64,000 bases of DNA from NCBI GenBank assembly GCA_036389795.1, contig DASVWD010000141.1:62001-126000 (forward strand). The letters are read 5' to 3'. The position numbers and the translations under genes were made by a program. The stretch comes from Longimicrobium sp. Lineage in GTDB: Bacteria; Gemmatimonadota; Gemmatimonadetes; Longimicrobiales; Longimicrobiaceae. Below are positions 1-64,000 of the stretch, piece after piece (the first letter of the stretch is position 1; the number at the start of each line of letters is the position of its first letter). The notes beneath the pieces are model-generated. The model was not told the origin of the DNA, did not search any database, and saw nothing but the letters and a program-made list of their open reading frames with translations.

Positions 1-123
1 CGCGAAGTTTGTCTCGCCCGCCACCTCTTTGTCCCGCGACAGGAACCGGGCGGCCGGCGGCCGCGTCGAACGGGGAGCGCGCACTACGACGGTGCGCCGC
101 CCACCCCGGCCGGAGACGACCCC

Positions 124-435
124 ATGAGACGCATCGCCATCGTCATCGCCCTGTTCGCCACCGCCGCGTGCGGCGCCGCGCCCACCGCCCCGGACCCGTC
201 CGCCCGCTTCGACGGCATAGGCTCTCTGGGCGGCGGCGGCCGCACGGAGGACAGCGGCGGCGGCGCGCTGGGGAGCGGCACGGAGTCGGACGACGACGGA
301 GGAGTTATCGGCAGCGGGACGGCTGCGGACGACGGCGGCGGCACGATCGGCAGCGGTACGGAGTCGGACGGCGGCGGGACGATCGGCAGCGGCACCACCG
401 AGGACGGCAGGGGAGTGATCGGCAGCGGGACCTGA
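124..435 (+). CDS. small repetitive lipoprotein (IGSGT repeats)
   Basis: 103-residue protein of unknown function. It begins with a short basic and hydrophobic signal peptide ending in a lipobox-like TAAC (Cys about residue 16), so it is probably lipid-anchored in the envelope. After residue 40 the chain is made of repeats of about 12 residues carrying the pentapeptide IGSGT (once LGSGT) between Asp/Gly runs; five copies are visible, and the protein ends on one. The start is an ATG preceded by a GGAGACGA stretch. The composition suggests an extended, acidic, disordered tail. Signal peptide and repeats are read directly; the anchoring is inferred. No catalytic motif is present. Confidence 0.6.
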   Translation: MRRIAIVIALFATAACGAAPTAPDPSARFDGIGSLGGGGRTEDSGGGALGSGTESDDDGGVIGSGTAADDGGGTIGSGTESDGGGTIGSGTTEDGRGVIGSGT

Positions 436-977
436 CGGCGATCGATCCAACCCCGGAGCCCCGTCCGCACCGCGCGGGCGGGGCTCCGCGCGTCTGGAGA
501 GCAATGCCAGATCCGATAAACAACGGGTGGATGGAGCGAGCGGGCATCCGTGTCGCTACCGCGCCCAACCCACCTGCCAGGGTGAGAAGATTCTTCGGCC
601 CTGCGGTCATTCGTGCGGATGCCAGTGCCGGGTGACCGGGCCTCGGAATGACAGCGCGTATCGATGATCGTCCAGATCTGGTTCGAGGTGTTCGTAGTTG
701 AAGCCTCGCGGGGGTTGGCGAGGCTTTCCGTCGTTCCAGCCGCGGGTTCACCCGCATTGGCTCACCCACACCTGCACACCCGACATCGCCGTCCCACGAA
801 TCGCGAAGCCGCCTCCGCGCGCAGCGCACCCCCGGTCCGGCGCACCCCGTATGTCGTACTCCGTACTTTCGTACTCACGCACTTCCGCACTCACGCACCC
901 GCGCACTTCGTCTGGCGTCCCACTCCGCCGGTCCTGATATTGCGGCTGGCCCCGGCCGACACCCGAACCGAACGCCC
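436..977. repeat. gene-free stretch with repeat copies
   Basis: 542 bases without a convincing gene. Positions 555-656 match 43283-43384 closely (shared core GAAGATTCTTCGGCCCTG and the end GGAATGACAGCG). Positions 700-758 hold a reverse copy of the two-hairpin repeat seen at 24141 and 63228. Positions 847-910 hold short CGTACTTTCGTACT/GCACT arrays. Open frames across this stretch are repeat-derived and have no SD-preceded start. A promoter for the downstream FHA gene must lie here, but none is clear. Confidence 0.65.
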
Positions 978-1730
978 ATGCTGAACGCTTTCCGGAAGTT
1001 CCTGCGCCCGACGCTCCGGCAGCAGCTCGAGGACGGGGTGCGCGAGGCGCTCCGCCGCTACGCCGACCGGCGCACGGCGCCCGACCTCAGGGTCTACGTC
1101 TCCACCGACCTGGTGCCCCCCGGGATGAGCCAGGCCATGTTCGCCCGCGACGAGGCCGACCACCTGCGGCGCTTCACCGCGCAGTGGGCGCAGGACAACG
1201 GCATCGCCCGCGCGGGGCTGCGCGTGGAGGTGGTCCTGCTGGACACCAAGCGCGAGTTCGCCTTCGTGAAGCCGCTGGGGCTGGACGAGCCGCCGCCCCC
1301 CGCGCCCGCGGTGGGGCCCGTCCCCGGCGGCGAGCGCGCCCTGGTCCCCGAGCCGCAGCGCGCCGCCTTCGCCCAGCCGCAGCCCGGGTACGCACAGCCC
1401 GGGTACGGGCCCGGCGCCGCGCCCGGGCGCGGGGCGCTCCTGGAGGTGGTCTCCAGCGAGGTGTGGCGCGACCCCGTGCGCGTGGACGGCGAGGTCGTGG
1501 TCGGCCGCAAGCCCGAGCCGGGGGTGCTGGCGCTCGGCGACCGCTACATGTCGGGGCGGCACGCGCGCTTCCGCGCGGCCGGCGGGCGGCTCTACGTGAC
1601 CGACCTGGACTCGAAGAACCGCACCTTCCTCAACGAGCAGCCGATCCCTCCCCACCAGGAGGTGGCGGTGAGCCCCGGCGACACCGTGCGCATGGGGAAC
1701 ACCGTGCTGCGCTTCGCCCGCTTCGACTAG
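978..1730 (+). CDS. FHA domain protein, first of the cell-wall/phosphorylation block
   Basis: 250 residues. The N-terminal about 100 residues form a charged alpha/beta region (starting MLNAFRKFL) that occupies the place of the FhaA N-terminal domain in actinobacteria, although I cannot claim homology. A Pro/Ala/Gly-rich linker (about 105-150) follows. The C-terminal about 95 residues are a forkhead-associated fold, with the motifs VVGRKPE, SGRHARF and LDSKNRTFLN corresponding to the GR, SxxH and N-x-T phosphothreonine-binding loops. FHA domains bind phosphothreonine on proteins. The gene is four bases upstream of a transpeptidase gene, so they are almost certainly co-transcribed. The likely role is to recruit Thr-phosphorylated partners, made by the kinase at 7800, to the wall-synthesis machinery. 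The FHA assignment is firm; the partners are inferred. Confidence 0.9.
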   Translation: MLNAFRKFLRPTLRQQLEDGVREALRRYADRRTAPDLRVYVSTDLVPPGMSQAMFARDEADHLRRFTAQWAQDNGIARAGLRVEVVLLDTKREFAFVKPLGLDEPPPPAPAVGPVPGGERALVPEPQRAAFAQPQPGYAQPGYGPGAAPGRGALLEVVSSEVWRDPVRVDGEVVVGRKPEPGVLALGDRYMSGRHARFRAAGGRLYVTDLDSKNRTFLNEQPIPPHQEVAVSPGDTVRMGNTVLRFARFD

Positions 1731-1734
1731 CGCC

Positions 1735-3309
1735 GTGGCCGACACGCTGCTGAACTGGGTCCTGCGCGGGCTCTTCCTCCTCTTCGGGGTGGGAGCCGTG
1801 CTCGCGCTCTTCCGCTGGATGGCCGTGGCCGTCCGCGAGCGCCGCGAGAAGTGGGCGAAGCGCATCGCCGCGATCATGATCATGCTGGGGGTGGTCTACG
1901 CCCTGGGCCACGCGCGGCTGCTGCTGAACCGCGAGCAGATCGAGGCCGGGCGGATGCGCTACGCGAAGTACGGCGACCCGCGCCTGGCCGAGCTCAACCG
2001 CGCCGAGCTGCGCGGATGGATGCTGGACTGCACCGGCGAGGACGCCAACGCGCTGGCCCGCTACGGCGTGCGCGACGGCGAGGTCTCGCGCGTGTACCCG
2101 CTGGGCGAGGGGGGCGCCAACTTCATCGGCGGGGGGACGGGGGCCGAGAACCGCGACTACACCATCGAGCGCCTCTTCACGAAGCATCTCCGCCGGCCGA
2201 ACAACCTGGCCGAGCAGGGCGAGCTGCACCCCGAGGGGACCGACCTCGGGCTCACCCTCTGCATCGGCCCCACCCGCGCGGCGTGGGAGCTCCTGCAGGC
2301 CACGGGGCGGCCCGGCGTGGTCATCGTGCAGGACGTGCGCAACGGGGCGCTCGTCGCCTACGCGGCCACGGGGCGGGCCGAGGACGCGCCGTACGGGATC
2401 AAGCGTTACGCGCTGCCGGGCTCGGTCTTCAAGCTGGCGCTCTCGGCGCTCTGGTGGGACAGCGGGCAGCCCGACGAGCGCTGGGCCTGCCCGCCCTTCA
2501 TCCAGGTGGGGAGCCGGCCGATCCGCAACTTCGAGAGCCACGAGTACGCCTCGCTCTCCGTGCCGCACGGGATGCTGGTGGTCAGCTGCAACACGCAGTC
2601 GATCATGATGGCGTTCGAGCTGCGCCGCCGGCTGGGGATGGACGCCGTGCGCGACGGCTTCCGCCGCTTCGGCTTCGAGCCGTACTCGGGCGAGAACCCC
2701 GAGGCGCGCGAAGACTTCTGGAACACGGCCAACCAGCGCTGGACGCAGCGCATGACGCCGCCGCCCGCGCGGGTGCGGCTGCGCGAGCGCTACAACGCCT
2801 TCGAGTACGCGCAGACGGCGATCGGCCAGGGGCCGGTGGACGTCACCCCCATCGCCGTCTCCCGCTTCCTGCAGGCGATCGGCAACGGCGGGGTGATGCT
2901 CCCGGTGACCTTCGAGCAGGACCGCCTGGACGACCTCCCCGAGGGGCAGCGGATCATGCAGGCCGAGACCACGGTGAAGCTGCAGCGGGCGATGCTGGCG
3001 GTGGTCGACAGCGGCACCGCCATCCGCGCCGTCCCGATCCTGCAGGGGAGCGGGTGGGACATGGGGGGGAAGACGGGCACCGCCGACGTGGTGCGCGGGC
3101 ACGTCCCCGACGGCTGGTTCGCGGGGCTCATGTACGGGCCCGACGGGCGGGCGCGCTACACGGTGGTGGTCTACGTGGAGAACGGCGGGCAGGGCGGCCG
3201 CGTGGCCGCGCCGATCGCGGGGGAGATGACGCGCTACATGGCCCGGTACACCGCCCCGCGCGCCGAGGAGCGGCAGCGCGTGGCGGCCCGGGCAGAGGGG
3301 AGGCGCTGA
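1735..3309 (+). CDS. penicillin-binding protein transpeptidase (PbpA/FtsI type)
   Basis: 524 residues, GTG start four bases after the FHA stop. Two N-terminal membrane segments (about 10-30 and 43-60) anchor a periplasmic transpeptidase domain. The three class-B PBP motifs are complete: SVFK at 230-233 with the acylated Ser230, SCN at 284-286, and KTG at 446-448. The enzyme cross-links peptidoglycan stem peptides (D,D-transpeptidation) and is the expected partner of the SEDS polymerase encoded next, whose start overlaps this stop by one base. The region between the membrane anchor and the catalytic domain is shorter than in classical FtsI, and no PASTA domain is present. It resembles the elongation-type PbpA of actinobacterial clusters by context; whether it serves division or elongation cannot be decided. 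Confidence 0.93.
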   Translation: MADTLLNWVLRGLFLLFGVGAVLALFRWMAVAVRERREKWAKRIAAIMIMLGVVYALGHARLLLNREQIEAGRMRYAKYGDPRLAELNRAELRGWMLDCTGEDANALARYGVRDGEVSRVYPLGEGGANFIGGGTGAENRDYTIERLFTKHLRRPNNLAEQGELHPEGTDLGLTLCIGPTRAAWELLQATGRPGVVIVQDVRNGALVAYAATGRAEDAPYGIKRYALPGSVFKLALSALWWDSGQPDERWACPPFIQVGSRPIRNFESHEYASLSVPHGMLVVSCNTQSIMMAFELRRRLGMDAVRDGFRRFGFEPYSGENPEAREDFWNTANQRWTQRMTPPPARVRLRERYNAFEYAQTAIGQGPVDVTPIAVSRFLQAIGNGGVMLPVTFEQDRLDDLPEGQRIMQAETTVKLQRAMLAVVDSGTAIRAVPILQGSGWDMGGKTGTADVVRGHVPDGWFAGLMYGPDGRARYTVVVYVENGGQGGRVAAPIAGEMTRYMARYTAPRAEERQRVAARAEGRR

Positions 3310-4952
3310 TGGCGCTGCGCGACCGGCTGCGCTTCGGGCGCAGGAGCCGCCCCGCGGGCCCCATGGGCGTGGCGATCCGGGTGAAGCCGTACAACGTCCC
3401 CGAGGCGGAGAAGACGGGGCGGGCGCTGCCGGGCTTCATCTGGTGGGGGCTGCTGCTGGCGGCGGTGTTCTACGCGCTGGCGCACTTCTCCATCATCGTG
3501 GGCGTCTGGCCGGTGCACGGCACCTCGCCCGGCGCGGGGGGCACGCTCTTCCGCGACGCCCTGGCGCTGCTGGCCTGGCTGGTCGTCCTCTTCTCGCTCA
3601 AGCGGCTGGGCTACCGGGGGGCGTGGGGGATCGTGGTCCTCCCGGTGCTCATCTTCTGCCTGTCGCGGCCGGCGCAGTTCCAGGCGTTCACCGACCCGTC
3701 GTACCAGGCGCGGGGGAAGGCGCGCTCGGAGGCCAACGACCTCAAGGCCACCCGCTCGCGCCTGTCCACCATCGACCGCGCGTACGACCGGGAGCGGCAG
3801 CAGACCGTCTATCAGGGCCCGCCGCCGCCGCTCCCCGACCCGTTCGAGCAGGCGGTGAAGCGCGAGACGCGCGGCTTCGTCGCCAAGAGCACGACGTACC
3901 TCCCCGTGTTCATCGCGCCGCTCCTGGTGCTGGCCGGGTTCCTGGTGACCCGCAACCGCTGGGTGCTGCGCTGGCTGCGCGACCGGCGGATCTGGATCTT
4001 CGCCCCCGCGCTGGTCGTCTTCTTCGCCCTGGCCATGCTCCCCCAGGCGCGCGCCACGGGGAAGGTGGGCGGGACCACGCCGTGGGAGCTGCTGCTCCCC
4101 ATCTTCGTGGGCGTGTGGGCCGCGTTCCTGGCCGACGACGCGTACAACCTGGCGAGGCTGGGCGGGGTGCTGGACCGCCGACGGCTCCTCCTGCTCTTCC
4201 TGTACGGGGCGCTCCCGATCGTCCCCTTCCTGATCATCCACGAGCTGGGGCTCACGCTGGTGCTGGCCCTCTCGCTGGCGGCGATGCTGCTGGTCGGCAC
4301 GCGGCGCGGCTGGTGGGGGGCGGCGCTGATGATCGTCTGGCTGGGGATGATCGCGGTGGTGTTCAACCTGGACGACCGCTCGAAGACGCGCGCGGGGCTC
4401 GCCTACGACCCCTACCGCGACGTCTCGCAGCTGGCGCCCGAGCAGGCGCAGCGCTGGGCCGACAAGGTGCACCAGATCAAGCTGTTCGACGCCAACGTGC
4501 TGGCGGGCGGCCTGCTGGGCGAGGGGCCCGGCCGCGGCCACGGCGAGACGGCCCCCAACGCGGCCGACGACGGCTTCTTCACCCTGATGGCGGCGCAGTG
4601 GGGGTGGGCGGGGACGGTGACGCTGGTGCTGGTCTACACCTACTTCCTGGTGGAACTGCTCAGCGCGGCGCTGCGCGAGCGGGGGGCGTTCGAGCGCACG
4701 CTGGTGACCGGGCTGGCGATGCTGATCGGGGTGCCGTTCTGGCTGGCGGCGCTGGGCGACGTGCGGGTGATCCCGCTGACGGGCGTGGCGGCGGCGTTCG
4801 CGGCGCACGGCGGGGCCAAGCTGCTGGCCTCGGCGTTCGCGGTGGGGGTGATCGCGGGGATCAGCCACCGGCGCGCGCAGGAGGAGCGCATGGAGAGCGC
4901 GCTCGCCCCGCCGCCGGAGGAGACGGGGGCGGAGGGGGTGCGGATCGTATGA
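3309..4952 (+). CDS. SEDS glycosyltransferase FtsW/RodA family
   Basis: 547 residues, start ATG overlapping the previous TGA by one base. A hydrophilic N-terminal tail of about 40 residues precedes about ten hydrophobic segments. Family landmarks are HELGLTLVLALSLAAML (the QPDLGTALV-type motif), PNAADDGFFTLMAAQWGWAG (the acidic loop holding the catalytic Asp of SEDS proteins) and GDVRVIPLTGVAAAFAAHGG (the PTTGIPLPFLSYGG-type motif near the C-terminus). It polymerises glycan strands from lipid II at the inner membrane with the adjacent PBP. A basic extracytoplasmic or cytoplasmic loop at about 115-175 is longer than usual. Its last bases overlap the PP2C start by four (ATGA), indicating translational coupling. 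FtsW versus RodA cannot be separated from sequence alone. Confidence 0.92.
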   Translation: MALRDRLRFGRRSRPAGPMGVAIRVKPYNVPEAEKTGRALPGFIWWGLLLAAVFYALAHFSIIVGVWPVHGTSPGAGGTLFRDALALLAWLVVLFSLKRLGYRGAWGIVVLPVLIFCLSRPAQFQAFTDPSYQARGKARSEANDLKATRSRLSTIDRAYDRERQQTVYQGPPPPLPDPFEQAVKRETRGFVAKSTTYLPVFIAPLLVLAGFLVTRNRWVLRWLRDRRIWIFAPALVVFFALAMLPQARATGKVGGTTPWELLLPIFVGVWAAFLADDAYNLARLGGVLDRRRLLLLFLYGALPIVPFLIIHELGLTLVLALSLAAMLLVGTRRGWWGAALMIVWLGMIAVVFNLDDRSKTRAGLAYDPYRDVSQLAPEQAQRWADKVHQIKLFDANVLAGGLLGEGPGRGHGETAPNAADDGFFTLMAAQWGWAGTVTLVLVYTYFLVELLSAALRERGAFERTLVTGLAMLIGVPFWLAALGDVRVIPLTGVAAAFAAHGGAKLLASAFAVGVIAGISHRRAQEERMESALAPPPEETGAEGVRIV

Positions 4953-6133
4953 GCACGCAGTCGCCGGGGCCGGTCCGCGCGTACGGGCTGGTGTTCGACG
5001 TGGCGGGGGCGAGCGGGCAGGGCCCGCGCCCCGAGAACCAGGACGCCTTCACCGTCGAGGCCTTCCCCGCCACGGGGATGCTGGCGGTGGCCGACGGGAT
5101 GGGCGGGCAGCGCGCCGGGCGGATGGCGGCCGACACGGCGCTCCAGGCGGTGCTGCGGGTGGGGCGCATCCAGTCGCTCGACGCGGCCCGCTACGCCGTG
5201 CGCGCGGCCGACGAGGCGGTGGCGCACGCGGCCGGCGCCGAGCCGCAGGACCGCCAGGGAATGGGGTGCGCCCTGGCGGTGATGGCGCTCTCGGCCGACC
5301 GCGGGGGCGACCTGGGGTGGATCGCGGCCAACGTGGGCGACGTGCGCATCATCTCGCGCTCGCCCGACGGGGTGGTGCGGCTGGAGACGCGCGACCACAC
5401 CCCGGCGTACGCGCGCTGGGAGGCGGGCGAGATCGCCTTCGACGAGATCCCCGACTCGCCGGGCGCCAACCGGCTGCAGCGCGCGGTGGGCCACGGCGGC
5501 GAGGCGGACACCACCTGGATCCCCGTGAAGGCCGGGTGGAGCTACGTGCTGCACTCCGACGGGGTGACCAAGGCGGTCCGCATCGACGAGATCGGCGAGT
5601 TCCTGGCGCTGGGGAGCGCGGCGGCGGCCTGCGACGCCATCGTGCGCAAGGTGGAGGAGCGCGGCCCCGACGACAACTACACGGTGGTGGCCGTGCGCGT
5701 CCTTCCCGACGACGGGACGATGACGCAGGAGTCGCCCACGCTCGCCTCGCCCGGCGCGTACGCTCCTCCGTCGACGTCGAGCGACGCGACGCTGGACCGG
5801 CCCCGCGGACCCTTCAACCCGCCCGACGACGTGATGCATCCTCGCCGCTCCCGCCTGGGGGGCCTCGCGACCGCGCTGGCCCTGCTGGCGCTCCTGCTGG
5901 CGGCCTTCGCGCTGTGGACCGCCCTGCAGGCGCGCGGCCGGGCCGCGGAAGTTGCCACGCTCAGGCAGTCGGTGGACTCGCTGCGCGCGCGGATGCCGCC
6001 CGACACCGCGGGCCGCCTGCCGGCCAGCGCCGACAGCGCGGGCGCCATCGTTCCCATGCCGCCGCCGGCGCCGGTCCCGCCCGCCGCCGTGCCGCCGCCC
6101 GCGCCGGCCGCGCCGAAGGGGCGGCAGCCGTGA
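4949..6133 (+). CDS. PP2C-family Ser/Thr protein phosphatase, membrane anchored
   Basis: 394 residues, start overlapping the SEDS gene by ATGA. The phosphatase core (about 10-245) has RPENQDAF, VADGMGG, NVGDVRI and RGPDDN, the metal-binding motifs of PPM/PP2C phosphatases such as PstP and Stp1. A linker with TMTQESPTL follows, then a membrane helix (about 307-328), a short coiled coil, and a Pro/Ala-rich C-terminal tail that would lie outside the membrane. It should reverse the modifications made by the kinase encoded 1.7 kb downstream and act on wall-synthesis proteins. Family and anchoring are read from sequence; the substrates are inferred. The stop is followed at once by a heptamer repeat array. 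Confidence 0.93.
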   Translation: MSTQSPGPVRAYGLVFDVAGASGQGPRPENQDAFTVEAFPATGMLAVADGMGGQRAGRMAADTALQAVLRVGRIQSLDAARYAVRAADEAVAHAAGAEPQDRQGMGCALAVMALSADRGGDLGWIAANVGDVRIISRSPDGVVRLETRDHTPAYARWEAGEIAFDEIPDSPGANRLQRAVGHGGEADTTWIPVKAGWSYVLHSDGVTKAVRIDEIGEFLALGSAAAACDAIVRKVEERGPDDNYTVVAVRVLPDDGTMTQESPTLASPGAYAPPSTSSDATLDRPRGPFNPPDDVMHPRRSRLGGLATALALLALLLAAFALWTALQARGRAAEVATLRQSVDSLRARMPPDTAGRLPASADSAGAIVPMPPPAPVPPAAVPPPAPAAPKGRQP

Positions 6134-6276
6134 GTAGTGCTTAGTCCTTAGTGCTTAGTGTTTTAGTCCTCAGTGCCTGGTCACCGGACGGAGATCTGCG
6201 CACCTGGCACTAAGGACTAAGGACTAAGGACTAAGGACTAAGGACCAAGGACCAAGGACCAAGGACCAAGGACTTG
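6134..6276. repeat. heptamer array (GGACTAA)n with inverted arm
   Basis: Begins directly after the phosphatase stop with TTAGTCCTTAGTGCTTAGTG and ends in a run of ACTAAGG units that drift to ACCAAGG. The two halves are inverted relative to each other, so the transcript could fold into a long hairpin. A second array of the same kind lies at 25150-25237. Confidence 0.85.
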
Positions 6277-6316
6277 GGAACCGTCAGAACTCCTGAGCAC
6301 CGACCCTGTGGATGCG

Positions 6317-7378
6317 ATGAGCGAGCTGAGCCCGAGAACCCCCGAGAGCGCCGTCGACGAGCCGCTGCTCGACACCTTCCTGCGCGAGGCGGTCCCCGAG
6401 ATCAAGCTGGCGCTGGGCGACTACATCGACCGCGACAACCTGCGCGCGATCCCCGACCGCTACGCCAAGCTGCTGCCGGAGAGCGTGCTGGTGGTGAGCC
6501 TGCGCCCCGACGTGGCCGAGGCGATCCGCCCGATCGCGGCGGAGCTGGAGGAGGAGCTGACCGACTCGGTGATGCGCCACGGGTCGCTCTACGACCGCGA
6601 GTACCGGGTGAAGCTCCGGGTGGCGAGCGCGCCGGGCGCCCCGCTCTTCCGCGTGTCGGTGCGCAAGGCCAACGAGCCCGAGCCGGAGCCCTTCCCCCCG
6701 CCGCCGCCGCCCGAGGCCGAGCGGCCGTCCACGCCGACGCCGTCTCCTGCACCGCCCGCCCGCCCGGCCGAGCCGGTGCGCGTGGAGGCGGGGAGCGCGA
6801 CGGTGATCGCCCCCCGCCCCGCCCCGGTGCGGGTGTCCGAGCCGTCGATGGACCCCGACGCGACGCGGCTGGACGGCCTGGCGCCGCCGACCCCGCGCTA
6901 CGACGGGGAGCGCTGGGCGCTGGCGGTGGAGGACGAGGAGGGGGCGGAGAAGGAGCGCTTCCCGATCCCCACCCCCATGACCACGGTGGGGCGGATGACG
7001 GAGAACCCCGCCATGCGCAGCGACGTGGCGATCACCGACGCGCCGCACGTGAGCCGGCGGCAGCTGGCGCTGGTGTGGGCGCCGCGGGGGGAGCGCCCGG
7101 GGTTCACCGTTTACAACGTGGGCCTCAACCCGCTGCACGTGGGCGACCGCGAGGTCCCCGGCGCCAACCGCGGCAAGGGCGAGCTGAAGCTGGAGGACCT
7201 GGTGCTCGACCACACCGAGTGGGTGGGCCCCGGCGTCCCCATGCGCATCGGCGAGCACGGGCCGGTATTGCGCATCGTGGACACGCGCGGGGACGGGGGC
7301 GGGGAGGAGGGGGAGGAGGGGGACGCCGGGAAGGAAGACGCGGTGGCGGTGGACCCCGACGCGACCCGGCTGGGGTAA
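6317..7378 (+). CDS. FHA domain protein, second
   Basis: 353 residues. An in-frame GTG nine bases upstream (6308) is the alternative start; ATG 6317 gives MSELSPRTPES. The N-terminal about 110 residues are helical and acidic, followed by a Pro-rich linker (about 120-170) and an FHA-like domain (about 195-330) with VGRMTENP and ITDAPHVSRRQLAL. The heptapeptide DPDATRL occurs twice, before the FHA domain and at the extreme C-terminus; its Thr is a plausible kinase target, which would allow self-binding by the FHA domain (inference). It sits between the phosphatase and kinase genes, so it probably acts in the same phospho-signalling circuit. No SD of note. Confidence 0.85.
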   Translation: MSELSPRTPESAVDEPLLDTFLREAVPEIKLALGDYIDRDNLRAIPDRYAKLLPESVLVVSLRPDVAEAIRPIAAELEEELTDSVMRHGSLYDREYRVKLRVASAPGAPLFRVSVRKANEPEPEPFPPPPPPEAERPSTPTPSPAPPARPAEPVRVEAGSATVIAPRPAPVRVSEPSMDPDATRLDGLAPPTPRYDGERWALAVEDEEGAEKERFPIPTPMTTVGRMTENPAMRSDVAITDAPHVSRRQLALVWAPRGERPGFTVYNVGLNPLHVGDREVPGANRGKGELKLEDLVLDHTEWVGPGVPMRIGEHGPVLRIVDTRGDGGGEEGEEGDAGKEDAVAVDPDATRLG

Positions 7379-7799
7379 CACACCCCTCGCGCGCGGGGAT
7401 CGGGCGCGGACAGCGGGCATCGGCGCGGCCGCGGGCGGCCCTCACCTGCCGCCTTGGAGCGGCAACCCTCTCCCCACTTCGGAGAGGGTGGACATGACGG
7501 GGATGGGCGCGGATCGGCGGGATCTTCCGTAGGGCGAGGCCTGCCTCGCCCGTGCAGTCGCATGAGGGATGCGCGCCCGGAGGGCCGGGACACGGGCGCG
7601 CCGTGGGGTTTGGCGCGACCGGGGCCCGGCGCCGTTGGGCAGCGTTGTTTGCTGCCCTACGGCGCGCGCAGCCCGGCCCCGCGCCAGCGGGGACATGCCC
7701 AAACTGCAGTGGAAGTGCGAAGCGCGAAGTGCGAAGTGCTGAGTGCGAAGTGCGAGGTAGTTCGGCGGAGTCCCGAAGACGAGAGGCGACCGGGCTGAG
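7379..7799. repeat. intergenic repeat mosaic before the kinase gene
   Basis: 421 bases without a gene. Positions 7465-7490 carry a CCCTCTCCCC/GGAGAGGG hairpin related to the ADOP-region repeat. 7527-7700 is a repeat starting GTAGGGCGAGGCCTGCCTCG, with an inverted partner at about 23358-23520 (shared segments GGCCCGGCGCCGTTGGGCA and CCCTACGGCGCGCGCAGCCC). 7717-7765 is an array of GTGCGAA units. No clear promoter was found for the kinase gene. Confidence 0.7.
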
Positions 7800-9548
7800 A
7801 TGGCGGGAATCGAAGCGCTGTTGAGGGGGCGGGTGCTGGTCGAGCGCTACCGCATCGAGGAGGTGATCGGGCGGGGCGGGATGGGCGCCGTGTACCGTGC
7901 CACCGACGAGCGGCTGGGGCGCCCCGTGGCCGTGAAGGTGATCACCGCGGCCACGGCGGGCGACCCGGAGCTGCGCGAGCGGGTGCGCGCCCGCTTCCGC
8001 CACGAGGCCGCGGCCGCCGCCCGCCTCCCGCACCACCCCAACGTGGTCCCCGTCTACGACTACGGCACCGACCCCGAGCTGGGGCTGGACTTCATCGTGA
8101 TGGAGCTGCTGCGCGGCGAAGACCTGGCCACGCGGCTGCAGAAGCACGGCCCGCCCCCGCTGGCCACGTCGCTGCGCATCCTGCGCGAGGCGGCGCGCGG
8201 GGTGGCGGTGGGGCACCGCCTGGGGGTGATCCACCGCGACGTGAAGCCCGGCAACGTGTTCCTGGTGGAGGGGCACGACGGCGACGAGATGCAGGTGCGG
8301 GTGCTGGACTTCGGCATCGCCAAGGTGATGGCCGACGAGGACACGCAGACGGCGCTCACCCAGGACGGCCGCGCCCCGCTCTCGCCCGCCTACGCCTCGC
8401 CCGAGCAGCTGGCCGGCGAGGCGCGGCTCACCCCGGCCTCGGACGTGTTCAGCCTGGGGGCGCTGGGCTTCCAGCTCCTCACCGGCGAGAAGCCGTTCAC
8501 CGAGGCCGACCGCAACCGCATGGCGGTGGGCGTGGCGGTGCCCGTGCCGTCGCTGCGCGCCCGCAACCCCGCGGTGCCGGCCGAGGTGGAGGCGGTGGTC
8601 CGCCGCGCGCTGGCGCCGGACCCGGCGGAGCGCTTCCCGCACGCGGGCGCCTTCGCCGACGCCGTCGACGCGGTGCTGCGCCCGGTGGAGCGCTCGGCGG
8701 TGGCCGCGGCCGTGCCGCCGGTGGCCGGCGCGGTGGTGACCGGCGACGCGGACGACGACCGCACGGCGCTGGCGGGCGACGACGGCGGGACGATGCTGGC
8801 GCCGCCGCCGGGGCCGGGGCGCGGGGCGGGGCCGCCGCCGCCGGCGGGACCGCCGCGCCCGACGCCGGTGATCCCGCCGCCCCGGCGCAGGCTGGAGCCG
8901 GAGCGGCGCGGGGTGCCGGTGCTGGTGTGGGTGCTGCTGGCGCTGGTGCTGGGAGCGGCGGGCGTCCTGGCGTACCAGAACGTGAACGGCCGCGGCGGCC
9001 CGCGCGAGGACCCGCTGGCGGGGCTGCCCGACAGCGCCTCGAAGGACACGCTGGTCTCGGGCGACACGCTGACCCCCGAGGACGCGCCGCGGGTGGACCG
9101 CCAGGCGATGCAGCTGCTGCAGGCGGGCGACGCGCCGGCGGCGGCCGACCTCTTCCGGCAGGCGGTGGAGCTGGACCCCGACCGGGTGATGTACCGCGAC
9201 CACCTGGCCTTCGCGCTGATCCGCATGGGGCGCCACGGCGAGGCGGCGCAGCTGCTGGAGGAGGCGATCCGCATCGACAACACCTACGACCTCCTCTACA
9301 GCCACCTGGCCGACGCGCGCCTGGCCATGGGCGACACGGCGGGGGCGGTGCCGGCGCTGGAGCGCTTCGTCCAGGTGACGGTGAACCAGGCCGACCGGCA
9401 GGCGGCGGAGCGGCGCCTGGCCGCCATCCGCGCGGCGATGCAGCGGCCGGCGTTCACCGACACCATCCTGATCGGGCCGCCTCCTCCGCCGCCTCCCCCG
9501 CCGCCCGACTCCTTCCCGGAGCCGAGGGACTCGATCCGCATCCCCTGA
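7800..9548 (+). CDS. transmembrane Ser/Thr protein kinase (PknB type) with TPR tail
   Basis: 582 residues. The kinase domain (about 15-290) has a glycine loop GRGGMGAVY, catalytic Lys46, HRDVKPGN (146-153), DFG (171-173) and YASPEQL: a complete Hanks-type kinase of the PknB kind. A Thr-rich activation segment (TQTALTQDG) lies between DFG and the APE-like motif. A Pro-rich linker leads to one membrane helix (about 373-393). The outside part has two to three TPR-like helical repeats (about 435-540) and ends in a polyproline tract. Actinobacterial PknB carries PASTA domains here instead, so input sensing must differ. It closes the FHA-PBP-SEDS-PP2C-FHA block and overlaps the next start by one base. 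Confidence 0.95.
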   Translation: MAGIEALLRGRVLVERYRIEEVIGRGGMGAVYRATDERLGRPVAVKVITAATAGDPELRERVRARFRHEAAAAARLPHHPNVVPVYDYGTDPELGLDFIVMELLRGEDLATRLQKHGPPPLATSLRILREAARGVAVGHRLGVIHRDVKPGNVFLVEGHDGDEMQVRVLDFGIAKVMADEDTQTALTQDGRAPLSPAYASPEQLAGEARLTPASDVFSLGALGFQLLTGEKPFTEADRNRMAVGVAVPVPSLRARNPAVPAEVEAVVRRALAPDPAERFPHAGAFADAVDAVLRPVERSAVAAAVPPVAGAVVTGDADDDRTALAGDDGGTMLAPPPGPGRGAGPPPPAGPPRPTPVIPPPRRRLEPERRGVPVLVWVLLALVLGAAGVLAYQNVNGRGGPREDPLAGLPDSASKDTLVSGDTLTPEDAPRVDRQAMQLLQAGDAPAAADLFRQAVELDPDRVMYRDHLAFALIRMGRHGEAAQLLEEAIRIDNTYDLLYSHLADARLAMGDTAGAVPALERFVQVTVNQADRQAAERRLAAIRAAMQRPAFTDTILIGPPPPPPPPPPDSFPEPRDSIRIP

Positions 9549-9862
9549 TGCCGGAGCACGTGGTCGCGCTGAAGGGGGGCGGCCGGGTGGAGCTGGCGGC
9601 CTACGGGGTGGCCGACGCGGAGCACCAGGTGGAGAAGGAGCTCCGCGCGGCGTGGCCGGAGGCGCGGGTCGAGGTGCTGGACGTCTCGCGCGCGGGCGCG
9701 GCGGGGCGCATCGTGGAGGAGTTCGCGGTGCGCTACCGCGTGCGCGGCACCCTCGCCGTCGATGCCGAGAGCCCGGCCGAAGCCCGCCGGGCGGCGCTCC
9801 GCGAGCTGCGCGCCCGCTTCGCCGGCACCCGCCACGCGCGCATCGAGTGGGACCGCGAGTGA
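9548..9862 (+). CDS. small conserved-looking protein downstream of the kinase
   Basis: 104 residues, ATG overlapping the kinase stop by one base, so probably translated with it. It is soluble and alpha/beta in appearance, with a predicted strand-helix-strand pattern (VALKGGGRVELAAYG, EKELRAAWPEARVEVLDV) and an Arg/Ala-rich C-terminal helix. No signal peptide, membrane segment or known motif. Its tight coupling to the kinase suggests an accessory or substrate role, but function is unknown. Confidence 0.65.
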   Translation: MPEHVVALKGGGRVELAAYGVADAEHQVEKELRAAWPEARVEVLDVSRAGAAGRIVEEFAVRYRVRGTLAVDAESPAEARRAALRELRARFAGTRHARIEWDRE

Positions 9863-9895
9863 TCTGGCGGTAAACAAAAAAGAAAACTGCTGGCC

Positions 9896-9967
9896 TCACA
9901 CGGAGACACAGAGAAACAGAGAAACTGCGGTTTGGAAGTTCTCTGTGCCTCTGTGTCTCTGTGTGAG
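9896..9967. repeat. CACAGAGA-type long hairpin repeat
   Basis: Arms 9896-9927 and 9936-9967 are near-perfect inverted copies built of CACAGAGA/TCTCTGTG units, bounded by CTCACAC and GTGTGAG. It lies 33 bases after the preceding stop and could terminate transcription. It is related in unit sequence to the 171-bp elements at 31807 and 42080. The rest of the 9863-10176 gap shows only the promoter candidate listed below. Confidence 0.85.
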
Positions 9968-10070
9968 ACCCGCTGTTCCGGGTCCCTCGACTTCGCCGCA
10001 ATCCGCGGAAAAGCTTGCAGGACGACGCACCGCGTTCAGGGTGCGAGGGACGCGCGGCGGAGGGAGAAGC

Positions 10071-10099
10071 TTGGCGTGGCCGGGGATCTTCGTTATCGT
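10071..10099 (+). promoter_or_regulatory. candidate sigma-70-type promoter for the L,D-transpeptidase gene
   Basis: TTGGCG at 10071-10076 and TATCGT at 10094-10099 are separated by 17 bases. This would start transcription about 70 bases before the ATG at 10177 and separate this gene from the kinase unit. It is a match by eye only. Confidence 0.35.
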
Positions 10100-10176
10100 A
10101 AACGGGTGCACGATTTTCGCTTGTGCTCCCGGCCCCGGCTCGGCTGGACGAATCCTGAGCCTCTGAAACCCGCAGC

Positions 10177-11052
10177 ATGAAGGACCTGATGCGCCACACC
10201 CGCTGGGCCCTGGCGGCCCTCCTGGCGGCCGCCGCGGCCGCGCCCCTGGCAGCGCAGCAGCAGGTGGTTGCGGTGGCCGACACCACCACCCGCCCCGGTT
10301 CCGGCGCCCCGGTGGACAACCGCCCCCGCGGCCTGGTCACGCGCGAGGAGCTGATCACCGACCGCCTGCGCCGGCTGGGGATCCCCAACCCCGATCCCGC
10401 GCCCACCAGCCCCAAGACGCGCGCCGACAGCCTGGAGTGGAACCGGCACCGCCGCGCGGCCGACCGCATCACCGGGCGCAAGATCCTCGTGTCGATCTAC
10501 GAGCGGCGCCTGTGGCTGATCGACGAGGACGGCGACACGCTGATCAACACCCCCGTGGGCGTGGGGATGGGCGTGGCGCGCAAGGGGAACAACAGCTACG
10601 ACTTCTCCACGCCGCGCGGGCCCCGCCGGGTGCTGGGCAAGGAGGAGAACCCGTTCTGGGTGCCGCCCGACTGGCACTACTGGGGGATGGCGCGCCGCGT
10701 CCGGCCGTTCCCGGCGGGCGGGGTGGAGCTCGCCGAAGGCGGCCGCGTGGTGCGCCGCGGCGACACGCTCGGCATCCTCAAGGACGGCGCCTTCGAGCCC
10801 CTGCCGCGCGAGCACCCGCTGATGTGGGACGGGATCATGTACATCCCGCCCTTCGGCACCATCCAGCGGCAGATCCCCGAGGTGCTGGGCAAGTTCAAGC
10901 TCGACACCGGCGAGGGGATCCTGATCCACGGCACCAACGACCCGCTCGCCATCGGCTTCCCCGCCACGCACGGCTGCATCCGCGTGGCCGACGAGCCGCT
11001 GGAGGAGCTGTACGGCCTGGTCGAGGTCGGCACCCCGGTCTACATCTACTGA
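10177..11052 (+). CDS. exported L,D-transpeptidase (YkuD domain)
   Basis: 291 residues. A signal peptide (basic n-region, Ala-rich core to about residue 25, cleavage after LAAQ) sends it to the periplasm. The YkuD catalytic domain spans about 100-291. It contains His251 in ILIHGTND and the hallmark THGCIRV with His265 and nucleophilic Cys267. Such enzymes make 3-3 cross-links in peptidoglycan or attach proteins to it, so the gene continues the cell-wall theme of the preceding block. It has its own candidate promoter (10071-10099) and a strong hairpin terminator after its stop. Start chosen at the ATG giving a standard signal peptide. Confidence 0.93.
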   Translation: MKDLMRHTRWALAALLAAAAAAPLAAQQQVVAVADTTTRPGSGAPVDNRPRGLVTREELITDRLRRLGIPNPDPAPTSPKTRADSLEWNRHRRAADRITGRKILVSIYERRLWLIDEDGDTLINTPVGVGMGVARKGNNSYDFSTPRGPRRVLGKEENPFWVPPDWHYWGMARRVRPFPAGGVELAEGGRVVRRGDTLGILKDGAFEPLPREHPLMWDGIMYIPPFGTIQRQIPEVLGKFKLDTGEGILIHGTNDPLAIGFPATHGCIRVADEPLEELYGLVEVGTPVYIY

Positions 11053-11078
11053 GCGCGCGCCGACTTCGCGACGTGAGG

Positions 11079-11109
11079 CGCCCCGGCGGCCGCATCGGCC
11101 GCCGGGGCG
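11079..11109 (+). terminator. intrinsic terminator-like hairpin
   Basis: 14-bp G/C stem (CGCCCCGGCGGCCG and its complement) with a three-base CAT loop, followed by TTCTCATAT. It lies 27 bases after the L,D-transpeptidase stop. The same stem-loop recurs at 11643-11677. Confidence 0.75.
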
Positions 11110-11135
11110 TTCTCATATCGTGAAATTGGCCTTGG

Positions 11136-11323
11136 TGTCATCCCGAAGGCGCCGGCGCACCTGACCTCGCGTGCACCGAAGCCAGGCGGCGCCTGAGGGA
11201 TCTACTCGACGCTGCTGGTGGCCGGCCATGTCGCGCGAAACCTTCCCGCCAGAAGTTCTGCGCGAAGTAGCAATCTTCCGCTATGGTCGAGTAGATTCCT
11301 CGTCGTTCCTCCTCGGAATGACA
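11136..11323. repeat. MITE-like repeat with TGTCATYCYGAG ends, copy 1
   Basis: 188 bases bounded by TGTCATCCCGAA and CTCGGAATGACA, which are inverted versions of each other. It contains inner inverted signals GGATCTACTCG and GAGTAGATTCCTCG. Relatives of similar length and plan lie at 20183-20363 and 36772-36972. No coding sequence inside. Confidence 0.75.
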
Positions 11324-11395
11324 TCATCGGGTGGAAGCGATATGTACGGGGGCTGTGGATTCGATCTTCCACGGAGCTGAGGAGAAGATTGAGCG

Positions 11396-11614
11396 ATGAT
11401 CGTACCGGTGAAGCCGCTGCACGAGATCACCCGCCAGGCCATTCACGTCCTCTCCCGTGAGATGGGCGTGGCGAACACGATGCGCTTCCTGAACCAGTTC
11501 GTCACCGGCTCCGGAAACTACACGGAAGAGCGCGAATCCCTCTTCCGCGGCGTCGGGCTGGACGAGATGCTCGCCGAAATGCGCCGGGGCTCGAATCCCG
11601 AGCACGGAACCTGA
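11396..11614 (+). CDS. 72-residue conserved-looking protein
   Basis: 72 residues, soluble, mainly helical (MIVPVKPLHEITRQAIHVL, then MRFLNQFVTGSGNYTEERE). A GAGGAGAA stretch 10-17 bases upstream supports the start. The pattern with a central RFLNQF and a C-terminal LDEMLAEMRR recalls small proteins common near toxin-antitoxin loci and in cyanobacteria, but this is memory rather than a search. No toxin partner is adjacent. Function unknown. Confidence 0.6.
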   Translation: MIVPVKPLHEITRQAIHVLSREMGVANTMRFLNQFVTGSGNYTEERESLFRGVGLDEMLAEMRRGSNPEHGT

Positions 11615-11642
11615 CGACGGGCCGGTCGGCTCACAAATCGAA

Positions 11643-11677
11643 AGCGCCCCGGCGGCCGCATCGGCCGCCGGGGCGCT
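11643..11677. terminator. bidirectional terminator-like hairpin
   Basis: 16-bp stem (AGCGCCCCGGCGGCCG and complement) with a CAT loop, between the convergent 72-residue gene and the DUF3667 gene. On the plus strand it is followed by GTTTCTCT. The core is identical to the hairpin at 11079-11109. Confidence 0.75.
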
Positions 11678-11711
11678 GTTTCTCTCCCCTGATCGGTTCA
11701 CCGCGTCGACA

Positions 11712-12542
11712 TCACAGCAGCTTGGAGAGCGCGACGGCCGCGCCGATGATCCCGCCGGCTACCGCGCTGAGGAGCCCGCCAACGATCTGTGCGCCGAGGG
11801 TGCGGAGGAAGGCGGGGAGCGGGCGCATCTGGAAGAAGCCGGAGGCGGCCCAGGCGTAGTAGCCCAGCGTGATCAGGCACTGGACGACGATGCCCGGGAC
11901 CACCTGGCCCGCGGCGAAGAGCGGCGTCACCAGCAGCAGGCTCATCAGGCTCTGCTGGGCGTAGACGTACAGGTTGAAGATCAGGTGCTCGGCGTAGTTG
12001 AGCCGCGCCCGGCGGAAGACCAGCCACGACGCCACCGCCAGGAACGGCAGGCCCACCAGCATCATCACGTTCAGGTGGCCCACCATCCAGGAGCCCATCG
12101 GGTTCTTCGCCAGTTCGGCGGACGGGTCGGTGCCCGGCTTCAGGGCCGCCATCATCGCGTCGAGCGCCCCCATCTGCACGTAGACGAGCACCACCAGCGT
12201 CACCACGATCAGCAGGTACTTCACCGGGTTGGTGTAGCGCACGGTCCGCCCGGCCACGTAGTCGCGGACCACCCGCCCCGGGTCGCGCAGCAGCGACCAC
12301 GCGGTGAAGAGCAGCCCCTTGTTCAGGTCCAGGGCGTCGGTCACCAGGTGCTGCAGGATGTTGGGGAAGGTGAAGCGGCCCATCGCCTTCTGCCCGCATG
12401 CCTGGCAGTACGCGCCCGTGAGCATGGCGCCGCAGCTCACGCACTCGGCGGCGAGTGGAACGGCCTGCCGCGGGCTCTCCTGCACGAGCGAGGCGGCCGG
12501 GTCGGCGGAGACCGGGATCTGGAGCGCGGGGGTCTGGCTCAT
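11712..12542 (-). CDS. DUF3667-type zinc-ribbon membrane protein
   Basis: 276 residues from ATG at 12542; the open frame extends 20 codons further up without a better start. An N-terminal four-cysteine ribbon (CVSCGAMLTGAYCQACGQ) is followed by an amphipathic part and about four membrane helices (about 110-265), including YTNPVKYLLIVVTLVVLVY. This layout matches the DUF3667 family of bacterial membrane proteins, whose function is unknown. It is encoded alone between two convergently facing units. Confidence 0.8.
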   Translation of the reverse strand: MSQTPALQIPVSADPAASLVQESPRQAVPLAAECVSCGAMLTGAYCQACGQKAMGRFTFPNILQHLVTDALDLNKGLLFTAWSLLRDPGRVVRDYVAGRTVRYTNPVKYLLIVVTLVVLVYVQMGALDAMMAALKPGTDPSAELAKNPMGSWMVGHLNVMMLVGLPFLAVASWLVFRRARLNYAEHLIFNLYVYAQQSLMSLLLVTPLFAAGQVVPGIVVQCLITLGYYAWAASGFFQMRPLPAFLRTLGAQIVGGLLSAVAGGIIGAAVALSKLL

Positions 12543-12691
12543 GGGTCGGCACCGCGGGGAAACTCGGGATGACGTGGGGAGGAGCGTAAGTCTATATACC
12601 ACCGCCGGCTGGCGTCAACGGGAGAGGGGCGGGAGCGCGGTGGGACGACGAATGCAGACGAGGAGGATGCGAAGGGAATGCGGCGGCGGAA

Positions 12692-12948
12692 TGCGGGTGA
12701 ACCCGCGGCTGGAACGACGGGAAGCCCGCCTGCGCGGGGCTGCGAGGCGGGCTTCGTCGCGTCAGGGTGGCATCCGCGTGCGGCGGGGGCGGTCGAGGCA
12801 TGCCTCGCCCCTACGGTTCATCGGCGGCGTGCGAGCGAATCACTTTCGCACTTTCGCACTTTCGCACTTTCGCACTTTCGCACTTTCGCACTTTCGAACT
12901 TTCGAACTTTCGAACTTTCGCACTTTCGAACTTTCGCACTCACGCACT
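12692..12948. repeat. two-hairpin repeat copy and CACTTTCG nonamer array
   Basis: 12692-12740 is a variant of the two-hairpin repeat (TGAACCCGCGG ... GCCCGCCTGCGCGGG). 12797-12822 carries CTCGCCCCTACGG. 12838-12950 is an array of about a dozen CACTTTCG/AACTTTCG units, ending about five bases from the stop of the dynamin gene on the opposite strand. The 12543-12691 part shows nothing recognisable. Confidence 0.8.
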
Positions 12949-12954
12949 TCGGTC

Positions 12955-14790
12955 CTACGTCCCCTCGATCTCCCGCTTGAGCCGGAGCAGCGCGTCCTCG
13001 GCGGTGACCAGCTCGGCGCGCGCCTCGTTGAGCTGCTCCTGCTGCACCTGCACGAAGCGGCGGTACGGGGCGATGGATTCGTTCACCTTCTCGGTGCTGT
13101 CCTGGATCGCCGCGTGCACCTGGCGGGTGAGGCTCTCGTCCAGGCGCTTGCGCAGCTCGGCCACCTTCTTGGCGAAGTCGGCCTTGGCCTGGCGCCGCTT
13201 GGCGGGGATCACGTAGAGCCCCGTGACCGCCATGGTGCTGGCCAGCAGGATCCCCGTGAAATCGGCCAGCGACCCCGAGACCAGCGCGGTGAGCAGCACG
13301 CCCAGGCCGATCCCCGCGCCGGCCGCCAGCGTGGCCCCGCCGGCGCCGCGCACCTCCTCGGCCAGGCGCTGGGCCTCGGCCTCGCGGTTGTAGGTGCTCA
13401 CCACCTCGTGCGCCGTGCGGCCGATGGAGTCCAGCAGCGCCTGCCGGTTGTAGCTGAACCCCGCGCCCACCTCGCCGATCATCCCTTCGCGGTGCCGGGC
13501 GATCTTGCGCCGCTCGATGTAGGCGCCCAGGTCCTGCCAGAGCCGGAGGTTGCGCTCCACGATCCAGTCCACGATGCGCCCCACCTCCTCGTCGATGTGG
13601 CGCGGCGTCTCGCCGATCACCTCGCGCTCGAAGTCGCGGCGGATCTGGTCGGAGCGCATCAGCCGGCGGATGTTGCCCGTGCGGATGTTCTCGTCGAAGA
13701 AGCGCATCCCGCGCAGCTCCATGTCGTTGAGCATGGCGTCCAGGCGCCCCAGCCGCGGCCCGAAGTCCTTCAGCATCTCCTGGTGGTAGGCGGCCAGCTG
13801 CGTGTCGATGTTCTGCAGCGTGGCCACGTCGTCGGCCAGCAGCTTGAGCCGCTCGAAGGCCGTCTCCTTGTAGCGGCCCGCCAGGCGCAGGCCCACGTTG
13901 AGCGGGTTGAGCAGCTTGAGCCGCACGCGCTCCTGCTGGTCGAGGGTGTTGACCAGGTAGTGGTCCACCGCCGCGAAGCCGCTCTTCTCCCACCCCACCT
14001 CGTCGCCCGCCTGCCGCGCCGCCATCGCCAGCCGCGCCGAGACGGGGAACACCTCGGGCGTCTCGCCCAGGAGGCTCGTGGCGTTCTCGCGCACGTAGCC
14101 GATCACCTGCTCGCGGTCGGCGGGGTTCTCCAGCAGGTCGATCTTGTTGATCACCATCACGATCTTCTTCCCCCACTGCCGGATCTGCTCCAGGAAGGCG
14201 CGCTCGCTCTCGGTGAAGGGCCGGTCGGCCGAGGTGACGAAGAGCACCAGGTCGGAGCGGGGGACGAAGTCGCGGGTGAGCTCCTCGTGCTCGCGGATCA
14301 CCGCGTTGGTGCCGGGCGTGTCCACGATGCTGAGGTCGGCCAGGAGCGGAGCCGGGTGGGTGCGCTCCAGCAGGTACGCCTCCAGCATCTGCTCGCCGGC
14401 CTCGGCGCCCTGCTTGAGGAGGTTGATGCGGTCCGTCGTCGGCGTCACCCCCTCGGGGAGCACGCGGTCGCCCAGCAGGGCGTTGATGAACGAGGACTTC
14501 CCCGAGTTGAACTCGCCGGCGATCACCAGCATGAAGAGCCCGGCGAGCTGCTCGCGCGCCTGGCGGAAGTGGCGGAGGTCGTCTTCCTCGATGTCGGGCC
14601 CGAAGCGCCCGAGCGCGGTGGAGAGCCGGTCGAGCAGCTCGGTCTCGCGCGCCCTGAGCTCCGCCTCGCGCTCGCTCAAGATGCGGTTGCGCCGGAGCAG
14701 CCTGCCGATCAGCCCCCGCCGCTCGGGAGGAGGGGCGGCGGGCGGGCCCGCGGGCCCCGCGGGTTGGGCGCCACCGGCTGGCTCGGCCAT
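12955..14790 (-). CDS. dynamin-like GTPase
   Basis: 611 residues. Dynamin-family GTPase motifs: GEFNSGKSS (P-loop, about 92-100), a Thr-containing switch region PTTDRIN, DTPGTN (157-162) and NKIDLL (215-220). A long helical stalk follows (about 260-480). Then come two close hydrophobic segments (about 480-525) that would insert into the membrane, and a C-terminal coiled coil rich in Glu/Arg. The layout matches bacterial dynamin-like proteins that remodel or protect membranes. It is a single gene, whereas several bacterial dynamins come in pairs. Upstream of the GTPase domain is a Pro/Ala tail and a short coiled coil. The start ATG at 14790 gives the full N-terminal tail. Confidence 0.9.
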   Translation of the reverse strand: MAEPAGGAQPAGPAGPPAAPPPERRGLIGRLLRRNRILSEREAELRARETELLDRLSTALGRFGPDIEEDDLRHFRQAREQLAGLFMLVIAGEFNSGKSSFINALLGDRVLPEGVTPTTDRINLLKQGAEAGEQMLEAYLLERTHPAPLLADLSIVDTPGTNAVIREHEELTRDFVPRSDLVLFVTSADRPFTESERAFLEQIRQWGKKIVMVINKIDLLENPADREQVIGYVRENATSLLGETPEVFPVSARLAMAARQAGDEVGWEKSGFAAVDHYLVNTLDQQERVRLKLLNPLNVGLRLAGRYKETAFERLKLLADDVATLQNIDTQLAAYHQEMLKDFGPRLGRLDAMLNDMELRGMRFFDENIRTGNIRRLMRSDQIRRDFEREVIGETPRHIDEEVGRIVDWIVERNLRLWQDLGAYIERRKIARHREGMIGEVGAGFSYNRQALLDSIGRTAHEVVSTYNREAEAQRLAEEVRGAGGATLAAGAGIGLGVLLTALVSGSLADFTGILLASTMAVTGLYVIPAKRRQAKADFAKKVAELRKRLDESLTRQVHAAIQDSTEKVNESIAPYRRFVQVQQEQLNEARAELVTAEDALLRLKREIEGT

Positions 14791-15154
14791 CGTCGCACGC
14801 TCCTGGTCGGGTCCGTATGAGGGTCAAGCGGCGACCCTTCCGCAAGGCCTGCGCCGAAGCTGGACGGCGATTCGCCCACCGCCAGGGATTTCCTCGCCTC
14901 GACCCCCTCTCCTGCCCCCCACGCGCGGCGCTCGCTCTCCACGCCGCACCTGCGAAGTGCGCCGAAGGAGCCCGCGCAGGCGGGCTTTTTGCCGTTGTCG
15001 CCGCGGGCTCACCCGCCCCGGGCGAGAGATTTCAGCCAGCGCGTAAACTTGTGATTCACAACGACTTACGGGATCTGCGACACCTTTTTGTAGCAGCCTC
15101 TCGGCGGCACGCGACCTGCATCACGGGACGGGTCCCAGCGCATGAGTTAAGACG
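14791..15154. repeat. gene-free stretch with reverse copy of the two-hairpin repeat
   Basis: 364 bases. Positions 14968-15020 are the reverse complement of the two-hairpin repeat family (AGCCCGCGCAGGCGGGCT ... CCGTTGTCGCCGCGG ... TCACCCGC). An open frame over 14817-15154 runs straight through it, so I do not call it a gene. Promoters of the two divergent flanking genes must lie here, but none is obvious. Confidence 0.65.
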
Positions 15155-15508
15155 ATGGCACTGAAAAACTTCCGAGACGAACGAGGGAACGAGTGGCGAG
15201 TGTGGGACGTGGTCCCGCAGCGCCTGCAGGGCAGACCCGAGCGGCGCAGCGCCGAGCGGCGTCGGGGCGGCGTGCACGCCTATTCGGGGCCGGAGCGCAG
15301 GAGCGGGACCGACCGCCGCAGCGGGACCGTCGTGGGGCTCTCCGCCAGCCTGGGCATGGGCTGGCTCTGCTTCGAGAACGGGGAGGAGAAGCGGCGCCTG
15401 ACCCCGATCCCCGCCGGGTGGGACGAGGCGGGCGACGGCGAACTGGCCGGCCTGCTGGAGCGCGCCCGGCCCGTCTCGCGGCGGCTGGACTGCGACACGC
15501 CGGCCTGA
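15155..15508 (+). CDS. Arg-rich small protein of unknown function
   Basis: 117 residues. It contains two PERR-type basic clusters (RPERRSAERRR, GPERRSGTDRRSG) resembling the Arg motifs that precede PilZ-like or regulatory domains. After these comes a short beta-rich region with LCFENGEEKRRLTPIP, a shape seen in small proteins that bind or respond to nucleotides, though no family is claimed. No signal peptide or membrane segment. It converges on the DUF1003 gene, with a hairpin between them. Confidence 0.6.
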   Translation: MALKNFRDERGNEWRVWDVVPQRLQGRPERRSAERRRGGVHAYSGPERRSGTDRRSGTVVGLSASLGMGWLCFENGEEKRRLTPIPAGWDEAGDGELAGLLERARPVSRRLDCDTPA

Positions 15509-15518
15509 GCGCCGGCCC

Positions 15519-15544
15519 GCCGGGGACCGGTCCCGGTCCCCGGC
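15519..15544. terminator. bidirectional hairpin between convergent genes
   Basis: GCCGGGGACCGG and CCGGTCCCCGGC form a nearly continuous inverted repeat 10 bases after the plus-strand stop and 20 bases beyond the minus-strand stop. There is no T-tract on either strand, so it is only a likely terminator. Confidence 0.5.
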
Positions 15545-15564
15545 CGCGCCGATAGACCCCCGAG

Positions 15565-16134
15565 CTAGTCCGACTGCTCGCCCCTGCGGGGCACCGCCTG
15601 GAAGTTGCGGGCGTGGTGCTCCATCTCGTCCAGCACCTTCTCGGGCGCCACGTCGCGCGCCAGCTCCTTCAGCTCCGGGTCGCGCGACTCCTCGATCTGC
15701 AGCCGCCTGGCGATCTCGGTGACGAGCTGCACCAGGCGCGTCACCTCGTGCTCGGCCAGCAGGCTCACCTGCAGGTCCAGGTCGGCGCGCTTGTCGGCCA
15801 GCGCCTGCATGCGGTTCTGGCTGATCAGCACGAAGGTGGAGAGGAAGATCGCCTCCACCGAGGCCGCCATCGCCAGCACCACGAACGAAGGGTCGAAGCG
15901 CCTGAGCGGCGTCCACCCCAGGTTGATCACGATCCACCCCCCGAAGAGCAGGAGGTGCAGGTAGACGAAGCGCATGCTCCCGGTGAAGCGGGTGATGCGG
16001 TCCGCCAGCCTGTCCTGGAGGCTCTTCTCGCGCTCGTCCTGCTGCCGCCGGGCCAGGAGCGCCTTGATGTTGCGCTCCACCACGCTGGCCAGCCGGGGGG
16101 AGAGGCGGGGATCGCCGCGCTTGTCCTGCAACAT
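15565..16134 (-). CDS. DUF1003 membrane protein
   Basis: 189 residues from ATG 16134. The frame stays open for another 68 codons, but that part is encoded by the two-hairpin repeat at 16268-16330 and is not believable protein. A charged N-terminal helix (ADRITRFTGSMRFVYLH) leads into two membrane helices (about 65-82 and 98-118) with a polar loop, and a C-terminal coiled coil (LADKRADLDLQVSLLAEHE). This is the plan of DUF1003 proteins, which are inner-membrane proteins of unknown role. It stands alone. Confidence 0.85.
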   Translation of the reverse strand: MLQDKRGDPRLSPRLASVVERNIKALLARRQQDEREKSLQDRLADRITRFTGSMRFVYLHLLLFGGWIVINLGWTPLRRFDPSFVVLAMAASVEAIFLSTFVLISQNRMQALADKRADLDLQVSLLAEHEVTRLVQLVTEIARRLQIEESRDPELKELARDVAPEKVLDEMEHHARNFQAVPRRGEQSD

Positions 16135-16267
16135 GCTTCTCTCGCGCTCGCCCGCTCCCGGGCCGTCAGGGGTGGATGAAGCTCCGCCGTGCGGACCGTG
16201 CACTTCCCGTTCCGCGGCATCTGCTCCGGAGTTTCCAGGCCGATGGCGTGCAACGGGTTGCGAGGGT

Positions 16268-16330
16268 TGCAGGCGGCTGAAGCCGCGGCAACAACGGCGG
16301 AAAGCCTCGCAAACCGCGCGAGGCTTCGAC
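16268..16330 (+). repeat. two-hairpin repeat, GGCTGAAGCC subtype
   Basis: GGCTGAAGCCGCGGCAACAA, then CGGCGGAAAGCCTCGC and a closing GAGGCTTC. It is a copy of the family also seen at 21163-21228 (reverse) and 25901-25962. The surrounding 16135-16444 gap contains no other recognisable feature. Confidence 0.8.
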
Positions 16331-16444
16331 TGCGCCACCCCCTACTTGCTCGAAATCCAGTGTCGCGCCCGGTGCCGGGGTGTTTCCCCTCTCCCGCGGT
16401 CCGGGTCGTGAGGAACGAACGACCGGGATGCGCGGGGGAGAGGG

Positions 16445-17686
16445 TCACCGCTCGCGCAGGTACTCGTGGATGAGCTGCACGGCCATGGAGCCCTCGCCCA
16501 CGGCGGCGCCCACGCGCTTGGCCGAGCCCGCGCGCACGTCGCCGGCGGCGAACACGCCGGGGAGGCTGGTCTCCAGCACGAACGGCTCGCGCTCCTCCAG
16601 CGTCCAGCGGCCCGCGCGCAGCAGCCGGGAGCCGGTGAGCAGGTAGCCCTCCTCGTCGCGCGCCAGCACCCCCTCCAGCCACTCCGTCTCGGGCGCCGCC
16701 CCGATGAACACGAAGAGCGCCTCGGTGGGGATCTCCTCCGTCTCCCCCGTCTTCACGTCCTTCACGGTGATCGAGGAGAGGCGTCCCCGCCCCCCCGCGG
16801 CGCACACGGTGCACCCCAGGCGGGTGCGCACGTTGGGGGTGGCCTCCAGGCGCTCCACCAGGTACTGCGACATCTTCTCGGCGATCGACTCCTCCATCGC
16901 CACCAGGGTGACGGACTTCGCGTAGCGGGCCAGGAGCATGGCCGCCTGCCCCGCGGAGTTGCCGGCGCCCAGCAGGTAGACGTCGCGCCCGCGCACGGCG
17001 GCCGCCTCGGCCGCGGCGGCGCCGTAGTAGATCCCCGCGCCCACCAGCTCGCCGCACCCCGGCGCGTCCAGCGTGCGCCAGTTGACGCCGGTGGCCAGCA
17101 GCGCGGCGTGGCAGGCGGGCTCGCGCCCGTCGTCGAGCCCCACCACGCGGTAGGCGCCGTCTGCCCGGAGCGAGGTGGCCGCGCGGGTGACCACGATCTC
17201 CACCCCGAACTTCTCGGCCTGCTCCACCGCGCGCCGGGCCAGCTCGCCGCCGGGGAGCCCCTCGGGAAAGCCCAGGTAGTTCTCGATGCGCGCGCTCTGC
17301 CCCGCCTGCCCGCCGGCCGCCCGCCGCTCCACGATCAGCGTGCGCAGCCCGTCGGAGGCGCCGTACACGGCCGCCGCCAGCCCCGCCGGCCCGCCGCCCA
17401 CGATCACCAGGTCGTAGAAGGGCAGGTCGGCCACGGTGTCGAGCCCGATCCGCCGCGCCAGCTCGTCGTCGGAGGGGTCCTGCAGGGTGCCGCCGTCGGG
17501 GAAGACCAGGAGCGGGAGGCGCGCGTCCGGGCCGGCCTCGTCCCGCAGGCGGCGGCCGACGTCGCTCTCGCCGGGGTCGGTCCAGAGGTAGGGGACGCGG
17601 TTGCGCGCCAGGAACTCCTTGACCTCGTGCGTGCGCGGGTGCCAGCGGTGCCCCACCACGCGCACGGGGGCGGCGCGCTCCGTCAT
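16445..17686 (-). CDS. thioredoxin-reductase-like flavoprotein lacking the redox CxxC
   Basis: 413 residues. Residues 1-85 form a glutaredoxin/thioredoxin-like fold without cysteines (VVGHRWHPRTHEVKEFL), followed by a two-domain FAD/NAD(P)H module. It has GGGPAG at 97-102 (FAD), GAGNSAGQA at 240-248 (NADPH) and the C-terminal FAD motif VFAAGDVRAG. Where thioredoxin reductase has CATC, this protein has YYGAAAAEA (about 220-228), so it cannot pass electrons to thioredoxin in the usual way. It starts five bases after the cyanophycinase stop, so the two are co-transcribed. It may be a flavin-dependent oxidase or reductase, or a redox sensor; the substrate is unknown. ATG 17686 fits the family start GHRW. 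Confidence 0.85.
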   Translation of the reverse strand: MTERAAPVRVVGHRWHPRTHEVKEFLARNRVPYLWTDPGESDVGRRLRDEAGPDARLPLLVFPDGGTLQDPSDDELARRIGLDTVADLPFYDLVIVGGGPAGLAAAVYGASDGLRTLIVERRAAGGQAGQSARIENYLGFPEGLPGGELARRAVEQAEKFGVEIVVTRAATSLRADGAYRVVGLDDGREPACHAALLATGVNWRTLDAPGCGELVGAGIYYGAAAAEAAAVRGRDVYLLGAGNSAGQAAMLLARYAKSVTLVAMEESIAEKMSQYLVERLEATPNVRTRLGCTVCAAGGRGRLSSITVKDVKTGETEEIPTEALFVFIGAAPETEWLEGVLARDEEGYLLTGSRLLRAGRWTLEEREPFVLETSLPGVFAAGDVRAGSAKRVGAAVGEGSMAVQLIHEYLRER

Positions 17687-17691
17687 TCCCC

Positions 17692-18576
17692 CTACCGCTC
17701 CTGCGCCTGGCGCGAGTGCCCGGCGTCGCCGCCCGGCTTTTCGACCACGGTGCCGTCGGGGAGGACCGGCCGGGTGCGCTTGAGGTCGAAGCCGTAGCCC
17801 TCGGCCAGCACGTGCACCGTCGAGTCGGTGACCGCCAGGGTGTCGGTGTCGCCGGCCTCGGGGGCGCTGGAGTGCGTCACCCGGCCGTTGAACACCATCA
17901 CCGCGCCCTCGCCCAGGACGCGGAAGCCCTCGCCGGGGACCACGTCGATGGCGGTGTTCTCGTCGATGCCGATCCCCAGCACCTGCGGGTTGTGGGCGAA
18001 GATGGTGAGCAGGCGGCTGGGCCGTCCGCGCTGGTTGAAGTGGGTGTCGACCACGGTGTCGCGCCAGTAGCCGAGCCCCGGCGCCAGCGAGACGTCGGCG
18101 CGGCGCACGGTGCCGCGCTCGCTGCCGCCGATGATCATCACGCTGCTCATGGCGGCCGCCCCCGCGCTGGTGCCGGCCACCACCAGCCCGTCGCCGTAGA
18201 GCCGCTCGCGGATGCGCTCGCAGAAGCGGGTGCCCGCCATCAGCGCGGTGAGGCGGAGCTGGTCGCCGCCGGTGAAGAAGACGGCCGTGGCGCGGTCCAC
18301 CTTCTCCACCATCTCCTCCGTCTCGCCCTGGTTGCGGTCGGTGATCGGCGCGGCCAGCACCTCGGCCACGCCGAGCTTCTCGAACAGCTTTCCGTAGACG
18401 TCCACCTTGCGCTCCGGCTCCTCCGACGGCGAGGAGCAGATCAGGATGCGCGCGCCCTTCCCGCCGGCCATCTCCACCAGGTGGGGGAGGATGCACATGT
18501 CCTTCTCGTCGGGGTCTTCCGCGCCGCCGATCACCAGCAGGTGCCCCGCCCTGCCGTTCGATTTCGCATCCGCCAT
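17692..18576 (-). CDS. cyanophycinase (peptidase family S51)
   Basis: 294 residues. S51 fold with LLVIGGAED at the N-terminus, FTGGDQLRL (about 101-109) and the nucleophile elbow GTSAGAAAM with Ser138. The later YWRDTVVDTHFNQRGRPSRL and GIGIDENTAI are diagnostic for cyanophycinase rather than dipeptidase E. The enzyme cuts cyanophycin (multi-L-arginyl-poly-L-aspartate) to beta-Asp-Arg dipeptides. No cyanophycin synthetase is in the window, so the polymer could be made elsewhere in the genome or be taken from outside. An isoaspartyl dipeptidase that would finish the breakdown is encoded 3.5 kb away on the same strand. No signal peptide, so it acts in the cytoplasm. Confidence 0.93.
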   Translation of the reverse strand: MADAKSNGRAGHLLVIGGAEDPDEKDMCILPHLVEMAGGKGARILICSSPSEEPERKVDVYGKLFEKLGVAEVLAAPITDRNQGETEEMVEKVDRATAVFFTGGDQLRLTALMAGTRFCERIRERLYGDGLVVAGTSAGAAAMSSVMIIGGSERGTVRRADVSLAPGLGYWRDTVVDTHFNQRGRPSRLLTIFAHNPQVLGIGIDENTAIDVVPGEGFRVLGEGAVMVFNGRVTHSSAPEAGDTDTLAVTDSTVHVLAEGYGFDLKRTRPVLPDGTVVEKPGGDAGHSRQAQER

Positions 18577-18744
18577 ATGCCGTCTTTCCCGTGTGGACCG
18601 TGCTTTCCACGGCGGTCAGTCTCAAACATCACGCCAGCCGCGAGGCAGAGCCGGCGCGCGACGCGGCGTGTGCGCGCGGATGGCGGGGCTTTTGCGAGGC
18701 CCGGCCTTGCTCCGGAACGCGGATTCACAGCAGCGGAGGGCAGC

Positions 18745-19173
18745 ATGGTGCAGGCAGGCGGCGGCAATCCGAGCGACGGCGAGGCCGCGCGCGACGCGGC
18801 GGCGATGGGCACGGCCGGGATCAGCCGCGAGACGGGCACCGGCAGCGCGGGCTCGGGGCTGGCGGCGGGCGGCGGGCGCGACCTGGGCCACACCGCGCAC
18901 GCGGCGACCACCGGGCCCACGACGGACCAGGCGGAGGACCTGGCCGACGCGGTGGGCCCCTCGTCGGCCGGGTTCGGCGGAACGGGGACGGCGGGGAGCG
19001 GGCTGGGCGCCGCGTCGGCCACGGGCGTCCCCCCGGCCGGCTCGGCCACCGGCGCGTCGGGCGGCCCCTCGTCGGCCGCGGCGGGAGGCGGGTCGTCCGC
19101 GCCGGGCGCCACGGGGGCGCAGTCCAGCGGGGGATCGGAAGCCGGGGGCGGCGGCGGTCTCGGCCGCGCCTGA
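18745..19173 (+). CDS. Gly/Ala/Ser/Thr-rich low-complexity protein
   Basis: 142 residues, nearly all Gly, Ala, Ser, Thr and Pro, with GTGSAGSGL-like and PSSAGFGGTGTAGSGLGAA-like repeats. No signal peptide, membrane segment or cysteine. A strong GGAGGG four bases before the ATG supports translation. The codon pattern is compatible with coding, but low-complexity G+C-rich sequence can mimic this. Intrinsically disordered; function unknown. Confidence 0.5.
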   Translation: MVQAGGGNPSDGEAARDAAAMGTAGISRETGTGSAGSGLAAGGGRDLGHTAHAATTGPTTDQAEDLADAVGPSSAGFGGTGTAGSGLGAASATGVPPAGSATGASGGPSSAAAGGGSSAPGATGAQSSGGSEAGGGGGLGRA

Positions 19174-19195
19174 AGCCGTCCTGGACCGAAAAAGC

Positions 19196-19251
19196 CTCAC
19201 ACGGAGTCAACGGAGGGAACTTCAGGCGGTTCTCCGTTGACTCCGTGTGAG
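19196..19251. repeat. CTCACACGGAGTCAACGGAG hairpin repeat, copy 1
   Basis: A perfect 20-bp inverted repeat (19196-19215 with 19232-19251) with a 16-base loop, lying 22 bases after a stop codon and 39 before the convergent stop of the SMP-30 gene. Probably acts as a two-way terminator. Relatives lie at 22045, 32039 and 41973. Confidence 0.85.
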
Positions 19252-19290
19252 ATTTACAGTTCAGGCTCCCGGTCCACGCAGGAGCCTGGG

Positions 19291-20172
19291 TCAGCCGAAG
19301 GGGGTGACGGGGAGGCCGGGGACGGCGGCGCGGAGGCGGAAGAGGTCGCCGGAGTCGAAGGCGGCCTCGATCTCGTCCTCGCTCATCCCGACCGAGGCGG
19401 AGGTGACGTACAGGTCGCGGAGGTCCGCCCCGCCGAACGCGCAGCTCGTCGGCCGGGGGACGGGAAAGGGGACGCGGTGCGTCTCGCGGCCGTCCGGGGC
19501 GTAGCGCACCACGCAGCCGCCCGCGAAGCGCGCCGACCAGACGCCGCCCTCCGCGTCCACCGCCAGCCCGTCGGGGAACCCCTCATCCCCCCGCAGGTCG
19601 GCGAAGACGCGGCGGCGCGAGATCGTTCCCGCGTCCGCGTCGAAGTCGTAGGCGTAGATCTTTTGCGCGGGCGAATCGGTGAGGTAGAAGGTGCCGCCGT
19701 CCGGGCTCCAGCCGAGCCCGTTGGAGACGGTGAGCCCCGTCTCCATGCGCTCGACCCGGCCGTTGGGATCGACGCGGTAGAGCGCGGCTCCGCCCTCCTC
19801 CTTCGCCATGCTCCCCACCCAGAAGCGGCCGCGCGCGTCGCAGGCGCCGTCGTTCAGCCGGTTCCCAGGCCGCCCCGCCTCCACCTCCGCCAGCGGCTCC
19901 AGCGCGCCGGTGGCCGGGTCGAGCAGGGCCAGGCGGCGGCGCAGGCCCACCAGCAGCCGCCCGTTGCGCGCGGGCCAGGCGCAGCCGGCCACCTCGCCCG
20001 CGTCCCACGCCTCGTCACGCCCGGCCGCGGGGTCGAAGCGGTGGACGCGGTGGTCGTAGATGTCCACCCACAACAGCGTGCCGGTGGCGGCGTCCCACAC
20101 CGGCCCCTCGCCCAGGCGCGCCCGCGCCCGCAGCACCCGCTCGACCTTCACCACAGTTGCATTCAGAGACAT
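19291..20172 (-). CDS. SMP-30/gluconolactonase family protein
   Basis: 293 residues, a six-bladed beta-propeller of the SMP-30 (regucalcin/gluconolactonase) family. Landmarks are LGEGPVWD with metal-ligand Glu near residue 22, RLNDGACDARGRFWVGSM carrying the Asn/Asp ligands, TVSNGLGWSPDG, and FPDGLAVDAEGGVW. The active site binds one divalent metal and usually opens sugar lactones. The exact substrate cannot be told. The gene stands alone; its start is 10 bases from a MITE-like repeat that would contain its promoter region. Confidence 0.92.
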   Translation of the reverse strand: MSLNATVVKVERVLRARARLGEGPVWDAATGTLLWVDIYDHRVHRFDPAAGRDEAWDAGEVAGCAWPARNGRLLVGLRRRLALLDPATGALEPLAEVEAGRPGNRLNDGACDARGRFWVGSMAKEEGGAALYRVDPNGRVERMETGLTVSNGLGWSPDGGTFYLTDSPAQKIYAYDFDADAGTISRRRVFADLRGDEGFPDGLAVDAEGGVWSARFAGGCVVRYAPDGRETHRVPFPVPRPTSCAFGGADLRDLYVTSASVGMSEDEIEAAFDSGDLFRLRAAVPGLPVTPFG

Positions 20173-20182
20173 TGAAACGCGC

Positions 20183-20363
20183 TGTCATCCTGAGGGCGCA
20201 CCCGCCGAAGCCGCGTCTGCACAGGAGTTTGTGCGCCCGAAGATCTATGGGTGGCGACCGCGCCGACAGCCACCATTCGCGTAGGGACTGGCCATAGATC
20301 CTTCGTCGCCGCCGTGGTATTCGTCACTCTGACAGTTCCGCGCGGCGGCTCCTCAGGATGACA
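20183..20363. repeat. MITE-like repeat with TGTCATYCYGAG ends, copy 2
   Basis: 181 bases with perfect 12-base terminal inverted repeats TGTCATCCTGAG / CTCAGGATGACA and inner inverted signals GAAGATCTATGG and CCATAGATCCTTC. It abuts the start of the SMP-30 gene. No open frame of its own. Confidence 0.85.
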
Positions 20364-20402
20364 GCATTGGGAGTCGAGGCGCATTCTACAGCGCGCGCTC
20401 CA

Positions 20403-20465
20403 CCATCCGGACACTCTCGCACTCTCGCACTCTCGCACTCACGCACTCTCGCACTTTCGCACTTC
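20403..20465. repeat. CTCTCGCA/CTTTCGCA array
   Basis: About seven units of CACTCTCG/CACTTTCG. The array ends exactly at the stop codon of the SGNH hydrolase gene on the opposite strand. Confidence 0.85.
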
Positions 20466-21113
20466 TCACCCGAGATACACCTCCGTCCTCCCCCGCCCGA
20501 AATCGTGCTCGGCGGCCACGCGGGCGATGGCGCGGGCGATCTTCTCGCCGCCGATGGACGAGGGCTCGATCGGGTTGGCGTAGTCGGCTGGGTCGCAGCA
20601 CACCGCGCGCAGGTCGATCACCGGCAGCCCGTGGTCGAAGGCGGCGCGCAGGATGGCGTCGTTGAACACGATGAGCCCCGTCTGCGCCAGGCGCTGGGTG
20701 AGCGGGTCGCCCAGGTTGCCGTTGTAGATGGTGCAGAGCGTGGTCGGGAGGCCGAGGCCGAGCACCGCGCCCAGCATCTCCCGGTAGCCGCGCTCGAAGC
20801 CCTCGGCCAGGTTCGCCAGGCGCCCCAGCACCTGCGCCGACGAGCTCGCCTTCTCGTCCAGGATCCCCACCTGTCCCAGCGCGTCGTTGCCGCCCGCGCT
20901 CACGACCAGGTGCGTGGCGTCGCGCGGGACCGAGCGCAGCTGCGCGGGGACGCTGGCGGTGACGGCGCCGTCGACCGCCGCCAGCACCGCGCGCCACCCG
21001 TCCGGGAGCGCATCCTGGAGCTGCGCCGCCACGTGCGGCCCCCCGCCCGTGTACGCCGCGTTGTCGAAGATCGAGTCGCCCAGCAGGACGACCGTGCCGC
21101 GAGGCTGGCTCAT
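20466..21113 (-). CDS. SGNH/GDSL hydrolase-like protein
   Basis: 215 residues from ATG 21113; an ATG 33 bases further up is possible but lengthens the chain before the first strand without an SD. Block I GDSIFDN supplies the Ser, and SAGGNDAL supplies block III. Near the C-terminus, where SGNH enzymes have D-x-x-H, the sequence reads YANPIEPSSIGGEKIA, with no His at the expected place. It may use another base, or the mechanism may differ. No signal peptide, so cytoplasmic. Likely an esterase or lipase-like enzyme of unknown substrate. A two-hairpin repeat sits just upstream. Confidence 0.85.
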   Translation of the reverse strand: MSQPRGTVVLLGDSIFDNAAYTGGGPHVAAQLQDALPDGWRAVLAAVDGAVTASVPAQLRSVPRDATHLVVSAGGNDALGQVGILDEKASSSAQVLGRLANLAEGFERGYREMLGAVLGLGLPTTLCTIYNGNLGDPLTQRLAQTGLIVFNDAILRAAFDHGLPVIDLRAVCCDPADYANPIEPSSIGGEKIARAIARVAAEHDFGRGRTEVYLG

Positions 21114-21162
21114 CTCAAGCGTTCCAATCAGATCCGCCGCACGCACGGATTTGCCGTTGAAC

Positions 21163-21228
21163 TGAAGCCTCGCGGGGTTTGCGAGGCTTCCTACCGTTGT
21201 TGCTGCGGCGCTGCGGCTTCAGCCGCCC
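21163..21228 (-). repeat. two-hairpin repeat, reverse copy
   Basis: GAAGCCTCGCGGGG...GCGAGGCTTC followed by CCGTTGTTGC and CGGCTTCAGCCGCC: the reverse complement of the repeat at 25901. It fills most of the gap between the SGNH and DUF6766 genes. Confidence 0.85.
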
Positions 21229-21249
21229 GGCCGGTGGCATTCCCGGCAC

Positions 21250-21924
21250 TCACCCCCCCGTCTCGTGGTGCGGCGCGTGGACCGGCTTGGACTCGGGCGA
21301 GCCGCGCTGCCGCAGCCAGATGGAGAACACGACGATGGCGAGCACGGCCAGGAACTCGCTCTGCCAGTTCTGGAAGCTCTCGAACCAGAAGCGCGGCTCG
21401 CCCAGGTACTGCCCGAGCGACACCGGCTGCCCGCCGTGCTCCACCTGCTCCTGGCTGAAGTCCGCCGCCCCCGCGGCCGCGTGCCCCAGGAAGGTGGCCG
21501 CGAAGAGGAGGAAGAACACCAGGCTCAGCGAGCTCTCGTAGACCTTGAGCACCACGCCGCCGCGGCGCACCGGCCAAGGCGCGTCGGGGTCGTCCCGGTG
21601 CTTGCGCGGGTCCTCGTCGTGCTCGTCCTCCCCGCCGCTCTCCTCCTTCGGCTTCTTCGACTCCGACGAGCCCTTCTGCACCAGGAAGGCGGTGAGGAAG
21701 ATGAACATCGCCATCTGGAGGAACTCCGACTCCCAGTTCTCGAACGTGGCCTCCAGGAAGTTCCCCGACCGCAGGTACTGCGCGACGCCGATCTCCGGCT
21801 CGCCGTGGTCCCTCTGCTCCTGGTTGTGCGCCTTGTAACCGGCGACGCCCTGCCCCACCATCGCCAGCAGGAACAGCAGGGCGGCCACGATGCTCAGGCT
21901 GCTGTTGCGTAGCTTGCGTGACAT
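21250..21924 (-). CDS. DUF6766-like membrane protein
   Basis: 224 residues from ATG 21924 (MSRKLRNSSLSIV); 24 further codons upstream look non-coding. It is an internal duplication. Each half has a membrane helix, a soluble loop with NW(E/Q)SEFL (FENWESEFLQM, FQNWQSEFLAV), a second membrane helix, then (V/R)Q(K/R)GS(S/P)ESK. An acidic, His/Asp/Glu-rich linker lies between the halves. This pattern fits the DUF6766 family of unknown function, found widely in soil bacteria. The gene is monocistronic. Confidence 0.8.
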   Translation of the reverse strand: MSRKLRNSSLSIVAALLFLLAMVGQGVAGYKAHNQEQRDHGEPEIGVAQYLRSGNFLEATFENWESEFLQMAMFIFLTAFLVQKGSSESKKPKEESGGEDEHDEDPRKHRDDPDAPWPVRRGGVVLKVYESSLSLVFFLLFAATFLGHAAAGAADFSQEQVEHGGQPVSLGQYLGEPRFWFESFQNWQSEFLAVLAIVVFSIWLRQRGSPESKPVHAPHHETGG

Positions 21925-22044
21925 GTGCGCGTCCGTCCGCGAGTGGCTTTGCGGGGCGGAAAACCCGTGCGCCCCGTGCGTTTTCGCGGCGCGCAAACGC
22001 GCAATGCGTGCCAGCGCCTCAATGTCTAAGGTTTGTCAAAGCAG

Positions 22045-22116
22045 TCTCACCCGGGTCAACGAAGTAGACGGAGAACATGAATGGGTCTCCGTCCACTCCA
22101 TTAACTCCGTGTGAAA
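22045..22116. repeat. CTCACACGG hairpin repeat, copy 2 (degenerate)
   Basis: Arms 22045-22074 and 22086-22116 are imperfect inverted copies of the CTCACACGGAGTCAACGGAG family, ending GTGTGAAACATTCAG. It ends seven bases from the stop of the isoaspartyl dipeptidase gene. Confidence 0.7.
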
Positions 22117-22123
22117 CATTCAG

Positions 22124-23296
22124 TTATGCTTCCTCTTCCTGCTCCTCCCCGCCGTTCTTCCTCCCCTTCAGGCGGATCTCGCGGTTGCTGTCTTCCAGGA
22201 AGCTCTCCTCGCGCACCAGGTCGCCGTCCCGGACCATGGGGATGCCGTTGGAGAAGACGTGCACGATCTCCAGCGAGTCCTCCTCCAGCACCAGCACGTC
22301 GCCCATCATCCCCTTGCCGAGCTGCCCCTTGTTCTTGAGCCGGAGGATCTGCGCCGTGTTGCGCGTGACCAGCGCCAGCACCTGCTCGGGCGGGAAGCAG
22401 TGGTCGCGGATGCAGCTGCGCACCTGCTCCCACAGCACGCGCGGGCTGGTGACCGAGGCGTCGGACGAGACGGTGAGCCGCTCCGGCGGGCCGCCGTGGT
22501 CGAGGTAGAAGCGGAGCCACTTCGGCAGGTCCTCCTCCACCACGTCGATGTCCACCGGCATCCCCTTCTTCGCCAAGTCGGCCGCCTCCTCCATCAGTTC
22601 CTCGCTGCGCGCCACGTGGGTGGGGTAGAACCACCCGGGCTCCACGCTGAAGCCGTCCAGCGCCTCGCGCAGGGGCTTCAGCCGCCCCTCGCCCTCGCCC
22701 ACGTGCAGGTGCAGCAGCCCGGCCTTGCGCGAGAGCATCCCGCCCACGTGGCAGTCGGCGGCGATGCGCGCCAGCTCGCGCGGCGACGGGTCCAGCCCGC
22801 GGTGGTCGGAGATCGCCACCTCGCCCGCGCCCAGCACCTCCTCGATGAACATGATGTCGTCGCGCACCGACTCCATGATCGAGGTGGGCGGCACGTTGTA
22901 GCCGCCCGTCCAGGCGAAGGCGTTCAGGCCGTCCTCCTTGAGCGCCTTCACCTTGGCCAGGAGCCCCGCCATCGTCTTCATCGTGGTGTCGACGCCCAGC
23001 ACCCCCACCACGGTGGTGATGCCGAAGCGCACGATCTCGCCGATGAAGAACTCGGGCGTCTGCGTGCTGAATCCGCTCTCGCCGCTGCCGCCCAGCAGGT
23101 GGATGTGCGGGTCGATGAGCCCCGGCGCCACGATGCACCCCGAGGCGTCGATCACCCGGCACTCCACGTCCAGCGCCTCCACCGCCTCGCGGTCCACCTC
23201 GCCCACCTTGGCGATCCGGCCGTCGGTGAGCAGGACCGACCGCTTCCCCAGCGGCTCCGGCCCGTAGACCTCGCCGTTCTCGATCAGCGTCAGCAC
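22124..23296 (-). CDS. iadA: isoaspartyl dipeptidase (beta-aspartyl peptidase, amidohydrolase family)
   Basis: 390 residues from GTG 23296, the usual IadA length; upstream codons are repeat-derived. It has IDPHIHLLGG with metal ligands His64 and His66, AWTGGYNVPP, AISDHRG (about 161-167), LHLHVGE, YPTHVAR and SSDASVTSP, all close to E. coli IadA. In E. coli the bridging ligand is a carboxylated Lys two residues before AISDHR; here that place is Glu159, so the metal bridge would be a Glu carboxylate, as in some other amidohydrolases. The enzyme splits beta-Asp-X dipeptides, including beta-Asp-Arg from cyanophycin, made by the cyanophycinase encoded nearby. The C-terminus is an acidic Glu-rich tail. 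Confidence 0.93.
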   Translation of the reverse strand: MLTLIENGEVYGPEPLGKRSVLLTDGRIAKVGEVDREAVEALDVECRVIDASGCIVAPGLIDPHIHLLGGSGESGFSTQTPEFFIGEIVRFGITTVVGVLGVDTTMKTMAGLLAKVKALKEDGLNAFAWTGGYNVPPTSIMESVRDDIMFIEEVLGAGEVAISDHRGLDPSPRELARIAADCHVGGMLSRKAGLLHLHVGEGEGRLKPLREALDGFSVEPGWFYPTHVARSEELMEEAADLAKKGMPVDIDVVEEDLPKWLRFYLDHGGPPERLTVSSDASVTSPRVLWEQVRSCIRDHCFPPEQVLALVTRNTAQILRLKNKGQLGKGMMGDVLVLEEDSLEIVHVFSNGIPMVRDGDLVREESFLEDSNREIRLKGRKNGGEEQEEEA

Positions 23297-23853
23297 GCCG
23301 TTTCCCCTCGCGTCGGGTTCTGTCGGTTCGCTCCACCCCTGGACGACGGACTGCAAACCGCGTGTCCGGGCGTGTCCCTCCGCTGCGCTCCGGGCCGGGC
23401 TGCGCGCGCCGTAGGGCACGATACGACCGTGCCCAACGGCGCCGGGCCCGCGTCGGCCGACACTGCCCGGCCGCCACGGTTCCGGCCCTGTCGGGCGCGC
23501 ATCCCTCACGCACACTCCGCCGGCCCTCGACGGCTCGCGGGGCGCACCGGCTCGTTCCGGCGCGCCCCGCGGCGCAAGAGAGAGTGCGGATGCGGCCGGG
23601 CGGACGGGGTACGGCTTCGGTTACCCCTGCGTACTGCCCACGGACTGAGCCCCGCCCGCCCGGCCGCGAAGGCACAAAGGCAAGCCGTGTACGCGCTTAT
23701 GTAACACCAGGGCGGAGATTTCCCGGATCTGTCTCGCGGGGACAGCCCGCGCTCCTCACGGCGAAGGTGTCCTGGCGCCGGGAACACCGCGTGCCAGGGT
23801 CGCCCCGTTCCCCCGGCCGCGAAGCGCAGCTCATTTCCCCCGAGGAGCGACGT
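23297..23853. repeat. gene-free stretch with inverted copy of the 7.5-kb repeat
   Basis: 557 bases. Positions about 23358-23520 are the inverted counterpart of 7527-7700 (shared GGGCTGCGCGCGCCGTAGGG, CCCAACGGCGCCGGGCC and GGGCGCGCATCCCTCA). The remainder (23521-23840) contains CGCGGGGACAGCCCGCG-like hairpins but no recognised gene. Confidence 0.6.
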
Positions 23854-24156
23854 TTGGAAAGCGGAATCCGCGAGACGCTCGCGATCCTCAACGAGCGGCC
23901 GGCCAAGCTGGAGACGATGAACGCGGCGTGCGCGGCGGTGCGGCGCTGCCTGGACGGCGCGCCGGGCGACTGCCCGCCGGAGCTGCGCGCCTGGCTGGAG
24001 GACGTGCGCGACGGCCTGAGCATCGACGGCGCGCCGCTCACCCGCTCCGCCGTGGTGGTGCGCATCGCCGACGCGCAGACCGCGCTCCGGGCGGCCCTGG
24101 CGATGGCGGAGGGGAGAGATCCCACGCTTTTCGAGGGCTCCGCGCCGGGCGGGTGA
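23854..24156 (+). CDS. small helical protein, TTG start
   Basis: 100 residues. The start is chosen as TTG 23854 because a GAGGAG lies six bases upstream and the codons before it do not look coding. All-helical, soluble (RETLAILNERPAKLETMNAA, CPPELRAWLEDVRDGL) with two Cys, about 22 and 32 residues into the body. No family recognised. The final residues and the stop codon come from the two-hairpin repeat at 24141 (GGGCGGGTGA), so the original C-terminus may have been replaced when the repeat landed. Confidence 0.6.
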   Translation: MESGIRETLAILNERPAKLETMNAACAAVRRCLDGAPGDCPPELRAWLEDVRDGLSIDGAPLTRSAVVVRIADAQTALRAALAMAEGRDPTLFEGSAPGG

Positions 24157-24196
24157 ACCCGCGGCAACAACGGCGAGAAGCCTGCCTGCGCAGGCT
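24141..24196 (+). repeat. two-hairpin repeat, TGAACCCGCGG subtype
   Basis: 56 bases almost identical to 63228-63283 (one substitution). It has hairpin 1 GCGGGTGAACCCGC, linker GGCAACAACGGCGA, and hairpin 2 AGCCTGCCTGCGCAGGCT. It supplies the stop of the preceding gene. Positions 24246-24360 then hold an inverted pair GTAGGGGCGAGGC / GCTCGCCCCTAC. Confidence 0.9.
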
Positions 24197-24383
24197 GGTT
24201 CGGCGCGGGGGCCGCCTTCGGGCGCGACAGGCGGGCTCGCTCCGGTGATCCGTAGGGGCGAGGCCTGCCTCGACCGGCGGGTGCCGGCTCATGCGCCGCA
24301 GGGCGGCCGCCTGCGCCGGGGCCACCTATCTTCGGACTCGCAGGCTCGCCCCTACGGAACACCTCGCGCCGACGGGGAACGGT

Positions 24384-24418
24384 GCGCCCCTCCGCCTGAT
24401 GTCCGGGCGGAGGGGCGC
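24384..24418. terminator. hairpin downstream of the response-regulator gene
   Basis: 13-bp perfect stem (GCGCCCCTCCGCC and complement), nine-base loop, 27 bases beyond the minus-strand stop. There is no strong T-tract. Confidence 0.5.
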
Positions 24419-24445
24419 GTGCGTTGTAAACCGGGGCGAGACGGG

Positions 24446-25108
24446 TTACGCCTGGCCGGCCTTGAGCAGCCCGGTGTCGAGGGCCAGGCGCACCAGCTCG
24501 GAGCGGTGGCTGAGTCCCAGCTTCTGCATCAGGCGGGCGCGGTAGGTGTCGACGGTCTTGGGGGAGAGGAAGAGCTTCTTGCCGATCTCGCCCGAGCTGT
24601 ACCCTTCCGCCGTGAGCGCCAGCACCTCGCGCTCGCGCTCGGAGAGCTTCTCCAGCGGGCTCGCCTGGCCCTTCTCCTCGGCCGCGCGGTAGGTGCGCAG
24701 CAGGAGGCGCGTGGCGCTGGGGTACAGGAACACCTCGTCGCGGGCCACCGCGCGGATGGCGCGGATCAGGTCCTCGTCCGCGCTGGTCTTGCGCACGTAG
24801 CCGCTGCCGCCGGCCTCCAGCACGGGAAGGAGGAACTCCTCCTCGGCCTGCGAGGTGAGCACCAGCACCTTCACCCCCGTCCCCAGCGCGGCGATCTGGC
24901 GGGTGGCCTCCAGCCCGCCGATCCCCGGCATCGCCAGGTCCATCACCACCACGTCGGGGCGGAGGGAGCGCACCCGCTCGATCCCCTCCTCGCCGGTGGA
25001 GGCCTCGCCGACCACCTCCAGGTCGGGCTCCAGCGCCAGCAGCGCCTCCAGGCCGCTGCGCAGCACCGGGTGGTCGTCGACGAGCACGATGCGGATCTTG
25101 TCGGGCAT
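24446..25108 (-). CDS. NarL/FixJ-type response regulator
   Basis: 220 residues. The receiver domain (1-125) has the acidic pair in VLVDDHP, phospho-acceptor Asp in VVMDLAMPG and Lys in GYVRKTSA. A LuxR-type DNA-binding domain follows (about 155-215), with LSEREREVLALTAEGYSSGEI and SPKTVDTYRARLMQKLGL. It should be activated by a sensor kinase, but no NarX-type kinase is adjacent, so it is an orphan in this window. Target genes cannot be named. Confidence 0.95.
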   Translation of the reverse strand: MPDKIRIVLVDDHPVLRSGLEALLALEPDLEVVGEASTGEEGIERVRSLRPDVVVMDLAMPGIGGLEATRQIAALGTGVKVLVLTSQAEEEFLLPVLEAGGSGYVRKTSADEDLIRAIRAVARDEVFLYPSATRLLLRTYRAAEEKGQASPLEKLSEREREVLALTAEGYSSGEIGKKLFLSPKTVDTYRARLMQKLGLSHRSELVRLALDTGLLKAGQA

Positions 25109-25149
25109 AGGGGTCCTCTGGCGATTGGGAGCGGGACGGGAACCGCAGT

Positions 25150-25237
25150 CCTTTAGTGTTTTAGTCCTTAGTGCTTAGTGAACTTCGCCGACCCCTGGCA
25201 CTGAATGACTAAGGACTAAGGACTAAATCACTAAGCA
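25150..25237. repeat. heptamer array (CTAAGGA)n, second copy
   Basis: TTTTAGTCCTTAGTGCTTAG opposed to ACTAAGGACTAAGGACTAAA, the same plan as 6134-6276. Its last unit (CTAAGCAC) overlaps the stop codon of the following minus-strand gene, so the array provides the TAG. Confidence 0.85.
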
Positions 25238-25689
25238 CTTTCGGTGGCCTCGCGCCCCGTCGCCTCCTGCACGGCGATGCGGAAGATCACGGTGCGGAAG
25301 GCCACCGGGTCGTCGGGGGTGAAGGTCTCGGGGATGAGGCGGCGCAGCAGCTCCACGCCCTGCCGCCACTCTTCCTCCTCCCACGCGGCTCCCTCGGACG
25401 GCAGCACGTAGAAGCCGCCGTGGACCACCACGCTGCGCCAGCGGAAGAGGTCCTCGATCTCGTCCACCTCGAAGGCCACGGGCCACCAGGTGTAGCCCAC
25501 GGCGTCCATCTTGGCCCCGTGCGAGGTGCGCCCGTAGATCCAGCCCCCGTGGTAGACGTAGTGGAGCGGCTCGATGTCCACGTGGTTCTTCCACGCGTAC
25601 GCCAGCCGGCCCACGTGGCTGCGGGCGAGGATCTCGTCGATCTCCCGGCGGTCCAGCGAGCGGAACCGCGGCGCGCGTACGGCGTTCAT
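25231..25689 (-). CDS. pyridoxamine 5'-phosphate oxidase-fold (FMN-binding) protein
   Basis: 152 residues from ATG 25689, which has a strong AGGAGGAGG SD; 18 upstream codons are dropped. It has the split-barrel flavin-binding fold with LDRREIDEILARSHVGRLAY, then PLHYVYHGGWIYGRTSHGAK, as in the general stress and nitroimidazole-resistance-like branch. Such proteins bind FMN or F420/heme and reduce varied substrates. Probably cytoplasmic and monocistronic. The stop codon lies in a heptamer repeat. Confidence 0.88.
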   Translation of the reverse strand: MNAVRAPRFRSLDRREIDEILARSHVGRLAYAWKNHVDIEPLHYVYHGGWIYGRTSHGAKMDAVGYTWWPVAFEVDEIEDLFRWRSVVVHGGFYVLPSEGAAWEEEEWRQGVELLRRLIPETFTPDDPVAFRTVIFRIAVQEATGREATESA

Positions 25690-25900
25690 CGTCCCCTCCT
25701 CCTGCGCGTGAGACTCCGCCCCGGCCCGGGCGGACGCCTGCATCGGACCGAGGATACCCCCGGTGCCAGCGCGCGTCAGTCGGGAATCCTGAGCCGCCCG
25801 TCAGTAAAATCCCCTACAGAGCTCCTCCACGAAACGAAGACGTCCGACTTGCGTCCAGGGCGGCGGGGCCGGAGGTTGTCACGGGGCTGAGGTGGGCGAG

Positions 25901-25962
25901 GGCGGCTGAAGCCGCGGCAACAACGGCAGAAAGCCTCGCAAACCCCGCGAGGCTTCAACCGC
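25901..25962 (+). repeat. two-hairpin repeat, GGCTGAAGCC subtype
   Basis: GGCGGCTGAAGCCGCGGCAA, CAACGGCAGAAAGCCTCGCA, then CCCCGCGAGGCTTC. Same family as 16268. The rest of 25690-26113 shows a less G+C-rich patch near 25800 and, at 26052-26108, an array of CGTACCT/CGTACT/CGCACTCA units ending just before the SD of the next gene. Confidence 0.85.
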
Positions 25963-26113
25963 ATCGTGGAGGCAGGATTCGGCTCGGCGGGTGAAGATCC
26001 GCGCGGGACGAAGGGGAGCGCGGTCGAGGTCAGGGCCTGCTCCCCCGGTCTTTCGTACCTCGTACCTCGTACCCCGTACTTTCGTACTCACGCACTCACG
26101 CACTGGAGTCCAC

Positions 26114-27472
26114 GTGGACATCACCTTCCTGGGGGCGGCGGGGACGGTCACCGGGTCGAAGTACCTGGTGGAGGCGGGCGGGAAGAGGGTGCTGGTCGAC
26201 TGCGGGCTCTTCCAGGGGCTCAAGGCGCTGCGCGAGAGGAACCGCGAGCCGTTCCCCGTGCCCCCCGAGAGCGTGGACGCCGTGGTGCTCACCCACGCCC
26301 ACCTAGACCACTCGGGGTGGCTCCCCGTGCTGGTGCGCGAGGGGTTCCGCGGCCCCGTCTGGTGCACGCCGGCCACGGCCGACCTCTGCGAGATCCTGCT
26401 GGCCGACAGCGCGCACCTGCAGGAGGAGGAGGCCGAGTTCGCCAACCGGCGCGGCCACGCCAAACACAAGCCCGCGCTCCCGCTCTACACCGTGCGCGAC
26501 GCGGCGCGCGCCACCGAGCTCCTGCGCACGGCGGCGTGGGAAGAGGCGGTGGCGCTCGCGGACGGCATCTCCTTCCGCTACCGCCCGGCCGGCCACATCC
26601 CCGGCGCGGCGACGGTGGAGCTCTCGGCCGGGGGGAAGACGGTGCTCTTCTCGGGCGACCTGGGGCGGCCGGGCGACCCGCTCCTCCCCGACCCGGCGCC
26701 CACCCCCGGGGCCGACTACCTGCTGGTGGAGTCCACCTACGGCGACCGCCTGCACCCGCCGGTGGACCCGGGCGATGAGCTGGCCGAGGTGGTGAGCGAG
26801 ACCGCCGCGCGCGGCGGCGTGGTGGTGATCCCGGCGTTCGCGGTCGGCCGCGCGCAGATCGTGATGTACCACCTGCACCGGCTCAAGGGCGAGGGGCGCA
26901 TCCCCGACGTCCCCGTCTTCCTCGACAGCCCCATGGCCTCGCGGGCCACGCGCGCCTTCCGCGACCACCCCGAGGCGCGCCGGCTCTCGCCCGAGGAGTG
27001 GGCGGCGGTCGCCGCGTCGGCGCAGCCGGCGGACACGGTGGAGGAGTCGAAGCGCATCGGCCGCATGAGCTTCCCCCGCGTGATCGTCTCGGCCAGCGGG
27101 ATGGCCACGGGCGGGCGGGTGCTGCACCACCTGGCCGCCCTCGCGCCCGACCCGAAGAACACGGTGCTCTTCGCGGGCTACCAGGCGGTGGGCACGCGCG
27201 GCGCGCAGATGGTGGCCGGCGCGCGCGAGATCAAGATCCACGGCGAGTGGGTGCCGGTGCGCTGCCGGGTGGAGCAGCTGGACGGGCTCTCGGCCCACGC
27301 GGACTACGAGGAGATCCTGGGCTGGCTGGCGAAGCTGGGGCGCGCCCCGCGCCGCGCCTTCATCGTCCACGGCGAGCCCGCGGCGGCCGACTGCCTGCGG
27401 GTGCGCATCCGGGACCGCCTGGGGTGGGAGTGCACCATCCCCGAGCACAAGCAGAAGTTCGCGCTGGAGTAG
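26114..27472 (+). CDS. beta-CASP metallo-beta-lactamase-fold hydrolase
   Basis: 452 residues from GTG 26114 (GGAG five bases upstream), giving the family start MDITFLGAAGTVTGSKYLV. Zinc-binding motif HAHLDHSGW (about 60), ligand Asp in SGDLGRPGDP, the beta-CASP insert with DSPMASRATRAF, ASGMATGGRVLHHL and GLSAHADYEEI, and the late HGEP. This is the RNase/CPSF-like branch (YSH1-type, TTHA0252-like), thought to act as an endo- or exoribonuclease. The small membrane protein gene follows after 38 bases. Confidence 0.92.
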   Translation: MDITFLGAAGTVTGSKYLVEAGGKRVLVDCGLFQGLKALRERNREPFPVPPESVDAVVLTHAHLDHSGWLPVLVREGFRGPVWCTPATADLCEILLADSAHLQEEEAEFANRRGHAKHKPALPLYTVRDAARATELLRTAAWEEAVALADGISFRYRPAGHIPGAATVELSAGGKTVLFSGDLGRPGDPLLPDPAPTPGADYLLVESTYGDRLHPPVDPGDELAEVVSETAARGGVVVIPAFAVGRAQIVMYHLHRLKGEGRIPDVPVFLDSPMASRATRAFRDHPEARRLSPEEWAAVAASAQPADTVEESKRIGRMSFPRVIVSASGMATGGRVLHHLAALAPDPKNTVLFAGYQAVGTRGAQMVAGAREIKIHGEWVPVRCRVEQLDGLSAHADYEEILGWLAKLGRAPRRAFIVHGEPAAADCLRVRIRDRLGWECTIPEHKQKFALE

Positions 27473-27510
27473 AGGCGGGACGGTCTATCGGGCCCCGATC
27501 CGGAGGGTGT

Positions 27511-27783
27511 ATGCCCGTGAAGAAGCCTTCGCAGTGGCGGTCGGGCTGGCTCTGGCTCCTCCTCGTCGTCGGAGTGCTGGGCGCCTGTTACGGCATCGCG
27601 GGATATGCCCTGACCGCTTCCTTCAGCGTGGCCGATCCCCCCGGTTCGCCGAGCCGGGAGGGAGCCGCGATCTTTTTCGTGGCGGTCGCCGCGATCTCCG
27701 TCGTCCTGACCGCGGCCGCTTTCGTGGCGCTGCTCCTGCGGTGGGCCGGGCCGCCCGCCGACGATGCGCGCGCAACGCGGTAG
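27511..27783 (+). CDS. two-helix small membrane protein
   Basis: 90 residues with a GGAGGG just upstream of the ATG. Two membrane helices (about 12-33 and 52-77) with a short loop (SVADPPGSPSREG); both ends basic or polar. No family recognised. Probably co-transcribed with the preceding hydrolase, which is 38 bases away. Confidence 0.6.
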   Translation: MPVKKPSQWRSGWLWLLLVVGVLGACYGIAGYALTASFSVADPPGSPSREGAAIFFVAVAAISVVLTAAAFVALLLRWAGPPADDARATR

Positions 27784-27854
27784 TGGACCCGGAACGACGA
27801 TGCACGGTTGATCTCCGGAAACAGTATGACGGCAGGGCGACACGGGGCTCGCGC

Positions 27855-28472
27855 TCAGCAGCTGCAGACCTTCCCCTCCGCCACCGCCTCGCGGCCTTCC
27901 TTGAACAGCAGCAGGGCGATGGCGATGGCGATCACCGGGTCCGCCTGCCAGAAGCCGAAGGCCTGGTTGAGGACGAGCCCCAGCAGCACGCCGGCAGACA
28001 TCCCCACGCAGGCCAGCGTCTGCTTCGAATCCGCCTCCAGGCTGCGGCTCTCCAGCCGGCGCGCCGTGCGCCGCTTGGCGAAGAAGAGGAGCGGCATCAC
28101 CACCAGCGAGAGGAGGAGGATGGCGATGCCGGGGACGGAGGGCTCCGGGCGCTCGCCGGTGAGGAGCTTCCGCGCCGCCTCGAAGAGCACGTACGCACCC
28201 AGCACGAAGAAGGTGTAGCCCACCAGCGTGAGCGCGCGCCGCTCCCTGCGCTCCGTCGCGGGCTCGCGGGCGTCTGCGTGCCGGCCGCGGAAGCGCCAGA
28301 TCATCACGCCGCCGGAGAGCGACTCGACGAAGCTGTCCAGCCCGAACCCCACCAGGGCCACGCTCCCGGCCACCGCCCCCGCCGCCACCGACGCCGCCCC
28401 CTCCAGCAGGTTGTAGCCGACGGTGAAGTACGACAGCCACAGCGCGCGGCGGCTCAGCGCCCTCTCGTCCAT
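27855..28472 (-). CDS. cation transporter of the CDF type (short form)
   Basis: 205 residues with about five to six membrane helices and no cytoplasmic C-terminal CDF domain. Helix 2 holds GFGLDSFVESLSGG and a later helix EADSKQTLACVGMS, the acidic/polar positions that line the metal path in the cation diffusion facilitator superfamily. The chain ends EGKVCSC, a Cys pair that could bind soft metals. The gene lies in a two-gene minus unit (16-base gap to the next gene), diverging from a metal-sensor gene and a TonB-dependent receptor, which supports a role in metal export. Confidence 0.82.
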   Translation of the reverse strand: MDERALSRRALWLSYFTVGYNLLEGAASVAAGAVAGSVALVGFGLDSFVESLSGGVMIWRFRGRHADAREPATERRERRALTLVGYTFFVLGAYVLFEAARKLLTGERPEPSVPGIAILLLSLVVMPLLFFAKRRTARRLESRSLEADSKQTLACVGMSAGVLLGLVLNQAFGFWQADPVIAIAIALLLFKEGREAVAEGKVCSC

Positions 28473-28488
28473 GCGCGGCGCTCGTTCC

Positions 28489-29103
28489 TCAGCGGGGCCC
28501 GGCGGACCCGTGCCGTGCCGCCACTTCCCGGCGTCCGCCGTAGCGCCGGACGAGGGAGTCGCGGACCGGGTCGAAAGGCAGGCGCTCGATCACGCGCCTG
28601 AGCACCTCGTCCGTGGCGGGGTCGGTGGACGCCCCGCGCGAGAGAGCCTGCAGCTCCATGAACGACCTGAGCCTGCCGGCGTCCGCGGCCAGGGTGTGCC
28701 TTCCGCGCACGGTCCTGACGACGACCTTCTTCGCGGGAGAGCCGAGCTCGCCCAGGCGCTTCCAGTCCATCCCCCTGCTGACCAGGTGGACGGTCTCGCC
28801 GGGCTGCACCAGCCTTCCCCCGGAATCGATCGCCGCCTCCCAGCCCGGGGCGTCCCAGCCCACCGTCCAGACGTACGACGCGCCCTTCCCGGCGTTGGCC
28901 AGGTCGACGACCAGGTAGTACAGCAGGTCGTCCCTCACGTGGACCGTCTCGTACGCGACGGAGAACGCTTCCTTCCTTTCCGTCGCCTCCCGGAGCTGCC
29001 ACACGAGGGCGACCCCCACCAGCAGGAGCCCGACGAGCACGGACGCACGGTCCGCCGGCGTCCAGTGCCCCGGTGTTTCGCCCGTCGCTCCCAGCGGCTG
29101 CAT
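28489..29103 (-). CDS. single-pass membrane protein with extracytoplasmic domain
   Basis: 204 residues from ATG 29103. One N-terminal membrane helix (about 22-40) is followed by a soluble beta-rich domain (AYETVHVRDDLLYYLVVDLANAG, GETVHLVSRGMDW) and a charged, Arg-rich helical tail. No family recognised. First gene of the minus unit with the cation transporter; divergent from the ArsR gene. It might be a periplasmic partner of the transporter (inference from position only). Confidence 0.6.
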   Translation of the reverse strand: MQPLGATGETPGHWTPADRASVLVGLLLVGVALVWQLREATERKEAFSVAYETVHVRDDLLYYLVVDLANAGKGASYVWTVGWDAPGWEAAIDSGGRLVQPGETVHLVSRGMDWKRLGELGSPAKKVVVRTVRGRHTLAADAGRLRSFMELQALSRGASTDPATDEVLRRVIERLPFDPVRDSLVRRYGGRREVAARHGSAGPR

Positions 29104-29230
29104 CGACTGCTCGGTCGTATGGTTCCCGCGATCATTCCGGCACCGCTCCCCCGAATCCGCCCATCCAGCCTCCGCCTGAAAGTGATTTGCACCGCATGTT
29201 TCCGGCCGCTGGTCCCCGGTCCGTGCGGTG

Positions 29231-29259
29231 TTGACGATCCGTGTCCCGCACGATACATC
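29231..29259 (+). promoter_or_regulatory. candidate promoter/operator of the ArsR-TonB receptor unit
   Basis: TTGACG (29231) is followed after 17 bases by TACATC. Direct repeats GATACATC and GATACGTA (29252-29279) overlap it and are candidate sensor-binding sites. Transcription from here would start after GTG 29241 and favour ATG 29298. Confidence 0.4.
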
Positions 29260-29297
29260 ATTACCTGCTGATACGTACCCTTCCGCCCCGCGCGCCC

Positions 29298-29633
29298 ATG
29301 ACGCCGTCGACCGCACCCGCCCCGCTCGCCACGCGCGGCAAGCTCTTCCACGGCCTCGCAGACCCCTCGCGGCTGGCGATCCTCGAGGCGCTCCGGGAGG
29401 GGCCGCGCACCGTCTCCGACATCGTCGCCGCGACGGGGCTCGGGCAGCCGAACGTGTCGAACCACCTGGCGTGCCTGCTGGGGTGCGGGCTGGTGTCACG
29501 CGAGCCGGCCGGGCGCCGCGCCTTCTACCGTCTGAGCGATCCCCGCGTCGACGCGCTCCTCTCGCTCGCCGACGAGCTCCTGGCCGACGTGGCGCGCGGG
29601 GTCGAGAGCTGCCCGCGGAACCCGCGCTGCTGA
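29298..29633 (+). CDS. ArsR/SmtB-family metal sensor, CmtR-like
   Basis: 111 residues from ATG 29298; an in-frame GTG at 29241 would add 19 residues but lies inside the promoter candidate. It is a winged-helix DNA-binding protein with HGLADPSRLAILEAL and, in the recognition helix, NVSNHLACLLGCGLV. The two Cys spaced C-x3-C there are where mycobacterial CmtR binds Cd/Pb (HLSCLRGCGL). A third Cys set is at the C-terminus (ESCPRNPRC), as CmtR also uses a C-terminal Cys. It should repress this operon until thiophilic metal binds. A TonB-dependent receptor gene follows after 29 bases. Family certain; metal specificity inferred. Confidence 0.9.
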   Translation: MTPSTAPAPLATRGKLFHGLADPSRLAILEALREGPRTVSDIVAATGLGQPNVSNHLACLLGCGLVSREPAGRRAFYRLSDPRVDALLSLADELLADVARGVESCPRNPRC

Positions 29634-29662
29634 TCGCATTCGCATCTCATCCTCCGATCCCG

Positions 29663-31807
29663 ATGCGCATCCCTCCACTTCCGCTCGCCGCCCTCGCGCT
29701 CCTGCTCGCGACGGCTTCGCACGTCCGGGCGCAGTCCGCGCGCGTGACGGTGCGCGTTCGCGCGGGCGAGGCGCCGGTGGCGGGCGCGCGCGCCGTCCTC
29801 GGCCGGGCCGCGGCGGCGACGGACAGCGCGGGGACGGCGGTGCTGGCGGCCGCGCGCGGGCCGGCCCGGCTGGTGGTGACGAAGCCCGGGTTCGCGCGGG
29901 CGTCGCTCGGCCTCACCGTGGCGGCGGACACCACGGTGGAGGTGGCGCTGGAGCCGCGCGAGGAGGCGGAGGTGGAGGTCGAGGCGCTGGTGGTGACCGC
30001 CACGCGCAGCGAGCAGCGCATCGAGGACGTGCCGGTGCGCGTGGAGGTGCTCGCGCGCGAGGAGGTGGAGGAGAAGATGCTGATGACGCCCGGCGACGTG
30101 GCGATGCTGCTCAACGAGACGAGCGGCCTGCGCGTCCAGAGCACCTCGCCGTCGCTGGGGGGCGCCACCGTGCGCGTGCAGGGCCTGCGCGGCCGCTACA
30201 CGCAGGTGCTCTCCGACGGGCTCCCCCTCTACGGCGGCCAGAGCGGCGCGCTGGGGCTGCTGCAGATCCCGCCGATGGACCTGGGGCAGGTGGAGGTGAT
30301 CAAGGGCGCGGCGTCCGCCCTCTACGGCGCCTCGGCGCTGGGCGGCGTGGTGAACCTGGTGTCGCGCCGCCCCGCGCCCGAGGCCGAGCGCGAGCTGCTC
30401 CTGAACGCCACCACGCTGGGCGGCGCGGACGCCGTCTTCTGGTCGTCGCGGAAGTGGGGGCGCGGGGGCTACACCCTGCTCGCGGGCGGCCACCGCCAGG
30501 CCGACGCCGACGTGGACGGCGACCGCTGGGCCGACCTCCCCGCCTACCGCCGCGCCGTGGTGCGCCCGCGCCTCTTCTGGGACGACGGCGCGGGCCGCTC
30601 GCTCTTCGCCACCCTGGGCGGCACGGTGGAGGACCGCGAGGGCGGCGGCCGGGTGGCCACGGGCGAGCTCTTCCCCGAGGAGCTCGCGACGCGGCGCGCG
30701 GACGCCGGGCTGGTCGGCCGCTTCCTGCTGGGCGAGGGGCGGCTCCTCTCGCTGCGCGCCTCGGCGATGGCGCAGCGGCACCGCCACACCTTCGGCGACG
30801 CCGTCGAGCGCGACCTGCACCGCACCGCCTTCGCGGAAGCCTCGCTCGGCGGCGCGGGGGGCGCCCACACCTGGGTGGCCGGCGCCGCGCTGCAGCTGGA
30901 GCGCTACGACGCGCGCGACGTCCCCCGCTTCGAGTTCGAGCACGCCATCTCCTCACTCTTCGCGCAGGACGAGGTCCGGTTCTCGGAGGCGCTCTCGCTG
31001 CTGGCGAGCGCGCGGGTGGACCGGCACAGCGAGTTCGGCGCCTTCTTCAACCCGCGCCTCTCCGCGCTCCTGCGCCCCGCCGAGGGGTGGAGCGTGCGCG
31101 CCTCCGCCGGCACCGGCTACTACGCGCCGACGCCCTTCACCGAGGAAACGGAGGCGATCGGCCTCGCCCGGCTGGCGGGGACGGCGCGGGAGGCGGAGCG
31201 CGCCCGGAGCGCCTCGCTCGACGTGGCGCGCACCGCCGGGGCCCTGGAGCTGAACGCCACCCTCTTCGGCTCGCTCATCGACGACGCGGTCGCCCTGCGG
31301 CCGGCCCCCGGCGGGACGGTGGAGCTGGTGAACGTGGAGGGCGAGACGCGCACCTGGGGCACGGAGCTGCTCGCCCGCTGGGTGCAGGGGCCGTGGCACG
31401 TGACCGCCACGCACACCTTCACCCGCTCGACGGAGCCGGACCCGGACGGCGCCGGCCGCCGCGAGGTGCCGCTCACGCCGCGGCACCAGGTGGGGGTGGT
31501 GGGGATGTGGGAGGCGGAGGGAGAGGGGCGCGTGGGCGTGGAGCTGTACTACACGGGCCGCCAGGCGCTGGAGGAGAACCCGTACCGCGCGGCGAGCCGC
31601 CCCTTCGTGATCCTGGGCCTGCTGGCCGAGCGGCGGATCGGCCGGGCGCGCGTCTTCGTCAACGCCGAGAACCTGCTGGACGCCCGCCAGACGCGCTGGG
31701 ACCCGCTGGTCCTCCCCTCCCGCTCCCCCGAAGGCCGCTGGACGACGGACCTGTGGGCGCCCGCGGAGGGGCGGGTGGTCAACGCGGGCGTGCGTCTCGA
31801 GTTGTGA
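29663..31807 (+). CDS. TonB-dependent outer-membrane receptor
   Basis: 714 residues. Signal peptide (cleavage after VRAQ), a carboxypeptidase-regulatory-like beta-sandwich (about 25-105), a TonB-box-like segment (EALVVTATR), then the plug domain with VRVQGLRGRYTQVLSDGLPL and VEVIKGAASALYGASALGG, and a 22-strand barrel to the C-terminus with closing strand residues VNAGVRLEL. It imports a large or scarce ligand across the outer membrane using TonB energy. Downstream of a metal sensor, so a metal chelate is the likely ligand. The last base of its stop codon is the first base of the 171-bp element. Confidence 0.93.
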   Translation: MRIPPLPLAALALLLATASHVRAQSARVTVRVRAGEAPVAGARAVLGRAAAATDSAGTAVLAAARGPARLVVTKPGFARASLGLTVAADTTVEVALEPREEAEVEVEALVVTATRSEQRIEDVPVRVEVLAREEVEEKMLMTPGDVAMLLNETSGLRVQSTSPSLGGATVRVQGLRGRYTQVLSDGLPLYGGQSGALGLLQIPPMDLGQVEVIKGAASALYGASALGGVVNLVSRRPAPEAERELLLNATTLGGADAVFWSSRKWGRGGYTLLAGGHRQADADVDGDRWADLPAYRRAVVRPRLFWDDGAGRSLFATLGGTVEDREGGGRVATGELFPEELATRRADAGLVGRFLLGEGRLLSLRASAMAQRHRHTFGDAVERDLHRTAFAEASLGGAGGAHTWVAGAALQLERYDARDVPRFEFEHAISSLFAQDEVRFSEALSLLASARVDRHSEFGAFFNPRLSALLRPAEGWSVRASAGTGYYAPTPFTEETEAIGLARLAGTAREAERARSASLDVARTAGALELNATLFGSLIDDAVALRPAPGGTVELVNVEGETRTWGTELLARWVQGPWHVTATHTFTRSTEPDPDGAGRREVPLTPRHQVGVVGMWEAEGEGRVGVELYYTGRQALEENPYRAASRPFVILGLLAERRIGRARVFVNAENLLDARQTRWDPLVLPSRSPEGRWTTDLWAPAEGRVVNAGVRLEL

Positions 31808-31977
31808 TACCACTTTGCAGAGCATCGTTCGGGTACAGCTTTCTGATAGAGCATCACACAGAGGACACAGAGGACACAGAGAAACTTCACTCGCGTCTTC
31901 AGTTCCTCCGTGTTCTCTGTGTCCTCTGTGTGATTCCAATCTGTTCGGAACCAGAACAATGCTCGGCAATCTGGTAT
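31807..31977 (+). mobile_element. 171-bp MITE-like element, copy A
   Basis: Bounded by ATACCACTTTGCAGAGCAT and, inverted, ATACCAGATTGCCGAGCAT (16 of 19 match). The interior is a long imperfect palindrome of CACAGAGGA units. The copy at 42080-42250 is the same length, in the other orientation, with only two internal differences seen by eye. No open frame. It starts on the A of the receptor gene's TGA. Rest of the gap to 32038 shows nothing else. Confidence 0.85.
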
Positions 31978-32038
31978 GATGCCGGTTCCAGGGATAGTTC
32001 CGGATGGATTCCGATCCTCCGGCGAACGGCGAAAAGGC

Positions 32039-32109
32039 CTCACACGGAGTCAACGGAGTCAACAGAGAACCCCCGCAGTTCTCCGTTAACTCCGTTTCCT
32101 CCGTGTGAG
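32039..32109. repeat. CTCACACGG hairpin repeat, copy 3
   Basis: Arms 32039-32070 and 32078-32109 are near-perfect inverted copies of CTCACACGGAGTCAACGGAG with an extra unit, flanked by AAAAGGC and ACATTCAG. Likely terminator between the convergent receptor and nitrilase-fold genes. Confidence 0.8.
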
Positions 32110-32194
32110 ACATTCAGTGATGGATCTCGATCCCGACCGCGCCCCTGCGTCTCCGCGTGATTTCCAGCCTGTTCCGTGACGGTCCGGCCGGGCG

Positions 32195-34564
32195 CTAGGC
32201 GTACTCGCGGAGCGCCTCCTCGATCCGGTCGAGCAGCTCCGCCATCTCCACCAGGACCCGCGGGTTGGGGAGCGAGGCGCCCGGCTGCCGGACTCCCCCG
32301 TGCGGGAGCGGCCGGCGCCGGCGGCCCTTCTCGATCCGGGAGTGCAGGGCCGAGAGGATCGCCAGGGGGATCGCCCGCCCGAGGCGCTGCCGGTCCGCGT
32401 CGTCGATGAGGTCGGTGGCGGGGTCGCGCCAGGGGGTGTCGGAGCGCAGCTGGCGGATGGCCTGCCCGGCCAGCTCGCTCCAGTACGCGGTCGCCGAGTC
32501 GGTGGCCGCGGGCTCGGCGAACCAGGTCCGGATCTCCCGGGCGGCCCACTGCAGCTGCGGGGTCGGCCAGTTGGTCTCGACGGCTTCCACGCCCACCGTG
32601 CTCGGGTCGCGCTGCGACTCGCGCAGCAGGTCGATGAGCTCCCTCAGGCGCGCGGGGAGCGCCTCCTCCTCCTCGGGCGCGGGCCGGCTCAGCACCCAGC
32701 CGCTGATCTGCTCGACGTGCCGCCCCCTCAGCGAGATGATCGCGTCGAGGCCGAAGGTGGCGGCGGAGAGCTCCCGGATGTCCGCCCAGTCGCGCAGCCA
32801 GCGGTCGCCGCTCTCCCGCATGGCGTCCTGGGCGGTCGGCCCGGCCTCCGCGCCGTCCCCGCCCGCCGCGGCGCCGCCCGGCAGCGGGTACTGCCGGACG
32901 CCCTCGAACTTGAAGACCGAGGCGTTCTGGTGGTCTCCGCGCCCGTCCACGGTCCACTCCTCGGTCCAGTCGGCGGAGATGGTCATCAGCAGCGCGCCGC
33001 ACCCGTCCTTGAGGTCCAGGATCTTCCACCCCGTGATCTGGTCCTTCCACAGCGCCACGGTGCGCTTGCGCTCCTCCGAGTCGGGGTCTTCCAGCGAGCG
33101 CGACCGGCAGCTCATCCCGGCGCAGGTGAGCGACAGCACCGCGGTGCCGGGATCGTCGGCGAAGACGCTGGCGTAGCGCGCGGCCCAGCGGTGCTTCAAC
33201 TGCGGCCCGTCCATCAGCAGGGCCGTCAGGAGCGTCGGCCCCACGCCGCGGATCAGCTCGGACACGGGCTCGAGCTGCGCCAGGTCTTCGCAGATCAGCG
33301 GGCAGAGCGCCAGCCACCCGGTGGGGGTCAGGAAGGTCAGCCGGCGCTGGGCCACCGGGATCATCTCGTACCAGTTGCGGGTGGTGGCGAAGCGCCCCTC
33401 CAGGCAGTACTGCAGGATCTGGTTGCGGTCGATCTTCCAGCGGTGGTGCTTGCGCTGCGACAGCTCGTACCAGCTCTGGGCGAAGTAGACGGCGAGCCGC
33501 ACCTCGTTCAGGTCGCCGAAGACGGGGTCGCGGTTGTGGATGCCCGTGATGAGCAGCGGTACGTGCTCGATGCGGCCTTCGCGGCGCGCGTCGCGCAGCT
33601 TCCACATCAGCGCCTCGTACTCGGCCTTGGTCAGCGCCAGCTCGGGGAAGACGAGCATGTGCAGCCTGCCCACCTCCTCGTTCACCTGCCGCACCAGCCT
33701 CACCACGCCGTCCAGGCGGGCGTGGCTGTCCTCGCCCGGGGGGTCGTAGCGGAAGTAGCGCACCGACTCGAAGGTGTCGCGCAGGGGGTAGAACGTGTTC
33801 TCCTCGACCTCGGCGGGCCAGGGGACCATGAGGATGTTGATGGTGTTCTCCTCGATGTTGGCCCAGGGCACCGTGCGCCACATGACCTCCACCTCGGAGC
33901 TGTGGAACGTCACCTGGTGCGACACCGAGCGCAGCGTGAGCCCCGACTGCGGCGTGCGCATCTTGGGCAGGACGATGCCGTGGTGCTTGGAGACGGCTGA
34001 GAGCGAGCCGCGCGCGGTGAGGAGGAGGTTCGCCAGGCAGTGGGCCAGGGCGTGCTCGGTGGCCGGCGCCACCAGGAGGCCGAACCCGGTGCACGCCTCG
34101 TCGGCCACGCAGTGCGCGATCACCAGGTTCCGGCACAGGCGCTTCGCCTCGGGGGTGGCGAGCACGCGCAGCTGCTCCACCGTGACGACGGGGGCCAGTT
34201 CCTCGATCTCGGCCAGCGCGTCCAGCAGGAACGGGGCTTCGGCCACCGGCTCCAGCGGCGCGGGGACGTCCGGCGTCAGCCGCCACAGCGGGCCGTCCGC
34301 CCCCTCGGGCGCGCCGCGCGCCAGGAGCGCGCTGATCCCTTCCAGCCAGGCCATGGCGCAGCGCTCGGCCCGCGGCTGCCACCCCGCCTCGCGCGGCCAG
34401 TCGGGAGAGATGATGTGGCGGTAGCACCCGGTCTGGCGCAGCAGGATGGAGGTGAGCGCGAACACGTCGGGCGGCCAGAAGAGCCAGTCGGAAGGAAACG
34501 CCCACTCGGGCGCGATGCTCTCGGCCAGGTACTTGACCGTCCAGCGCGGACGTGAGGCAGGCAT
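32195..34564 (-). CDS. large protein with nitrilase (carbon-nitrogen hydrolase) fold, unknown role
   Basis: 789 residues from ATG 34564 (GGAGGTG upstream). The first about 220 residues are helical and match nothing I know (DWLFWPPDVFALTS). From about 225 to 500 the nitrilase fold is visible: Glu308 in LVFPELAL, Lys377 in HHRWKIDRNQ and nucleophilic Cys425 in CPLICEDL, with KHRWAARYASVFADDPGTAV as the conserved post-Cys region. The last about 280 residues are helical and charged. Ordinary nitrilases are 260-360 residues. The motif set recalls the nitrilase domain joined to reverse transcriptases in DRT1 anti-phage systems, but no reverse-transcriptase motif is present. Monocistronic. Substrate unknown; a defence or signalling role is possible but unproven. 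Confidence 0.7.
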   Translation of the reverse strand: MPASRPRWTVKYLAESIAPEWAFPSDWLFWPPDVFALTSILLRQTGCYRHIISPDWPREAGWQPRAERCAMAWLEGISALLARGAPEGADGPLWRLTPDVPAPLEPVAEAPFLLDALAEIEELAPVVTVEQLRVLATPEAKRLCRNLVIAHCVADEACTGFGLLVAPATEHALAHCLANLLLTARGSLSAVSKHHGIVLPKMRTPQSGLTLRSVSHQVTFHSSEVEVMWRTVPWANIEENTINILMVPWPAEVEENTFYPLRDTFESVRYFRYDPPGEDSHARLDGVVRLVRQVNEEVGRLHMLVFPELALTKAEYEALMWKLRDARREGRIEHVPLLITGIHNRDPVFGDLNEVRLAVYFAQSWYELSQRKHHRWKIDRNQILQYCLEGRFATTRNWYEMIPVAQRRLTFLTPTGWLALCPLICEDLAQLEPVSELIRGVGPTLLTALLMDGPQLKHRWAARYASVFADDPGTAVLSLTCAGMSCRSRSLEDPDSEERKRTVALWKDQITGWKILDLKDGCGALLMTISADWTEEWTVDGRGDHQNASVFKFEGVRQYPLPGGAAAGGDGAEAGPTAQDAMRESGDRWLRDWADIRELSAATFGLDAIISLRGRHVEQISGWVLSRPAPEEEEALPARLRELIDLLRESQRDPSTVGVEAVETNWPTPQLQWAAREIRTWFAEPAATDSATAYWSELAGQAIRQLRSDTPWRDPATDLIDDADRQRLGRAIPLAILSALHSRIEKGRRRRPLPHGGVRQPGASLPNPRVLVEMAELLDRIEEALREYA

Positions 34565-34701
34565 GAGCACCTCCGCGAAAAAATCGTCCAACGGATCTGC
34601 CGCGGCGGGGGAGGCCGCGTTCACCAGAGGCCGGACCTGGAAGAAGAGACGGACCGCCGCCCGGGCATTCCCCCGGGCCGCCGGGCGCCCGCTCCCCAGC
34701 A

Positions 34702-35013
34702 ATGGATCGCCGGCGCGGCGGCCGCGCAATAGTTCCGGAAACGGCAACTCCGGGACGGCGCCGGTCCGCCGTGCTGGTCGGCGGGACGGGCGCGCACGCC
34801 GGCCCGCACGCCCACACGCACCCGGCGCTGGAGGGCGGAGCGGTGGCGCTGGCCGCGCACACGGGGGCGATGTTCCTGGTGATGAGCGTCGCGGCGCTCG
34901 CGGTCTACCGTGTGCTCGGCGTGGAATTCCTGCGCCGGGTGTGGGTCAACTTCGACGCCTTATGGACGGGGGCGATGTTCCTCGCCGGCGTGGTTACGCT
35001 CCTCGCGCGGTAG
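34702..35013 (+). pseudogene. C-terminal remnant of a membrane protein gene
   Basis: The frame from 34702 gives about 35 low-quality residues, then a His-rich turn (HAGPHAHTHPALEGG) and two good membrane helices (ALAAHTGAMFLVMSVAALAV and FDALWTGAMFLAGVVTLLAR). This looks like the last third of a multi-helix membrane protein whose 5' part is missing; there is no SD at the ATG. It faces away from the nitrilase-fold gene and could be a short real protein, but a broken gene is likelier. Confidence 0.45.
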
Positions 35014-35047
35014 GCCGATCGCGATCTCCGTGGACGTGAAACGCGAA

Positions 35048-35077
35048 AAGCTCCCGGGCCACGCGGCCCGGGAGCTT
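35048..35077. terminator. strong intrinsic terminator
   Basis: 13-bp perfect stem (AAGCTCCCGGGCC and complement), ACGC loop. On the minus strand it ends CTTTTCG, 26 bases beyond the helicase stop. Also ends the plus-strand membrane remnant. Confidence 0.8.
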
Positions 35078-35102
35078 CTCGCATCTTGATAGTCGAGCGG
35101 CG

Positions 35103-36620
35103 TCAGTCCGCCGCGACGGCGCTCCGGCCGCGGCCGCCGCGGCCCCTGCGACGGCGGCGGCGCTGGGCCCCGTCCGTCCCGGCGGCGGGCGGACCGGCGT
35201 GCGGCCGGCCGTCGCGCTGCGTCGGAGCGGCCTGACGGTCCGCGCTCGCCGCGGCGCGGGCCTTGGCGTCGCGCCGGGCGTGGATCTGCCGGGTGCGCTC
35301 GGCCTTGGCGGCGGCCCGGGCCTCGGCCTCGGCCTGCGCCTGGGCCTTGCGCTCGACCTTGGCGGCGGCGCGCGCCCGCTGCTCGGCCTTCTCGGCGCGG
35401 ATCTGCGCGATGCGGTCCTTGAGCGGGATCTCCAGCTTGTCGTCGTGCCTGCGGGTGTAGTCGAAGCCGGCCAGCATGCGCCGCTCGATGCGCCTGCCCA
35501 GCGCCCGCTCGATCGCCTTCACGTCGGCCTCCTCGTCGGGCGACACGAAGGTGTACGCCTCGCCGGTGGCCTCGGCGCGGGCGGTGCGGCCCACGCGGTG
35601 GATGTAGTCCTCGGGCACCTTGGGCACGTCGAAGTTCACCACGTGCTCCAGCGCCTCCACGTCGATGCCGCGCCCCACGATGTCGGTGGCCACCAGCACG
35701 CGGAACTCGCCGCTCTTGAAGCCGCTGAGCGCCTCGGTGCGCCGCCCCTGGCTGCGGTTGCCGTGGATGCGCGTGACCGCGATCCCGGCGCGCTCCAGCT
35801 TCTCCGTCAGCCGGTTCACCCGGTGCTTGGTGCGGCAGAAGACGATGGCGTTGCCCACCTCGTCGCGCCTGAGCAGCTCCAGCAGCAGCTCGGTCTTCAG
35901 GCCCTCGGGGACCGGGAAGAGCGCCTGGGTGACGGCCGAGGGCGGCGCCTGCTTCCGCTCCACGTTGATGGCGGCCGGCGCGTGCAGCAGCTCGCGGGTG
36001 AGCTCCACGATCGGCGCCGGGAGCGTGGCCGAGAAGAAGAGGGTCTGCCGCGCCCGCTTCGGCAGGTGCCGCAGCACGCGCCGGATGTCGGGGAGGAAGC
36101 CCATGTCCAGCATCCGGTCGGCCTCGTCGAGCACCAGGATCTCGAGGTGGTCGAGCCGGGCGTAGTCGTACTGGAAATGGTCCAGCAGCCGCCCCGGGGT
36201 GGCGATCAGGATGTCGACGCCGCGCCGGAACGCCTCTTCCTGCGGCTTCATCCCCACGCCCCCGAACACCGCGGCGCCGCGGATGCCGGTGTGCCGGGCC
36301 AGCTCCTTCAGGTGCTCCTCGATCTGCGCCGCCAGCTCGCGGGTGGGCGCCAGCACCAGCGCGCGGGTGGCGCCGCGGGGGCGCTCGCGCAGGCGCTGCA
36401 GGATCGGCAGGAGGAAGGCGGCCGTCTTGCCGCTCCCCGTCATGGCGCACGCCAGCACGTCGCGCCCCTCCAGCGCCGGCGGGATGGCGTCCGCCTGCAC
36501 CGGCGTGGGCCTGGTGAAGCCGAGCTCGTCCACCGCGCGCACCAGCTCGGGCCGGAGCCCCAGCGCCGCGAACGTGGCCTCGGCCTTCCCGCGCGTGTCC
36601 TTCGTCTGCTGAACCGTCAT
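35103..36620 (-). CDS. DEAD-box RNA helicase, RhlE type
   Basis: 505 residues. Helicase core (about 15-380): Q motif FTRPTPVQADAIP, Walker A AMTGSGKT, PTRELA, TPGRLLD, DEAD, SAT (FFSATLP), ARGxD variant VGRGIDVE and HRVGRTARA. The tail (about 385-505) is Lys/Arg/Ala-rich coiled coil ending in RRRRRRGRGGRGR, an RNA-binding extension common in RhlE proteins. It unwinds structured RNA in ribosome assembly and mRNA decay, often during cold. A terminator follows its stop. Note DEAD reads as LVLDEADRMLDMGF. Confidence 0.95.
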   Translation of the reverse strand: MTVQQTKDTRGKAEATFAALGLRPELVRAVDELGFTRPTPVQADAIPPALEGRDVLACAMTGSGKTAAFLLPILQRLRERPRGATRALVLAPTRELAAQIEEHLKELARHTGIRGAAVFGGVGMKPQEEAFRRGVDILIATPGRLLDHFQYDYARLDHLEILVLDEADRMLDMGFLPDIRRVLRHLPKRARQTLFFSATLPAPIVELTRELLHAPAAINVERKQAPPSAVTQALFPVPEGLKTELLLELLRRDEVGNAIVFCRTKHRVNRLTEKLERAGIAVTRIHGNRSQGRRTEALSGFKSGEFRVLVATDIVGRGIDVEALEHVVNFDVPKVPEDYIHRVGRTARAEATGEAYTFVSPDEEADVKAIERALGRRIERRMLAGFDYTRRHDDKLEIPLKDRIAQIRAEKAEQRARAAAKVERKAQAQAEAEARAAAKAERTRQIHARRDAKARAAASADRQAAPTQRDGRPHAGPPAAGTDGAQRRRRRRGRGGRGRSAVAAD

Positions 36621-36771
36621 CGTTTCCCAGGATAAAATGAACCCGGCCCCGGAGCCGAAATGCTCCGGGGTCGGGGAGCGTGCTGCTTCTGCCGGCGTCC
36701 CTGTACACCGCTGCCCGCCGTTTGTGCGCGGATGATCGGATCTCCTGGTTCGGGATGCACTTCTCGCGATC

Positions 36772-36972
36772 TGTCATTCCGAGCGGAGCCCGGTGCACCG
36801 GACCCGCGTCCGCACCGACGCCGTCAGGGCTCCCGAGGAATCTACCTGCGGCAGCCGAGAGGCCGGATCGGTGCACGGAGCCAGCCACGCGGCAGGGTGA
36901 GTAGATTCCTCGGGCGCCGCCCAGCTTCGGAGCGAAGACCGCTTCGGTGATGCGGCGCCGCTCGGAATGACA
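36772..36972. repeat. MITE-like repeat with TGTCATYCYGAG ends, copy 3
   Basis: 201 bases with perfect TGTCATTCCGAG / CTCGGAATGACA ends and inner inverted signals GAGGAATCTAC / GTAGATTCCTC. It fills most of the space between the divergent helicase and peptidase genes. No open frame of its own. The rest of 36621-37096 holds only the hairpin at 37014. Confidence 0.88.
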
Positions 36973-37013
36973 ACCAGTTCCCGGTGGGATCGGCTGCGGC
37001 GCGGCTCCTGCGC

Positions 37014-37039
37014 ACGGCTTCCGTTTCGGCGGAAGCCGT
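37014..37039 (+). terminator. leader hairpin with T-rich tail
   Basis: 10-bp stem (ACGGCTTCCG and complement), six-base loop, followed by TCTTTATT, 57 bases before the peptidase ATG. It could stop transcripts coming out of the MITE-like repeat or act as an attenuator. Confidence 0.5.
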
Positions 37040-37096
37040 TCTTTATTGGTGGGCGATTCGTCCCGGACCGGCCGCCGATTCCCTCTGCGACGCGAG

Positions 37097-38158
37097 ATGA
37101 AACCGCTCTCTCGTTTGATTCTCCTCGCCCTGCTCCCGGCGGCGCTCTCGGCCTGCTCGCCCGGGTACGTGCTGCGCGCCACCTGGGAGGAGGCGAAGAT
37201 CCTCCAGCGGCGCACGCCGATCGCCAGGGTGATCGCCGACCCGCGCACGGACGAGGCGACGCGCGCCAAGCTGGCGCTGGTGCTGGAGGCGCGCGCCTAC
37301 GCCGCCGACTCGCTGGGCCTCCGGGCCGGGAAGAGCTACACCCTGTTCTCGCGCGTGGAGTCCGACACGCTGGCGCTGGTGCTCTCGGCCGCCTACCGCG
37401 ACCGCTTCCAGGCCAGGACCTGGTGGTTCCCGGTGGTCGGCCGCGTGCCGTACAAGGGGTTCTTCGAGGAAGACGACGCCCGCCGCGAGGTGCGCCGGCT
37501 GGAGGCGCAGGGATTCGACACGTACCTCCGCCCCACGGCGGCGTTCAGCACGCTGGGATGGTTCAACGACCCGCTCCTCTCCACGCTGCTGCGCTACGAC
37601 GAGGTGTCGCTGGCGAATACCGTGATCCACGAGCTCTTCCACAACACCTTCTACGCCCCCGGCCAGGCCGCCTTCAACGAGAGCCTGGCGAACTTCGTGG
37701 GCGGCCGCGGCGCCATCGCCTTCTTCTGCGGGAGGGACGGACCCGAGTCGCCCGCCTGCCGCCGCGCGAGCGAGGAGTGGGACGACGACCTCCTCTTCGG
37801 CGCCTTCCTGAGCGGGCTGGTGCGCGACCTGGAGGCGCTCTACGGCCGCGCCGACCTCACCAGCGAGCAGAAGGTCGCCATGCGCGAGGACGTCTTCGCC
37901 GCGGCGAAGGAGCGCTACGCGCGCGACGTCCGTCCCCGGCTCGAGGTGACCAACTTCGACCGCTTCCTGAACGACCAGCTGAACAACGCCACGCTGATCT
38001 CCCGGCGACTCTACTACGACCGGCTGGACCTCTTCGAGCGCGTCTTCCGCGCCCGCGGCGGCGACCTGAAGCGCGCGATGGACGACATCGTGGCCGCGGC
38101 GCGCTCGAAGAAGGACGACCCCTACGCGGCGGTGGCGGCGCTGGTGGAGCCGGCGTAG
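37097..38158 (+). CDS. lipoprotein zinc aminopeptidase (DUF2265 type)
   Basis: 353 residues from ATG 37097. Signal peptide with lipobox ALSAC (Cys about 19) predicts a lipid-anchored envelope protein. Zinc motif HELFH (about 182-186) in NTVIHELFHNTFY, with the third ligand likely Glu in FNESLANFVG. The start region SPGYVLRATWEEAKILQRR is typical of the DUF2265 putative aminopeptidases. It would trim peptides at the outer surface of the membrane. The whole gene is overlapped on the other strand by the read-through frame of the repeat-protein gene, which is taken as an artefact. Confidence 0.88.
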   Translation: MKPLSRLILLALLPAALSACSPGYVLRATWEEAKILQRRTPIARVIADPRTDEATRAKLALVLEARAYAADSLGLRAGKSYTLFSRVESDTLALVLSAAYRDRFQARTWWFPVVGRVPYKGFFEEDDARREVRRLEAQGFDTYLRPTAAFSTLGWFNDPLLSTLLRYDEVSLANTVIHELFHNTFYAPGQAAFNESLANFVGGRGAIAFFCGRDGPESPACRRASEEWDDDLLFGAFLSGLVRDLEALYGRADLTSEQKVAMREDVFAAAKERYARDVRPRLEVTNFDRFLNDQLNNATLISRRLYYDRLDLFERVFRARGGDLKRAMDDIVAAARSKKDDPYAAVAALVEPA

Positions 38159-38195
38159 CCATCCTCGCGAGCCCGCGGACCCCCGCCGGCCGGGC

Positions 38196-39085
38196 TCACG
38201 GGAGTTGCCGGGCGAGAATCCGGTCCAGCCCTCCACGCGGACGAACGCGTACCCCAGCCGCTGCGCCTCCTGCTCGACCGCCGGCGAGCGGGTGAGCAGG
38301 TTGTCGCCCAGGAAGGGGTGCCAGTACTGCTTGAGGGGCGCCGGGTCCCAGTCGGGCGGCACGAGCTCCCGGGCCGGCCAGACCCATCCTTCCGTGCCCA
38401 CGAGCGTGTAGCCGGCCGCCGCGGCGTCGCGGCGGCCCTGCTCGGTGGCGGTCGAGAAGTAGTCCTGCCGCCCGGCGTGCCAGTACAGGTCGAGCGGCAC
38501 CGAGTCCACGCCACGCGCACTGTCGCCCTCGAACCCGACGAACTCGTACGCCGACGCGGCCGCGCTCAATGCCGCCTGGACCGTGGACGCGGTCAGGAAG
38601 TCGTTGCGCCCCGCGTGGAAGAAGAGCTTGAGCTTGCGGCCGCCGTCCAGCTCCGGCGGGGCCTCGGGCGTGCCCTCGGTCCGGATGCGGACGTACCCGG
38701 CCGCCAGCGCGTCGCGGACACCGGCCTCGGTGGCGGTGGTGAAGTTGTCGCCGCGCGCCGGGCTCCAGAAGAGCTCCAGCGGCCTGGCGAGCAGGACCGG
38801 GATGCCGGTCACCCATCCCTCGGTGCGTACGAACGCGTAGCCGGCCGCCCGGGCGTCGCGCCGCCCCGCGTCGGTGGCGGTGGTGAAGTTGTCGCCCCGC
38901 GCCGGGCTCCAGAACAGGTCGAGCGGAACGTGCCCCTGGTGCTCGGGCTGGTCGCGGACCCACCCCTCCGTTCGCACGAAGCGGTAGCCCGCCAGCACCG
39001 CGCTGACGCGGCCCTCCGCGGTGGCGGTGAGGAAGTTGTCCTGCCGGAAGGGGTGCCAGTACTGGTTGAGCGGTCTGAGGGGCAT
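38196..39085 (-). CDS. six-repeat protein (DUF5648-like), frame lacks its stop
   Basis: Six repeats of about 48 residues, each with a core like LxLFWSPARGDNFTTAT and GYAFVRTEGWV (Trp/His, Asp-Asn-Phe, Glu-Gly-Trp). The repeats resemble DUF5648 units, found in secreted and surface proteins. No signal peptide. The frame with the repeats does not stop at the end of repeat six (about 38215) but runs on antisense to the peptidase gene until 37043, giving Arg-rich nonsense. A one-base shift would reach a TGA at 38196 after ILARQLP. The end given assumes that shift. Start ATG 39085; a GTG at 39103 is the alternative. A sequencing error, recent frameshift or real extension are all possible. Confidence 0.65.
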
Positions 39086-39303
39086 GGTGCACCAGCCTTT
39101 CACGGGAGGGAATCATCAAGTGGCGGGCGGGCGCACCGCCGGAGCCTGGTGCGTGCAACGGCGGCACCAGCGCCCGGAGCCGGCGACGCACCGGCCCAAG
39201 CGCTTGCGGTGGAGCCACCTGACGTGAAATGGCGTGGCGGCGCGGTGCGGCCGGGATGCCTCAGGTTGTGGAAGAGCCGCCCCAGGCGGGGCGGGCGCGG
39301 GGG

Positions 39304-39385
39304 TTGTGGAACGGCCTGAGTTTTCGCACTTTTCCGAGGGTACAGACAGCCGCCGGCGCGGGCTCGCCGGCGGCGTTGCTTTCTT
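39304..39385 (+). promoter_or_regulatory. leuS leader with stem-loop
   Basis: A 10-bp stem (GCCGCCGGCG, 39349-39358, with 39365-39374) is followed by GTTGCTTTCTT, 45 bases before the leuS ATG. It looks like a leader terminator, possibly an attenuator of leuS. No T-box features are seen. The rest of 39086-39303 holds nothing recognised. Confidence 0.4.
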
Positions 39386-39418
39386 CACGGCAGCAGCGAA
39401 ATCGTCCGAGCGGTCATC

Positions 39419-41881
39419 ATGAGCGAGCACACGCACGTCTCCAGCAGCTACAACCCCGCCGAGGTCGAGCGGAAGTGGCAGGCGCGCTGGGAGGAACGGG
39501 GCACCAACGCGTGGACCGACGAGGCCCTGCGCACGGCGAAGCGCCCTTTCTACAACCTGATGATGTTCCCCTACCCGTCGGCCGAGGGGCTGCACGTGGG
39601 GAACATCTACGCCTTCACGGGCGCCGACATCTACGGGCGCTTCAAGCGGATGCAGGGCTTCGACGTGTTCGAGCCGATCGGCTTCGACGCGTTCGGCATC
39701 CACTCCGAGAACTTCGCGCTCAAGCAGGGGATCCACCCGGGCGAGCTGATCCCCAGGAACGTGGAGCGCTTCACCCGGCAGCTGCGCCGGGTGGGGCTCA
39801 TGTACGACTGGAACCACACGGTGAACACCACCGACCCGGCGTACTACCGCTGGACGCAGTGGATCTTCCTGCAGCTGTACAAGCACGGGCTGGCCGAGAA
39901 GAAGGAGGCGCCGGTCAACTGGTGCCCCTCGTGCAACACCGTGCTGGCCAACGAGCAGGTGGTGGGCGGCGAGTGCGAGCGCTGCGGCACGCCGGTGGAG
40001 ATGCGCTTCCTGTCGCAGTGGTTCTTCCGCATCACCGACTACGTGGCGAAGCTGCTCGACAACCTGCGCTGGATCGACTGGTCGGAGAGCACCAGGAAGG
40101 CGCAGGAGAACTGGATCGGGAAGAGCGAGGGGGCCGAGATCCGCTTCCCCGTGGTGCAGCGGCCCGGCGCGGCCGAGCCGCTGGCCGTCAGCGTGTTCAC
40201 CACCCGGCCCGACACGCTCTTCGGGGCCACCTACATGGTGCTGGCCCCCGAGCACCCGCTGGTGGAGCGCATCACCCCGGACGAGCGCCGCGCCGAGGTG
40301 GACGAGTACCGCCGCGCCGTGGCCGCGCAGGACCTGGTGACGCGCAGGAAGACCGACGACCGCACCAAGACCGGGGTCGACACCGGGGCGCGGGCGCTCA
40401 ACCCGCTCTCCGGCGAGGAGATCCCGGTGTGGATCGCCGACTACGTGCTGATGGAGTACGGCACCGGCGCCATCATGGCCGTGCCCGGGCACGACGAGCG
40501 CGACTTCGAGTTCGCGAGCAAGTTCGGCCTCACGATCCGCCGCGTGATCGCCGCGGAGGGGGAGGACGCGGACACGCCGCTGGAGGCGGCGTACACGGGC
40601 CCCGGGCGGCTGGTGAACTCCGGCCGCTTCAACGGGCTCACCGTGGAAGACGGGAAGCAGGCGATCACCATGCAGTTGGCCGAGAGCGGGAGCGGCACGC
40701 CGCGGGTGAACTACCGCCTGCACGACTGGACGATCAGCCGGCAGCGCTACTGGGGACCGCCGATCCCGATCCTCTACTGCGACCGGTGCGGCACCGTCCC
40801 CGTCCCCGAGGACCAGCTCCCGGTGCTGCTGCCGCAGATCGAGGACTTCAAGCCCGACGCGAGCGGCGTCTCCCCCCTGGCGCGGCACGAGGAGTGGTAC
40901 CTGACGGAGTGCCCCTCGTGCGGGGGGAAGGCGCGGCGCGAGACCGACGTCAGCGACACGTTCCTGGACAGCGCCTGGTACTTCCTGCGCTACCCGTCGG
41001 CCAACGACGCCGAGGTGCCGTTCGACCCGCAGGTGACGCGGCACTGGCTGCCCGTGAACAGCTACATCGGCGGCAACGAGCACGCGGTGCTGCACCTGCT
41101 GTACGCGCGCTTCGTGACCATGGCGCTCAAGGACATGGGGCACGTGGACTTCGAGGAGCCCTTCACGCGCTTCCGGGCCCACGGGCTGATCGTGAAGGAG
41201 GGCGCCAAGATGAGCAAGTCGCGCGGCAACGTGGTGGTGCCCGACGAGTACATCGCCGAGTGGGGCGCCGACACCATCCGCATGTACCTGATGTTCCTGG
41301 GCCCGTACCAGGAGGGCGGCGACTTCCGCGACAGCGGGATCAGCGGCCCCTTCAACTTCCTGAACCGCCTGTGGGACGCCGCGCTCTCGGCGAAGGAGCG
41401 CGAGATCGACCCCGCCGTCGAGCAGAAGCTGCACGCCACGGTGAAGAAGGTGACGGAGGACCTGGAGGCGCTCTCGTACAACACCGCCGTGGCGGCGATG
41501 ATGGAGTACCTGAACGTGGTGCGCGCGGGCGGCCGCACCCCCGAGCGGGCGGCCGTTGAGCCGCTCGCGCGGCTGGTGGCCCCGTTCGCGCCGCACCTGG
41601 CCGAGGAGCTGTGGGAGCGCCTGGGCGGGAAGGGCTCCGTGTTCGACGGCGCGCGCTGGCCGGAGTTCGACCCGGCCAAGGCGGTGGCCGAGACGGTGGA
41701 GCTCGTGGTGCAGGTCAACGGCAAGGTGCGCGCGCGCCTGCCGATGGCCCGCGGCATCGCCGAGGACGCCGCCCGCGAGGCCGCCCTGGCCGACGAGAAC
41801 GTGCGCAAGTTCCTGGACGGGAAGCAGGTGCGGAAGACCGTCTTCGTCCCCGACCGCCTGATCAACCTCGTCGTCGGCTGA
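39419..41881 (+). CDS. leuS: leucyl-tRNA synthetase
   Basis: 820 residues. Class I synthetase: HIGH-type motif HVGN in YPSAEGLHVGNIYAF, zinc-site Cys clusters (CPSCNTVLANEQ with CERC, and CDRCGTVP with CPSCGGKA), an editing (CP1) domain about 220-420 with TTRPDTLFGATYMVLAPEH, and KMSKS in GAKMSKSRGN (about 595-604). The C-terminal anticodon-binding domain ends DRLINLVVG. It charges tRNA-Leu. Housekeeping single copy. The start ATG lies 45 bases after the leader hairpin; a good terminator follows. Confidence 0.98.
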   Translation: MSEHTHVSSSYNPAEVERKWQARWEERGTNAWTDEALRTAKRPFYNLMMFPYPSAEGLHVGNIYAFTGADIYGRFKRMQGFDVFEPIGFDAFGIHSENFALKQGIHPGELIPRNVERFTRQLRRVGLMYDWNHTVNTTDPAYYRWTQWIFLQLYKHGLAEKKEAPVNWCPSCNTVLANEQVVGGECERCGTPVEMRFLSQWFFRITDYVAKLLDNLRWIDWSESTRKAQENWIGKSEGAEIRFPVVQRPGAAEPLAVSVFTTRPDTLFGATYMVLAPEHPLVERITPDERRAEVDEYRRAVAAQDLVTRRKTDDRTKTGVDTGARALNPLSGEEIPVWIADYVLMEYGTGAIMAVPGHDERDFEFASKFGLTIRRVIAAEGEDADTPLEAAYTGPGRLVNSGRFNGLTVEDGKQAITMQLAESGSGTPRVNYRLHDWTISRQRYWGPPIPILYCDRCGTVPVPEDQLPVLLPQIEDFKPDASGVSPLARHEEWYLTECPSCGGKARRETDVSDTFLDSAWYFLRYPSANDAEVPFDPQVTRHWLPVNSYIGGNEHAVLHLLYARFVTMALKDMGHVDFEEPFTRFRAHGLIVKEGAKMSKSRGNVVVPDEYIAEWGADTIRMYLMFLGPYQEGGDFRDSGISGPFNFLNRLWDAALSAKEREIDPAVEQKLHATVKKVTEDLEALSYNTAVAAMMEYLNVVRAGGRTPERAAVEPLARLVAPFAPHLAEELWERLGGKGSVFDGARWPEFDPAKAVAETVELVVQVNGKVRARLPMARGIAEDAAREAALADENVRKFLDGKQVRKTVFVPDRLINLVVG

Positions 41882-41908
41882 CAGTCGAGCGTTATCCTGG
41901 ATGTGCAC

Positions 41909-41940
41909 GAGCCCCGGCGCGGGAAACCGCGCCGGGGCTC
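41909..41940 (+). terminator. leuS terminator
   Basis: 14-bp stem (GAGCCCCGGCGCGG and complement) closed by a GAAA tetraloop, followed by TTCGCATAT, 27 bases after the leuS stop. Confidence 0.8.
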
Positions 41941-41972
41941 TTCGCATATATCAAAATACGACAACGACTTGT

Positions 41973-42036
41973 CTCACGCAGAGTCAGCAGAGTTAGCAGA
42001 GAAACCCCTCTGTTGACTCTGCTGACTCTGCGTGAG
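41973..42036. repeat. CTCACGCAGAGTC hairpin repeat, copy 4
   Basis: Arms 41973-42003 and 42008-42036 are inverted copies (CTCACGCAGAGTCAGCAGAG and complement), the CAGAG-unit branch of the CTCACACGG family. Confidence 0.8.
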
Positions 42037-42079
42037 GCCCTGCTGTTTTCCGATCCGGTATCATCTCGAGCCGACAATG

Positions 42080-42250
42080 ATACCAGATTGCCGAGCATTG
42101 TTCTGGTTCCGAACAGATTGGAATCACACAGAGGACACAGAGAACACAGAGGAACTGAAGACGCGATTGAAGTTTCTCTGTGTCCTCTGTGTCCTCTGTG
42201 TGATGCTCTATCAGAAAGCTGTACCCGAACGATGCTCTGCAAAGTGGTAT
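42080..42250 (-). mobile_element. 171-bp MITE-like element, copy B
   Basis: Inverted counterpart of 31807-31977, same length, with ends ATACCAGATTGCCGAGCAT and (inverted) ATACCACTTTGCAGAGCAT. In the direction of the minus-strand hslO gene it starts on the last A of the TAA stop, exactly as copy A starts on the last A of its gene's TGA. Confidence 0.85.
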
Positions 42251-43143
42251 TACTTCGCGGCCGCGAGGATGGCGGTCATGTCCTCGGGGGTGAAGTGGTA
42301 GGCCTCGTTGCAGAAGTGGCAGACCACCTCGGTGTAGGGCTCCTCTTCCTCCTCGATGATCCGCCGCACCTCGGCCTCGCCCAGGCTCACGATGGCGCGC
42401 TCGAACCGCTCGCGCGAGCACGGGCAGCGGAACGCCACGGGGTAGCGGTCCAGCAGCTCGAAGCCCTCGGGGAAGATGCGCTCCAGCACGCCCTCGGGGG
42501 TGGTGCCCTCCTGGATCAGCCGGGTGGGGTGCGGCAGCGCGGCGACGCGCCGCTCGATGGCCGCCACCTCGTCTTCCTCGACCCCGGGGAGGAGCTGCAC
42601 CAGGTAGCCGCCGGCGGCGTCGACGGTGCCCTCAGGGATCACGAACACGCCCACGCCCACGGCGGAGGGGGTCTGCTCGCTCTTGCCCAGGTAGTAGGCC
42701 AGGTCGTCGCCGATCTCGCCGGAGACGAGCTCGACGGTGCCCTGGTAGGTGTCGCGCATCCCCAGGTCGCGGGTGACGGAGAGGTAGCCGCTGGTCCCCA
42801 CCACGCCGGACACGTTCAGCTTGCCGTTCCGGCTCTCGGCGTGCACGCGCGGCCGGCTCACCAGGCCGCGCACCTCGCCGCGGCCGTTGGCGGTCACCAG
42901 CAGGCGGCCGGCGGGGCCGTCGCCCTTGACCTCGACGGAGAGCGCCTGCTCGTCTTCCTTGAGCGACGCGGCGGCCAGCAGCAGCGCGCCCATGGCGGTG
43001 CGGCCCAGCGCGGCGCTCACGGCGGGGTAGGTGCCGTGGCGGCGCTGCAGCTCGGCCACCACGCCGGTGGCCCGCATCGCGAACGCGCGGACGCGGCCGT
43101 CCAGGGCCGTGGCGCGCACCATGTAATCGCCGTTCAGCATCAT
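42250..43143 (-). CDS. hslO: Hsp33 redox-regulated chaperone
   Basis: 297 residues; ATG 43143 has GAGGAA six bases upstream (the next codon is also ATG). N-terminal substrate-binding domain with ATGVVAELQRRHGTYPAVSAALGR and KGDGPAGRLLV. C-terminal zinc redox switch: CPC in FRCPCSRERF and CHFC in VVCHFCNEAYHF, the four cysteines that hold Zn when reduced and form disulfides on oxidative heat stress, activating holdase activity. Cytoplasmic. Monocistronic, with a hairpin and palindrome just upstream and a 171-bp element beginning at its stop codon. Confidence 0.97.
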   Translation of the reverse strand: MMLNGDYMVRATALDGRVRAFAMRATGVVAELQRRHGTYPAVSAALGRTAMGALLLAAASLKEDEQALSVEVKGDGPAGRLLVTANGRGEVRGLVSRPRVHAESRNGKLNVSGVVGTSGYLSVTRDLGMRDTYQGTVELVSGEIGDDLAYYLGKSEQTPSAVGVGVFVIPEGTVDAAGGYLVQLLPGVEEDEVAAIERRVAALPHPTRLIQEGTTPEGVLERIFPEGFELLDRYPVAFRCPCSRERFERAIVSLGEAEVRRIIEEEEEPYTEVVCHFCNEAYHFTPEDMTAILAAAK

Positions 43144-43164
43144 CGTCGGTTCCTCGCAAAAGAA

Positions 43165-43191
43165 GCCGCGGCCGGTGCTTGCGGCCGCGGC
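43165..43191 (-). terminator. hairpin in the hslO leader
   Basis: 10-bp stem (GCCGCGGCCG and complement), seven-base loop, then TTCTTTTG on the minus strand, 22 bases before the hslO start. Either the terminator of the upstream two-component genes or an attenuator of hslO. Confidence 0.6.
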
Positions 43192-43205
43192 GCGTCGTGC
43201 TTTCC

Positions 43206-43221
43206 GGTACAATCTTGTACC
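43206..43221. promoter_or_regulatory. palindrome GGTACAA-TC-TTGTACC
   Basis: A 7-bp perfect inverted repeat with a two-base centre in the hslO upstream region. Possible operator or part of a promoter. No known regulator is linked to it. Confidence 0.4.
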
Positions 43222-43282
43222 CGCGAGGTTCCGCGGGACGGGGGATGAACAACGGCGAACGAAGCAGGCAGGCGCCGGTGCC

Positions 43283-43384
43283 GCTGCCGCGCCCGACCCA
43301 CGGTGCGGGGTGAGAAGATTCTTCGGCCCTGCCGTCGCTCGTGCGGATGCCGGTCGGGTGCGGCCGGGCCTCAGAATGACAGCG
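43283..43384. repeat. second copy of the 555-656 repeat
   Basis: About 100 bases aligning with 555-656 (GCTGCCGCGCCC..., GTGAGAAGATTCTTCGGCCC, GTGCGGATGCC, GAATGACAGCG). It ends 24 bases beyond the stop of the histidine kinase gene. The end motif matches one end of the TGTCATYCYGAG family. Confidence 0.85.
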
Positions 43385-43408
43385 ACCAGCCGGTTTTCCG
43401 GACTTGAT

Positions 43409-44743
43409 TCAGCCGATCGGCAGGGTGAGGCGGGCGACGCAGCCGCGGGCGGCGGGGCGGTTCTCGAGGGTGAGGGTGCCGCCGTGGTTCTCGGCGATCT
43501 GGCGGGAGAGCACCAGGCCGATCCCCGTGCCGTTGGGCTTGGTGGTGAAGAAGGGGACGAAGAGGTTGGCCGTCTCCGGCAGCCCCGGCCCGTCGTCTTC
43601 CACCCACACCTCGACCGTGGACCCGTTGCGCGACCAGCCCACGCGCACGCCGCCGCCGGTCTCCAGCGCGGCGTCGGCGGCGTTGCGCAGCAGGTTGATC
43701 AGCAGCTGGTCGAGCTGGTCGGGGTCGGCGTGGATCGCCACGTCGGCGCCGGGGACCACGCGCACGGGAAGCCGCGTCTCCAGCTCGGCGGTCTGCCGCA
43801 CCCAGTCGCCCACGCTCAGCGGCTGGCGCGAGGGCGGGGGGAGGCGCGCCAGGCGGGCGTACTCGGCCATGAAGCGGCTGAGCGCGCGCGAGCGCCCGCC
43901 GATCACCCCCAGGCCGTGGCGCAGGTCGTCGGCCAGGTCGGGCGGGGGCGGGTCCTTGGCGGCCAGGCGCTGCAGCGTCCCGGCGATGGACTGGATGGGG
44001 GCCAGCGAGTTGTTGATCTCGTGCGAGAGGACGCGGATCAGCCGCTGCCAGGCCTGGCGCTCTTCCTCGCGCAGCGCGCGGGAGAGGTCGGAGATCACCA
44101 GCAGCTCGTGGGGGCGCCCGCCCAGGCGGAAGGGATCGCGGCGCACCTCCCAGCGGCCGCTCCCGCCGGGGAAGGCGTGGTCGACGGTGCGCGGGGTCTC
44201 GCCGCGCAGGCAGAAGTCGAGCCCCATTTCGTCGGCGGTGCCGCCCTGGAGGCGCTCGGGGGTGCTCTCCAGCAGCCGCGCGCCGGCGCGGTTCACCAGC
44301 CTGAGCCGCTGCTCGCCGTCGAAGGCGAAGACGGCGACGTCGATCTCCTCCATCACCTTCCGGAGCAGCGCGGTGGCCTCCATGGCGCCCACGCGCTGCT
44401 CGCGCAGGATCTCGCCCAGCGCGTTGGCCTCCAGCATGGCCAGCCCCAGCGCGTCGTCGTGGCCGCTGCCGCGGGCGCGCAGCGAGAAGTCGCCCTCGCG
44501 CAGCGCCCCCAGCAGGTTGGACAGCGTCTGCAGCGGCCGGATCACCTTCTCGCGCAGGGCGAAGGTGAAGCCGAGCCACGCAGAGACCACGAAGAGGGTG
44601 AGCGTCCACTGGGTGCGCGCGGCGAAGTCGCCGGTCCAGAGCAGGAGCATCCCCAGCAGCGTCCCCGGCAGGCCGGTGAGGAAGCAGAGCCGCAGCACCT
44701 GCTGCTCGTGGCGGGGCGGCTGCCTGCGGCGGCGCGGGGTCAC
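43409..44743 (-). CDS. sensor histidine kinase (NtrY-like)
   Basis: 444 residues, GTG start. Two membrane helices (about 18-38 and 47-63) with almost no periplasmic loop, a HAMP-like linker, a PAS-like domain (about 125-220), then HisKA with RVLSHEINNSLAPI (phospho-acceptor His241) and the ATPase domain with NLLRNAADA, DDGPGLP and GTGIGLVLS. The small periplasmic part suggests it senses a membrane or cytoplasmic signal. It lies 238 bases beyond the sigma-54 response regulator on the same strand and is its natural partner. Confidence 0.95.
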   Translation of the reverse strand: MTPRRRRQPPRHEQQVLRLCFLTGLPGTLLGMLLLWTGDFAARTQWTLTLFVVSAWLGFTFALREKVIRPLQTLSNLLGALREGDFSLRARGSGHDDALGLAMLEANALGEILREQRVGAMEATALLRKVMEEIDVAVFAFDGEQRLRLVNRAGARLLESTPERLQGGTADEMGLDFCLRGETPRTVDHAFPGGSGRWEVRRDPFRLGGRPHELLVISDLSRALREEERQAWQRLIRVLSHEINNSLAPIQSIAGTLQRLAAKDPPPPDLADDLRHGLGVIGGRSRALSRFMAEYARLARLPPPSRQPLSVGDWVRQTAELETRLPVRVVPGADVAIHADPDQLDQLLINLLRNAADAALETGGGVRVGWSRNGSTVEVWVEDDGPGLPETANLFVPFFTTKPNGTGIGLVLSRQIAENHGGTLTLENRPAARGCVARLTLPIG

Positions 44744-44981
44744 GGGGCGCTCGCCATGGTGAGCGCCGGCAGGAACGCGATCCCTTCCGGCAGGCCGTGG
44801 CGCGGGCGCGGCCGGGGATGCCCCCTCCCCGGCCCTCCCCCGCTGCGCGGGAGAGGGGGAACGACGGTGCGGCGGGAGAGGATGGTGCGGGGCAGCGGTC
44901 CTCGTGGCGTGGTAAGTATGGTCCTCGCTCGTGCCTCGCCCGGAATGGCAGACGTCTGCTTCCGCATTCCGGTCGACTCCG
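44744..44981. repeat. intergenic space with CCCTCCCC/GGGAGAGGG hairpin
   Basis: 44820-44862 is a variant of the repeat at 46472, 49174 and 51973 (CCCTCCCCCGCTGCGCGGGA). Nothing else is recognised between the two regulatory genes. Confidence 0.7.
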
Positions 44982-46346
44982 TCACAGGCCGTACCGCTCC
45001 AGGCGGCGGTAGAGGGCGCTGCGGCTGAGGCCCAGCGCCTCGGCGGCGTGGCTCACGTTGCCGTTGAAGCGCGCCAGGGCCTTCCTGATCAGCAGGCGCT
45101 CGGCGTCTTCCAGCGACATCTCCTCCAGCGACGCGGCGGAGGGGGCGCGCGACTGGAGGGTGAGGTCTTCGGCGGTGATGGTGGGGCCGGCGGCCAGGAG
45201 GACGGAGCGCTCGATGGCGTGCTCCAGCTCGCGGACGTTGCCGGGCCAGGCGTAGGCCAGCATGGCCTGCATGGCGTCGGGGTCGAAGCCGGTGAGGTCC
45301 TTCCGGTACTGCGCGGCCTGGCGCCGGAGGAAGTGCATCGCCAGGAGCGGCACGTCCTCGCGGCGCTCGCGTAAGGAGGGGAGGTGGATCTCCACCGTGT
45401 TCAGCCGGAAGAGGAGGTCCTCGCGGAAGCGGCCCTCGGCCACGGCCTGGCGGATGTCGATGTTGGTGGCCGACAGCACGCGCACGTTCACCCGGCGCGT
45501 CTTGCTGGAGCCCACGCGCTGGAACTCGCCGGTCTGCAGCACGCGCAGGAGCTTGGCCTGCTGCTCGGGGGGCATGGTGCCGATCTCGTCCAGGAAGAGC
45601 GTCCCCCCGTCGGCCAGCTCGAAGGCCCCCACGCGGTCGGTGCGCGCGTCGGTGAAGGCGCCCTTCACGTGCCCGAACAGCTCGCTCTCGAACACGCCCT
45701 CGGCGATGGCGCCGGCGTTGACCGTCACCAGCGGGCGGGAGGCGCGCTGGCTGGAGGCGTGCAGCCAGCGCGCGACCACGTCCTTCCCCGTGCCGTGCTC
45801 GCCGGTGATGAGCACGTGCGCGTCGGAGGGGCCCACGCGCTCCATCAGCCGCAGCATCGGCTGCATGGCGCGCGACTGGGCGATCATGTGCGGAAGGCCG
45901 TCGCTCCGGAGCCGGCGGTTCTCCTGCTCCAGCCGCTGGCTCTGGCGCAGCGCCCGCGCCAGCTCCACCTGCCCGTTGATGGTGGCCAGCAGCCGCGCGT
46001 CGTCCCACGGCTTCTCGACGTAGTCGCGCGCGCCGCGGCGCATGGCCTCGACGGCGCCCTCCACGCTCCCCCAGGCGGTCATCACGATCACCGGCAGGGT
46101 GGAGTCGGCGGCCTGGATCTGCTGGATGAGGTCGAGCCCCTCGCGGCCCGAGGTGGTGTCGCGGGTGTAGTTGAGGTCCATCAGCACCACGTCCAGGTCC
46201 TTTTCGCGGACCGTGTCGAGGATGCCGGCGGGCGAGGTGGCGGTCTCGAGCTGGTAGCCCTCGCCCTTGAGCAGGAGCCGGAGCGCCTCGAGGACGTCGA
46301 GCTGGTCGTCGGCGACCAGGATGCGGGGCGGGGGGATGATCTTCAT
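44982..46346 (-). CDS. sigma-54-type response regulator (NtrC family)
   Basis: 454 residues. Receiver (1-125) with Asp57 in VLMDLNY and KPW; AAA+ domain with Walker A GEHGTGKD (182-189), GAFTDA (229-234) in the place of GAFTGA, Walker B GTLFLDEI (248-255), and sensor motif LPSLRERREDV; Fis-type HTH at the C-terminus (NVSHAAEALGLSRSALYRRL). It should open sigma-54 promoters; a candidate with GG/GC spacing lies before the ABC cluster. The GAFTDA variant is seen in other phyla and does not by itself abolish activity. The three permease genes lie upstream on the same strand. Confidence 0.95.
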   Translation of the reverse strand: MKIIPPPRILVADDQLDVLEALRLLLKGEGYQLETATSPAGILDTVREKDLDVVLMDLNYTRDTTSGREGLDLIQQIQAADSTLPVIVMTAWGSVEGAVEAMRRGARDYVEKPWDDARLLATINGQVELARALRQSQRLEQENRRLRSDGLPHMIAQSRAMQPMLRLMERVGPSDAHVLITGEHGTGKDVVARWLHASSQRASRPLVTVNAGAIAEGVFESELFGHVKGAFTDARTDRVGAFELADGGTLFLDEIGTMPPEQQAKLLRVLQTGEFQRVGSSKTRRVNVRVLSATNIDIRQAVAEGRFREDLLFRLNTVEIHLPSLRERREDVPLLAMHFLRRQAAQYRKDLTGFDPDAMQAMLAYAWPGNVRELEHAIERSVLLAAGPTITAEDLTLQSRAPSAASLEEMSLEDAERLLIRKALARFNGNVSHAAEALGLSRSALYRRLERYGL

Positions 46347-46471
46347 CGAACCGTGCCGGTGTCCTGAAGCGTGTGCGGAAGATTGTAGCGGGCGAGAGGC
46401 TCCGTGGGGAGAGGCCCCTCGCCCGCCGAAGCAACGACGACGGCAACTTCACCGCGCCCGAGCTGGCATCG

Positions 46472-46688
46472 GCGCGGCGGCGGGGCGCCCCCTCTCCCCG
46501 GCCCTCTCCCCCGCTGCGCGGGAGAAAGGGTGCACATACCGCGGGGCGGGTTTCCGCGCCGGGTGCACGCTCCCGTGCAGCCTGCTCCGCCCCGGAGACG
46601 ACCTCGCCCCGAAGCGCGGACCCTCGCCCTTCTACCTCCCCCGGGACGGGGGAGGTGGCGACGCGGTAGCGGCGCCGGAGGGGGCCTC
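46472..46688. repeat. about 210-bp composite repeat, copy 1
   Basis: Starts CCCCCTCTCCCCGGCCCTCT, GCTGCGCGGGAGAAAGGGTG, and ends GGGGGAGGTGGCGACGCGGT with GGCGCCGGAGGGGGC just before the permease stop. Matches 49174-49385 along its length. The 46347-46471 part shows nothing recognised. Confidence 0.85.
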
Positions 46689-49115
46689 CTACTCCGCCCG
46701 GAGCGCCACCATCGGGTCCACGCGGGTGGCGCGGCGGGCGGGTAGCAGGCACGCCACCACGGCCACGCCGCCGATCACCAGCGCCACGGCGGCGAAGGTG
46801 GCCGGGTCCGCCGCGCCGACGCCGAAGAGGAGGCCGGAGACCAGCTTCCCGGCCGCCAATGCCCCGGCGAGCCCCGCCGCGAGCCCCACCGCCACCGGCC
46901 GCATCCCCTGGCGCACCACCAGCCGCACCAGCTGCCGCCGCCCGGCGCCCAGGGCCACGCGGATCCCCAGTTCGCGGGTGCGGCGGGCGATGCCGTACGC
47001 CAGCACGCCGTAGATCCCCACCGCCCCCAGCAACAGCGCCAGCGCCGCGAAGCCGCCCAGCAGGAGCGCGCGGAAGCGCGGCTGGCCGGCGGTGCGCGCC
47101 ACCACGTCGTCCATCGTGCGCACCTGGCTCACCGGGATGGCGCGGTCCACCGACCACACCGCCCGGCGCGCGGGGCCCGCCAGCGCGCGCGGGTCGCCGC
47201 GGGTGCGCAGCAGGAGCGTGCCGTCGTTTCCGCTCCAGGCGGCGCGGCGGCGCGGGACGTACAGGGTGGGCTCGGGCGCGCGGTCCAGCGCGAAGTGCCG
47301 CACGTCGCCCACCACGCCCACGATCTCCCAGGTGACGTCCTGCAGGGTGATGCGCCTGCCCACCGGGTCCTCGCCGGGGAAGAAGCGGCGCGCCATCGCC
47401 CGGTCGACCACCGCCTCGGCCGGGCCCTCGGAGGCGGGGCGGTCGGAGAAGCCCCGCCCGCGCAGCACGGGGACGCCCAGGGCGCGGAAGAAGCCGGGGT
47501 CGGCGGCGCGCGTCTCCACCATCGGCTCGCTGCCGGGGGCGGGCGCGGGCCGCCCCTCGACGGTGAACGACATCCCGTTGAAGCTGCCCGACATGGGGAG
47601 GATGTCGGCGAAGCCCACGCTCTCCACCCCGGGGAGCGCCGCCAGCCGCGCCTGGAGGGCGCGGTAGACCTGGTCGAGCTTCTCCTGGTTGTCGTAGGCG
47701 GCGGCCGAGGGGCTCACGGTGAAGGTGAGCACGCCGTCGCTCCGCACCCCGGAGTCGACGCCCTGCAGCGCCCAGAGCGAGCGCAGGAGGAGCCCGGCCG
47801 CGACCAGGAGCGTGGCCGAGAGCGCCACCTCGGCCGCCACCAGCGCCTCGCGGGTGCGCCGCGCGCCGCGTCCGGCGCTGCCGCGGCTCCCCTCCTTGAG
47901 CGCGGCGTGCAGGTCCACCGCCGTGGCCTGCAGCGCCGGCGCCAGGCCGAAGAGGAGCCCGGTGAGGAGCGACGCGGCCACCGAGAAGAGGAGGACGCGC
48001 CCGTCCACGCGCACCTGCGCCGCGCGGGCGAGCTCGCTCCCGCCCAGCGCCGCCAGCGGCTCGGCGGCCCAGTAGGCCAGCACCACGCCGGCCGCGCCGC
48101 CCAGCGCCGAGAGGGCCAGGCTCTCGGTGACGAGCTGGCGGACCACGCGGCGGCGGGTGGCGCCCAGCGCCGTACGCACGGCGATCTCGCGCTCGCGGCC
48201 GGCGGCGCGCGCCAGCAGCAGGCTGGCCACGTTGGCGCACGCCACCAGCAGCACCACGCCGGCGGCGGCCAGCAGCACCAGGAGCGCGGGGCGCACCGGG
48301 GCCACGATCTCGTCCTGGAGCGTCACCAGCCGCACGCTCCGCCCCCGGTTGTCTTCGGGGTACTGCGCCTCCAGCCGTCGGGCCAGCGCCTGGACCTCGG
48401 CCGCGGCGCGCTCCAGCGTCACGCCGGGCCTGAGCCGCGCCACCGCCGTGAACGCGTGCCCGCTGCGGGACGACTGCTCGGGGTTGAAGTAGGCGGGGGT
48501 GACGCGCCAGAGCGCCGGCTGCCGCTCGGCGTCGTCGGAGAGGTCCGGGTCCTCGAAGTCGGGCGGGGCGACGCCCACCACCGTGTACGAGGTGCCGTTG
48601 AGGAGGATCGGCCGGCTGACGAGCCCGCGGTCGCCGCCGAAGCGCTGCATCCAGAGCGCGTGGCTGAGGACGACGGCCGGGTCGTGGCCGGGCCGGTCCT
48701 CGTCGGGCCGGAAGAAGCGCCCCGCCGCGGGCCGCACCCCCAGCACGCGGAAGAAGGGGCTGGTGACCGACGCCCCGGCCAGCCGCTCCGGCTCGCCGGG
48801 GCCGGTGAGCGTGGGCGACCACTCGTCGTACGCGGCGACCTCCTCGAACACGGTGGCCTGGGCGCGGATGTCCATCACGTCCGGGTACGAGACCGTGCCG
48901 AACGCCGTCTCGCCGTCCGTGGTCCCCAGCAGGCGCACCACGCGCCCCGGCTCGTCGTACGGGAGGGGGCGCAGCAGCACGCCGTTGACCGCGCTGAAGA
49001 TGGCCGCGTTGGCGCCGATCCCCAGCGCCAGCGTGAGCACCGCCACGGCCGTGAAGCCGGGCGACTGCCGCAGCGTGCGGAAGGTGTAGCGGAGGTCCTG
49101 GAGGAGCGTGTCCAT
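46689..49115 (-). CDS. ADOP-type ABC permease (MacB family) 1
   Basis: 808 residues. Two FtsX/MacB-type halves: N-terminal membrane helix after [20 protein letters not shown], periplasmic domain about 60-260, three helices, then a second helix-periplasm-three helices unit ending [16 protein letters not shown]. This duplicated permease without its own ATPase is the ADOP layout known mainly in Acidobacteria and Gemmatimonadota. It should work with the ATPase at 54675-55352 as a mechanotransmission exporter or lipoprotein/antibiotic pump. Its start is flanked by the composite repeat. Specific cargo unknown. Confidence 0.93.
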
Positions 49116-49173
49116 GGGTCGATTCGTCGCGAGGACGGGTGTTTATCAACGATGTCGATTTGCTGCGACCGGC

Positions 49174-49385
49174 TTCGGCGCGGCGGCGGGCGGGGCGCCC
49201 CCTCTCCCCGGCCCTCTCCCCCGCTGCGCGGGAGAAAGGGTGCACTTACCGCGAGGCAGGCTTTCCGCGCGCTCGCGAGAATACTCCGCCCTGGAGACGG
49301 TCTCGCCTGAAGCGCGGATCTCACCCTGCCACCTCCCCTGGCACGGGGGAGGTGGCGACGCGGTAGTGGCGCCGGAGGGGGCAGC
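49174..49385. repeat. about 210-bp composite repeat, copy 2
   Basis: Same plan as 46472-46688: CCCCTCTCCCCGGCCCTCTC, GGGAGAAAGGGTGCACTTAC, then CACGGGGGAGGTGGCGACGC and GCGCCGGAGGGGGC. 49434-49465 then carries a CTGTCCC heptamer array ending nine bases from the stop of the next permease gene. Confidence 0.85.
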
Positions 49386-49473
49386 GGAGCCGGCGCATCG
49401 AGCGGAAAATCCGGATCCGCGACGTCCCCGCTGGCTGTCCCCTGTCCCCTGTCCCCTGTCCCCTGCCGTTTCC

Positions 49474-51912
49474 CTACTCCGTCCGGAGCGCCACGGCCGG
49501 GTCCACGCGGGCGGCGCGGCGCGCGGGGAGGACGCTGGCGGCCACGGCGACGGCGGCGATCAGGAGCGCCACGCCCACGTAGGTGGGCGGGTCGGCGGCG
49601 CCCAGGCCGTAGAGCAGGCCCGTCAGCAGGCGGGAGAGCGCCAGCGCGCCCAGGGTCCCCAGCGCCACGCCCGCGCCCACCAGCACCAGCCCCTCACGCA
49701 CCACCATGCGCAGCACGTCGGCCGCGCGCGCGCCCAGCGCCATGCGGATGCCGATCTCGCGGGTGCGCTGCGCCACCGTGTACGAGGCCACGCCGTAGAT
49801 CCCCACCGCCGCCAGCACCAGCGCCGAGAGCGCGAAGACGGAGATCAGCAGCAGGCTGAACTGCCGCTGGGCCATGGCGGAGGAGACCACCTGCTCCATG
49901 GTGCGCACCTTGGCCAGCGGGATGTCGCGGTCGATGGCGCGCACCTCGGCGCGGACGGCGCCGGCCAGGCGCAGCGGGTCGCCGTCGGCGCGCACCACCG
50001 CGTAGTTGGCGGTGAAGGGCCGCTGCAGGAAGGGGAGGTAGATCTGCGGCTCGCCCTCCAGGTGCAGCCCCCCGGAGCGCACGTGCCCCACCACCCCGAC
50101 GACCGTCGCGAACACCGAGTCGGGCCGCCCCGCGACGCTGATCTGCTTTCCGATTGGGTCCTGCCCCGGCCAGTACTTCTCCGCCAGCCAGCGGTCGACC
50201 ACCACCACCTCGGGCGCCCCCGCGCGGTCGGCCATGGTGAAGTCTCTCCCGGCGCCCAGCGGGATCCCCATCGCCCGGAAGTAGCCGGGGGTGACCGCGG
50301 CGTACTCGGCGTGCGGGTAGTTGCCGCCCGGGGGCACCGGCTGCTCCTTCACCATGAACGAGCCGCCCCACCCGTCGCCCGAGAGCGGGAGCGGGCGCAC
50401 CACCGCGGCGGTGCGCACCCCGGGGAGCGTGGAGACGCGGGCCAGCATCTCCTCGTAGAACGCCGTCTGCTTGGCCGGCTCGTCGTACTTGGCGAAGGGG
50501 AGACCCACCTGGAAGGTGAGCACGCCCTGCGTCCGGAAGCCGGGGTCGGTGCCCAGCAGCGCCGCGAAGCTGCGCAGCAGGAGCCCCGCGCCCACCAGGA
50601 CGACCACCGCAAGCGCCACCTCGGCCGCCACGATCAGGGAGCGCGCGCGCCGCCGCGACGGGTCGGCCGTGCCGCGCGCGCCCGCCGCGAGCGCGGCCGG
50701 GGCGCCGCCGCGGGCCAGGGCCAGCGCGGGGGCCAGCCCGAAGAGGACGGCCGTGAGCAGCGACACCCCCAGCGCGAAGGCGCCCACGCGCGGGTCCACC
50801 GTGGCCGCCTCCAGCCGCGGGATGCTCTGCGGGCCGGTGCGCGCCAGCGTGGCCACGCCCCAGGCGGCCAGCAGCACCCCCAGCGAGCCGCCGGCGAGCG
50901 CCAGCACCAGGCTCTCGGTGAAGAGCTGGCGCACCAGGCGGCCGCGCCCGGCGCCCAGCGCGGCGCGCACGGCCACCTCGCGGCGGCGCGCGGCCGAGCG
51001 GGCCAGGAGGAGGTTGGCCACGTTGGCGCAGGCGATCAGCAGCACCAGCCCCACCGCGCCCGCCAGCACCAGGAGCGCGGGGCGCACCTCGCCCACGTAC
51101 TCCTCGCCGAGCGGCACGGCCACGGGCGCCCACCCCTTCGCCTCGGAGTAGCGGTCGGGGTCGGCGGTCTTGAAGCCCGCCGCCAGGCCGCGCAGGTCGG
51201 CCCGCAGCCGCTCGGGCGTCGTCCCCTGGCGGAGGCGGCCGACCACGCGCAGGTACTGGTTGCCGCGGTCGTCCGCCTCCTGCTCCCAGGCGCGCGGCAC
51301 CCACAGGTCGGCGCGCTCGGGGAAGAGGAGCCCGGGCGCGTCGGGGAAGCGCACGCCCCGCGGCATGATCCCGATCACCGTGTAGGTCTGGTCGTTGAGC
51401 CGCACGGCGCTCCCCAGCACCGCCGGGTCGGCGCCGAAGCTGCGGCGCCAGAGCTCGTCGGAGAGCACCACCACCTCGCGGTTGCCCTCCACCCCCTCGC
51501 CCGGGGCGAAGGCGCGCCCGCGCGCGGGGGCCACGCCCAGCACGGAGAAGAGGTTGGGAGAGACCCGGTAGCCGCGGACGCGCTCCGGCTCGCCGCGCCC
51601 GGTGAGGTTCACCCCCCAGTCGGTGACGGCGGCCACCCCCTCGAACTCGCGCAGCATCCGGCGCTGGTCGGCGAACTCGGGAGGCGAGATCGCGCCCTTC
51701 GAGAGCCCCTCGGCGTAGCGGTTCCAGAAGACCACCAGCCGGTCGGGGTCGCGGAACGGCAGCGAGCGCAGCAGCACCGCCTCGACCACGCTGAAGACGG
51801 CGGTGTTGGCGCCGATCCCCAGCGCCAGCGTGAGCACCGCCACGGCCGTGAAGCCGGGGCTCTTGCGCAGCGTGCGCAGCGCGTAGCGGAGGTCCTGCAG
51901 CAGCGTGTCCAT
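49474..51912 (-). CDS. ADOP-type ABC permease (MacB family) 2
   Basis: 812 residues from ATG 51912 ([20 protein letters not shown]); 45 upstream codons are repeat-derived. Same double MacB/FtsX layout as its neighbours, with ARRREVAVRAALGAGRGRLVRQ and the mirror motif QRTREIGIRMALGA in the two halves (the conserved E-I/V-x-x-R-x-A-L-G-A cytoplasmic loops). Ends RAARVDPAVALRTE. Together with the other two permeases it would form dimers with the shared ATPase; three homologues probably reflect different cargoes or local duplication. Confidence 0.93.
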   Translation of the reverse strand: MDTLLQDLRYALRTLRKSPGFTAVAVLTLALGIGANTAVFSVVEAVLLRSLPFRDPDRLVVFWNRYAEGLSKGAISPPEFADQRRMLREFEGVAAVTDWGVNLTGRGEPERVRGYRVSPNLFSVLGVAPARGRAFAPGEGVEGNREVVVLSDELWRRSFGADPAVLGSAVRLNDQTYTVIGIMPRGVRFPDAPGLLFPERADLWVPRAWEQEADDRGNQYLRVVGRLRQGTTPERLRADLRGLAAGFKTADPDRYSEAKGWAPVAVPLGEEYVGEVRPALLVLAGAVGLVLLIACANVANLLLARSAARRREVAVRAALGAGRGRLVRQLFTESLVLALAGGSLGVLLAAWGVATLARTGPQSIPRLEAATVDPRVGAFALGVSLLTAVLFGLAPALALARGGAPAALAAGARGTADPSRRRARSLIVAAEVALAVVVLVGAGLLLRSFAALLGTDPGFRTQGVLTFQVGLPFAKYDEPAKQTAFYEEMLARVSTLPGVRTAAVVRPLPLSGDGWGGSFMVKEQPVPPGGNYPHAEYAAVTPGYFRAMGIPLGAGRDFTMADRAGAPEVVVVDRWLAEKYWPGQDPIGKQISVAGRPDSVFATVVGVVGHVRSGGLHLEGEPQIYLPFLQRPFTANYAVVRADGDPLRLAGAVRAEVRAIDRDIPLAKVRTMEQVVSSAMAQRQFSLLLISVFALSALVLAAVGIYGVASYTVAQRTREIGIRMALGARAADVLRMVVREGLVLVGAGVALGTLGALALSRLLTGLLYGLGAADPPTYVGVALLIAAVAVAASVLPARRAARVDPAVALRTE

Positions 51913-51972
51913 AGGATGCCTCGTGGGCGAGGACGAACGGTGGCTTCGGTCGATGTCGATCCGCTGCGACGG

Positions 51973-52070
51973 GCGCCGGCGCGGCGGCGGGCGGGCGCCC
52001 CCTCTCCCCGGCCCTCTCCCCCGCTGCGCGGGAGAAAGGGTGCACATACCGCGGGGGCAGGCTTTCCGCG
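51973..52070. repeat. composite repeat, copy 3 (5' part)
   Basis: Carries the first half of the composite repeat (CCCCTCTCCCCGGCCCTCTC, GGGAGAAAGGGTGCACATAC) and stops before the GGAGGTGGCGAC part. A short CTGTCCCCTG follows at 52101, close to the next stop codon. Confidence 0.8.
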
Positions 52071-52117
52071 CGGGAGGCGGATCAGTCGCCAGCCCGCCGG
52101 CTGTCCCCTGCTGCTCC

Positions 52118-54565
52118 CTACTCCGCCTTGAGCGCCACCACCGGGTCCACGCGCGCGGCGCGGCGGGCGGGGAAGTACGCGGCCAGCGCGGCCACCCCCG
52201 CCAGGAGCGCCGCCACCGCGGCCAGGGCGGGCGCCTCCACCGGGCTCAGGCCGTAGAGCACCCCGGCCATGAGGCGCCCCACCCCCGCCGCCAGCACCAG
52301 CCCCACGGCAATCCCCATGAGCGCCAGCCGCACCCCGCGCCGGACGAAGAGCGAGACCACGTCGCCCCGCCGCGCGCCCAGCGCGATGCGCACCCCGATC
52401 TCGCGCGTGCGCTGCGTGACCGCGAACGCCATCACCCCGTAGATCCCCGCCGCCGCCAGCAGGAGCGCCAGCGCGCCGAAGAGCCCGATCATCCGCGAGG
52501 TGGCGCGGATGTCGGACATGCTCTGGCGCCGGTAGCCGGCCAGCGTGCGCACCTCCTCCACCGGCAGGTCGGGGTCGAGGGCGCGCACCTCGCGCCGGAG
52601 CGCCGCCGCCAGCGGGCGCGCGTCGCCCGCCGTGCCCACCAGCAGCGCCAGGTGCTTCTGGCCGGGCCGCTGCGCGAGCGGGAGGTACACCGCCGGCTTG
52701 GCGCTCTCGTAGACCGCCGAGAGCACCGCCTCGCGCGCCACGCCGACCACGGTGACCACGCCGTCGTTCACGCGCAGCTCCCGCCCGAGCGGGTCCGCCC
52801 CCGGCCACGCCTGCCGGGCGAGCGCCTCGCTCACGACCGCCACCGGCGGCGCGCCGGGCGCGTCCTGCGGCGCGAAGCCGCGCCCCCGGGCAAGCGGGAT
52901 CCCCACCGTGCGGAGGTAGTCGGGACCCACCGTGTAGAGCAGCGCCTCCAGCCCGTGCTCCTCGCCCTCGCGCGCCGGCCGGGCGCCCGGGAACACCTCC
53001 GCCCCCTCGCGGCGCCCGCCCATCGGCACCGAGGTGGCGAAGGCGACGCCGCGCACCCCGGGGAGCCCCTCGGCGCGCGCCGCCAGCGCGTCGGTGAACG
53101 CGCGGGCGCGGGCGTCGGAGTACCCCTGCCGCCCCAGGTCGAAGGAGACGGCCAGCACGCGGTCCGAGGCGTCGTAGCCCACGTCCACCCGCGCCTCGGC
53201 GGCCAGGCTGCGCAGGAAGAGCCCCGAGGCCGCCAGCAGCACCAGCGAGAGCGCCACCTGCGCCGCCACGAAGCGCCCCTGCAGCCGGGCGCGGCGCGGG
53301 TCCGGCCCGGCGGCGCCGTCCTTGAGCGCCTCCACCACGTCGGCGCGCGTGGCGTCGAGCGCCGGCACCAGCCCGAAGAGCACCCCCGTGGCCCCCGCCG
53401 CGGCCGCGCAGAAGGCCAGCACCCTGAGGTCGGGGGAGAGGTCCAGCGGCGGCAGGGTGACCGACGCGGCGAGCGCGTCCAGCCCCCAGGCGGCGGCCAC
53501 CAGCCCGGCGGCGCACGCCAGCGCGGCCAGCAGCACGCTCTCGGTGAGGAGCTGGCGGACGATGCGCCCCCGCCCCGCGCCCAGCGACAGCCGCACGCCG
53601 ATCTCCCGCCGCCGGGCCGCCGCGCGCGCCAGGAGCAGGTTGCTCACGTTGGCGCAGGCGATCAGCAGCACCAGCCCGGTGACCGCGAAGGCGACGGCCG
53701 TCACGGGGACCACGCTGCCGAGCGCCCCCGGCGTGAGCCCCGAGCCCGCCGGGAAGGTGCGCGCGGTCACCCCCTTGTGCCCCTCCGGGTCCGCCGCCTC
53801 GATCTGCGCCGCCACCACGGCCAGCGCCGCGTCGGCCCGCTCCGGCGTCACCCCGGGCTTCAGGCGGCCGATGGCGTTCAGCCACCAGGTGGTCCGCGCC
53901 TCCCGGAAGCCCGAGGTGCCGGGCAGCCCGGGGAGCGCCCGCTCGGCCAGCGACATCGGCAGCCACACCTCGCGCGGCAGGTCGTGGTCGGCCCCGTTGA
54001 ACCCCGGCGCCGTCACCCCCACCACCGTGGCGGCCAGGCCGTTCATCACCACCCGGCGGCCGACGATGCGCGGGTCGGCCCCGAAGCGGCGCCGCCAGAG
54101 CGCGTGGGAGAGCACGGCCACCGGCTCGGAGCCGGGGGCGTCCTCGCCCGCCGCGAAGCCGCGCCCCAGCGCCATCGGCGTCCCCAGCACGGCGAAGTAG
54201 CCGCCGCTCACCAGCTGCCCCCGCACCGTCTCGGGCTCGCCGCCGCCCGAGAGCGACACCTCCACGTCGTGGAACGCCGCGACGTCCGACAGCACGTCGC
54301 GCGCGCCGCCCTGGTAGTCGCGGAAGTCGGGGTACGACAGCGAGAGCGGGTGTCCCCCTCGCTCGTCCACCGGGGTCACCCACACCAGCCGGTCGGGGTC
54401 GGCCACGCCCGGGCGCGGCCGGAAGAGCAGGGCGTCCACCAGCGTGAACAGCGCCGTGTTCGCGCCGATCCCGAGCGCCAGCGTCACCACCGCCAGCAGG
54501 GTGAAGCCGGGCGAGCGCGCCAGCTGGCGCAGGGCGTAGCGGAGGTCGTGGAGGAAGGTGTCCAT
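52118..54565 (-). CDS. ADOP-type ABC permease (MacB family) 3
   Basis: 815 residues from ATG 54565 (MDTFLHDLRYALRQLARSPG); the 31 codons above come from a repeat. Same double layout with ARRREIGVRLSLGAGRGRIV and QRTREIGVRIALGARRGDVV loops. More distant from the other two permeases than they are from each other at the N-terminus. Ends AARVDPVVALKAE. Nearest to the ATPase gene, from which it is separated by short arrays. The array of GTGCGAAA units begins right upstream of its start codon. Confidence 0.93.
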   Translation of the reverse strand: MDTFLHDLRYALRQLARSPGFTLLAVVTLALGIGANTALFTLVDALLFRPRPGVADPDRLVWVTPVDERGGHPLSLSYPDFRDYQGGARDVLSDVAAFHDVEVSLSGGGEPETVRGQLVSGGYFAVLGTPMALGRGFAAGEDAPGSEPVAVLSHALWRRRFGADPRIVGRRVVMNGLAATVVGVTAPGFNGADHDLPREVWLPMSLAERALPGLPGTSGFREARTTWWLNAIGRLKPGVTPERADAALAVVAAQIEAADPEGHKGVTARTFPAGSGLTPGALGSVVPVTAVAFAVTGLVLLIACANVSNLLLARAAARRREIGVRLSLGAGRGRIVRQLLTESVLLAALACAAGLVAAAWGLDALAASVTLPPLDLSPDLRVLAFCAAAAGATGVLFGLVPALDATRADVVEALKDGAAGPDPRRARLQGRFVAAQVALSLVLLAASGLFLRSLAAEARVDVGYDASDRVLAVSFDLGRQGYSDARARAFTDALAARAEGLPGVRGVAFATSVPMGGRREGAEVFPGARPAREGEEHGLEALLYTVGPDYLRTVGIPLARGRGFAPQDAPGAPPVAVVSEALARQAWPGADPLGRELRVNDGVVTVVGVAREAVLSAVYESAKPAVYLPLAQRPGQKHLALLVGTAGDARPLAAALRREVRALDPDLPVEEVRTLAGYRRQSMSDIRATSRMIGLFGALALLLAAAGIYGVMAFAVTQRTREIGVRIALGARRGDVVSLFVRRGVRLALMGIAVGLVLAAGVGRLMAGVLYGLSPVEAPALAAVAALLAGVAALAAYFPARRAARVDPVVALKAE

Positions 54566-54567
54566 TC

Positions 54568-54674
54568 GGCGAGTGCGAAAGTGCGAAAGTGCGAAAGTGC
54601 GAAAGTGCCCAGTGCCCAGTGCCCAGGGGGCGTAGCGCCGTTCCTGGGCACTGGGCACTAGAACCTGGGCACTC
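54568..54674. repeat. GTGCGAAA array and CAGTGCCCAG hairpin
   Basis: Four GTGCGAAA units, then CCCAGTGCCCAGTGCCCAGG opposed to CCTGGGCACTGGGCACTAG. The hairpin ends exactly at the stop codon of the ATPase gene, so the space between the two genes is wholly repeat. A related CAGTGCCC hairpin lies at 62703-62780. Confidence 0.85.
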
Positions 54675-55352
54675 TCATGCGGCTGCCGTCTCGCCCACCA
54701 TCCAGCCGTCGGCGAGCTCGATGATGCGGTGGCCGTAGGCGGCGTTCGCCTCGGAGTGGGTCACCTGCACGATGGTGGTGCCGTCCGCGTTCAGGCGCCG
54801 GAACAGCTCCATGATCTCGCGCCCCTGCGTGGAGTGCAGGTTCCCCGTGGGCTCGTCGGCCAGGATCACCCTGGGGCTGTGGATGATGGCGCGCGCCACG
54901 GCCACCAGCTGCTGCTGCCCGCCGGAGAGCTGGGTGGGGTAGAGGTCCTTCTTGGCCACGATCCCGAAGCGGTCGAGCGCGTCGGCCACCATCGCCTCGC
55001 GCTCGCGCTTCTTGATGTCACGGTACGAGAGGGGGATGTCGAGGTTCTCGGCCACCGTCAGGTTGTCGAGCAGGTGGTACTGCTGGAAAACGAAGCCGAT
55101 GTTCTGGTTGCGCAGCGTGTTGCGGTCCTTGCCGCCGAGCTTGTGCACCGGGCGGTCGGCGAACCAGTACTCGCCGCTCCAGGCGCTGTCGAACATCCCC
55201 ATGATGGAGAGCAGGGTGCTCTTCCCCGCGCCGCTCGGGCCCATCACGGAGACGAACTCGCCGGGGGCGATGTCGAGGTTGATGTTGCGCAGCACCCAGG
55301 TGCGCTGGGTCCCGGTGCCGAAGAACTTCTCGAGGTTGCGCAGGCGGATCAT
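54675..55352 (-). CDS. ABC ATPase of the LolD/MacB type
   Basis: 225 residues. Walker A GPSGAGKS (about 39-46), Q-loop NIGFVFQQYHLLDNLTVAENL, signature LSGGQQQLVAVARAI, Walker B VILADEPTGNL and H-loop QVTHSEANA: the MacB/LolD family pattern. It is the only ATPase gene of the cluster and precedes three permease genes, so it likely powers all three. It is the promoter-proximal gene of the minus-strand unit; a sigma-54-like site lies 67 bases above. Start ATG 55352. Confidence 0.95.
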   Translation of the reverse strand: MIRLRNLEKFFGTGTQRTWVLRNINLDIAPGEFVSVMGPSGAGKSTLLSIMGMFDSAWSGEYWFADRPVHKLGGKDRNTLRNQNIGFVFQQYHLLDNLTVAENLDIPLSYRDIKKREREAMVADALDRFGIVAKKDLYPTQLSGGQQQLVAVARAIIHSPRVILADEPTGNLHSTQGREIMELFRRLNADGTTIVQVTHSEANAAYGHRIIELADGWMVGETAAA

Positions 55353-55418
55353 TGGCGGGCGGCGGGTTCGGGTGAGGGCGGCACGGGAGGCGTGCGCGGT
55401 TCCCGGAGGCGGAGGATG

Positions 55419-55433
55419 GCGAGCCCCGTGCCG
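55419..55433 (-). promoter_or_regulatory. candidate sigma-54 promoter of the exporter cluster
   Basis: On the minus strand CGGCACG-GGGC-TCGC matches the -24/-12 consensus TGGCACG-N4-TTGC at all but two positions, with GG and GC separated by 10 bases. It would begin transcripts about 56 bases before the ATPase start. The sigma-54 regulator gene lies 9 kb downstream. Confidence 0.35.
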
Positions 55434-55668
55434 GAGGTTGGGCGGCTCGCAAGCGGATGTATTTCAACCATTTGGAGAATCGCTGGCCGTGGCCGGCTTG
55501 TTCGCGCGTGGGATTCGGCGTCCCATAACCGGACAATCCCGGGGCCCGGCCGCTCCCGTCGGGCCCCGGTTGGACCGTAGGTCGGGGGAGACTGCGCCGG
55601 CCCACGAGAATCTTGCGCGCTGGACGTGTTGGTTGTAATTTGTTGGTCCATCTTTCCGTGAGGTTTCC

Positions 55669-55971
55669 ATGTACGAGAAGCCGAAGAACGACAGGCGGGT
55701 GGTGCGCGAGGCCGCCGCGAAGTACGCGCCCGGCGGCTCCGACGAGGAGTGGATCACCGCCGCCGAGTTCAAGACGCACTGCCTGCGCCTGATCGAGCAG
55801 GTGCGGCAGGGGCGCGGCGAGGTGGTGGTCACGCGCTACGGCCGGCCCGTCGCCCGGCTGGTCCCCTACGACCGCAACCCCGTTTCGCTCTTCGGCCACC
55901 TCTCCGGCTCCGTGGTCTCCCACGGCGACCTGGTCGCTCCCCTGGACGAGGAGTGGGAGGCGGATGCGTAG
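55669..55971 (+). CDS. Phd/YefM-type antitoxin
   Basis: 100 residues. A disordered basic N-terminus (to about 30), then the Phd fold with TAAEFKTHCLRLIEQVRQGRGEVVVTRYGRPVARLVP, which dimerises and binds DNA. The C-terminal acidic tail (DLVAPLDEEWEADA) is the usual toxin-wrapping segment. The PIN toxin gene overlaps it by eight bases, so both are translated together. The complex normally represses its own promoter, which should lie in 55353-55668. Family certain. Confidence 0.93.
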   Translation: MYEKPKNDRRVVREAAAKYAPGGSDEEWITAAEFKTHCLRLIEQVRQGRGEVVVTRYGRPVARLVPYDRNPVSLFGHLSGSVVSHGDLVAPLDEEWEADA

Positions 55972-56401
55972 CCTCCCCACGCCCCCGCTCCTCCTCGACA
56001 CGCACGTCTGGATCTGGGTGATGGAGGGCGCCGAGCGCGAGATCGGCCCCGCGGCCCACGCCGCCGTCGAGGAGGCGGGGGCCGACGGGCGCGTGCTGGT
56101 CTCCGCCATCTCGGTGTGGGAGGTGGCCATGCTGGAGGCGAAGGGGCGCATCCGCTTCTCGATGGACGTGTCGGAGTGGGTGCGCCGGGCGCTCAACGCC
56201 CCCGGCGTGCACTTCACCGGCCTCACCCCCGACGTGGCGGTGGACAGCTCGCGCCTCCCCGAGCCGATCCGCGGCGACCCCGCCGACCGCATCCTGATCG
56301 CCACGGCGCGGCGCACGGGGGCCACCCTCGTCACCCGCGACCGCAGGATCGTAGATTACGGGCGCAAGGGGCTGCTGGCGGTGCTCGACGCCACGCCGTA
56401 G
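55964..56401 (+). CDS. VapC-type PIN-domain toxin
   Basis: 145 residues, start overlapping the antitoxin gene by eight bases. PIN acidic residues: Asp in LLLDTHVWIW (about 12), Glu in SAISVWEVAM, and Asp in RGDPADRILIATAR and TRDRRIVDYG, forming the metal-binding RNase centre. VapC toxins cut tRNA or rRNA when free of antitoxin, stopping growth. The pairing of a PIN toxin with a Phd-type antitoxin is common. The downstream genes are likely unrelated. Confidence 0.95.
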   Translation: MRSLPTPPLLLDTHVWIWVMEGAEREIGPAAHAAVEEAGADGRVLVSAISVWEVAMLEAKGRIRFSMDVSEWVRRALNAPGVHFTGLTPDVAVDSSRLPEPIRGDPADRILIATARRTGATLVTRDRRIVDYGRKGLLAVLDATP

Positions 56402-56432
56402 CCCGCCTTCCTTCCCCGAAGACCGCCACCGC

Positions 56433-57101
56433 ATGCCGGCATCCTCCCGCTCGGCCCTCGTGCTCGGCGCCACCGGGCTGGTGGGCGGGCACTGCCTGGA
56501 CCTGCTCCTGGCCGACGGCGCCTGGACGAGGGTCGCCACCCTCGGCCGGCGCCCCGCGGCGCGCGAGCACCCGAAGCTGGAGCAGCGCACCGCCGACTTC
56601 GACCGCCTGGACGAGCACGCGGACGCCTTCGCCGTGGACGACGTGTTCTGCTGCCTGGGGACCACCATCCGGGCCGCGGGCTCGCGCGAGGCGTTCCGCC
56701 GCGTGGACCACGACTACCCGCTGGCCGCCGCCCGGCTGGCGAGCGCGCGGGGGGCGCGGCACTTCCTCCTGGTCACCGCACTGGGGGCGGACCCCGGCTC
56801 GCGTGTCTTCTACAACCGGGTGAAGGGCGAGGTGGAGCGCGCGGTGGCGGCGCTGCCGTTCGCGGGCGTCCTGCTGGCGCGCCCCTCGCTGCTGCTGGGC
56901 GAGCACTCCGGCCGCCGCCCCGCCGAGGCGCTCGCGCAGAAGGCGGCACCCGTGCTGAACCCGCTCCTGGTCGGCCCGCTGCGCCGCTACCGCGCGCTCC
57001 CGGCGGCGGCGGTGGCCGGAGCGCTGGTGCGGCTGGCGCGGGAGGGCGTGGCGGGAGTGCGGGTGGTGGAGTCCGACGAGCTGGCGGCGCTCGGGGCGTG
57101 A
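56433..57101 (+). CDS. NAD(P)-binding atypical short-chain reductase
   Basis: 222 residues. Rossmann start ALVLGATGLVGGH with the G-x-x-G-x-x-G cofactor motif, DVFCCLGTTIRAAGS, then VDHDYPLAAARLA and FLLVTALGADPGSRVFYNRVKGEVE carrying Tyr-x3-Lys. Close to the HTATIP2/oxidoreductase-like group of atypical SDRs. Substrate unknown. Starts 32 bases after the toxin gene, so it may be in the same transcript. Confidence 0.9.
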   Translation: MPASSRSALVLGATGLVGGHCLDLLLADGAWTRVATLGRRPAAREHPKLEQRTADFDRLDEHADAFAVDDVFCCLGTTIRAAGSREAFRRVDHDYPLAAARLASARGARHFLLVTALGADPGSRVFYNRVKGEVERAVAALPFAGVLLARPSLLLGEHSGRRPAEALAQKAAPVLNPLLVGPLRRYRALPAAAVAGALVRLAREGVAGVRVVESDELAALGA

Positions 57102-57140
57102 CCCCCGGGCGGCTGCGGGGTACCAGGCGAGAGGGGACGC

Positions 57141-57332
57141 ATGGCGCGGCGGCTTCCAGACGACGATCTTCCGGACGGGGTGGTCCCGCTCCCGCGCGAG
57201 GAGGGGCGGCCGCCCGGCGGATGCGGGCTGCGGGGCTGCCTGTACGGGGTGGTGGTGCTCTTCGCGCTCCTCCTGCTCGCGCTGGTGCTGATCGCGCTCC
57301 TGCGCCCCTGGCCGCGTCCCGTGGTGCCGTGA
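57141..57332 (+). CDS. small single-pass membrane protein
   Basis: 63 residues. An acidic start (MARRLPDDDLPDGVV), a Gly/Cys patch, one membrane helix (about 34-54, GVVVLFALLLLALVLIALL) and a short basic tail. No family known. The GGCGAGAGGGGACGC upstream gives a fair SD. Confidence 0.55.
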   Translation: MARRLPDDDLPDGVVPLPREEGRPPGGCGLRGCLYGVVVLFALLLLALVLIALLRPWPRPVVP

Positions 57333-57397
57333 CGTCCGCGGGGCCCGGTTTTCGCTTCGATCCGAGAGGTCCTGATCCCTTACGCAGGAGCAGTCGT

Positions 57398-57757
57398 ATG
57401 GCCCGCAGACTTCGCATCCCGCTGATCGCGCTCTTCGCCGTGCTGGCCGTCGCCGCGTGCACCGGGCGCGGCCGCAACGCGCCCCGCCCGGTCGAGAGGA
57501 CCACGGTCACCGTGCAGAACCAGTCCTGGCTCGACATGACCGTGTACGTGCTGTACAGCTCGGCCCGCCAGCGGCTGGGCTCGGTGAGCGGCAACAGCAC
57601 GGGCACCTTCCGCATCCCCGAGAACATGGTGGGGCTCGGGCGCGCGCTGCGCTTCATGGCCGACCCCGTGGGCAGCAGCAACACCGCGCAGAGCTTCGAG
57701 ATCTTCGTGCACCCGGGCGACAACGTGCGCCTCACCATCCCGGCCACCGTCCGCTGA
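57398..57757 (+). CDS. small lipoprotein
   Basis: 119 residues from ATG 57398 with AGGAG seven bases upstream. Basic n-region, hydrophobic core and lipobox LAVAAC (Cys about 21). The mature part is a beta-sandwich-like domain (TTVTVQNQSWLDMTVYVLYS, SFEIFVHPGDNVRLTIPATV) without known motifs. Possibly periplasmic and envelope-associated. An S51 gene follows after 27 bases. Confidence 0.7.
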   Translation: MARRLRIPLIALFAVLAVAACTGRGRNAPRPVERTTVTVQNQSWLDMTVYVLYSSARQRLGSVSGNSTGTFRIPENMVGLGRALRFMADPVGSSNTAQSFEIFVHPGDNVRLTIPATVR

Positions 57758-57784
57758 CGCGGGACCGGATCGCCCCGGGCGGAG

Positions 57785-58549
57785 ATGGCGGAGGTCCTCG
57801 CGGGCGGTGCCCCGCATTTCCTGGAGACGGGCGCGGCGGCCGCGCCGGGGCGTGACCCGGCGCCGGGCGCGCGCCCGCTCCGTCCCGTCTACCTCCTGGC
57901 CGACAGCCGGCTCCTCTTCCCGCACGGGGACGGGGAGCCGCTCCTCGCGCGCGTCCGCCGCCACCTCCCGCCTTCGCCGCGCGCCGCATACGTGGGCGCC
58001 TCCAACGGCGACGATCCGGCCTTCTACGGGATCTTCGCCGCCGCGGCGGAGACGGCCGGGATCGCCGCGTGCCGGATGATCCCCTCCGCGCCTTCTTGCG
58101 AGGACCGGGCGTTCCTGGAGGCGGCCGACCTGGTGCTCCTGGCCGGCGGCGACGTGGAGCGCGGCTGGCGGACGCTGTCCGTCAACGGGGTGGGCGAGGC
58201 GGCCGTGCGGCGCTTCCGGGCGGGCGCGGTGCTCGTGGGCGTCTCCGCCGGCGCGGTGCAGCTCGGCCTGCTGGGCTGGCCGGAGGGCGGCGCGGGCCCC
58301 GAGGCGGCCTTCCCCACCTTCGGCCTGGTCCCCTTTGTGGTCTCCGCGCACGACGAGGCGTCGGACTGGAGCGCGCTCCGGCGGATCGTCCGCGCCCGCG
58401 GCGGCGGCGTGGAGGGCCTGGGGGTCCCCGCCGGCGGGGGCGTGGCCGTGCACCCCGACGGCACGCTGGAGGCGCTCCGGCGGCCGGCGTGCCGCGTGGC
58501 CCTCTCCGGGGGCGAGGCCGCCGCGTGGCTCCTGGCCCCCGCGGGGTGA
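57785..58549 (+). CDS. S51-family peptidase homologue (cyanophycinase/dipeptidase E-like)
   Basis: 254 residues. Contains VYLLADSRLLF, YVGASNGDDPAFY, the S51-type LLAGGDVERGW and the nucleophile elbow GVSAGAVQLG with Ser154. It resembles the class I glutamine-amidotransferase fold of S51 but lacks the cyanophycinase-specific HFNQRGR region, so the substrate may be different (alpha-Asp peptides or another). Its stop overlaps the phosphoesterase start (GTGA). The window has a true cyanophycinase at 17692, so this is a second, divergent S51 member. Confidence 0.82.
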   Translation: MAEVLAGGAPHFLETGAAAAPGRDPAPGARPLRPVYLLADSRLLFPHGDGEPLLARVRRHLPPSPRAAYVGASNGDDPAFYGIFAAAAETAGIAACRMIPSAPSCEDRAFLEAADLVLLAGGDVERGWRTLSVNGVGEAAVRRFRAGAVLVGVSAGAVQLGLLGWPEGGAGPEAAFPTFGLVPFVVSAHDEASDWSALRRIVRARGGGVEGLGVPAGGGVAVHPDGTLEALRRPACRVALSGGEAAAWLLAPAG

Positions 58550-59334
58550 GCGGCGTGCGCATCTTCGCCGTCTCGGACCTGCACACCGACTTCCGCGAGA
58601 ACCGGCGGCTGCTGGAGCGGATCCCCGCCGCGGAGCACCGGGGCGACGCGCTGATCGTGGCCGGCGACGTGGCCGACTCGCTGGAGGTGCTGGCCGAGAC
58701 GCTCGGTTTCCTGCGCGGCCGCTTCGGCGAGGTGTTCTTCGTCCCCGGCAACCACGAGCTGTGGGTGCGCGGCCGCGAGGGCGACTCGCTGGAGAAGCTC
58801 CGCGCCGTCCTCGCGACTTGCGAGGCGGCGGGCGTGCGCACCCGGCCGGCGCGGGCCGGCGGCGCGTGGGTGGTGCCGCTTTTCGCCTGGTACCATGCGG
58901 ACTTCGACGTGCGCGGCGAGGCGGTGGAGGCCGAGCTGGAGGGGTGGGCCGACACCTACCTCTGCCGCTGGCCGGCGGGGCTGGGGCGCCTGGACCGCCA
59001 CTTCCTGGCCATGAACGAGCCGCACCTGGTGCGCTACGACGGGCCCGTGGTCTCCTTCTCGCACTTCGTCCCCCGCCCAGACCTGGTGCCCCCGGTGCGC
59101 TGGCTGCGCTTCAAGGGGCTGCCGCGCGTGGCCGGCTCCGAGGGGATCGAGGCGCAGGTGCGGCGCCTGGGTGCGGCGGTGCACGTCTACGGGCACACCC
59201 ACATCGCCGGGGACCGGGTGATCGACGGCGTGCGCTACGTGCAGCACTGGCTCCGCGCGGGCGAGCCTCTCCTCAAGGAGGTGTGGGCCCCCGGCGGGCT
59301 CCCGCCCGAGAACGCGCTCCCGCTCTTCTGCTGA
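58546..59334 (+). CDS. calcineurin-like metallophosphoesterase
   Basis: 262 residues, GTG start overlapping the S51 stop by four bases. All metal motifs present: VSDLHTDF (D-x-H), VAGDVAD (G-D), PGNHELW (G-N-H) and VYGHTHIAG (G-H-x-H). These bind two metals and cleave phosphoesters or nucleotides. The specific substrate (cyclic nucleotide, lipid, Ap4A) cannot be told. Coupled to the S51 gene upstream. The CYTH-GHMP gene follows after 32 bases. Confidence 0.92.
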   Translation: MSGVRIFAVSDLHTDFRENRRLLERIPAAEHRGDALIVAGDVADSLEVLAETLGFLRGRFGEVFFVPGNHELWVRGREGDSLEKLRAVLATCEAAGVRTRPARAGGAWVVPLFAWYHADFDVRGEAVEAELEGWADTYLCRWPAGLGRLDRHFLAMNEPHLVRYDGPVVSFSHFVPRPDLVPPVRWLRFKGLPRVAGSEGIEAQVRRLGAAVHVYGHTHIAGDRVIDGVRYVQHWLRAGEPLLKEVWAPGGLPPENALPLFC

Positions 59335-59366
59335 GAACGGCGCCCGGCGCGCGGAACGGGGTTTGC

Positions 59367-61394
59367 ATGCTTTATCCGACAAAAATGAGCAGCGCATACG
59401 ACGACCGCCGCGCCCCCATGGTCCCCGTCTCCTCCGGCTCCGCCGGCGGGAGCGTCCGCGCGCCGGTCTCTCCGTCCTCGTCCGTCCAGACGCTGGACGG
59501 GGTGGAGCTGCCCGCCGCGGTCTTCACCAGCGACCCGCGGCTCAAGGCGGCGTTCATGCGCCTGGCGCCGAGCGAGGTGGCGTTCTTCGTCGCCCGCCCC
59601 GCCGCCGAGGTGGTCCGCATCTGCGCCGCGCTCACCGGCGTGGCTCCGCAGGTGCGGGCGATGCGGGACCGCTACTTCGACACGGCGGACCGCCGCCTGT
59701 TCGCGCGCGGCGTTTCGGTCCGGCTGCGCCATTACACCCGGCACACCCGGCCGCTGACCTTCGAGGTCATTGCCGTCTCGTGGCGCGGCGCGCGCGGCGA
59801 AGGGCCCCTGTACGCGCGCACCAACCGCGTTCTGGTGCAGACCTTCGAGCGCAGCGACGCCCCGGCGATGGCGGCTCTGCTGGCCCAGTACCGGCGCGCG
59901 GGGCTGGTGGAGGTGATGAGGATCAAGAAGAGGCGCACCGGGTTCGAGCTGCTCCCGGTGCTCGCCGAGTGCGAGGAGCGCGGGAGCCTGGCCGGGGTCG
60001 ACGCCCGGCCAATCGAGCGGCTCGACGCGCTTCGGGTCACCGACCAGGGCTTGCGAGTGCTGGTGGACGAGCTGCACGGCGTCCCCTTCCCCGAGCCCAC
60101 GATCGTCGAGGTGGAGTACGACCAGGCGCACGCCGGCGCGGCCGCCCGGCTGGTAGAGCAGCTGCGGAGCGCGCTCGGGCCCGACTGCCTGCGCCCCAAG
60201 GAACTCAACAAGATCGCCTATCTGCGGCGGAGCCTCTCCGCCCGCGTCCGGCGAGGAGAGAGGAGGATGAGCGAGATCGACATCGGCCCCGACATCGACC
60301 CGGGGGCGCGCTTCGACCCGGGCCAGCAGCTCCGCATCCGACCGGAGTGGTACCGCCGGGCGCGGCCCGTGCACCGCCGGGCACGCGTGGTCACGCCCGG
60401 GCGGTTGCACTTCCAGGTGATCGACTTCAACAAGATGCGGCCGGTGACCCCCGGCGCCGGCGGCATCGGCACCTCCACCACCACCGCCTGCAGCGAGGTG
60501 GAGATCACGGTGGGCGAGGGGGGCGGCGGCCCGGCGAGCGTGCCCACGGCCGAGCACCTGATTCGGCTCTTCACCCGCCTGGTCGGCTATGAGGGCGGCG
60601 ACCTGCACGTGTCGGTGCCGGCGCGGATCGAGCACGTGCACTCGGGCTACGGCTCGAACGTCACCTTCAACACGGGGGTGCTGGCCGGGCTCAACGCCGT
60701 CTTCGGCACTCCGTTCTCCGTTCCCGAGATGTGGGACATCCTCACCCAGAACTTCGTGGAGAACTCCGACGACGAGGCCGGGAAGCTCTTCTGGGGCGTC
60801 GACACCGGCGTGGGCGAGGCGGCGGTCCTCTACGGCGGCATCGTCTGGGTCGACGAGCACGCGCGCTACATCGGCAGCGCCGACGCCGACGGGCTGTGGC
60901 TGCTGACGGCGAAGGGCGACACCCGCACCTTCGGGAACGAGAAGCTGCGCGAGTTCGGCAAGTCCATCGAGCGCGGCGTGGGCGACCTGGACGAGTTCGA
61001 CGTCACGCAGGGGGTCACCTTCGACTACCAGGCCGAATACGGCGAGCGCCTGCTGGACTTCCTGGAGCGGCGGATGAAGCCGTACCTGCTGCGCAACGAC
61101 GCGCGCGGAATGCTGGAGCAGGGGTGGGAGCTGAATGAGGTGGGCAGCGTGGTGGTGCTGGGGACCATCTGGAAGGCGGACGTGCTCGATGCCATCCTGC
61201 GCACGGTGCGCGAGGCGGGCGGGATCTATTCCACCATGAGCTCGTCGGGGCCGTCGGTGTTCGCCGTGTGCGACAGCGAGGCGGCCGCGCACCGGGTGCG
61301 CGAGGCGCTGGAGCCGCGCTTCCCCGAGTACCTCTCCAACTACGCCGTGGGGCGCGCGGGGACGCGGCTCCGGGTGGAGATCGATCCGGCGTAG
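59367..61394 (+). CDS. CYTH (triphosphate tunnel) - GHMP kinase fusion protein
   Basis: 675 residues. Residues about 55-295 look like a CYTH/triphosphate-tunnel domain: RDRYFDTADRRLFARGVSVRL, TFEVIAVSW, MRIKKRRTGFELLP, IVEVEYDQ and CLRPKELNKIAYLRR give the alternating charged strands of the tunnel. From about 340 a GHMP kinase fold begins: GRLHFQVIDFNKM, HSGYGSNVTFNTGVLAGLNA in the place of the P-loop-like GLGSSAA motif, and STMSSSGPSVFAVCD as motif 3, closest in layout to beta-RFAP synthase. The join is at RRGERRMSEID. ATG 60267 there has GAGGAGAG upstream and could be an internal start. CYTH enzymes handle triphosphates or cyclise ATP; a fusion to a GHMP domain is unusual. Substrates unknown. 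Confidence 0.82.
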   Translation: MLYPTKMSSAYDDRRAPMVPVSSGSAGGSVRAPVSPSSSVQTLDGVELPAAVFTSDPRLKAAFMRLAPSEVAFFVARPAAEVVRICAALTGVAPQVRAMRDRYFDTADRRLFARGVSVRLRHYTRHTRPLTFEVIAVSWRGARGEGPLYARTNRVLVQTFERSDAPAMAALLAQYRRAGLVEVMRIKKRRTGFELLPVLAECEERGSLAGVDARPIERLDALRVTDQGLRVLVDELHGVPFPEPTIVEVEYDQAHAGAAARLVEQLRSALGPDCLRPKELNKIAYLRRSLSARVRRGERRMSEIDIGPDIDPGARFDPGQQLRIRPEWYRRARPVHRRARVVTPGRLHFQVIDFNKMRPVTPGAGGIGTSTTTACSEVEITVGEGGGGPASVPTAEHLIRLFTRLVGYEGGDLHVSVPARIEHVHSGYGSNVTFNTGVLAGLNAVFGTPFSVPEMWDILTQNFVENSDDEAGKLFWGVDTGVGEAAVLYGGIVWVDEHARYIGSADADGLWLLTAKGDTRTFGNEKLREFGKSIERGVGDLDEFDVTQGVTFDYQAEYGERLLDFLERRMKPYLLRNDARGMLEQGWELNEVGSVVVLGTIWKADVLDAILRTVREAGGIYSTMSSSGPSVFAVCDSEAAAHRVREALEPRFPEYLSNYAVGRAGTRLRVEIDPA

Positions 61395-61458
61395 ACGGCA
61401 TCCGGGCCGGGGCCTCGCCCCCGCCCGGCGCTTCCTGGTCCGCGCGGCGAGCCCCGCC

Positions 61459-61968
61459 TCAGGGGAACTCGCCGCGCAGCATCCTCTCGATCAGCTCGTG
61501 CACGCGCAGGCTCGCGTCGCCGGATGCCTCGGAGGGCTGAGGCTCCGGGCGCGGGGGACCCCACTCCAGCAGGCGGGCGACGGTGAACTGCGAGACCACC
61601 TTGTGGAAGCGCGCGGCGAAGCCCGGGTCGGCCGCGATCTTCTGGTCGAGGGCGGTGAGCGGGATGCGGAACACCACCGACTCGGTCGCGGCTCGCACGC
61701 TGGAGTACGGGAGCTGCTTGGAGACGTACGACATCTCCCCCACGATCTCGCCCGGCCCCAGCTGGTGCACCTCCGACATGTCGCGCTTCCGCGAGGTCAC
61801 CACGAAAGCCCCTTTCAGCACGATGTACAGGTCGCGCACGGGCTGGCCCTCGTGGATGATCGCCTCGCCCGGCCGCACCTGGCGCTTTTCGCCCACGGCG
61901 TAGGCCCAGGCCATGTCCTCGTCCGAAAAGTCGCCCATGTAGGGCGGTACCTGCGGTACCTTGCTCAA
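61459..61968 (-). CDS. cyclic-nucleotide-binding domain protein without HTH
   Basis: 169 residues from TTG 61968, with AGGAG eight bases upstream; ATG 61938 is the alternative. Its core is a CNB beta-barrel with VRPGEAIIHEGQPVRDLYIVL, LGPGEIVGEMSYV and PYSSVRAATESVVFRI. The phosphate-binding cassette is GEIVGEMSYV...SSVRA, with Glu and Arg in the usual places. A C-terminal helix follows and there is no DNA-binding domain. It may bind cAMP or another nucleotide and act on a partner. It converges on the CYTH-GHMP gene, whose CYTH domain could in principle make cAMP (inference). Confidence 0.88.
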   Translation of the reverse strand: MSKVPQVPPYMGDFSDEDMAWAYAVGEKRQVRPGEAIIHEGQPVRDLYIVLKGAFVVTSRKRDMSEVHQLGPGEIVGEMSYVSKQLPYSSVRAATESVVFRIPLTALDQKIAADPGFAARFHKVVSQFTVARLLEWGPPRPEPQPSEASGDASLRVHELIERMLRGEFP

Positions 61969-62210
61969 CTCTCAGGCTCCTGCGGGGTACGGCGAAGGAT
62001 GCAAGCAGAGACGCTGCAAAATGTTCGGCCGTCACAGCGAGGGCTGGAGAAAACTGGACGGTTGCGGCCCTGGAGGGACAGTAACGTCCGGTGCGGTGCC
62101 AGTCAACTATTTACAAAACTATCGTTTTCTTTTTGGCTCGTCGCACGGCGCGGAGCGTGCACGCCCGGCGCTCCGGGTGCGCGGGGACGAGACCGAGCGG
62201 AGGGGAAGGA

Positions 62211-62699
62211 GTGGCGCGGACGAGAGGCGGGGCGGGGCCGGAGTCCGGCGCGGTGCGGCGGCTGGACTCGCTGGCGTACCTGCTGGACGACTCGATCCCG
62301 ATCCCGGGGACGGGGCGGCGCTTCGGGCTGGACGCGGTGATCGGGCTGATCCCCGGCCTGGGCGACGCGGCGGGGTCGCTGCTGTCGGCGTACATCGTGG
62401 TGGAGGCGGCGCGGCTGGGGGCGCCCTTCCCCGTGCTGCTGCGGATGGTGCTGAACGTGGGGATCGAGGCGCTGGTGGGCGCCGTTCCCTTCGCGGGCGA
62501 CCTGTTCGACGCCTGGTGGAAGGCGAACGACCGCAACGTGCGCCTGCTGCGCCAGAGCGTCGTGGCGCCCGACTCGGCCCGCCGCTCCAGCGCCGCGGTG
62601 CTGCTGGTGGTCGTGCTCCTGCTCGTGCTGGTGCTGGGCGGGGTCGGCGTTCTCGCGTTCTTCGCCCTGCGCGCGATCCTGCGGGAGGGGGCGTTCTAG
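62211..62699 (+). CDS. DUF4112 membrane protein
   Basis: 162 residues from GTG 62211 (GGAGGGG upstream). The DUF4112 pattern is DSIPIPGTGRRFGLDAVIGLIPGLGDAAG, then MVLNVGIEALVGAVPFAGDLFDAWWKANDRN. One or two N-terminal hydrophobic regions and a final membrane helix (about 123-152). Family of unknown function in many bacteria. A CAGTGCCC hairpin starts three bases beyond its stop. Confidence 0.88.
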   Translation: MARTRGGAGPESGAVRRLDSLAYLLDDSIPIPGTGRRFGLDAVIGLIPGLGDAAGSLLSAYIVVEAARLGAPFPVLLRMVLNVGIEALVGAVPFAGDLFDAWWKANDRNVRLLRQSVVAPDSARRSSAAVLLVVVLLLVLVLGGVGVLAFFALRAILREGAF

Positions 62700-62702
62700 A
62701 TT

Positions 62703-62780
62703 GCGAGTGCCCAGGGCCCAGTCCCCAGTGCCCAGGAACGACGCTGCAGTTCCTGGCACCGGGCACTAGGGACTGGGCAC
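62703..62780. repeat. CAGTGCCCAG hairpin, second copy
   Basis: GAGTGCCCAGGGCCCAGTCC opposed to GGGACTGGGCACTCG. Flanked by the DUF4112 stop and the convergent VOC stop (62766), which it overlaps. Same unit as 54609-54674. Confidence 0.85.
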
Positions 62781-63200
62781 TCGCCGTCCCAGCGCCTCCG
62801 CCTCCTCGATCCCCCAGATCCGCGCGGTGCCGATCTCCAGGCAGTTGCCGGCGGGGTCGCGGAAGTAGAGCGAGCGGCCGCCCTTCGGCCAGGTGAGCTC
62901 CGTCTCGATCTCCACGCCGTGCGCGCGCAGGTGGCCGCGCCAGGCGTCGATCTCGGCCTCGGGCACGGCGAAGCAGACGTGGCCCGGCCCCGCGGCCCCG
63001 TGCGTGGGGACGCCGGCGTCCGCCTCGCGCGTCTTCTCCGGGTTGAAGACCAGGAAGACGCGGCCGCCGCAGCGGAAGAAGACGTGCCGCCCCTCCACCC
63101 CCGCGATCCGCTCCAGCCCGAGGACGGTCGTGTAGAAGCGCTCCGCCGCCTCCAGGTCGCCCGCGTACAGGCAGGTCTCCAGCACCTCGCCGACGCGCAT
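62766..63200 (-). CDS. VOC-superfamily (glyoxalase-like) protein
   Basis: 144 residues from ATG 63200 (GGAGGTG SD); 29 further codons are encoded by the two-hairpin repeat and are dropped. Two beta-alpha-beta-beta-beta modules: LETCLYAGDLEAAERFYTTVLGL and GPGHVCFAVPEAEIDAW, with later Glu in FRDPAGNCLEIGT. Metal-binding Glu/His are present at typical sites. The substrate (glyoxal, antibiotic or aromatic diol) cannot be decided. Monocistronic. Confidence 0.9.
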   Translation of the reverse strand: MRVGEVLETCLYAGDLEAAERFYTTVLGLERIAGVEGRHVFFRCGGRVFLVFNPEKTREADAGVPTHGAAGPGHVCFAVPEAEIDAWRGHLRAHGVEIETELTWPKGGRSLYFRDPAGNCLEIGTARIWGIEEAEALGRRVPSP

Positions 63201-63227
63201 CGGCACCTCCGGTCGATTCGGCTCCCC

Positions 63228-63283
63228 CGCGCCGGGCGGGTGAACCCGCGGCAACAACGGCGAAAAGCCTGCCTGCGCAGGCT
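63228..63283 (+). repeat. two-hairpin repeat, TGAACCCGCGG subtype
   Basis: Almost identical to 24141-24196 (GCGGGTGAACCCGC hairpin, GGCAACAACGGCGA linker, AGCCTGCCTGCGCAGGCT hairpin). It lies just upstream of the VOC gene. The rest to 63468 shows nothing recognised. Confidence 0.9.
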
Positions 63284-63468
63284 CCATCCGTCTGGACGCG
63301 GCTGCGGTGCTTACGGTAACCCTCGATGCGGGTCATTCCGGGGGGCCCGGAGCACCGGGGAATTTCCCCACGCCGGACCCAGCCCGAAAGGCTTCCCGTC
63401 GTTCCAGCGGGCGTCTTCAGGCGCTCGCACGCCGGCGCTCGCTCGCGCGGGCGCCCGCCGCCGCAGGC

Positions 63469-64000
63469 TCAGGGCTCGCGGAAGATGGCCGTCATCGGCT
63501 TGCCGTCGGCGCCGATGCGGCCGCGGTACATGCCGGCGGAGTTGAAGGTGAGCGTCCAGTTCCCCTGCCGGTCCATGGCGATGATCCCGCCGTCGCCGCC
63601 CTGCGCCACCAGCTGGCGCATGACGATGGAGTCGGCCGCGGCCTGGAGCGAGAGCCCCCCGTACTCCACCAGCGCGCAGATGGAGTGCGCCACGGTGTTG
63701 CGGATGAAGAACTCGCCGTGGCCGGTGGCCGAGACGGCGCACGAGCGGTTGTTGGCGTAGGTGCCGGCGCCGATGATCGGCACGTCGCCCACGCGGCCCC
63801 AGCGCTTCATCATCATCCCGCCGGTGGAGGTGCCGGCCGCCAGGTTGCCGCTCCGGTCGAGAGCCACCGCCCCCACCGTGCCGAACTTGCGCTCGTCGGG
63901 GACCGCGTACGCGCCGCGGGCGCGCCGGGCGCTGTCGGCGCGCAGGCTGTCCTGCATCCGCATCCGCTCCCACGAGCGGCGGCGCGAGGCGGTGATGAAG
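63469..64000 (-). CDS. isoaspartyl peptidase/L-asparaginase (Ntn hydrolase), 3' part
   Basis: The frame enters from beyond position 64000 and runs to 63469, giving about 177 residues of the C-terminal part. The catalytic Thr of the Ntn hydrolase is in KFGTVGAVALD, and GTSTGGMMMKRWGRVGD with later GTYANN and GHGEFFI are typical of the isoaspartyl aminopeptidase (EcAIII/IaaA) family, which cleaves itself before this Thr. It hydrolyses beta-Asp-X dipeptides and asparagine. It adds a fourth beta-aspartyl-linked enzyme to the window. The N-terminal half is outside. Confidence 0.9.
   Translation of the reverse strand, partial: FITASRRRSWERMRMQDSLRADSARRARGAYAVPDERKFGTVGAVALDRSGNLAAGTSTGGMMMKRWGRVGDVPIIGAGTYANNRSCAVSATGHGEFFIRNTVAHSICALVEYGGLSLQAAADSIVMRQLVAQGGDGGIIAMDRQGNWTLTFNSAGMYRGRIGADGKPMTAIFREP

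Follow-up and report, generated by a model that had tools for sequence, protein, structure and literature searches.

A Large Nitrilase-Fold Protein from Longimicrobium sp. as a Candidate Stand-Alone Anti-Phage Effector without a Reverse Transcriptase

Introduction

Can a nitrilase act in anti-phage defense without a reverse transcriptase (RT)? In DRT1, nitrilase activity is required for defense and causes abortive infection, its substrate being unknown (PMC13275509). A UG5 RT–nitrilase carried by the P4 satellite, together with a 1TM protein, protects Escherichia coli (PMC9122126). Every defense nitrilase found in a search of the open-access literature is RT-linked. The question is raised here by a gene in a 64,000-nucleotide stretch of a Longimicrobium sp. 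contig (the window), which an initial annotation had read as a large nitrilase-fold protein and put forward as a candidate defense or signaling enzyme.

Gene and locus

The gene (P0001) occupies positions 32195–34564 on the minus strand (ORF 34564–32195), its 789 codons encoding a protein of 789 residues. It has a good Shine–Dalgarno sequence, GGAGG at 34570–34574, five bases 5′ of the ATG at 34564, and a chance ORF is ruled out because homologues run to hundreds. The gene is monocistronic. On its 5′ side lies a divergently oriented 103-aa ORF (34702–35013, plus strand), residues ∼26–101 of which match the C-terminal part of complete 218- to 222-aa membrane proteins in relatives. Both the reading frame and the bordering truncated gene remnant of the initial annotation are thus real, the latter being the C-terminal remnant of a gene for a ∼220-aa membrane protein. 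In relatives, the complete membrane protein gene adjoins a selenium-binding-protein-like gene.

Dispersed palindromic repeats lie on the 3′ side of the nitrilase gene. The region 31804–32150 holds a dispersed intergenic repeat of about 170 bp, of the CACGGAGTCAACGGAG / ACACAGAGGACACAGAG type, with palindromic arms at 31853–31934 and 32034–32114. This type of repeat occurs in dozens of copies in the host genome, several of them at contig ends, and in weaker copies in congeners. Together, the remnant and the 3′ repeats are consistent with a past rearrangement at this locus. In congeners, the genes on the two sides of the locus are split between contigs, and comparison with them yielded no clean empty site.

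Judged by eye, the neighboring genes encode a cation-efflux-like protein, an ArsR-type regulator, a TonB-type receptor, a DEAD-box helicase, a peptidase-like protein, and leucyl-tRNA synthetase. PADLOC flagged only generic regulator and helicase models here, and there is no defense island at this locus or at that of a paralogue in the same genome.

Fold and active site

An AlphaFold2 model of the protein, built with 78 homologues as input (rows from plasmid records were left out), was confident, with a mean pLDDT of 88.9 and a pTM of 0.92. The model places an α-β-β-α nitrilase fold at residues 235–545, with helical regions on either side, in agreement with the layout proposed in the initial annotation. 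Comparison of the model with VIA gave Z scores of 14.7 to the glutaminase domain of NAD+ synthetase (234 aligned residues, rmsd 3.5) and 14.6 to yeast Nit2, and the best Foldseek match was a formamidase (E = 4.8e-6). By its predicted fold, the protein may be counted as a member of the nitrilase (C–N hydrolase) superfamily. A PDB sequence search found no relative beyond chance, and even at E ≤ 1 the protein has no match among the Pfam, NCBIfam, and PADLOC models. Because it misses the cut-off of PF00795, it represents a divergent branch by fold, outside the Pfam family as modeled.

The N-terminal helical domain (residues 1–196; 33977–34564, minus strand, as for all features of the gene) is predicted by the AlphaFold2 models and present in 82 of 84 homologues. 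Its fold had been called unknown, and residues 1–236 alone indeed gave no PDB match at E ≤ 0.001 with Foldseek and a best VIA Z score of 2.9. It is followed by a conserved linker motif, VLPKxRTPQxGxTLRSLSH (residues 197–221; 33902–33976), in which K201 occurs in 83/84 homologues and G208 is invariant. The nitrilase domain was delimited as residues 235–560 (32885–33862) on the basis of the VIA and Foldseek matches. The C-terminal helical domain predicted by AlphaFold2 (residues 575–789; 32198–32842) is confined to a subset of the family, being found in 18 of the 84 aligned homologues, the window protein among them.

Four residues are invariant in all 84 homologues: Glu308 (codon 33641–33643), Lys372 (33449–33451, in the motif KHHRW), Glu400 (33365–33367), and the predicted nucleophile Cys425 (33290–33292, in LICEDLA). 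In the model, these residues sit at the ends of strands 303–305, 365–371, 398–400, and 420–424, or just past them, as in nitrilases. Glu400 lies 25 residues before Cys425, where nitrilases have their second Glu. A profile–profile alignment with three UG5 RT–nitrilases placed Glu308, Lys372, and Cys425 on the Glu (PEL motif), Lys, and Cys (LICSE) of these enzymes. Of the Glu308–Lys377–Cys425 triad named initially, the Glu and the Cys stand, but Lys377 is variable (K in merely 19/84 homologues) and gives way to Lys372, with Glu400 added. The predicted catalytic set thus comprises Glu308, Lys372, Glu400, and Cys425, and the protein is probably a large amide-cutting enzyme from an unannotated family.

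Distribution of the family

A search of one genome per species yielded 186 relatives, 80 of which were fetched, and plasmid copies were added. Members are 530–960 aa long and occur in Pseudomonadota, Acidobacteriota, Actinomycetota, Bacteroidota, Myxococcota, Planctomycetota, Verrucomicrobiota, and, on a plasmid, Deinococcota. The family is patchy over at least eight phyla and is found on plasmids, in prophages, and among defense genes. A Myxococcota bin carries two family genes in tandem (L026:9869–16138).

A search of 117 genomes from the genus and its related groups found the family in the window genome alone. In the tree, the window protein falls within a clade of Bacteroidota sequences with an SH-aLRT support of 100, and the paralogue, which is 46% identical to it and flanked by housekeeping genes, groups with the copy on a Deinococcus plasmid at a support of 88. 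The window gene was probably acquired horizontally, and two separate acquisitions would be the simplest reading of the tree.

Genomic neighborhoods and prophages

The 133 genes nearest to 20 homologues were compared with 129 genes from 20 control regions on the same contigs, each separated from the homologue by about 70 kb or more. Raw counts of PADLOC families (135 for the homologue neighbors versus 12 for the controls) are inflated by generic helicases, a single ordinary DEAD-box helicase of the window matching 40 models. These counts were therefore set aside, and weight was given to specific, strong matches. At E ≤ 1e-50, 26 families were found among the homologue neighbors, a list of which the generic kinase model group PD-T4-6 makes up much, whereas the best E value in the controls was 3.7e-31. 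The strong matches include type I RM methyltransferase and specificity subunits, CBASS HORMA, TRIP13, a SAVED–PDDEXK effector, CARF, DarG, and IetA.

In Terriglobus roseus, a tyrosine recombinase (integrase) gene lies 75 bp upstream of the nitrilase gene, and a complete type III CBASS (effector, TRIP13, HORMA, and CD-NTase) lies downstream. Directly upstream of the nitrilase gene in Mucilaginibacter OK283 are a caspase–NACHT-like gene (by eye) and two DUF262 (GmrSD-like) genes, one of them confirmed by Pfam. Many other homologues adjoin ordinary genes, such as that for PEP carboxylase.

Clustering of the neighbors revealed no conserved operon partner across the loci, no recurrent transporter or pathway partner was found across them, and the small downstream ORFs share no family. 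In some genomes, the nitrilase gene follows closely behind another gene, which is a possible partner. On an Agrobacterium plasmid (L014:5160–7421), a gene for a 754-aa P-loop protein without a Pfam match lies 12 bp upstream of the homologue, and the locus continues with DGQHR-domain, radical SAM, and PIN-like genes. Two Acidobacteriota (L045:5340–7400 and L051:7929–9899) carry homologous 656- to 686-aa proteins, also without a Pfam match, encoded directly upstream of the nitrilase.

Relatives also turned up on five IMG/VR contigs. In three phage or prophage contigs, the nitrilase gene is the lone cargo beside phage genes, which were named by eye: tail, repressor, and integrase genes in P2-like L160; terminase, integrase, replication, and repressor genes in L161; and tail, lysis, and Dam genes in L162. 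On a further contig (L163), a fragment lies in the vicinity of type I restriction and integrase genes. A tblastn search of GenBank phages gave no hit, and an Aeromonas homologue found no match at the DNA level in E. coli genomes. Because the homologues are accessory and mobile and lie among defense genes and in prophages, they are not core genes outside defense islands.

Relationship to RT-linked nitrilases

The initial annotation had likened the nitrilase part to that of DRT1, and the profile searches bear this out for the family. When defense reverse TRANSCRIPTASES kinship was assessed for 59 family members against PADLOC, the RT_UG5-nitrilase model matched 21 of them (best E = 5.3e-7), RTasNitrilase matched 17/59, and Drt1a matched 8/59; Pfam CN_hydrolase (PF00795) matched 3/59 at E ≤ 1, with a best E of 2e-5. 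In one genome-level check, the RTasNitrilase match (model positions 161–247) fell within the nitrilase part. With hhalign, the window nitrilase domain scored 95.7% to the UG5 nitrilases versus 50.9% to the metabolic nitrilases of the host itself, the latter match spanning only 37 columns around the Cys. The domain hence appears closer to the nitrilases of class-3 defense RTs (DRT1, UG5) than to host metabolic nitrilases. The kinship is nevertheless remote: the best E value for a single protein is 5e-7, and none of these models matches the window protein. Outside the nitrilase domain, hhalign detected no homology between the N-terminal domain and the helical region of UG5 (0.9%).

As the initial annotation had stated, no RT is present: none lies in the ORF or beside it, and no RVT_1 match was found anywhere in the window genome (98% complete). 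None was found in 6 of 20 other carrier genomes either, and for these reasons we describe the family as RT-free. An RT was found within 10 kb at 2/20 loci, both in Bacteroidota. In Mucilaginibacter OK268 (L040:5116–12346), metallo-β-lactamase-like, protease–RT, PolA-like, and nitrilase genes are tightly spaced on the same strand (protease and PolA named by eye); possibly, these form one operon uniting a UG-type RT with a nitrilase. In Pedobacter panaciterrae (L022:15238–20796), a 1852-aa protein with a primase-like start (by eye) and an RVT_1 domain is encoded on the opposite strand near the family member.

Alternative explanations

The protein could instead be an accessory metabolic amidase or nitrilase, a niche gene acting on an environmental or intracellular amide in nitrogen scavenging or detoxification, its proximity to defense genes reflecting shared genomic islands. 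The fold matches are to enzymes of this kind (formamidase, Nit2, and the NAD synthetase glutaminase), and the window gene, like several homologues, has metabolic or housekeeping genes as neighbors. We consider this unlikely, given that the nitrilase travels as lone prophage cargo, that strong defense neighbors contrast with none in the controls, that the nitrilase is nearer to RT-linked nitrilases than to those of host metabolism, that the extra domains are large and conserved, and that a recurrent transporter or pathway partner is lacking.

Less probable still is a role as a signaling enzyme in defense, making or removing a small amide-type signal or modifying a protein, with a separate killer encoded nearby in some genomes (P-loop, metallophosphatase–ATPase, GmrSD, or RT modules). 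Several close upstream genes would fit such a role, namely those for the Agrobacterium P-loop protein (12 bp), a metallophosphatase–HATPase in Pedobacter (86 bp), and GmrSD_N in Mucilaginibacter (52 bp), as well as the RT–protease and PolA-like genes that immediately precede the nitrilase gene in Mucilaginibacter OK268. These partners vary by locus, however; no partner accompanies the window copy or those in prophages, and at other loci the preceding gene is plainly unrelated. It is very improbable that the nitrilase is a component split from a DRT system and acting in trans with an RT encoded elsewhere in the genome. Domain kinship to DRT1/UG5 and the RT within 10 kb at 2/20 loci speak for this idea, but RVT_1 is missing from the window genome and from 6/20 carriers, and for this genome the idea is largely excluded.

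Proposed function

Because the closest described relatives of the family are the killer domains of RT immune systems, the family may be a stand-alone virus-defense enzyme. The reading we favor, with fair though far from full confidence, is that of a stand-alone, RT-free anti-phage nitrilase effector of the abortive-infection type, with kinship to the effector domains that class-3 defense RTs carry. DRT1 (PMC13275509) and the P4 UG5 RT–nitrilase (PMC9122126) served as models for the mechanism. Until a phage cue releases it, the 789-aa protein would stay inactive, its N-terminal domain and oligomeric state being the probable restraint. Cys425 would then attack an amide or related C–N bond in an essential metabolite that bears an amide or amine or, alternatively, the reaction would yield a toxic product, and growth would stop ahead of phage release. 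The helical domains may take over sensing and regulation, the role that DNA synthesis by the RT has in DRT1.

Computation gave the fold, the invariant Glu–Lys–Glu–Cys set, the N-terminal domain, the DRT1/UG5 kinship, the mobility, and the defense and prophage setting; a defense function for the family is what we infer. The proposal of a defense candidate gains from the homologues among defense genes and in prophages, whereas both copies in this genome lie outside defense islands. A broader idea, which we regard as slightly less than evenly probable, is that the family constitutes a widespread, previously undescribed single-gene anti-phage system, in which an RT-independent nitrilase effector has its own sensing domain. 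It would be an ancestral or parallel stand-alone form of the DRT1/UG5 effector and a simpler route to their substrate. If a family that has this kind of domain but no RT spans many phyla and travels in prophages, the nitrilase by itself would qualify as a portable immune effector, and its substrate and toxicity could be investigated without DNA-synthesis machinery. Such proteins would escape present annotation, as the PADLOC, Pfam, and NCBIfam models miss the window protein.

Comparison with known systems

With the classical nitrilase superfamily (PF00795: Nit2, formamidase, and the glutaminase domain of NAD+ synthetase), the protein shares the predicted fold (VIA Z 14–15) and the catalytic residues; it differs in lacking a Pfam match and in its extra helical domains and accessory distribution. 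The UG5 RT–nitrilases (DRT5 type) and the PADLOC RTasNitrilase model are the closest profile matches, with Glu, Lys, and Cys aligned. In UG5, however, the RT is fused (L130–L132), the Cys is followed by SE rather than by the ED of the family, and KHHRW is absent.

DRT1 (UG1 RT–nitrilase, class 3; PMC13275509) likewise has a nitrilase domain with Glu–Lys–Cys chemistry on the C-terminal side of a helical region, and matches of the Drt1a model to family members are weak but recurrent. The family differs in having no RT domain, in its length (530–960 aa, compared with about 1,230 aa for DRT1), and in its helical N-terminal domain, no homology having been detected beyond the nitrilase part when tested against UG5. 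A trait of DRT class 3 is the assembly of filaments or tetramers regulated by DNA adducts. As judged from profile comparisons, the family shares a homologous nitrilase effector domain with this class (DRT1, UG5) and, by analogy, the 789-aa protein would work like a DRT class 3 system without belonging to it, having no RT.

Follow-up and report, generated by a model that had tools for sequence, protein, structure and literature searches.

CYTH/TTM proteins such as thiamine triphosphatase, SaTTM, and AtTTM3 share a tunnel fold with ExExK as the hallmark, and DxY, RxR, and ExE motifs are also defined for the family (PMC8233210). CYTH domains are known in fusions with CHAD, HD hydrolase, exopolyphosphatase, nucleotidyl-kinase, and phosphoribulokinase domains, and in the plant proteins TTM1 and TTM2 an ExExK-less CYTH domain is joined to a phosphoribulokinase-type domain, with pyrophosphate as the substrate (PMC8233210). 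For the GHMP fold, the systems to be compared are ForT (PDB 6yqq, 8ap0) and PyfQ, both PRPP-dependent C-nucleoside synthases without a known kinase role, and beta-RFAP synthase of the methanopterin pathway (TIGR00144/NF040726). The PRPP site of ForT includes Arg-19 and His-99 (PMC8183095). Its Arg-135 and Thr-106 are essential for PRPP binding. Neither a CYTH–GHMP fusion nor any CYTH partner of the GHMP fold was found in the literature searched, in line with an earlier note on this DNA that knew of no such fusion; CYTH domains joined to other phosphotransferase domains are on record (PMC8233210).

The window analyzed here, a stretch of 64,000 nucleotides from Longimicrobium sp., encodes a protein in which a CYTH/TTM domain precedes a GHMP-fold domain. 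The explanation that we tentatively favor, while giving it slightly less than an even chance, is that a rare two-gene module, fused here, combines a CYTH/TTM protein that lacks ExExK and a divergent GHMP enzyme of the beta-RFAP synthase/ForT branch, working by the mechanism proposed in the last section. The combination is genuine and rare, and the module weighs more than the fusion.

The reading frame and its CYTH domain

The first part of the locus comprises the following elements; the relatives are the two congeneric protein pairs introduced in the next section.

58546–59334 (+), metallophosphoesterase gene, directly upstream of the module here and in both relatives
59367–61394 (+), fused reading frame, 675 codons and the stop TAG
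59502–60251 (+), CYTH/triphosphate-tunnel-fold domain, residues 46–295 (Pfam, AlphaFold, Foldseek)
59574–59588 (+), position of the ExExK hallmark, here E-V-A-F-F (alignment, strand position in the model)
59667–59675 (+), DxY motif, D-R-Y (the same in all three proteins)
59715–59729 (+), SVRLR, the two tunnel arginines of RxR (alignment)
60108–60116 (+), ExE motif, E-V-E, being ExD (EVD) in the relatives (alignment)

Translation of 59367–61394 gives no internal stop over 675 codons before the TAG, and third-position G+C is 0.83–1.0 over the entire frame including the junction, as in coding DNA, which bears out the single continuous frame of 675 codons described earlier. The same frame stays open 5′ of the ATG at 59367, back to a TTG at 58335; the ATG is plausible as the start because it lies close behind the stop of the metallophosphoesterase gene (59334). 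The fused gene is present in one copy in the genome, on a contig of 162 kb.

The Pfam CYTH profile (PF01928) matches residues 86–199 with an E value of 2.7e-6 in the whole protein and of 5.7e-7 in the CYTH part alone, where the score of 30 bits exceeds the curated cut-off of 23.2; a CYTH/TTM profile match thus falls within residues 50–300, the stretch that had been read as a CYTH/triphosphate-tunnel-like domain. One of the five AlphaFold models of this part was good (pLDDT 72, pTM 0.74), and the best 40 Foldseek matches of the CYTH model were all CYTH/TTM structures, headed by human thiamine triphosphatase (5e-9), so that the domain assignment holds on all three counts. Together with the tunnel fold, the window protein has in common with thiamine triphosphatase, SaTTM, and AtTTM3 the RxR arginines (SVRLR), DxY (DRY), and the ExE-type acidic pair (EVE), but it differs from CYTH/TTM proteins in having neither the HF motif of class IV cyclases nor the WxRxR of thiamine triphosphatase, and in the hallmark itself. 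At the ExExK position, which sits on the expected strand of the AlphaFold model, ExAxF is found in the window protein and ExSxF in both relatives, the second Glu and the Lys being lost. With ExExK missing, a standard triphosphate chemistry is not supported for this part. Plant TTM1 and TTM2 are alike in coupling an ExExK-less CYTH domain to a second phosphate-handling domain; however, their partner is a P-loop kinase domain and not GHMP, and they also lack the ExE that the window protein keeps.

The gene pair in relatives and the junction

Homologues of both parts occur in two of the nine other genomes of the genus (G300 and G301), with CYTH followed by GHMP in the same order as in the window, but as separate adjacent genes, the CYTH gene closing with TGA and the GHMP gene beginning 50 or 63 nt later; a survey of other genomes for the architecture thus yielded the pair in these two and the fusion in neither. 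Since the homologues recur in the same order in two congeneric genomes, the Pfam matches are not due to chance. The identity to the window protein is 54–56% for the GHMP parts and 39–45% for the CYTH parts, and across the three species the order is kept at 39–57% identity. Between G300 and G301, silent changes outnumber amino-acid-changing ones, most clearly in GHMP, for which dN/dS is about 0.4. The module is patchily distributed, being present in 3 of the 10 genomes of the genus, and the GHMP profile finds these three genomes among 21 of the family, all within this one genus. In samples of 394 genomes from the class and 395 from the phylum, the GHMP profile otherwise gave short matches only, nearly all of them to the C-terminal GHMP motif. 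No relative appeared in whole-protein and profile scans of plasmids and phages, or in viral contigs and GTDB r220 contigs, for which the scans use short exact peptides and may miss distant relatives.

In G180, another congener, the gene next after the metallophosphoesterase gene is related to the one at 62091–62699 of the window, with no module between; this neighbor likely marks the site without the module, an arrangement from which we infer that the module was probably gained or lost as a block. In the window, the gene at 62091–62699 (+) lies beyond one for a cyclic-nucleotide-binding protein (61459–61968, −), which is just 3′ of the module on the opposite strand. The metallophosphoesterase was considered as a specific partner of the module and rejected, two other congeners having kept this gene without the module. 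Just 5′ of it in the window is a gene of the Peptidase S51 family (57785–58549), of which no relative was seen beside the module in G300 and G301. A link to cyanophycin was dropped as well, because neither this peptidase nor a cyanophycin-synthetase-like ligase, found near the module in one relative, recurs beside it.

The two parts meet at a potential second start:

60254–60269 (+), internal ribosome-binding site AGGAG (60254–60258) and ATG (60267–60269), with AGGAG 8 nt before the ATG

The CYTH domain of the window protein ends (KIAYLRR) where the proteins of the relatives end (KLAYLLG), about 12 codons before the ATG at 60267, and the GHMP part read from this ATG begins at the same point as the separate GHMP genes of the relatives. 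The Shine–Dalgarno-preceded ATG remarked on earlier is present, and from this internal site the GHMP part probably continues to be translated on its own as well. As to the origin of the join, either evolution has removed a stop codon or the assembly miscounts the bases here. It had been stated in advance that the parts being always separate genes in relatives, with a frameshift explaining the join, would speak against the fusion; separate genes they are in both relatives, and a frameshift is possible, though not demonstrated. We consider it unlikely that the fusion does not exist in the cell and that the two genes overlap by ATGA in an operon-like manner, a one-base assembly error or a very recent indel faking the single frame. 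Such an overlap would fit the separate genes of the relatives and the good ribosome-binding site and ATG at the junction, where the ATGA creates a +1-frame TGA (60268–60270) overlapping the ATG; yet an A after ATG is expected by chance in one of four cases, the frame and the codon-position signal continue across the junction, and the longest homopolymer there does not exceed three bases, making an assembly error less likely. As far as the sequences tell, the conserved evolutionary unit is the rare CYTH–GHMP gene pair, and the fusion is seen in this genome only.

Fold and active site of the GHMP part

The elements of the second part are as follows.

60267–61391 (+), GHMP-fold domain of 375 aa, beta-RFAP synthase/ForT branch (Pfam, profile, HHalign)
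60402–60428 (+), RLHFQVIDF motif, its Arg corresponding to ForT Arg-19 (profile, HHalign; PMC8183095)
60639–60665 (+), HSGYGSNVT phosphate loop, its His corresponding to ForT His-99 (profile, HHalign; PMC8183095)
60747–60821 (+), inserted and altered segment (Q)NFVEN...DTGVGEA, replacing the GRGRRSAIG segment (alignments)

Pfam GHMP_kinases_C matches residues 606–649 (3.5e-7; 31 bits against a curated cut-off of 21), and the N-terminal GHMP domain of Pfam reaches only 0.025, in two of the three members. A profile of the three GHMP sequences matches ForT at 2e-5, and HHalign of the GHMP part with beta-RFAP synthases encoded by genomes of this phylum gives 94.7–95.9% over about 275 columns. AlphaFold modeling of the GHMP part from three sequences gave no reliable model (pLDDT 33). 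The family cut-offs for beta-RFAP synthase are not reached (20.3 versus 113.5 bits for TIGR00144, and 22.8 versus 328 bits for NF040726). Homologues above the beta-RFAP synthase family cut-off were observed in 28 of the 249 sampled genomes of the phylum (loci L092–L118); a search of the window's own genome for TIGR00144 gave no match.

The earlier note had spoken of a GHMP kinase fold of the beta-RFAP synthase type, of which the fold and the type stand by the profile and HHalign comparisons, whereas "kinase" is probably the wrong name for the second part, being unsupported since the proteins related to this part over nearly the full length are PRPP-dependent glycoside synthases. That the GHMP part is nevertheless an ordinary ATP-using small-molecule kinase, with the CYTH part as a regulatory or substrate-binding domain, seems doubtful to us. 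The GHMP fold would allow it, the C-terminal motif is closest to homoserine kinase and IspE among the single-sequence matches, and the ForT residue that reads the 5′-phosphate of PRPP is lost; the kinase similarity, however, is confined to roughly the final 45 residues, as against the near-full-length matches of RFAP synthases and ForT, and the loop carries the His typical of PRPP users (HSG-G-S).

Of the PRPP-site residues, the equivalents of ForT Arg-19 and His-99 are kept; in the numbering of the GHMP part they are Arg 46 and His 125, both invariant. The RL-F-I and HSG-GS motifs are common to ForT, PyfQ, and the window protein. In the loop, aligned without gaps, Val 132 takes the position of Thr-106 and adjoins an invariant Thr 133. 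In contrast to ForT and PyfQ, the window protein lacks an equivalent of Arg-135, which is invariant among the aligned RFAP synthases (in all three proteins, the aligned segment is free of Arg), has Gly for Ser-142, carries about 15 inserted residues ahead of DTGVGEA, a new invariant motif in the Arg-135 segment, and is joined to, or encoded beside, a CYTH domain. With beta-RFAP synthase it shares the Asp of the LID motif, but not the conserved GR-RRSAIG segment or the pABA-side Arg (PMC6787355). As Arg-135 and the pABA-side Arg are both lost, a change of donor, of acceptor, or of the two together is probable, and PRPP, though possible, is not supported as the donor. Since one tested defining feature failed for each of beta-RFAP synthase, ForT-type synthase, and canonical CYTH triphosphatase, we set the window protein beside these families and not within them.

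That each half is without residues essential in its characterized relatives, in a module found in so few genomes of the genus, could also mean a decaying pair of pseudo-enzymes with the folds kept and catalysis gone. We regard this as quite improbable, given that the new motifs DTGVGEA, NFVEN, and FPEP are invariant among the three proteins, that all the frames are intact, and that constraint is evident in the G300–G301 comparison.

Possible function of the module

The folds and families, the motif states, and the gene order in three species are established directly, and the chemistry is what we infer from them. In the favored explanation, that of an ExExK-less CYTH/TTM protein working with a divergent GHMP enzyme, the GHMP part would activate a diphosphate-bearing or nucleotide donor in the retained phosphate loop and pass a piece of it to a small molecule. 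The CYTH tunnel, with its arginines, DxY, and ExE kept, would then bind or remove the released phosphate chain, for example pyrophosphate as in plant TTM1/TTM2; alternatively, the tunnel may hold a phosphorylated substrate. The fold and family matches, the gene order kept in three species, the excess of silent changes, the retention of phosphate-binding residues in both parts, and the precedent of plant TTM1/TTM2, ExExK-less, fused to a kinase-type domain, and acting on pyrophosphate, count for this explanation. The loss of Arg-135 and of the pABA-side Arg counts against it, as does the lack of any recurring biosynthetic gene beside the module in the three module-bearing genomes. Adjacency, in three genomes only, would suggest that the two parts are functionally coupled. 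A bolder reading, which we offer as speculation unlikely to be right, is a new two-part enzyme whose ForT/RFAP-synthase-like domain, with its changed donor site, makes a glycosylated or phosphorylated metabolite, and whose dedicated, non-canonical tunnel domain drives or controls the reaction by taking care of the phosphate by-product.

For CYTH domains without ExExK, the pairing offers a hint at the substrate. The GHMP part marks a divergent branch of a small family making C-glycosides from PRPP, which is relevant to nucleoside drugs; it is an altered relative of sugar-joining enzymes, among them those with which the making of C-nucleoside antibiotics begins.

Further proteins with a CYTH domain were also seen. 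In L085:862-2118 (G000:C223), an ExExK-bearing CYTH domain is accompanied by a C-terminal VAFDIVGYS... stretch that on visual inspection resembles a nucleotide cyclase of class III, with no Pfam match there; the codon G+C of this locus is far below that of the window, and the contig may be foreign to its genome. In several genomes of the genus, a PPK1-type polyphosphate kinase (Pfam PP_kinase_N, PP_kinase) lies in one frame with a CYTH domain that likewise shows no clear ExExK, as in L079:1429-3450 and L084:1372-3414 (G251, G298), and L078, L080, and L081 resemble these CYTH–PPK1 loci over the stretch read.
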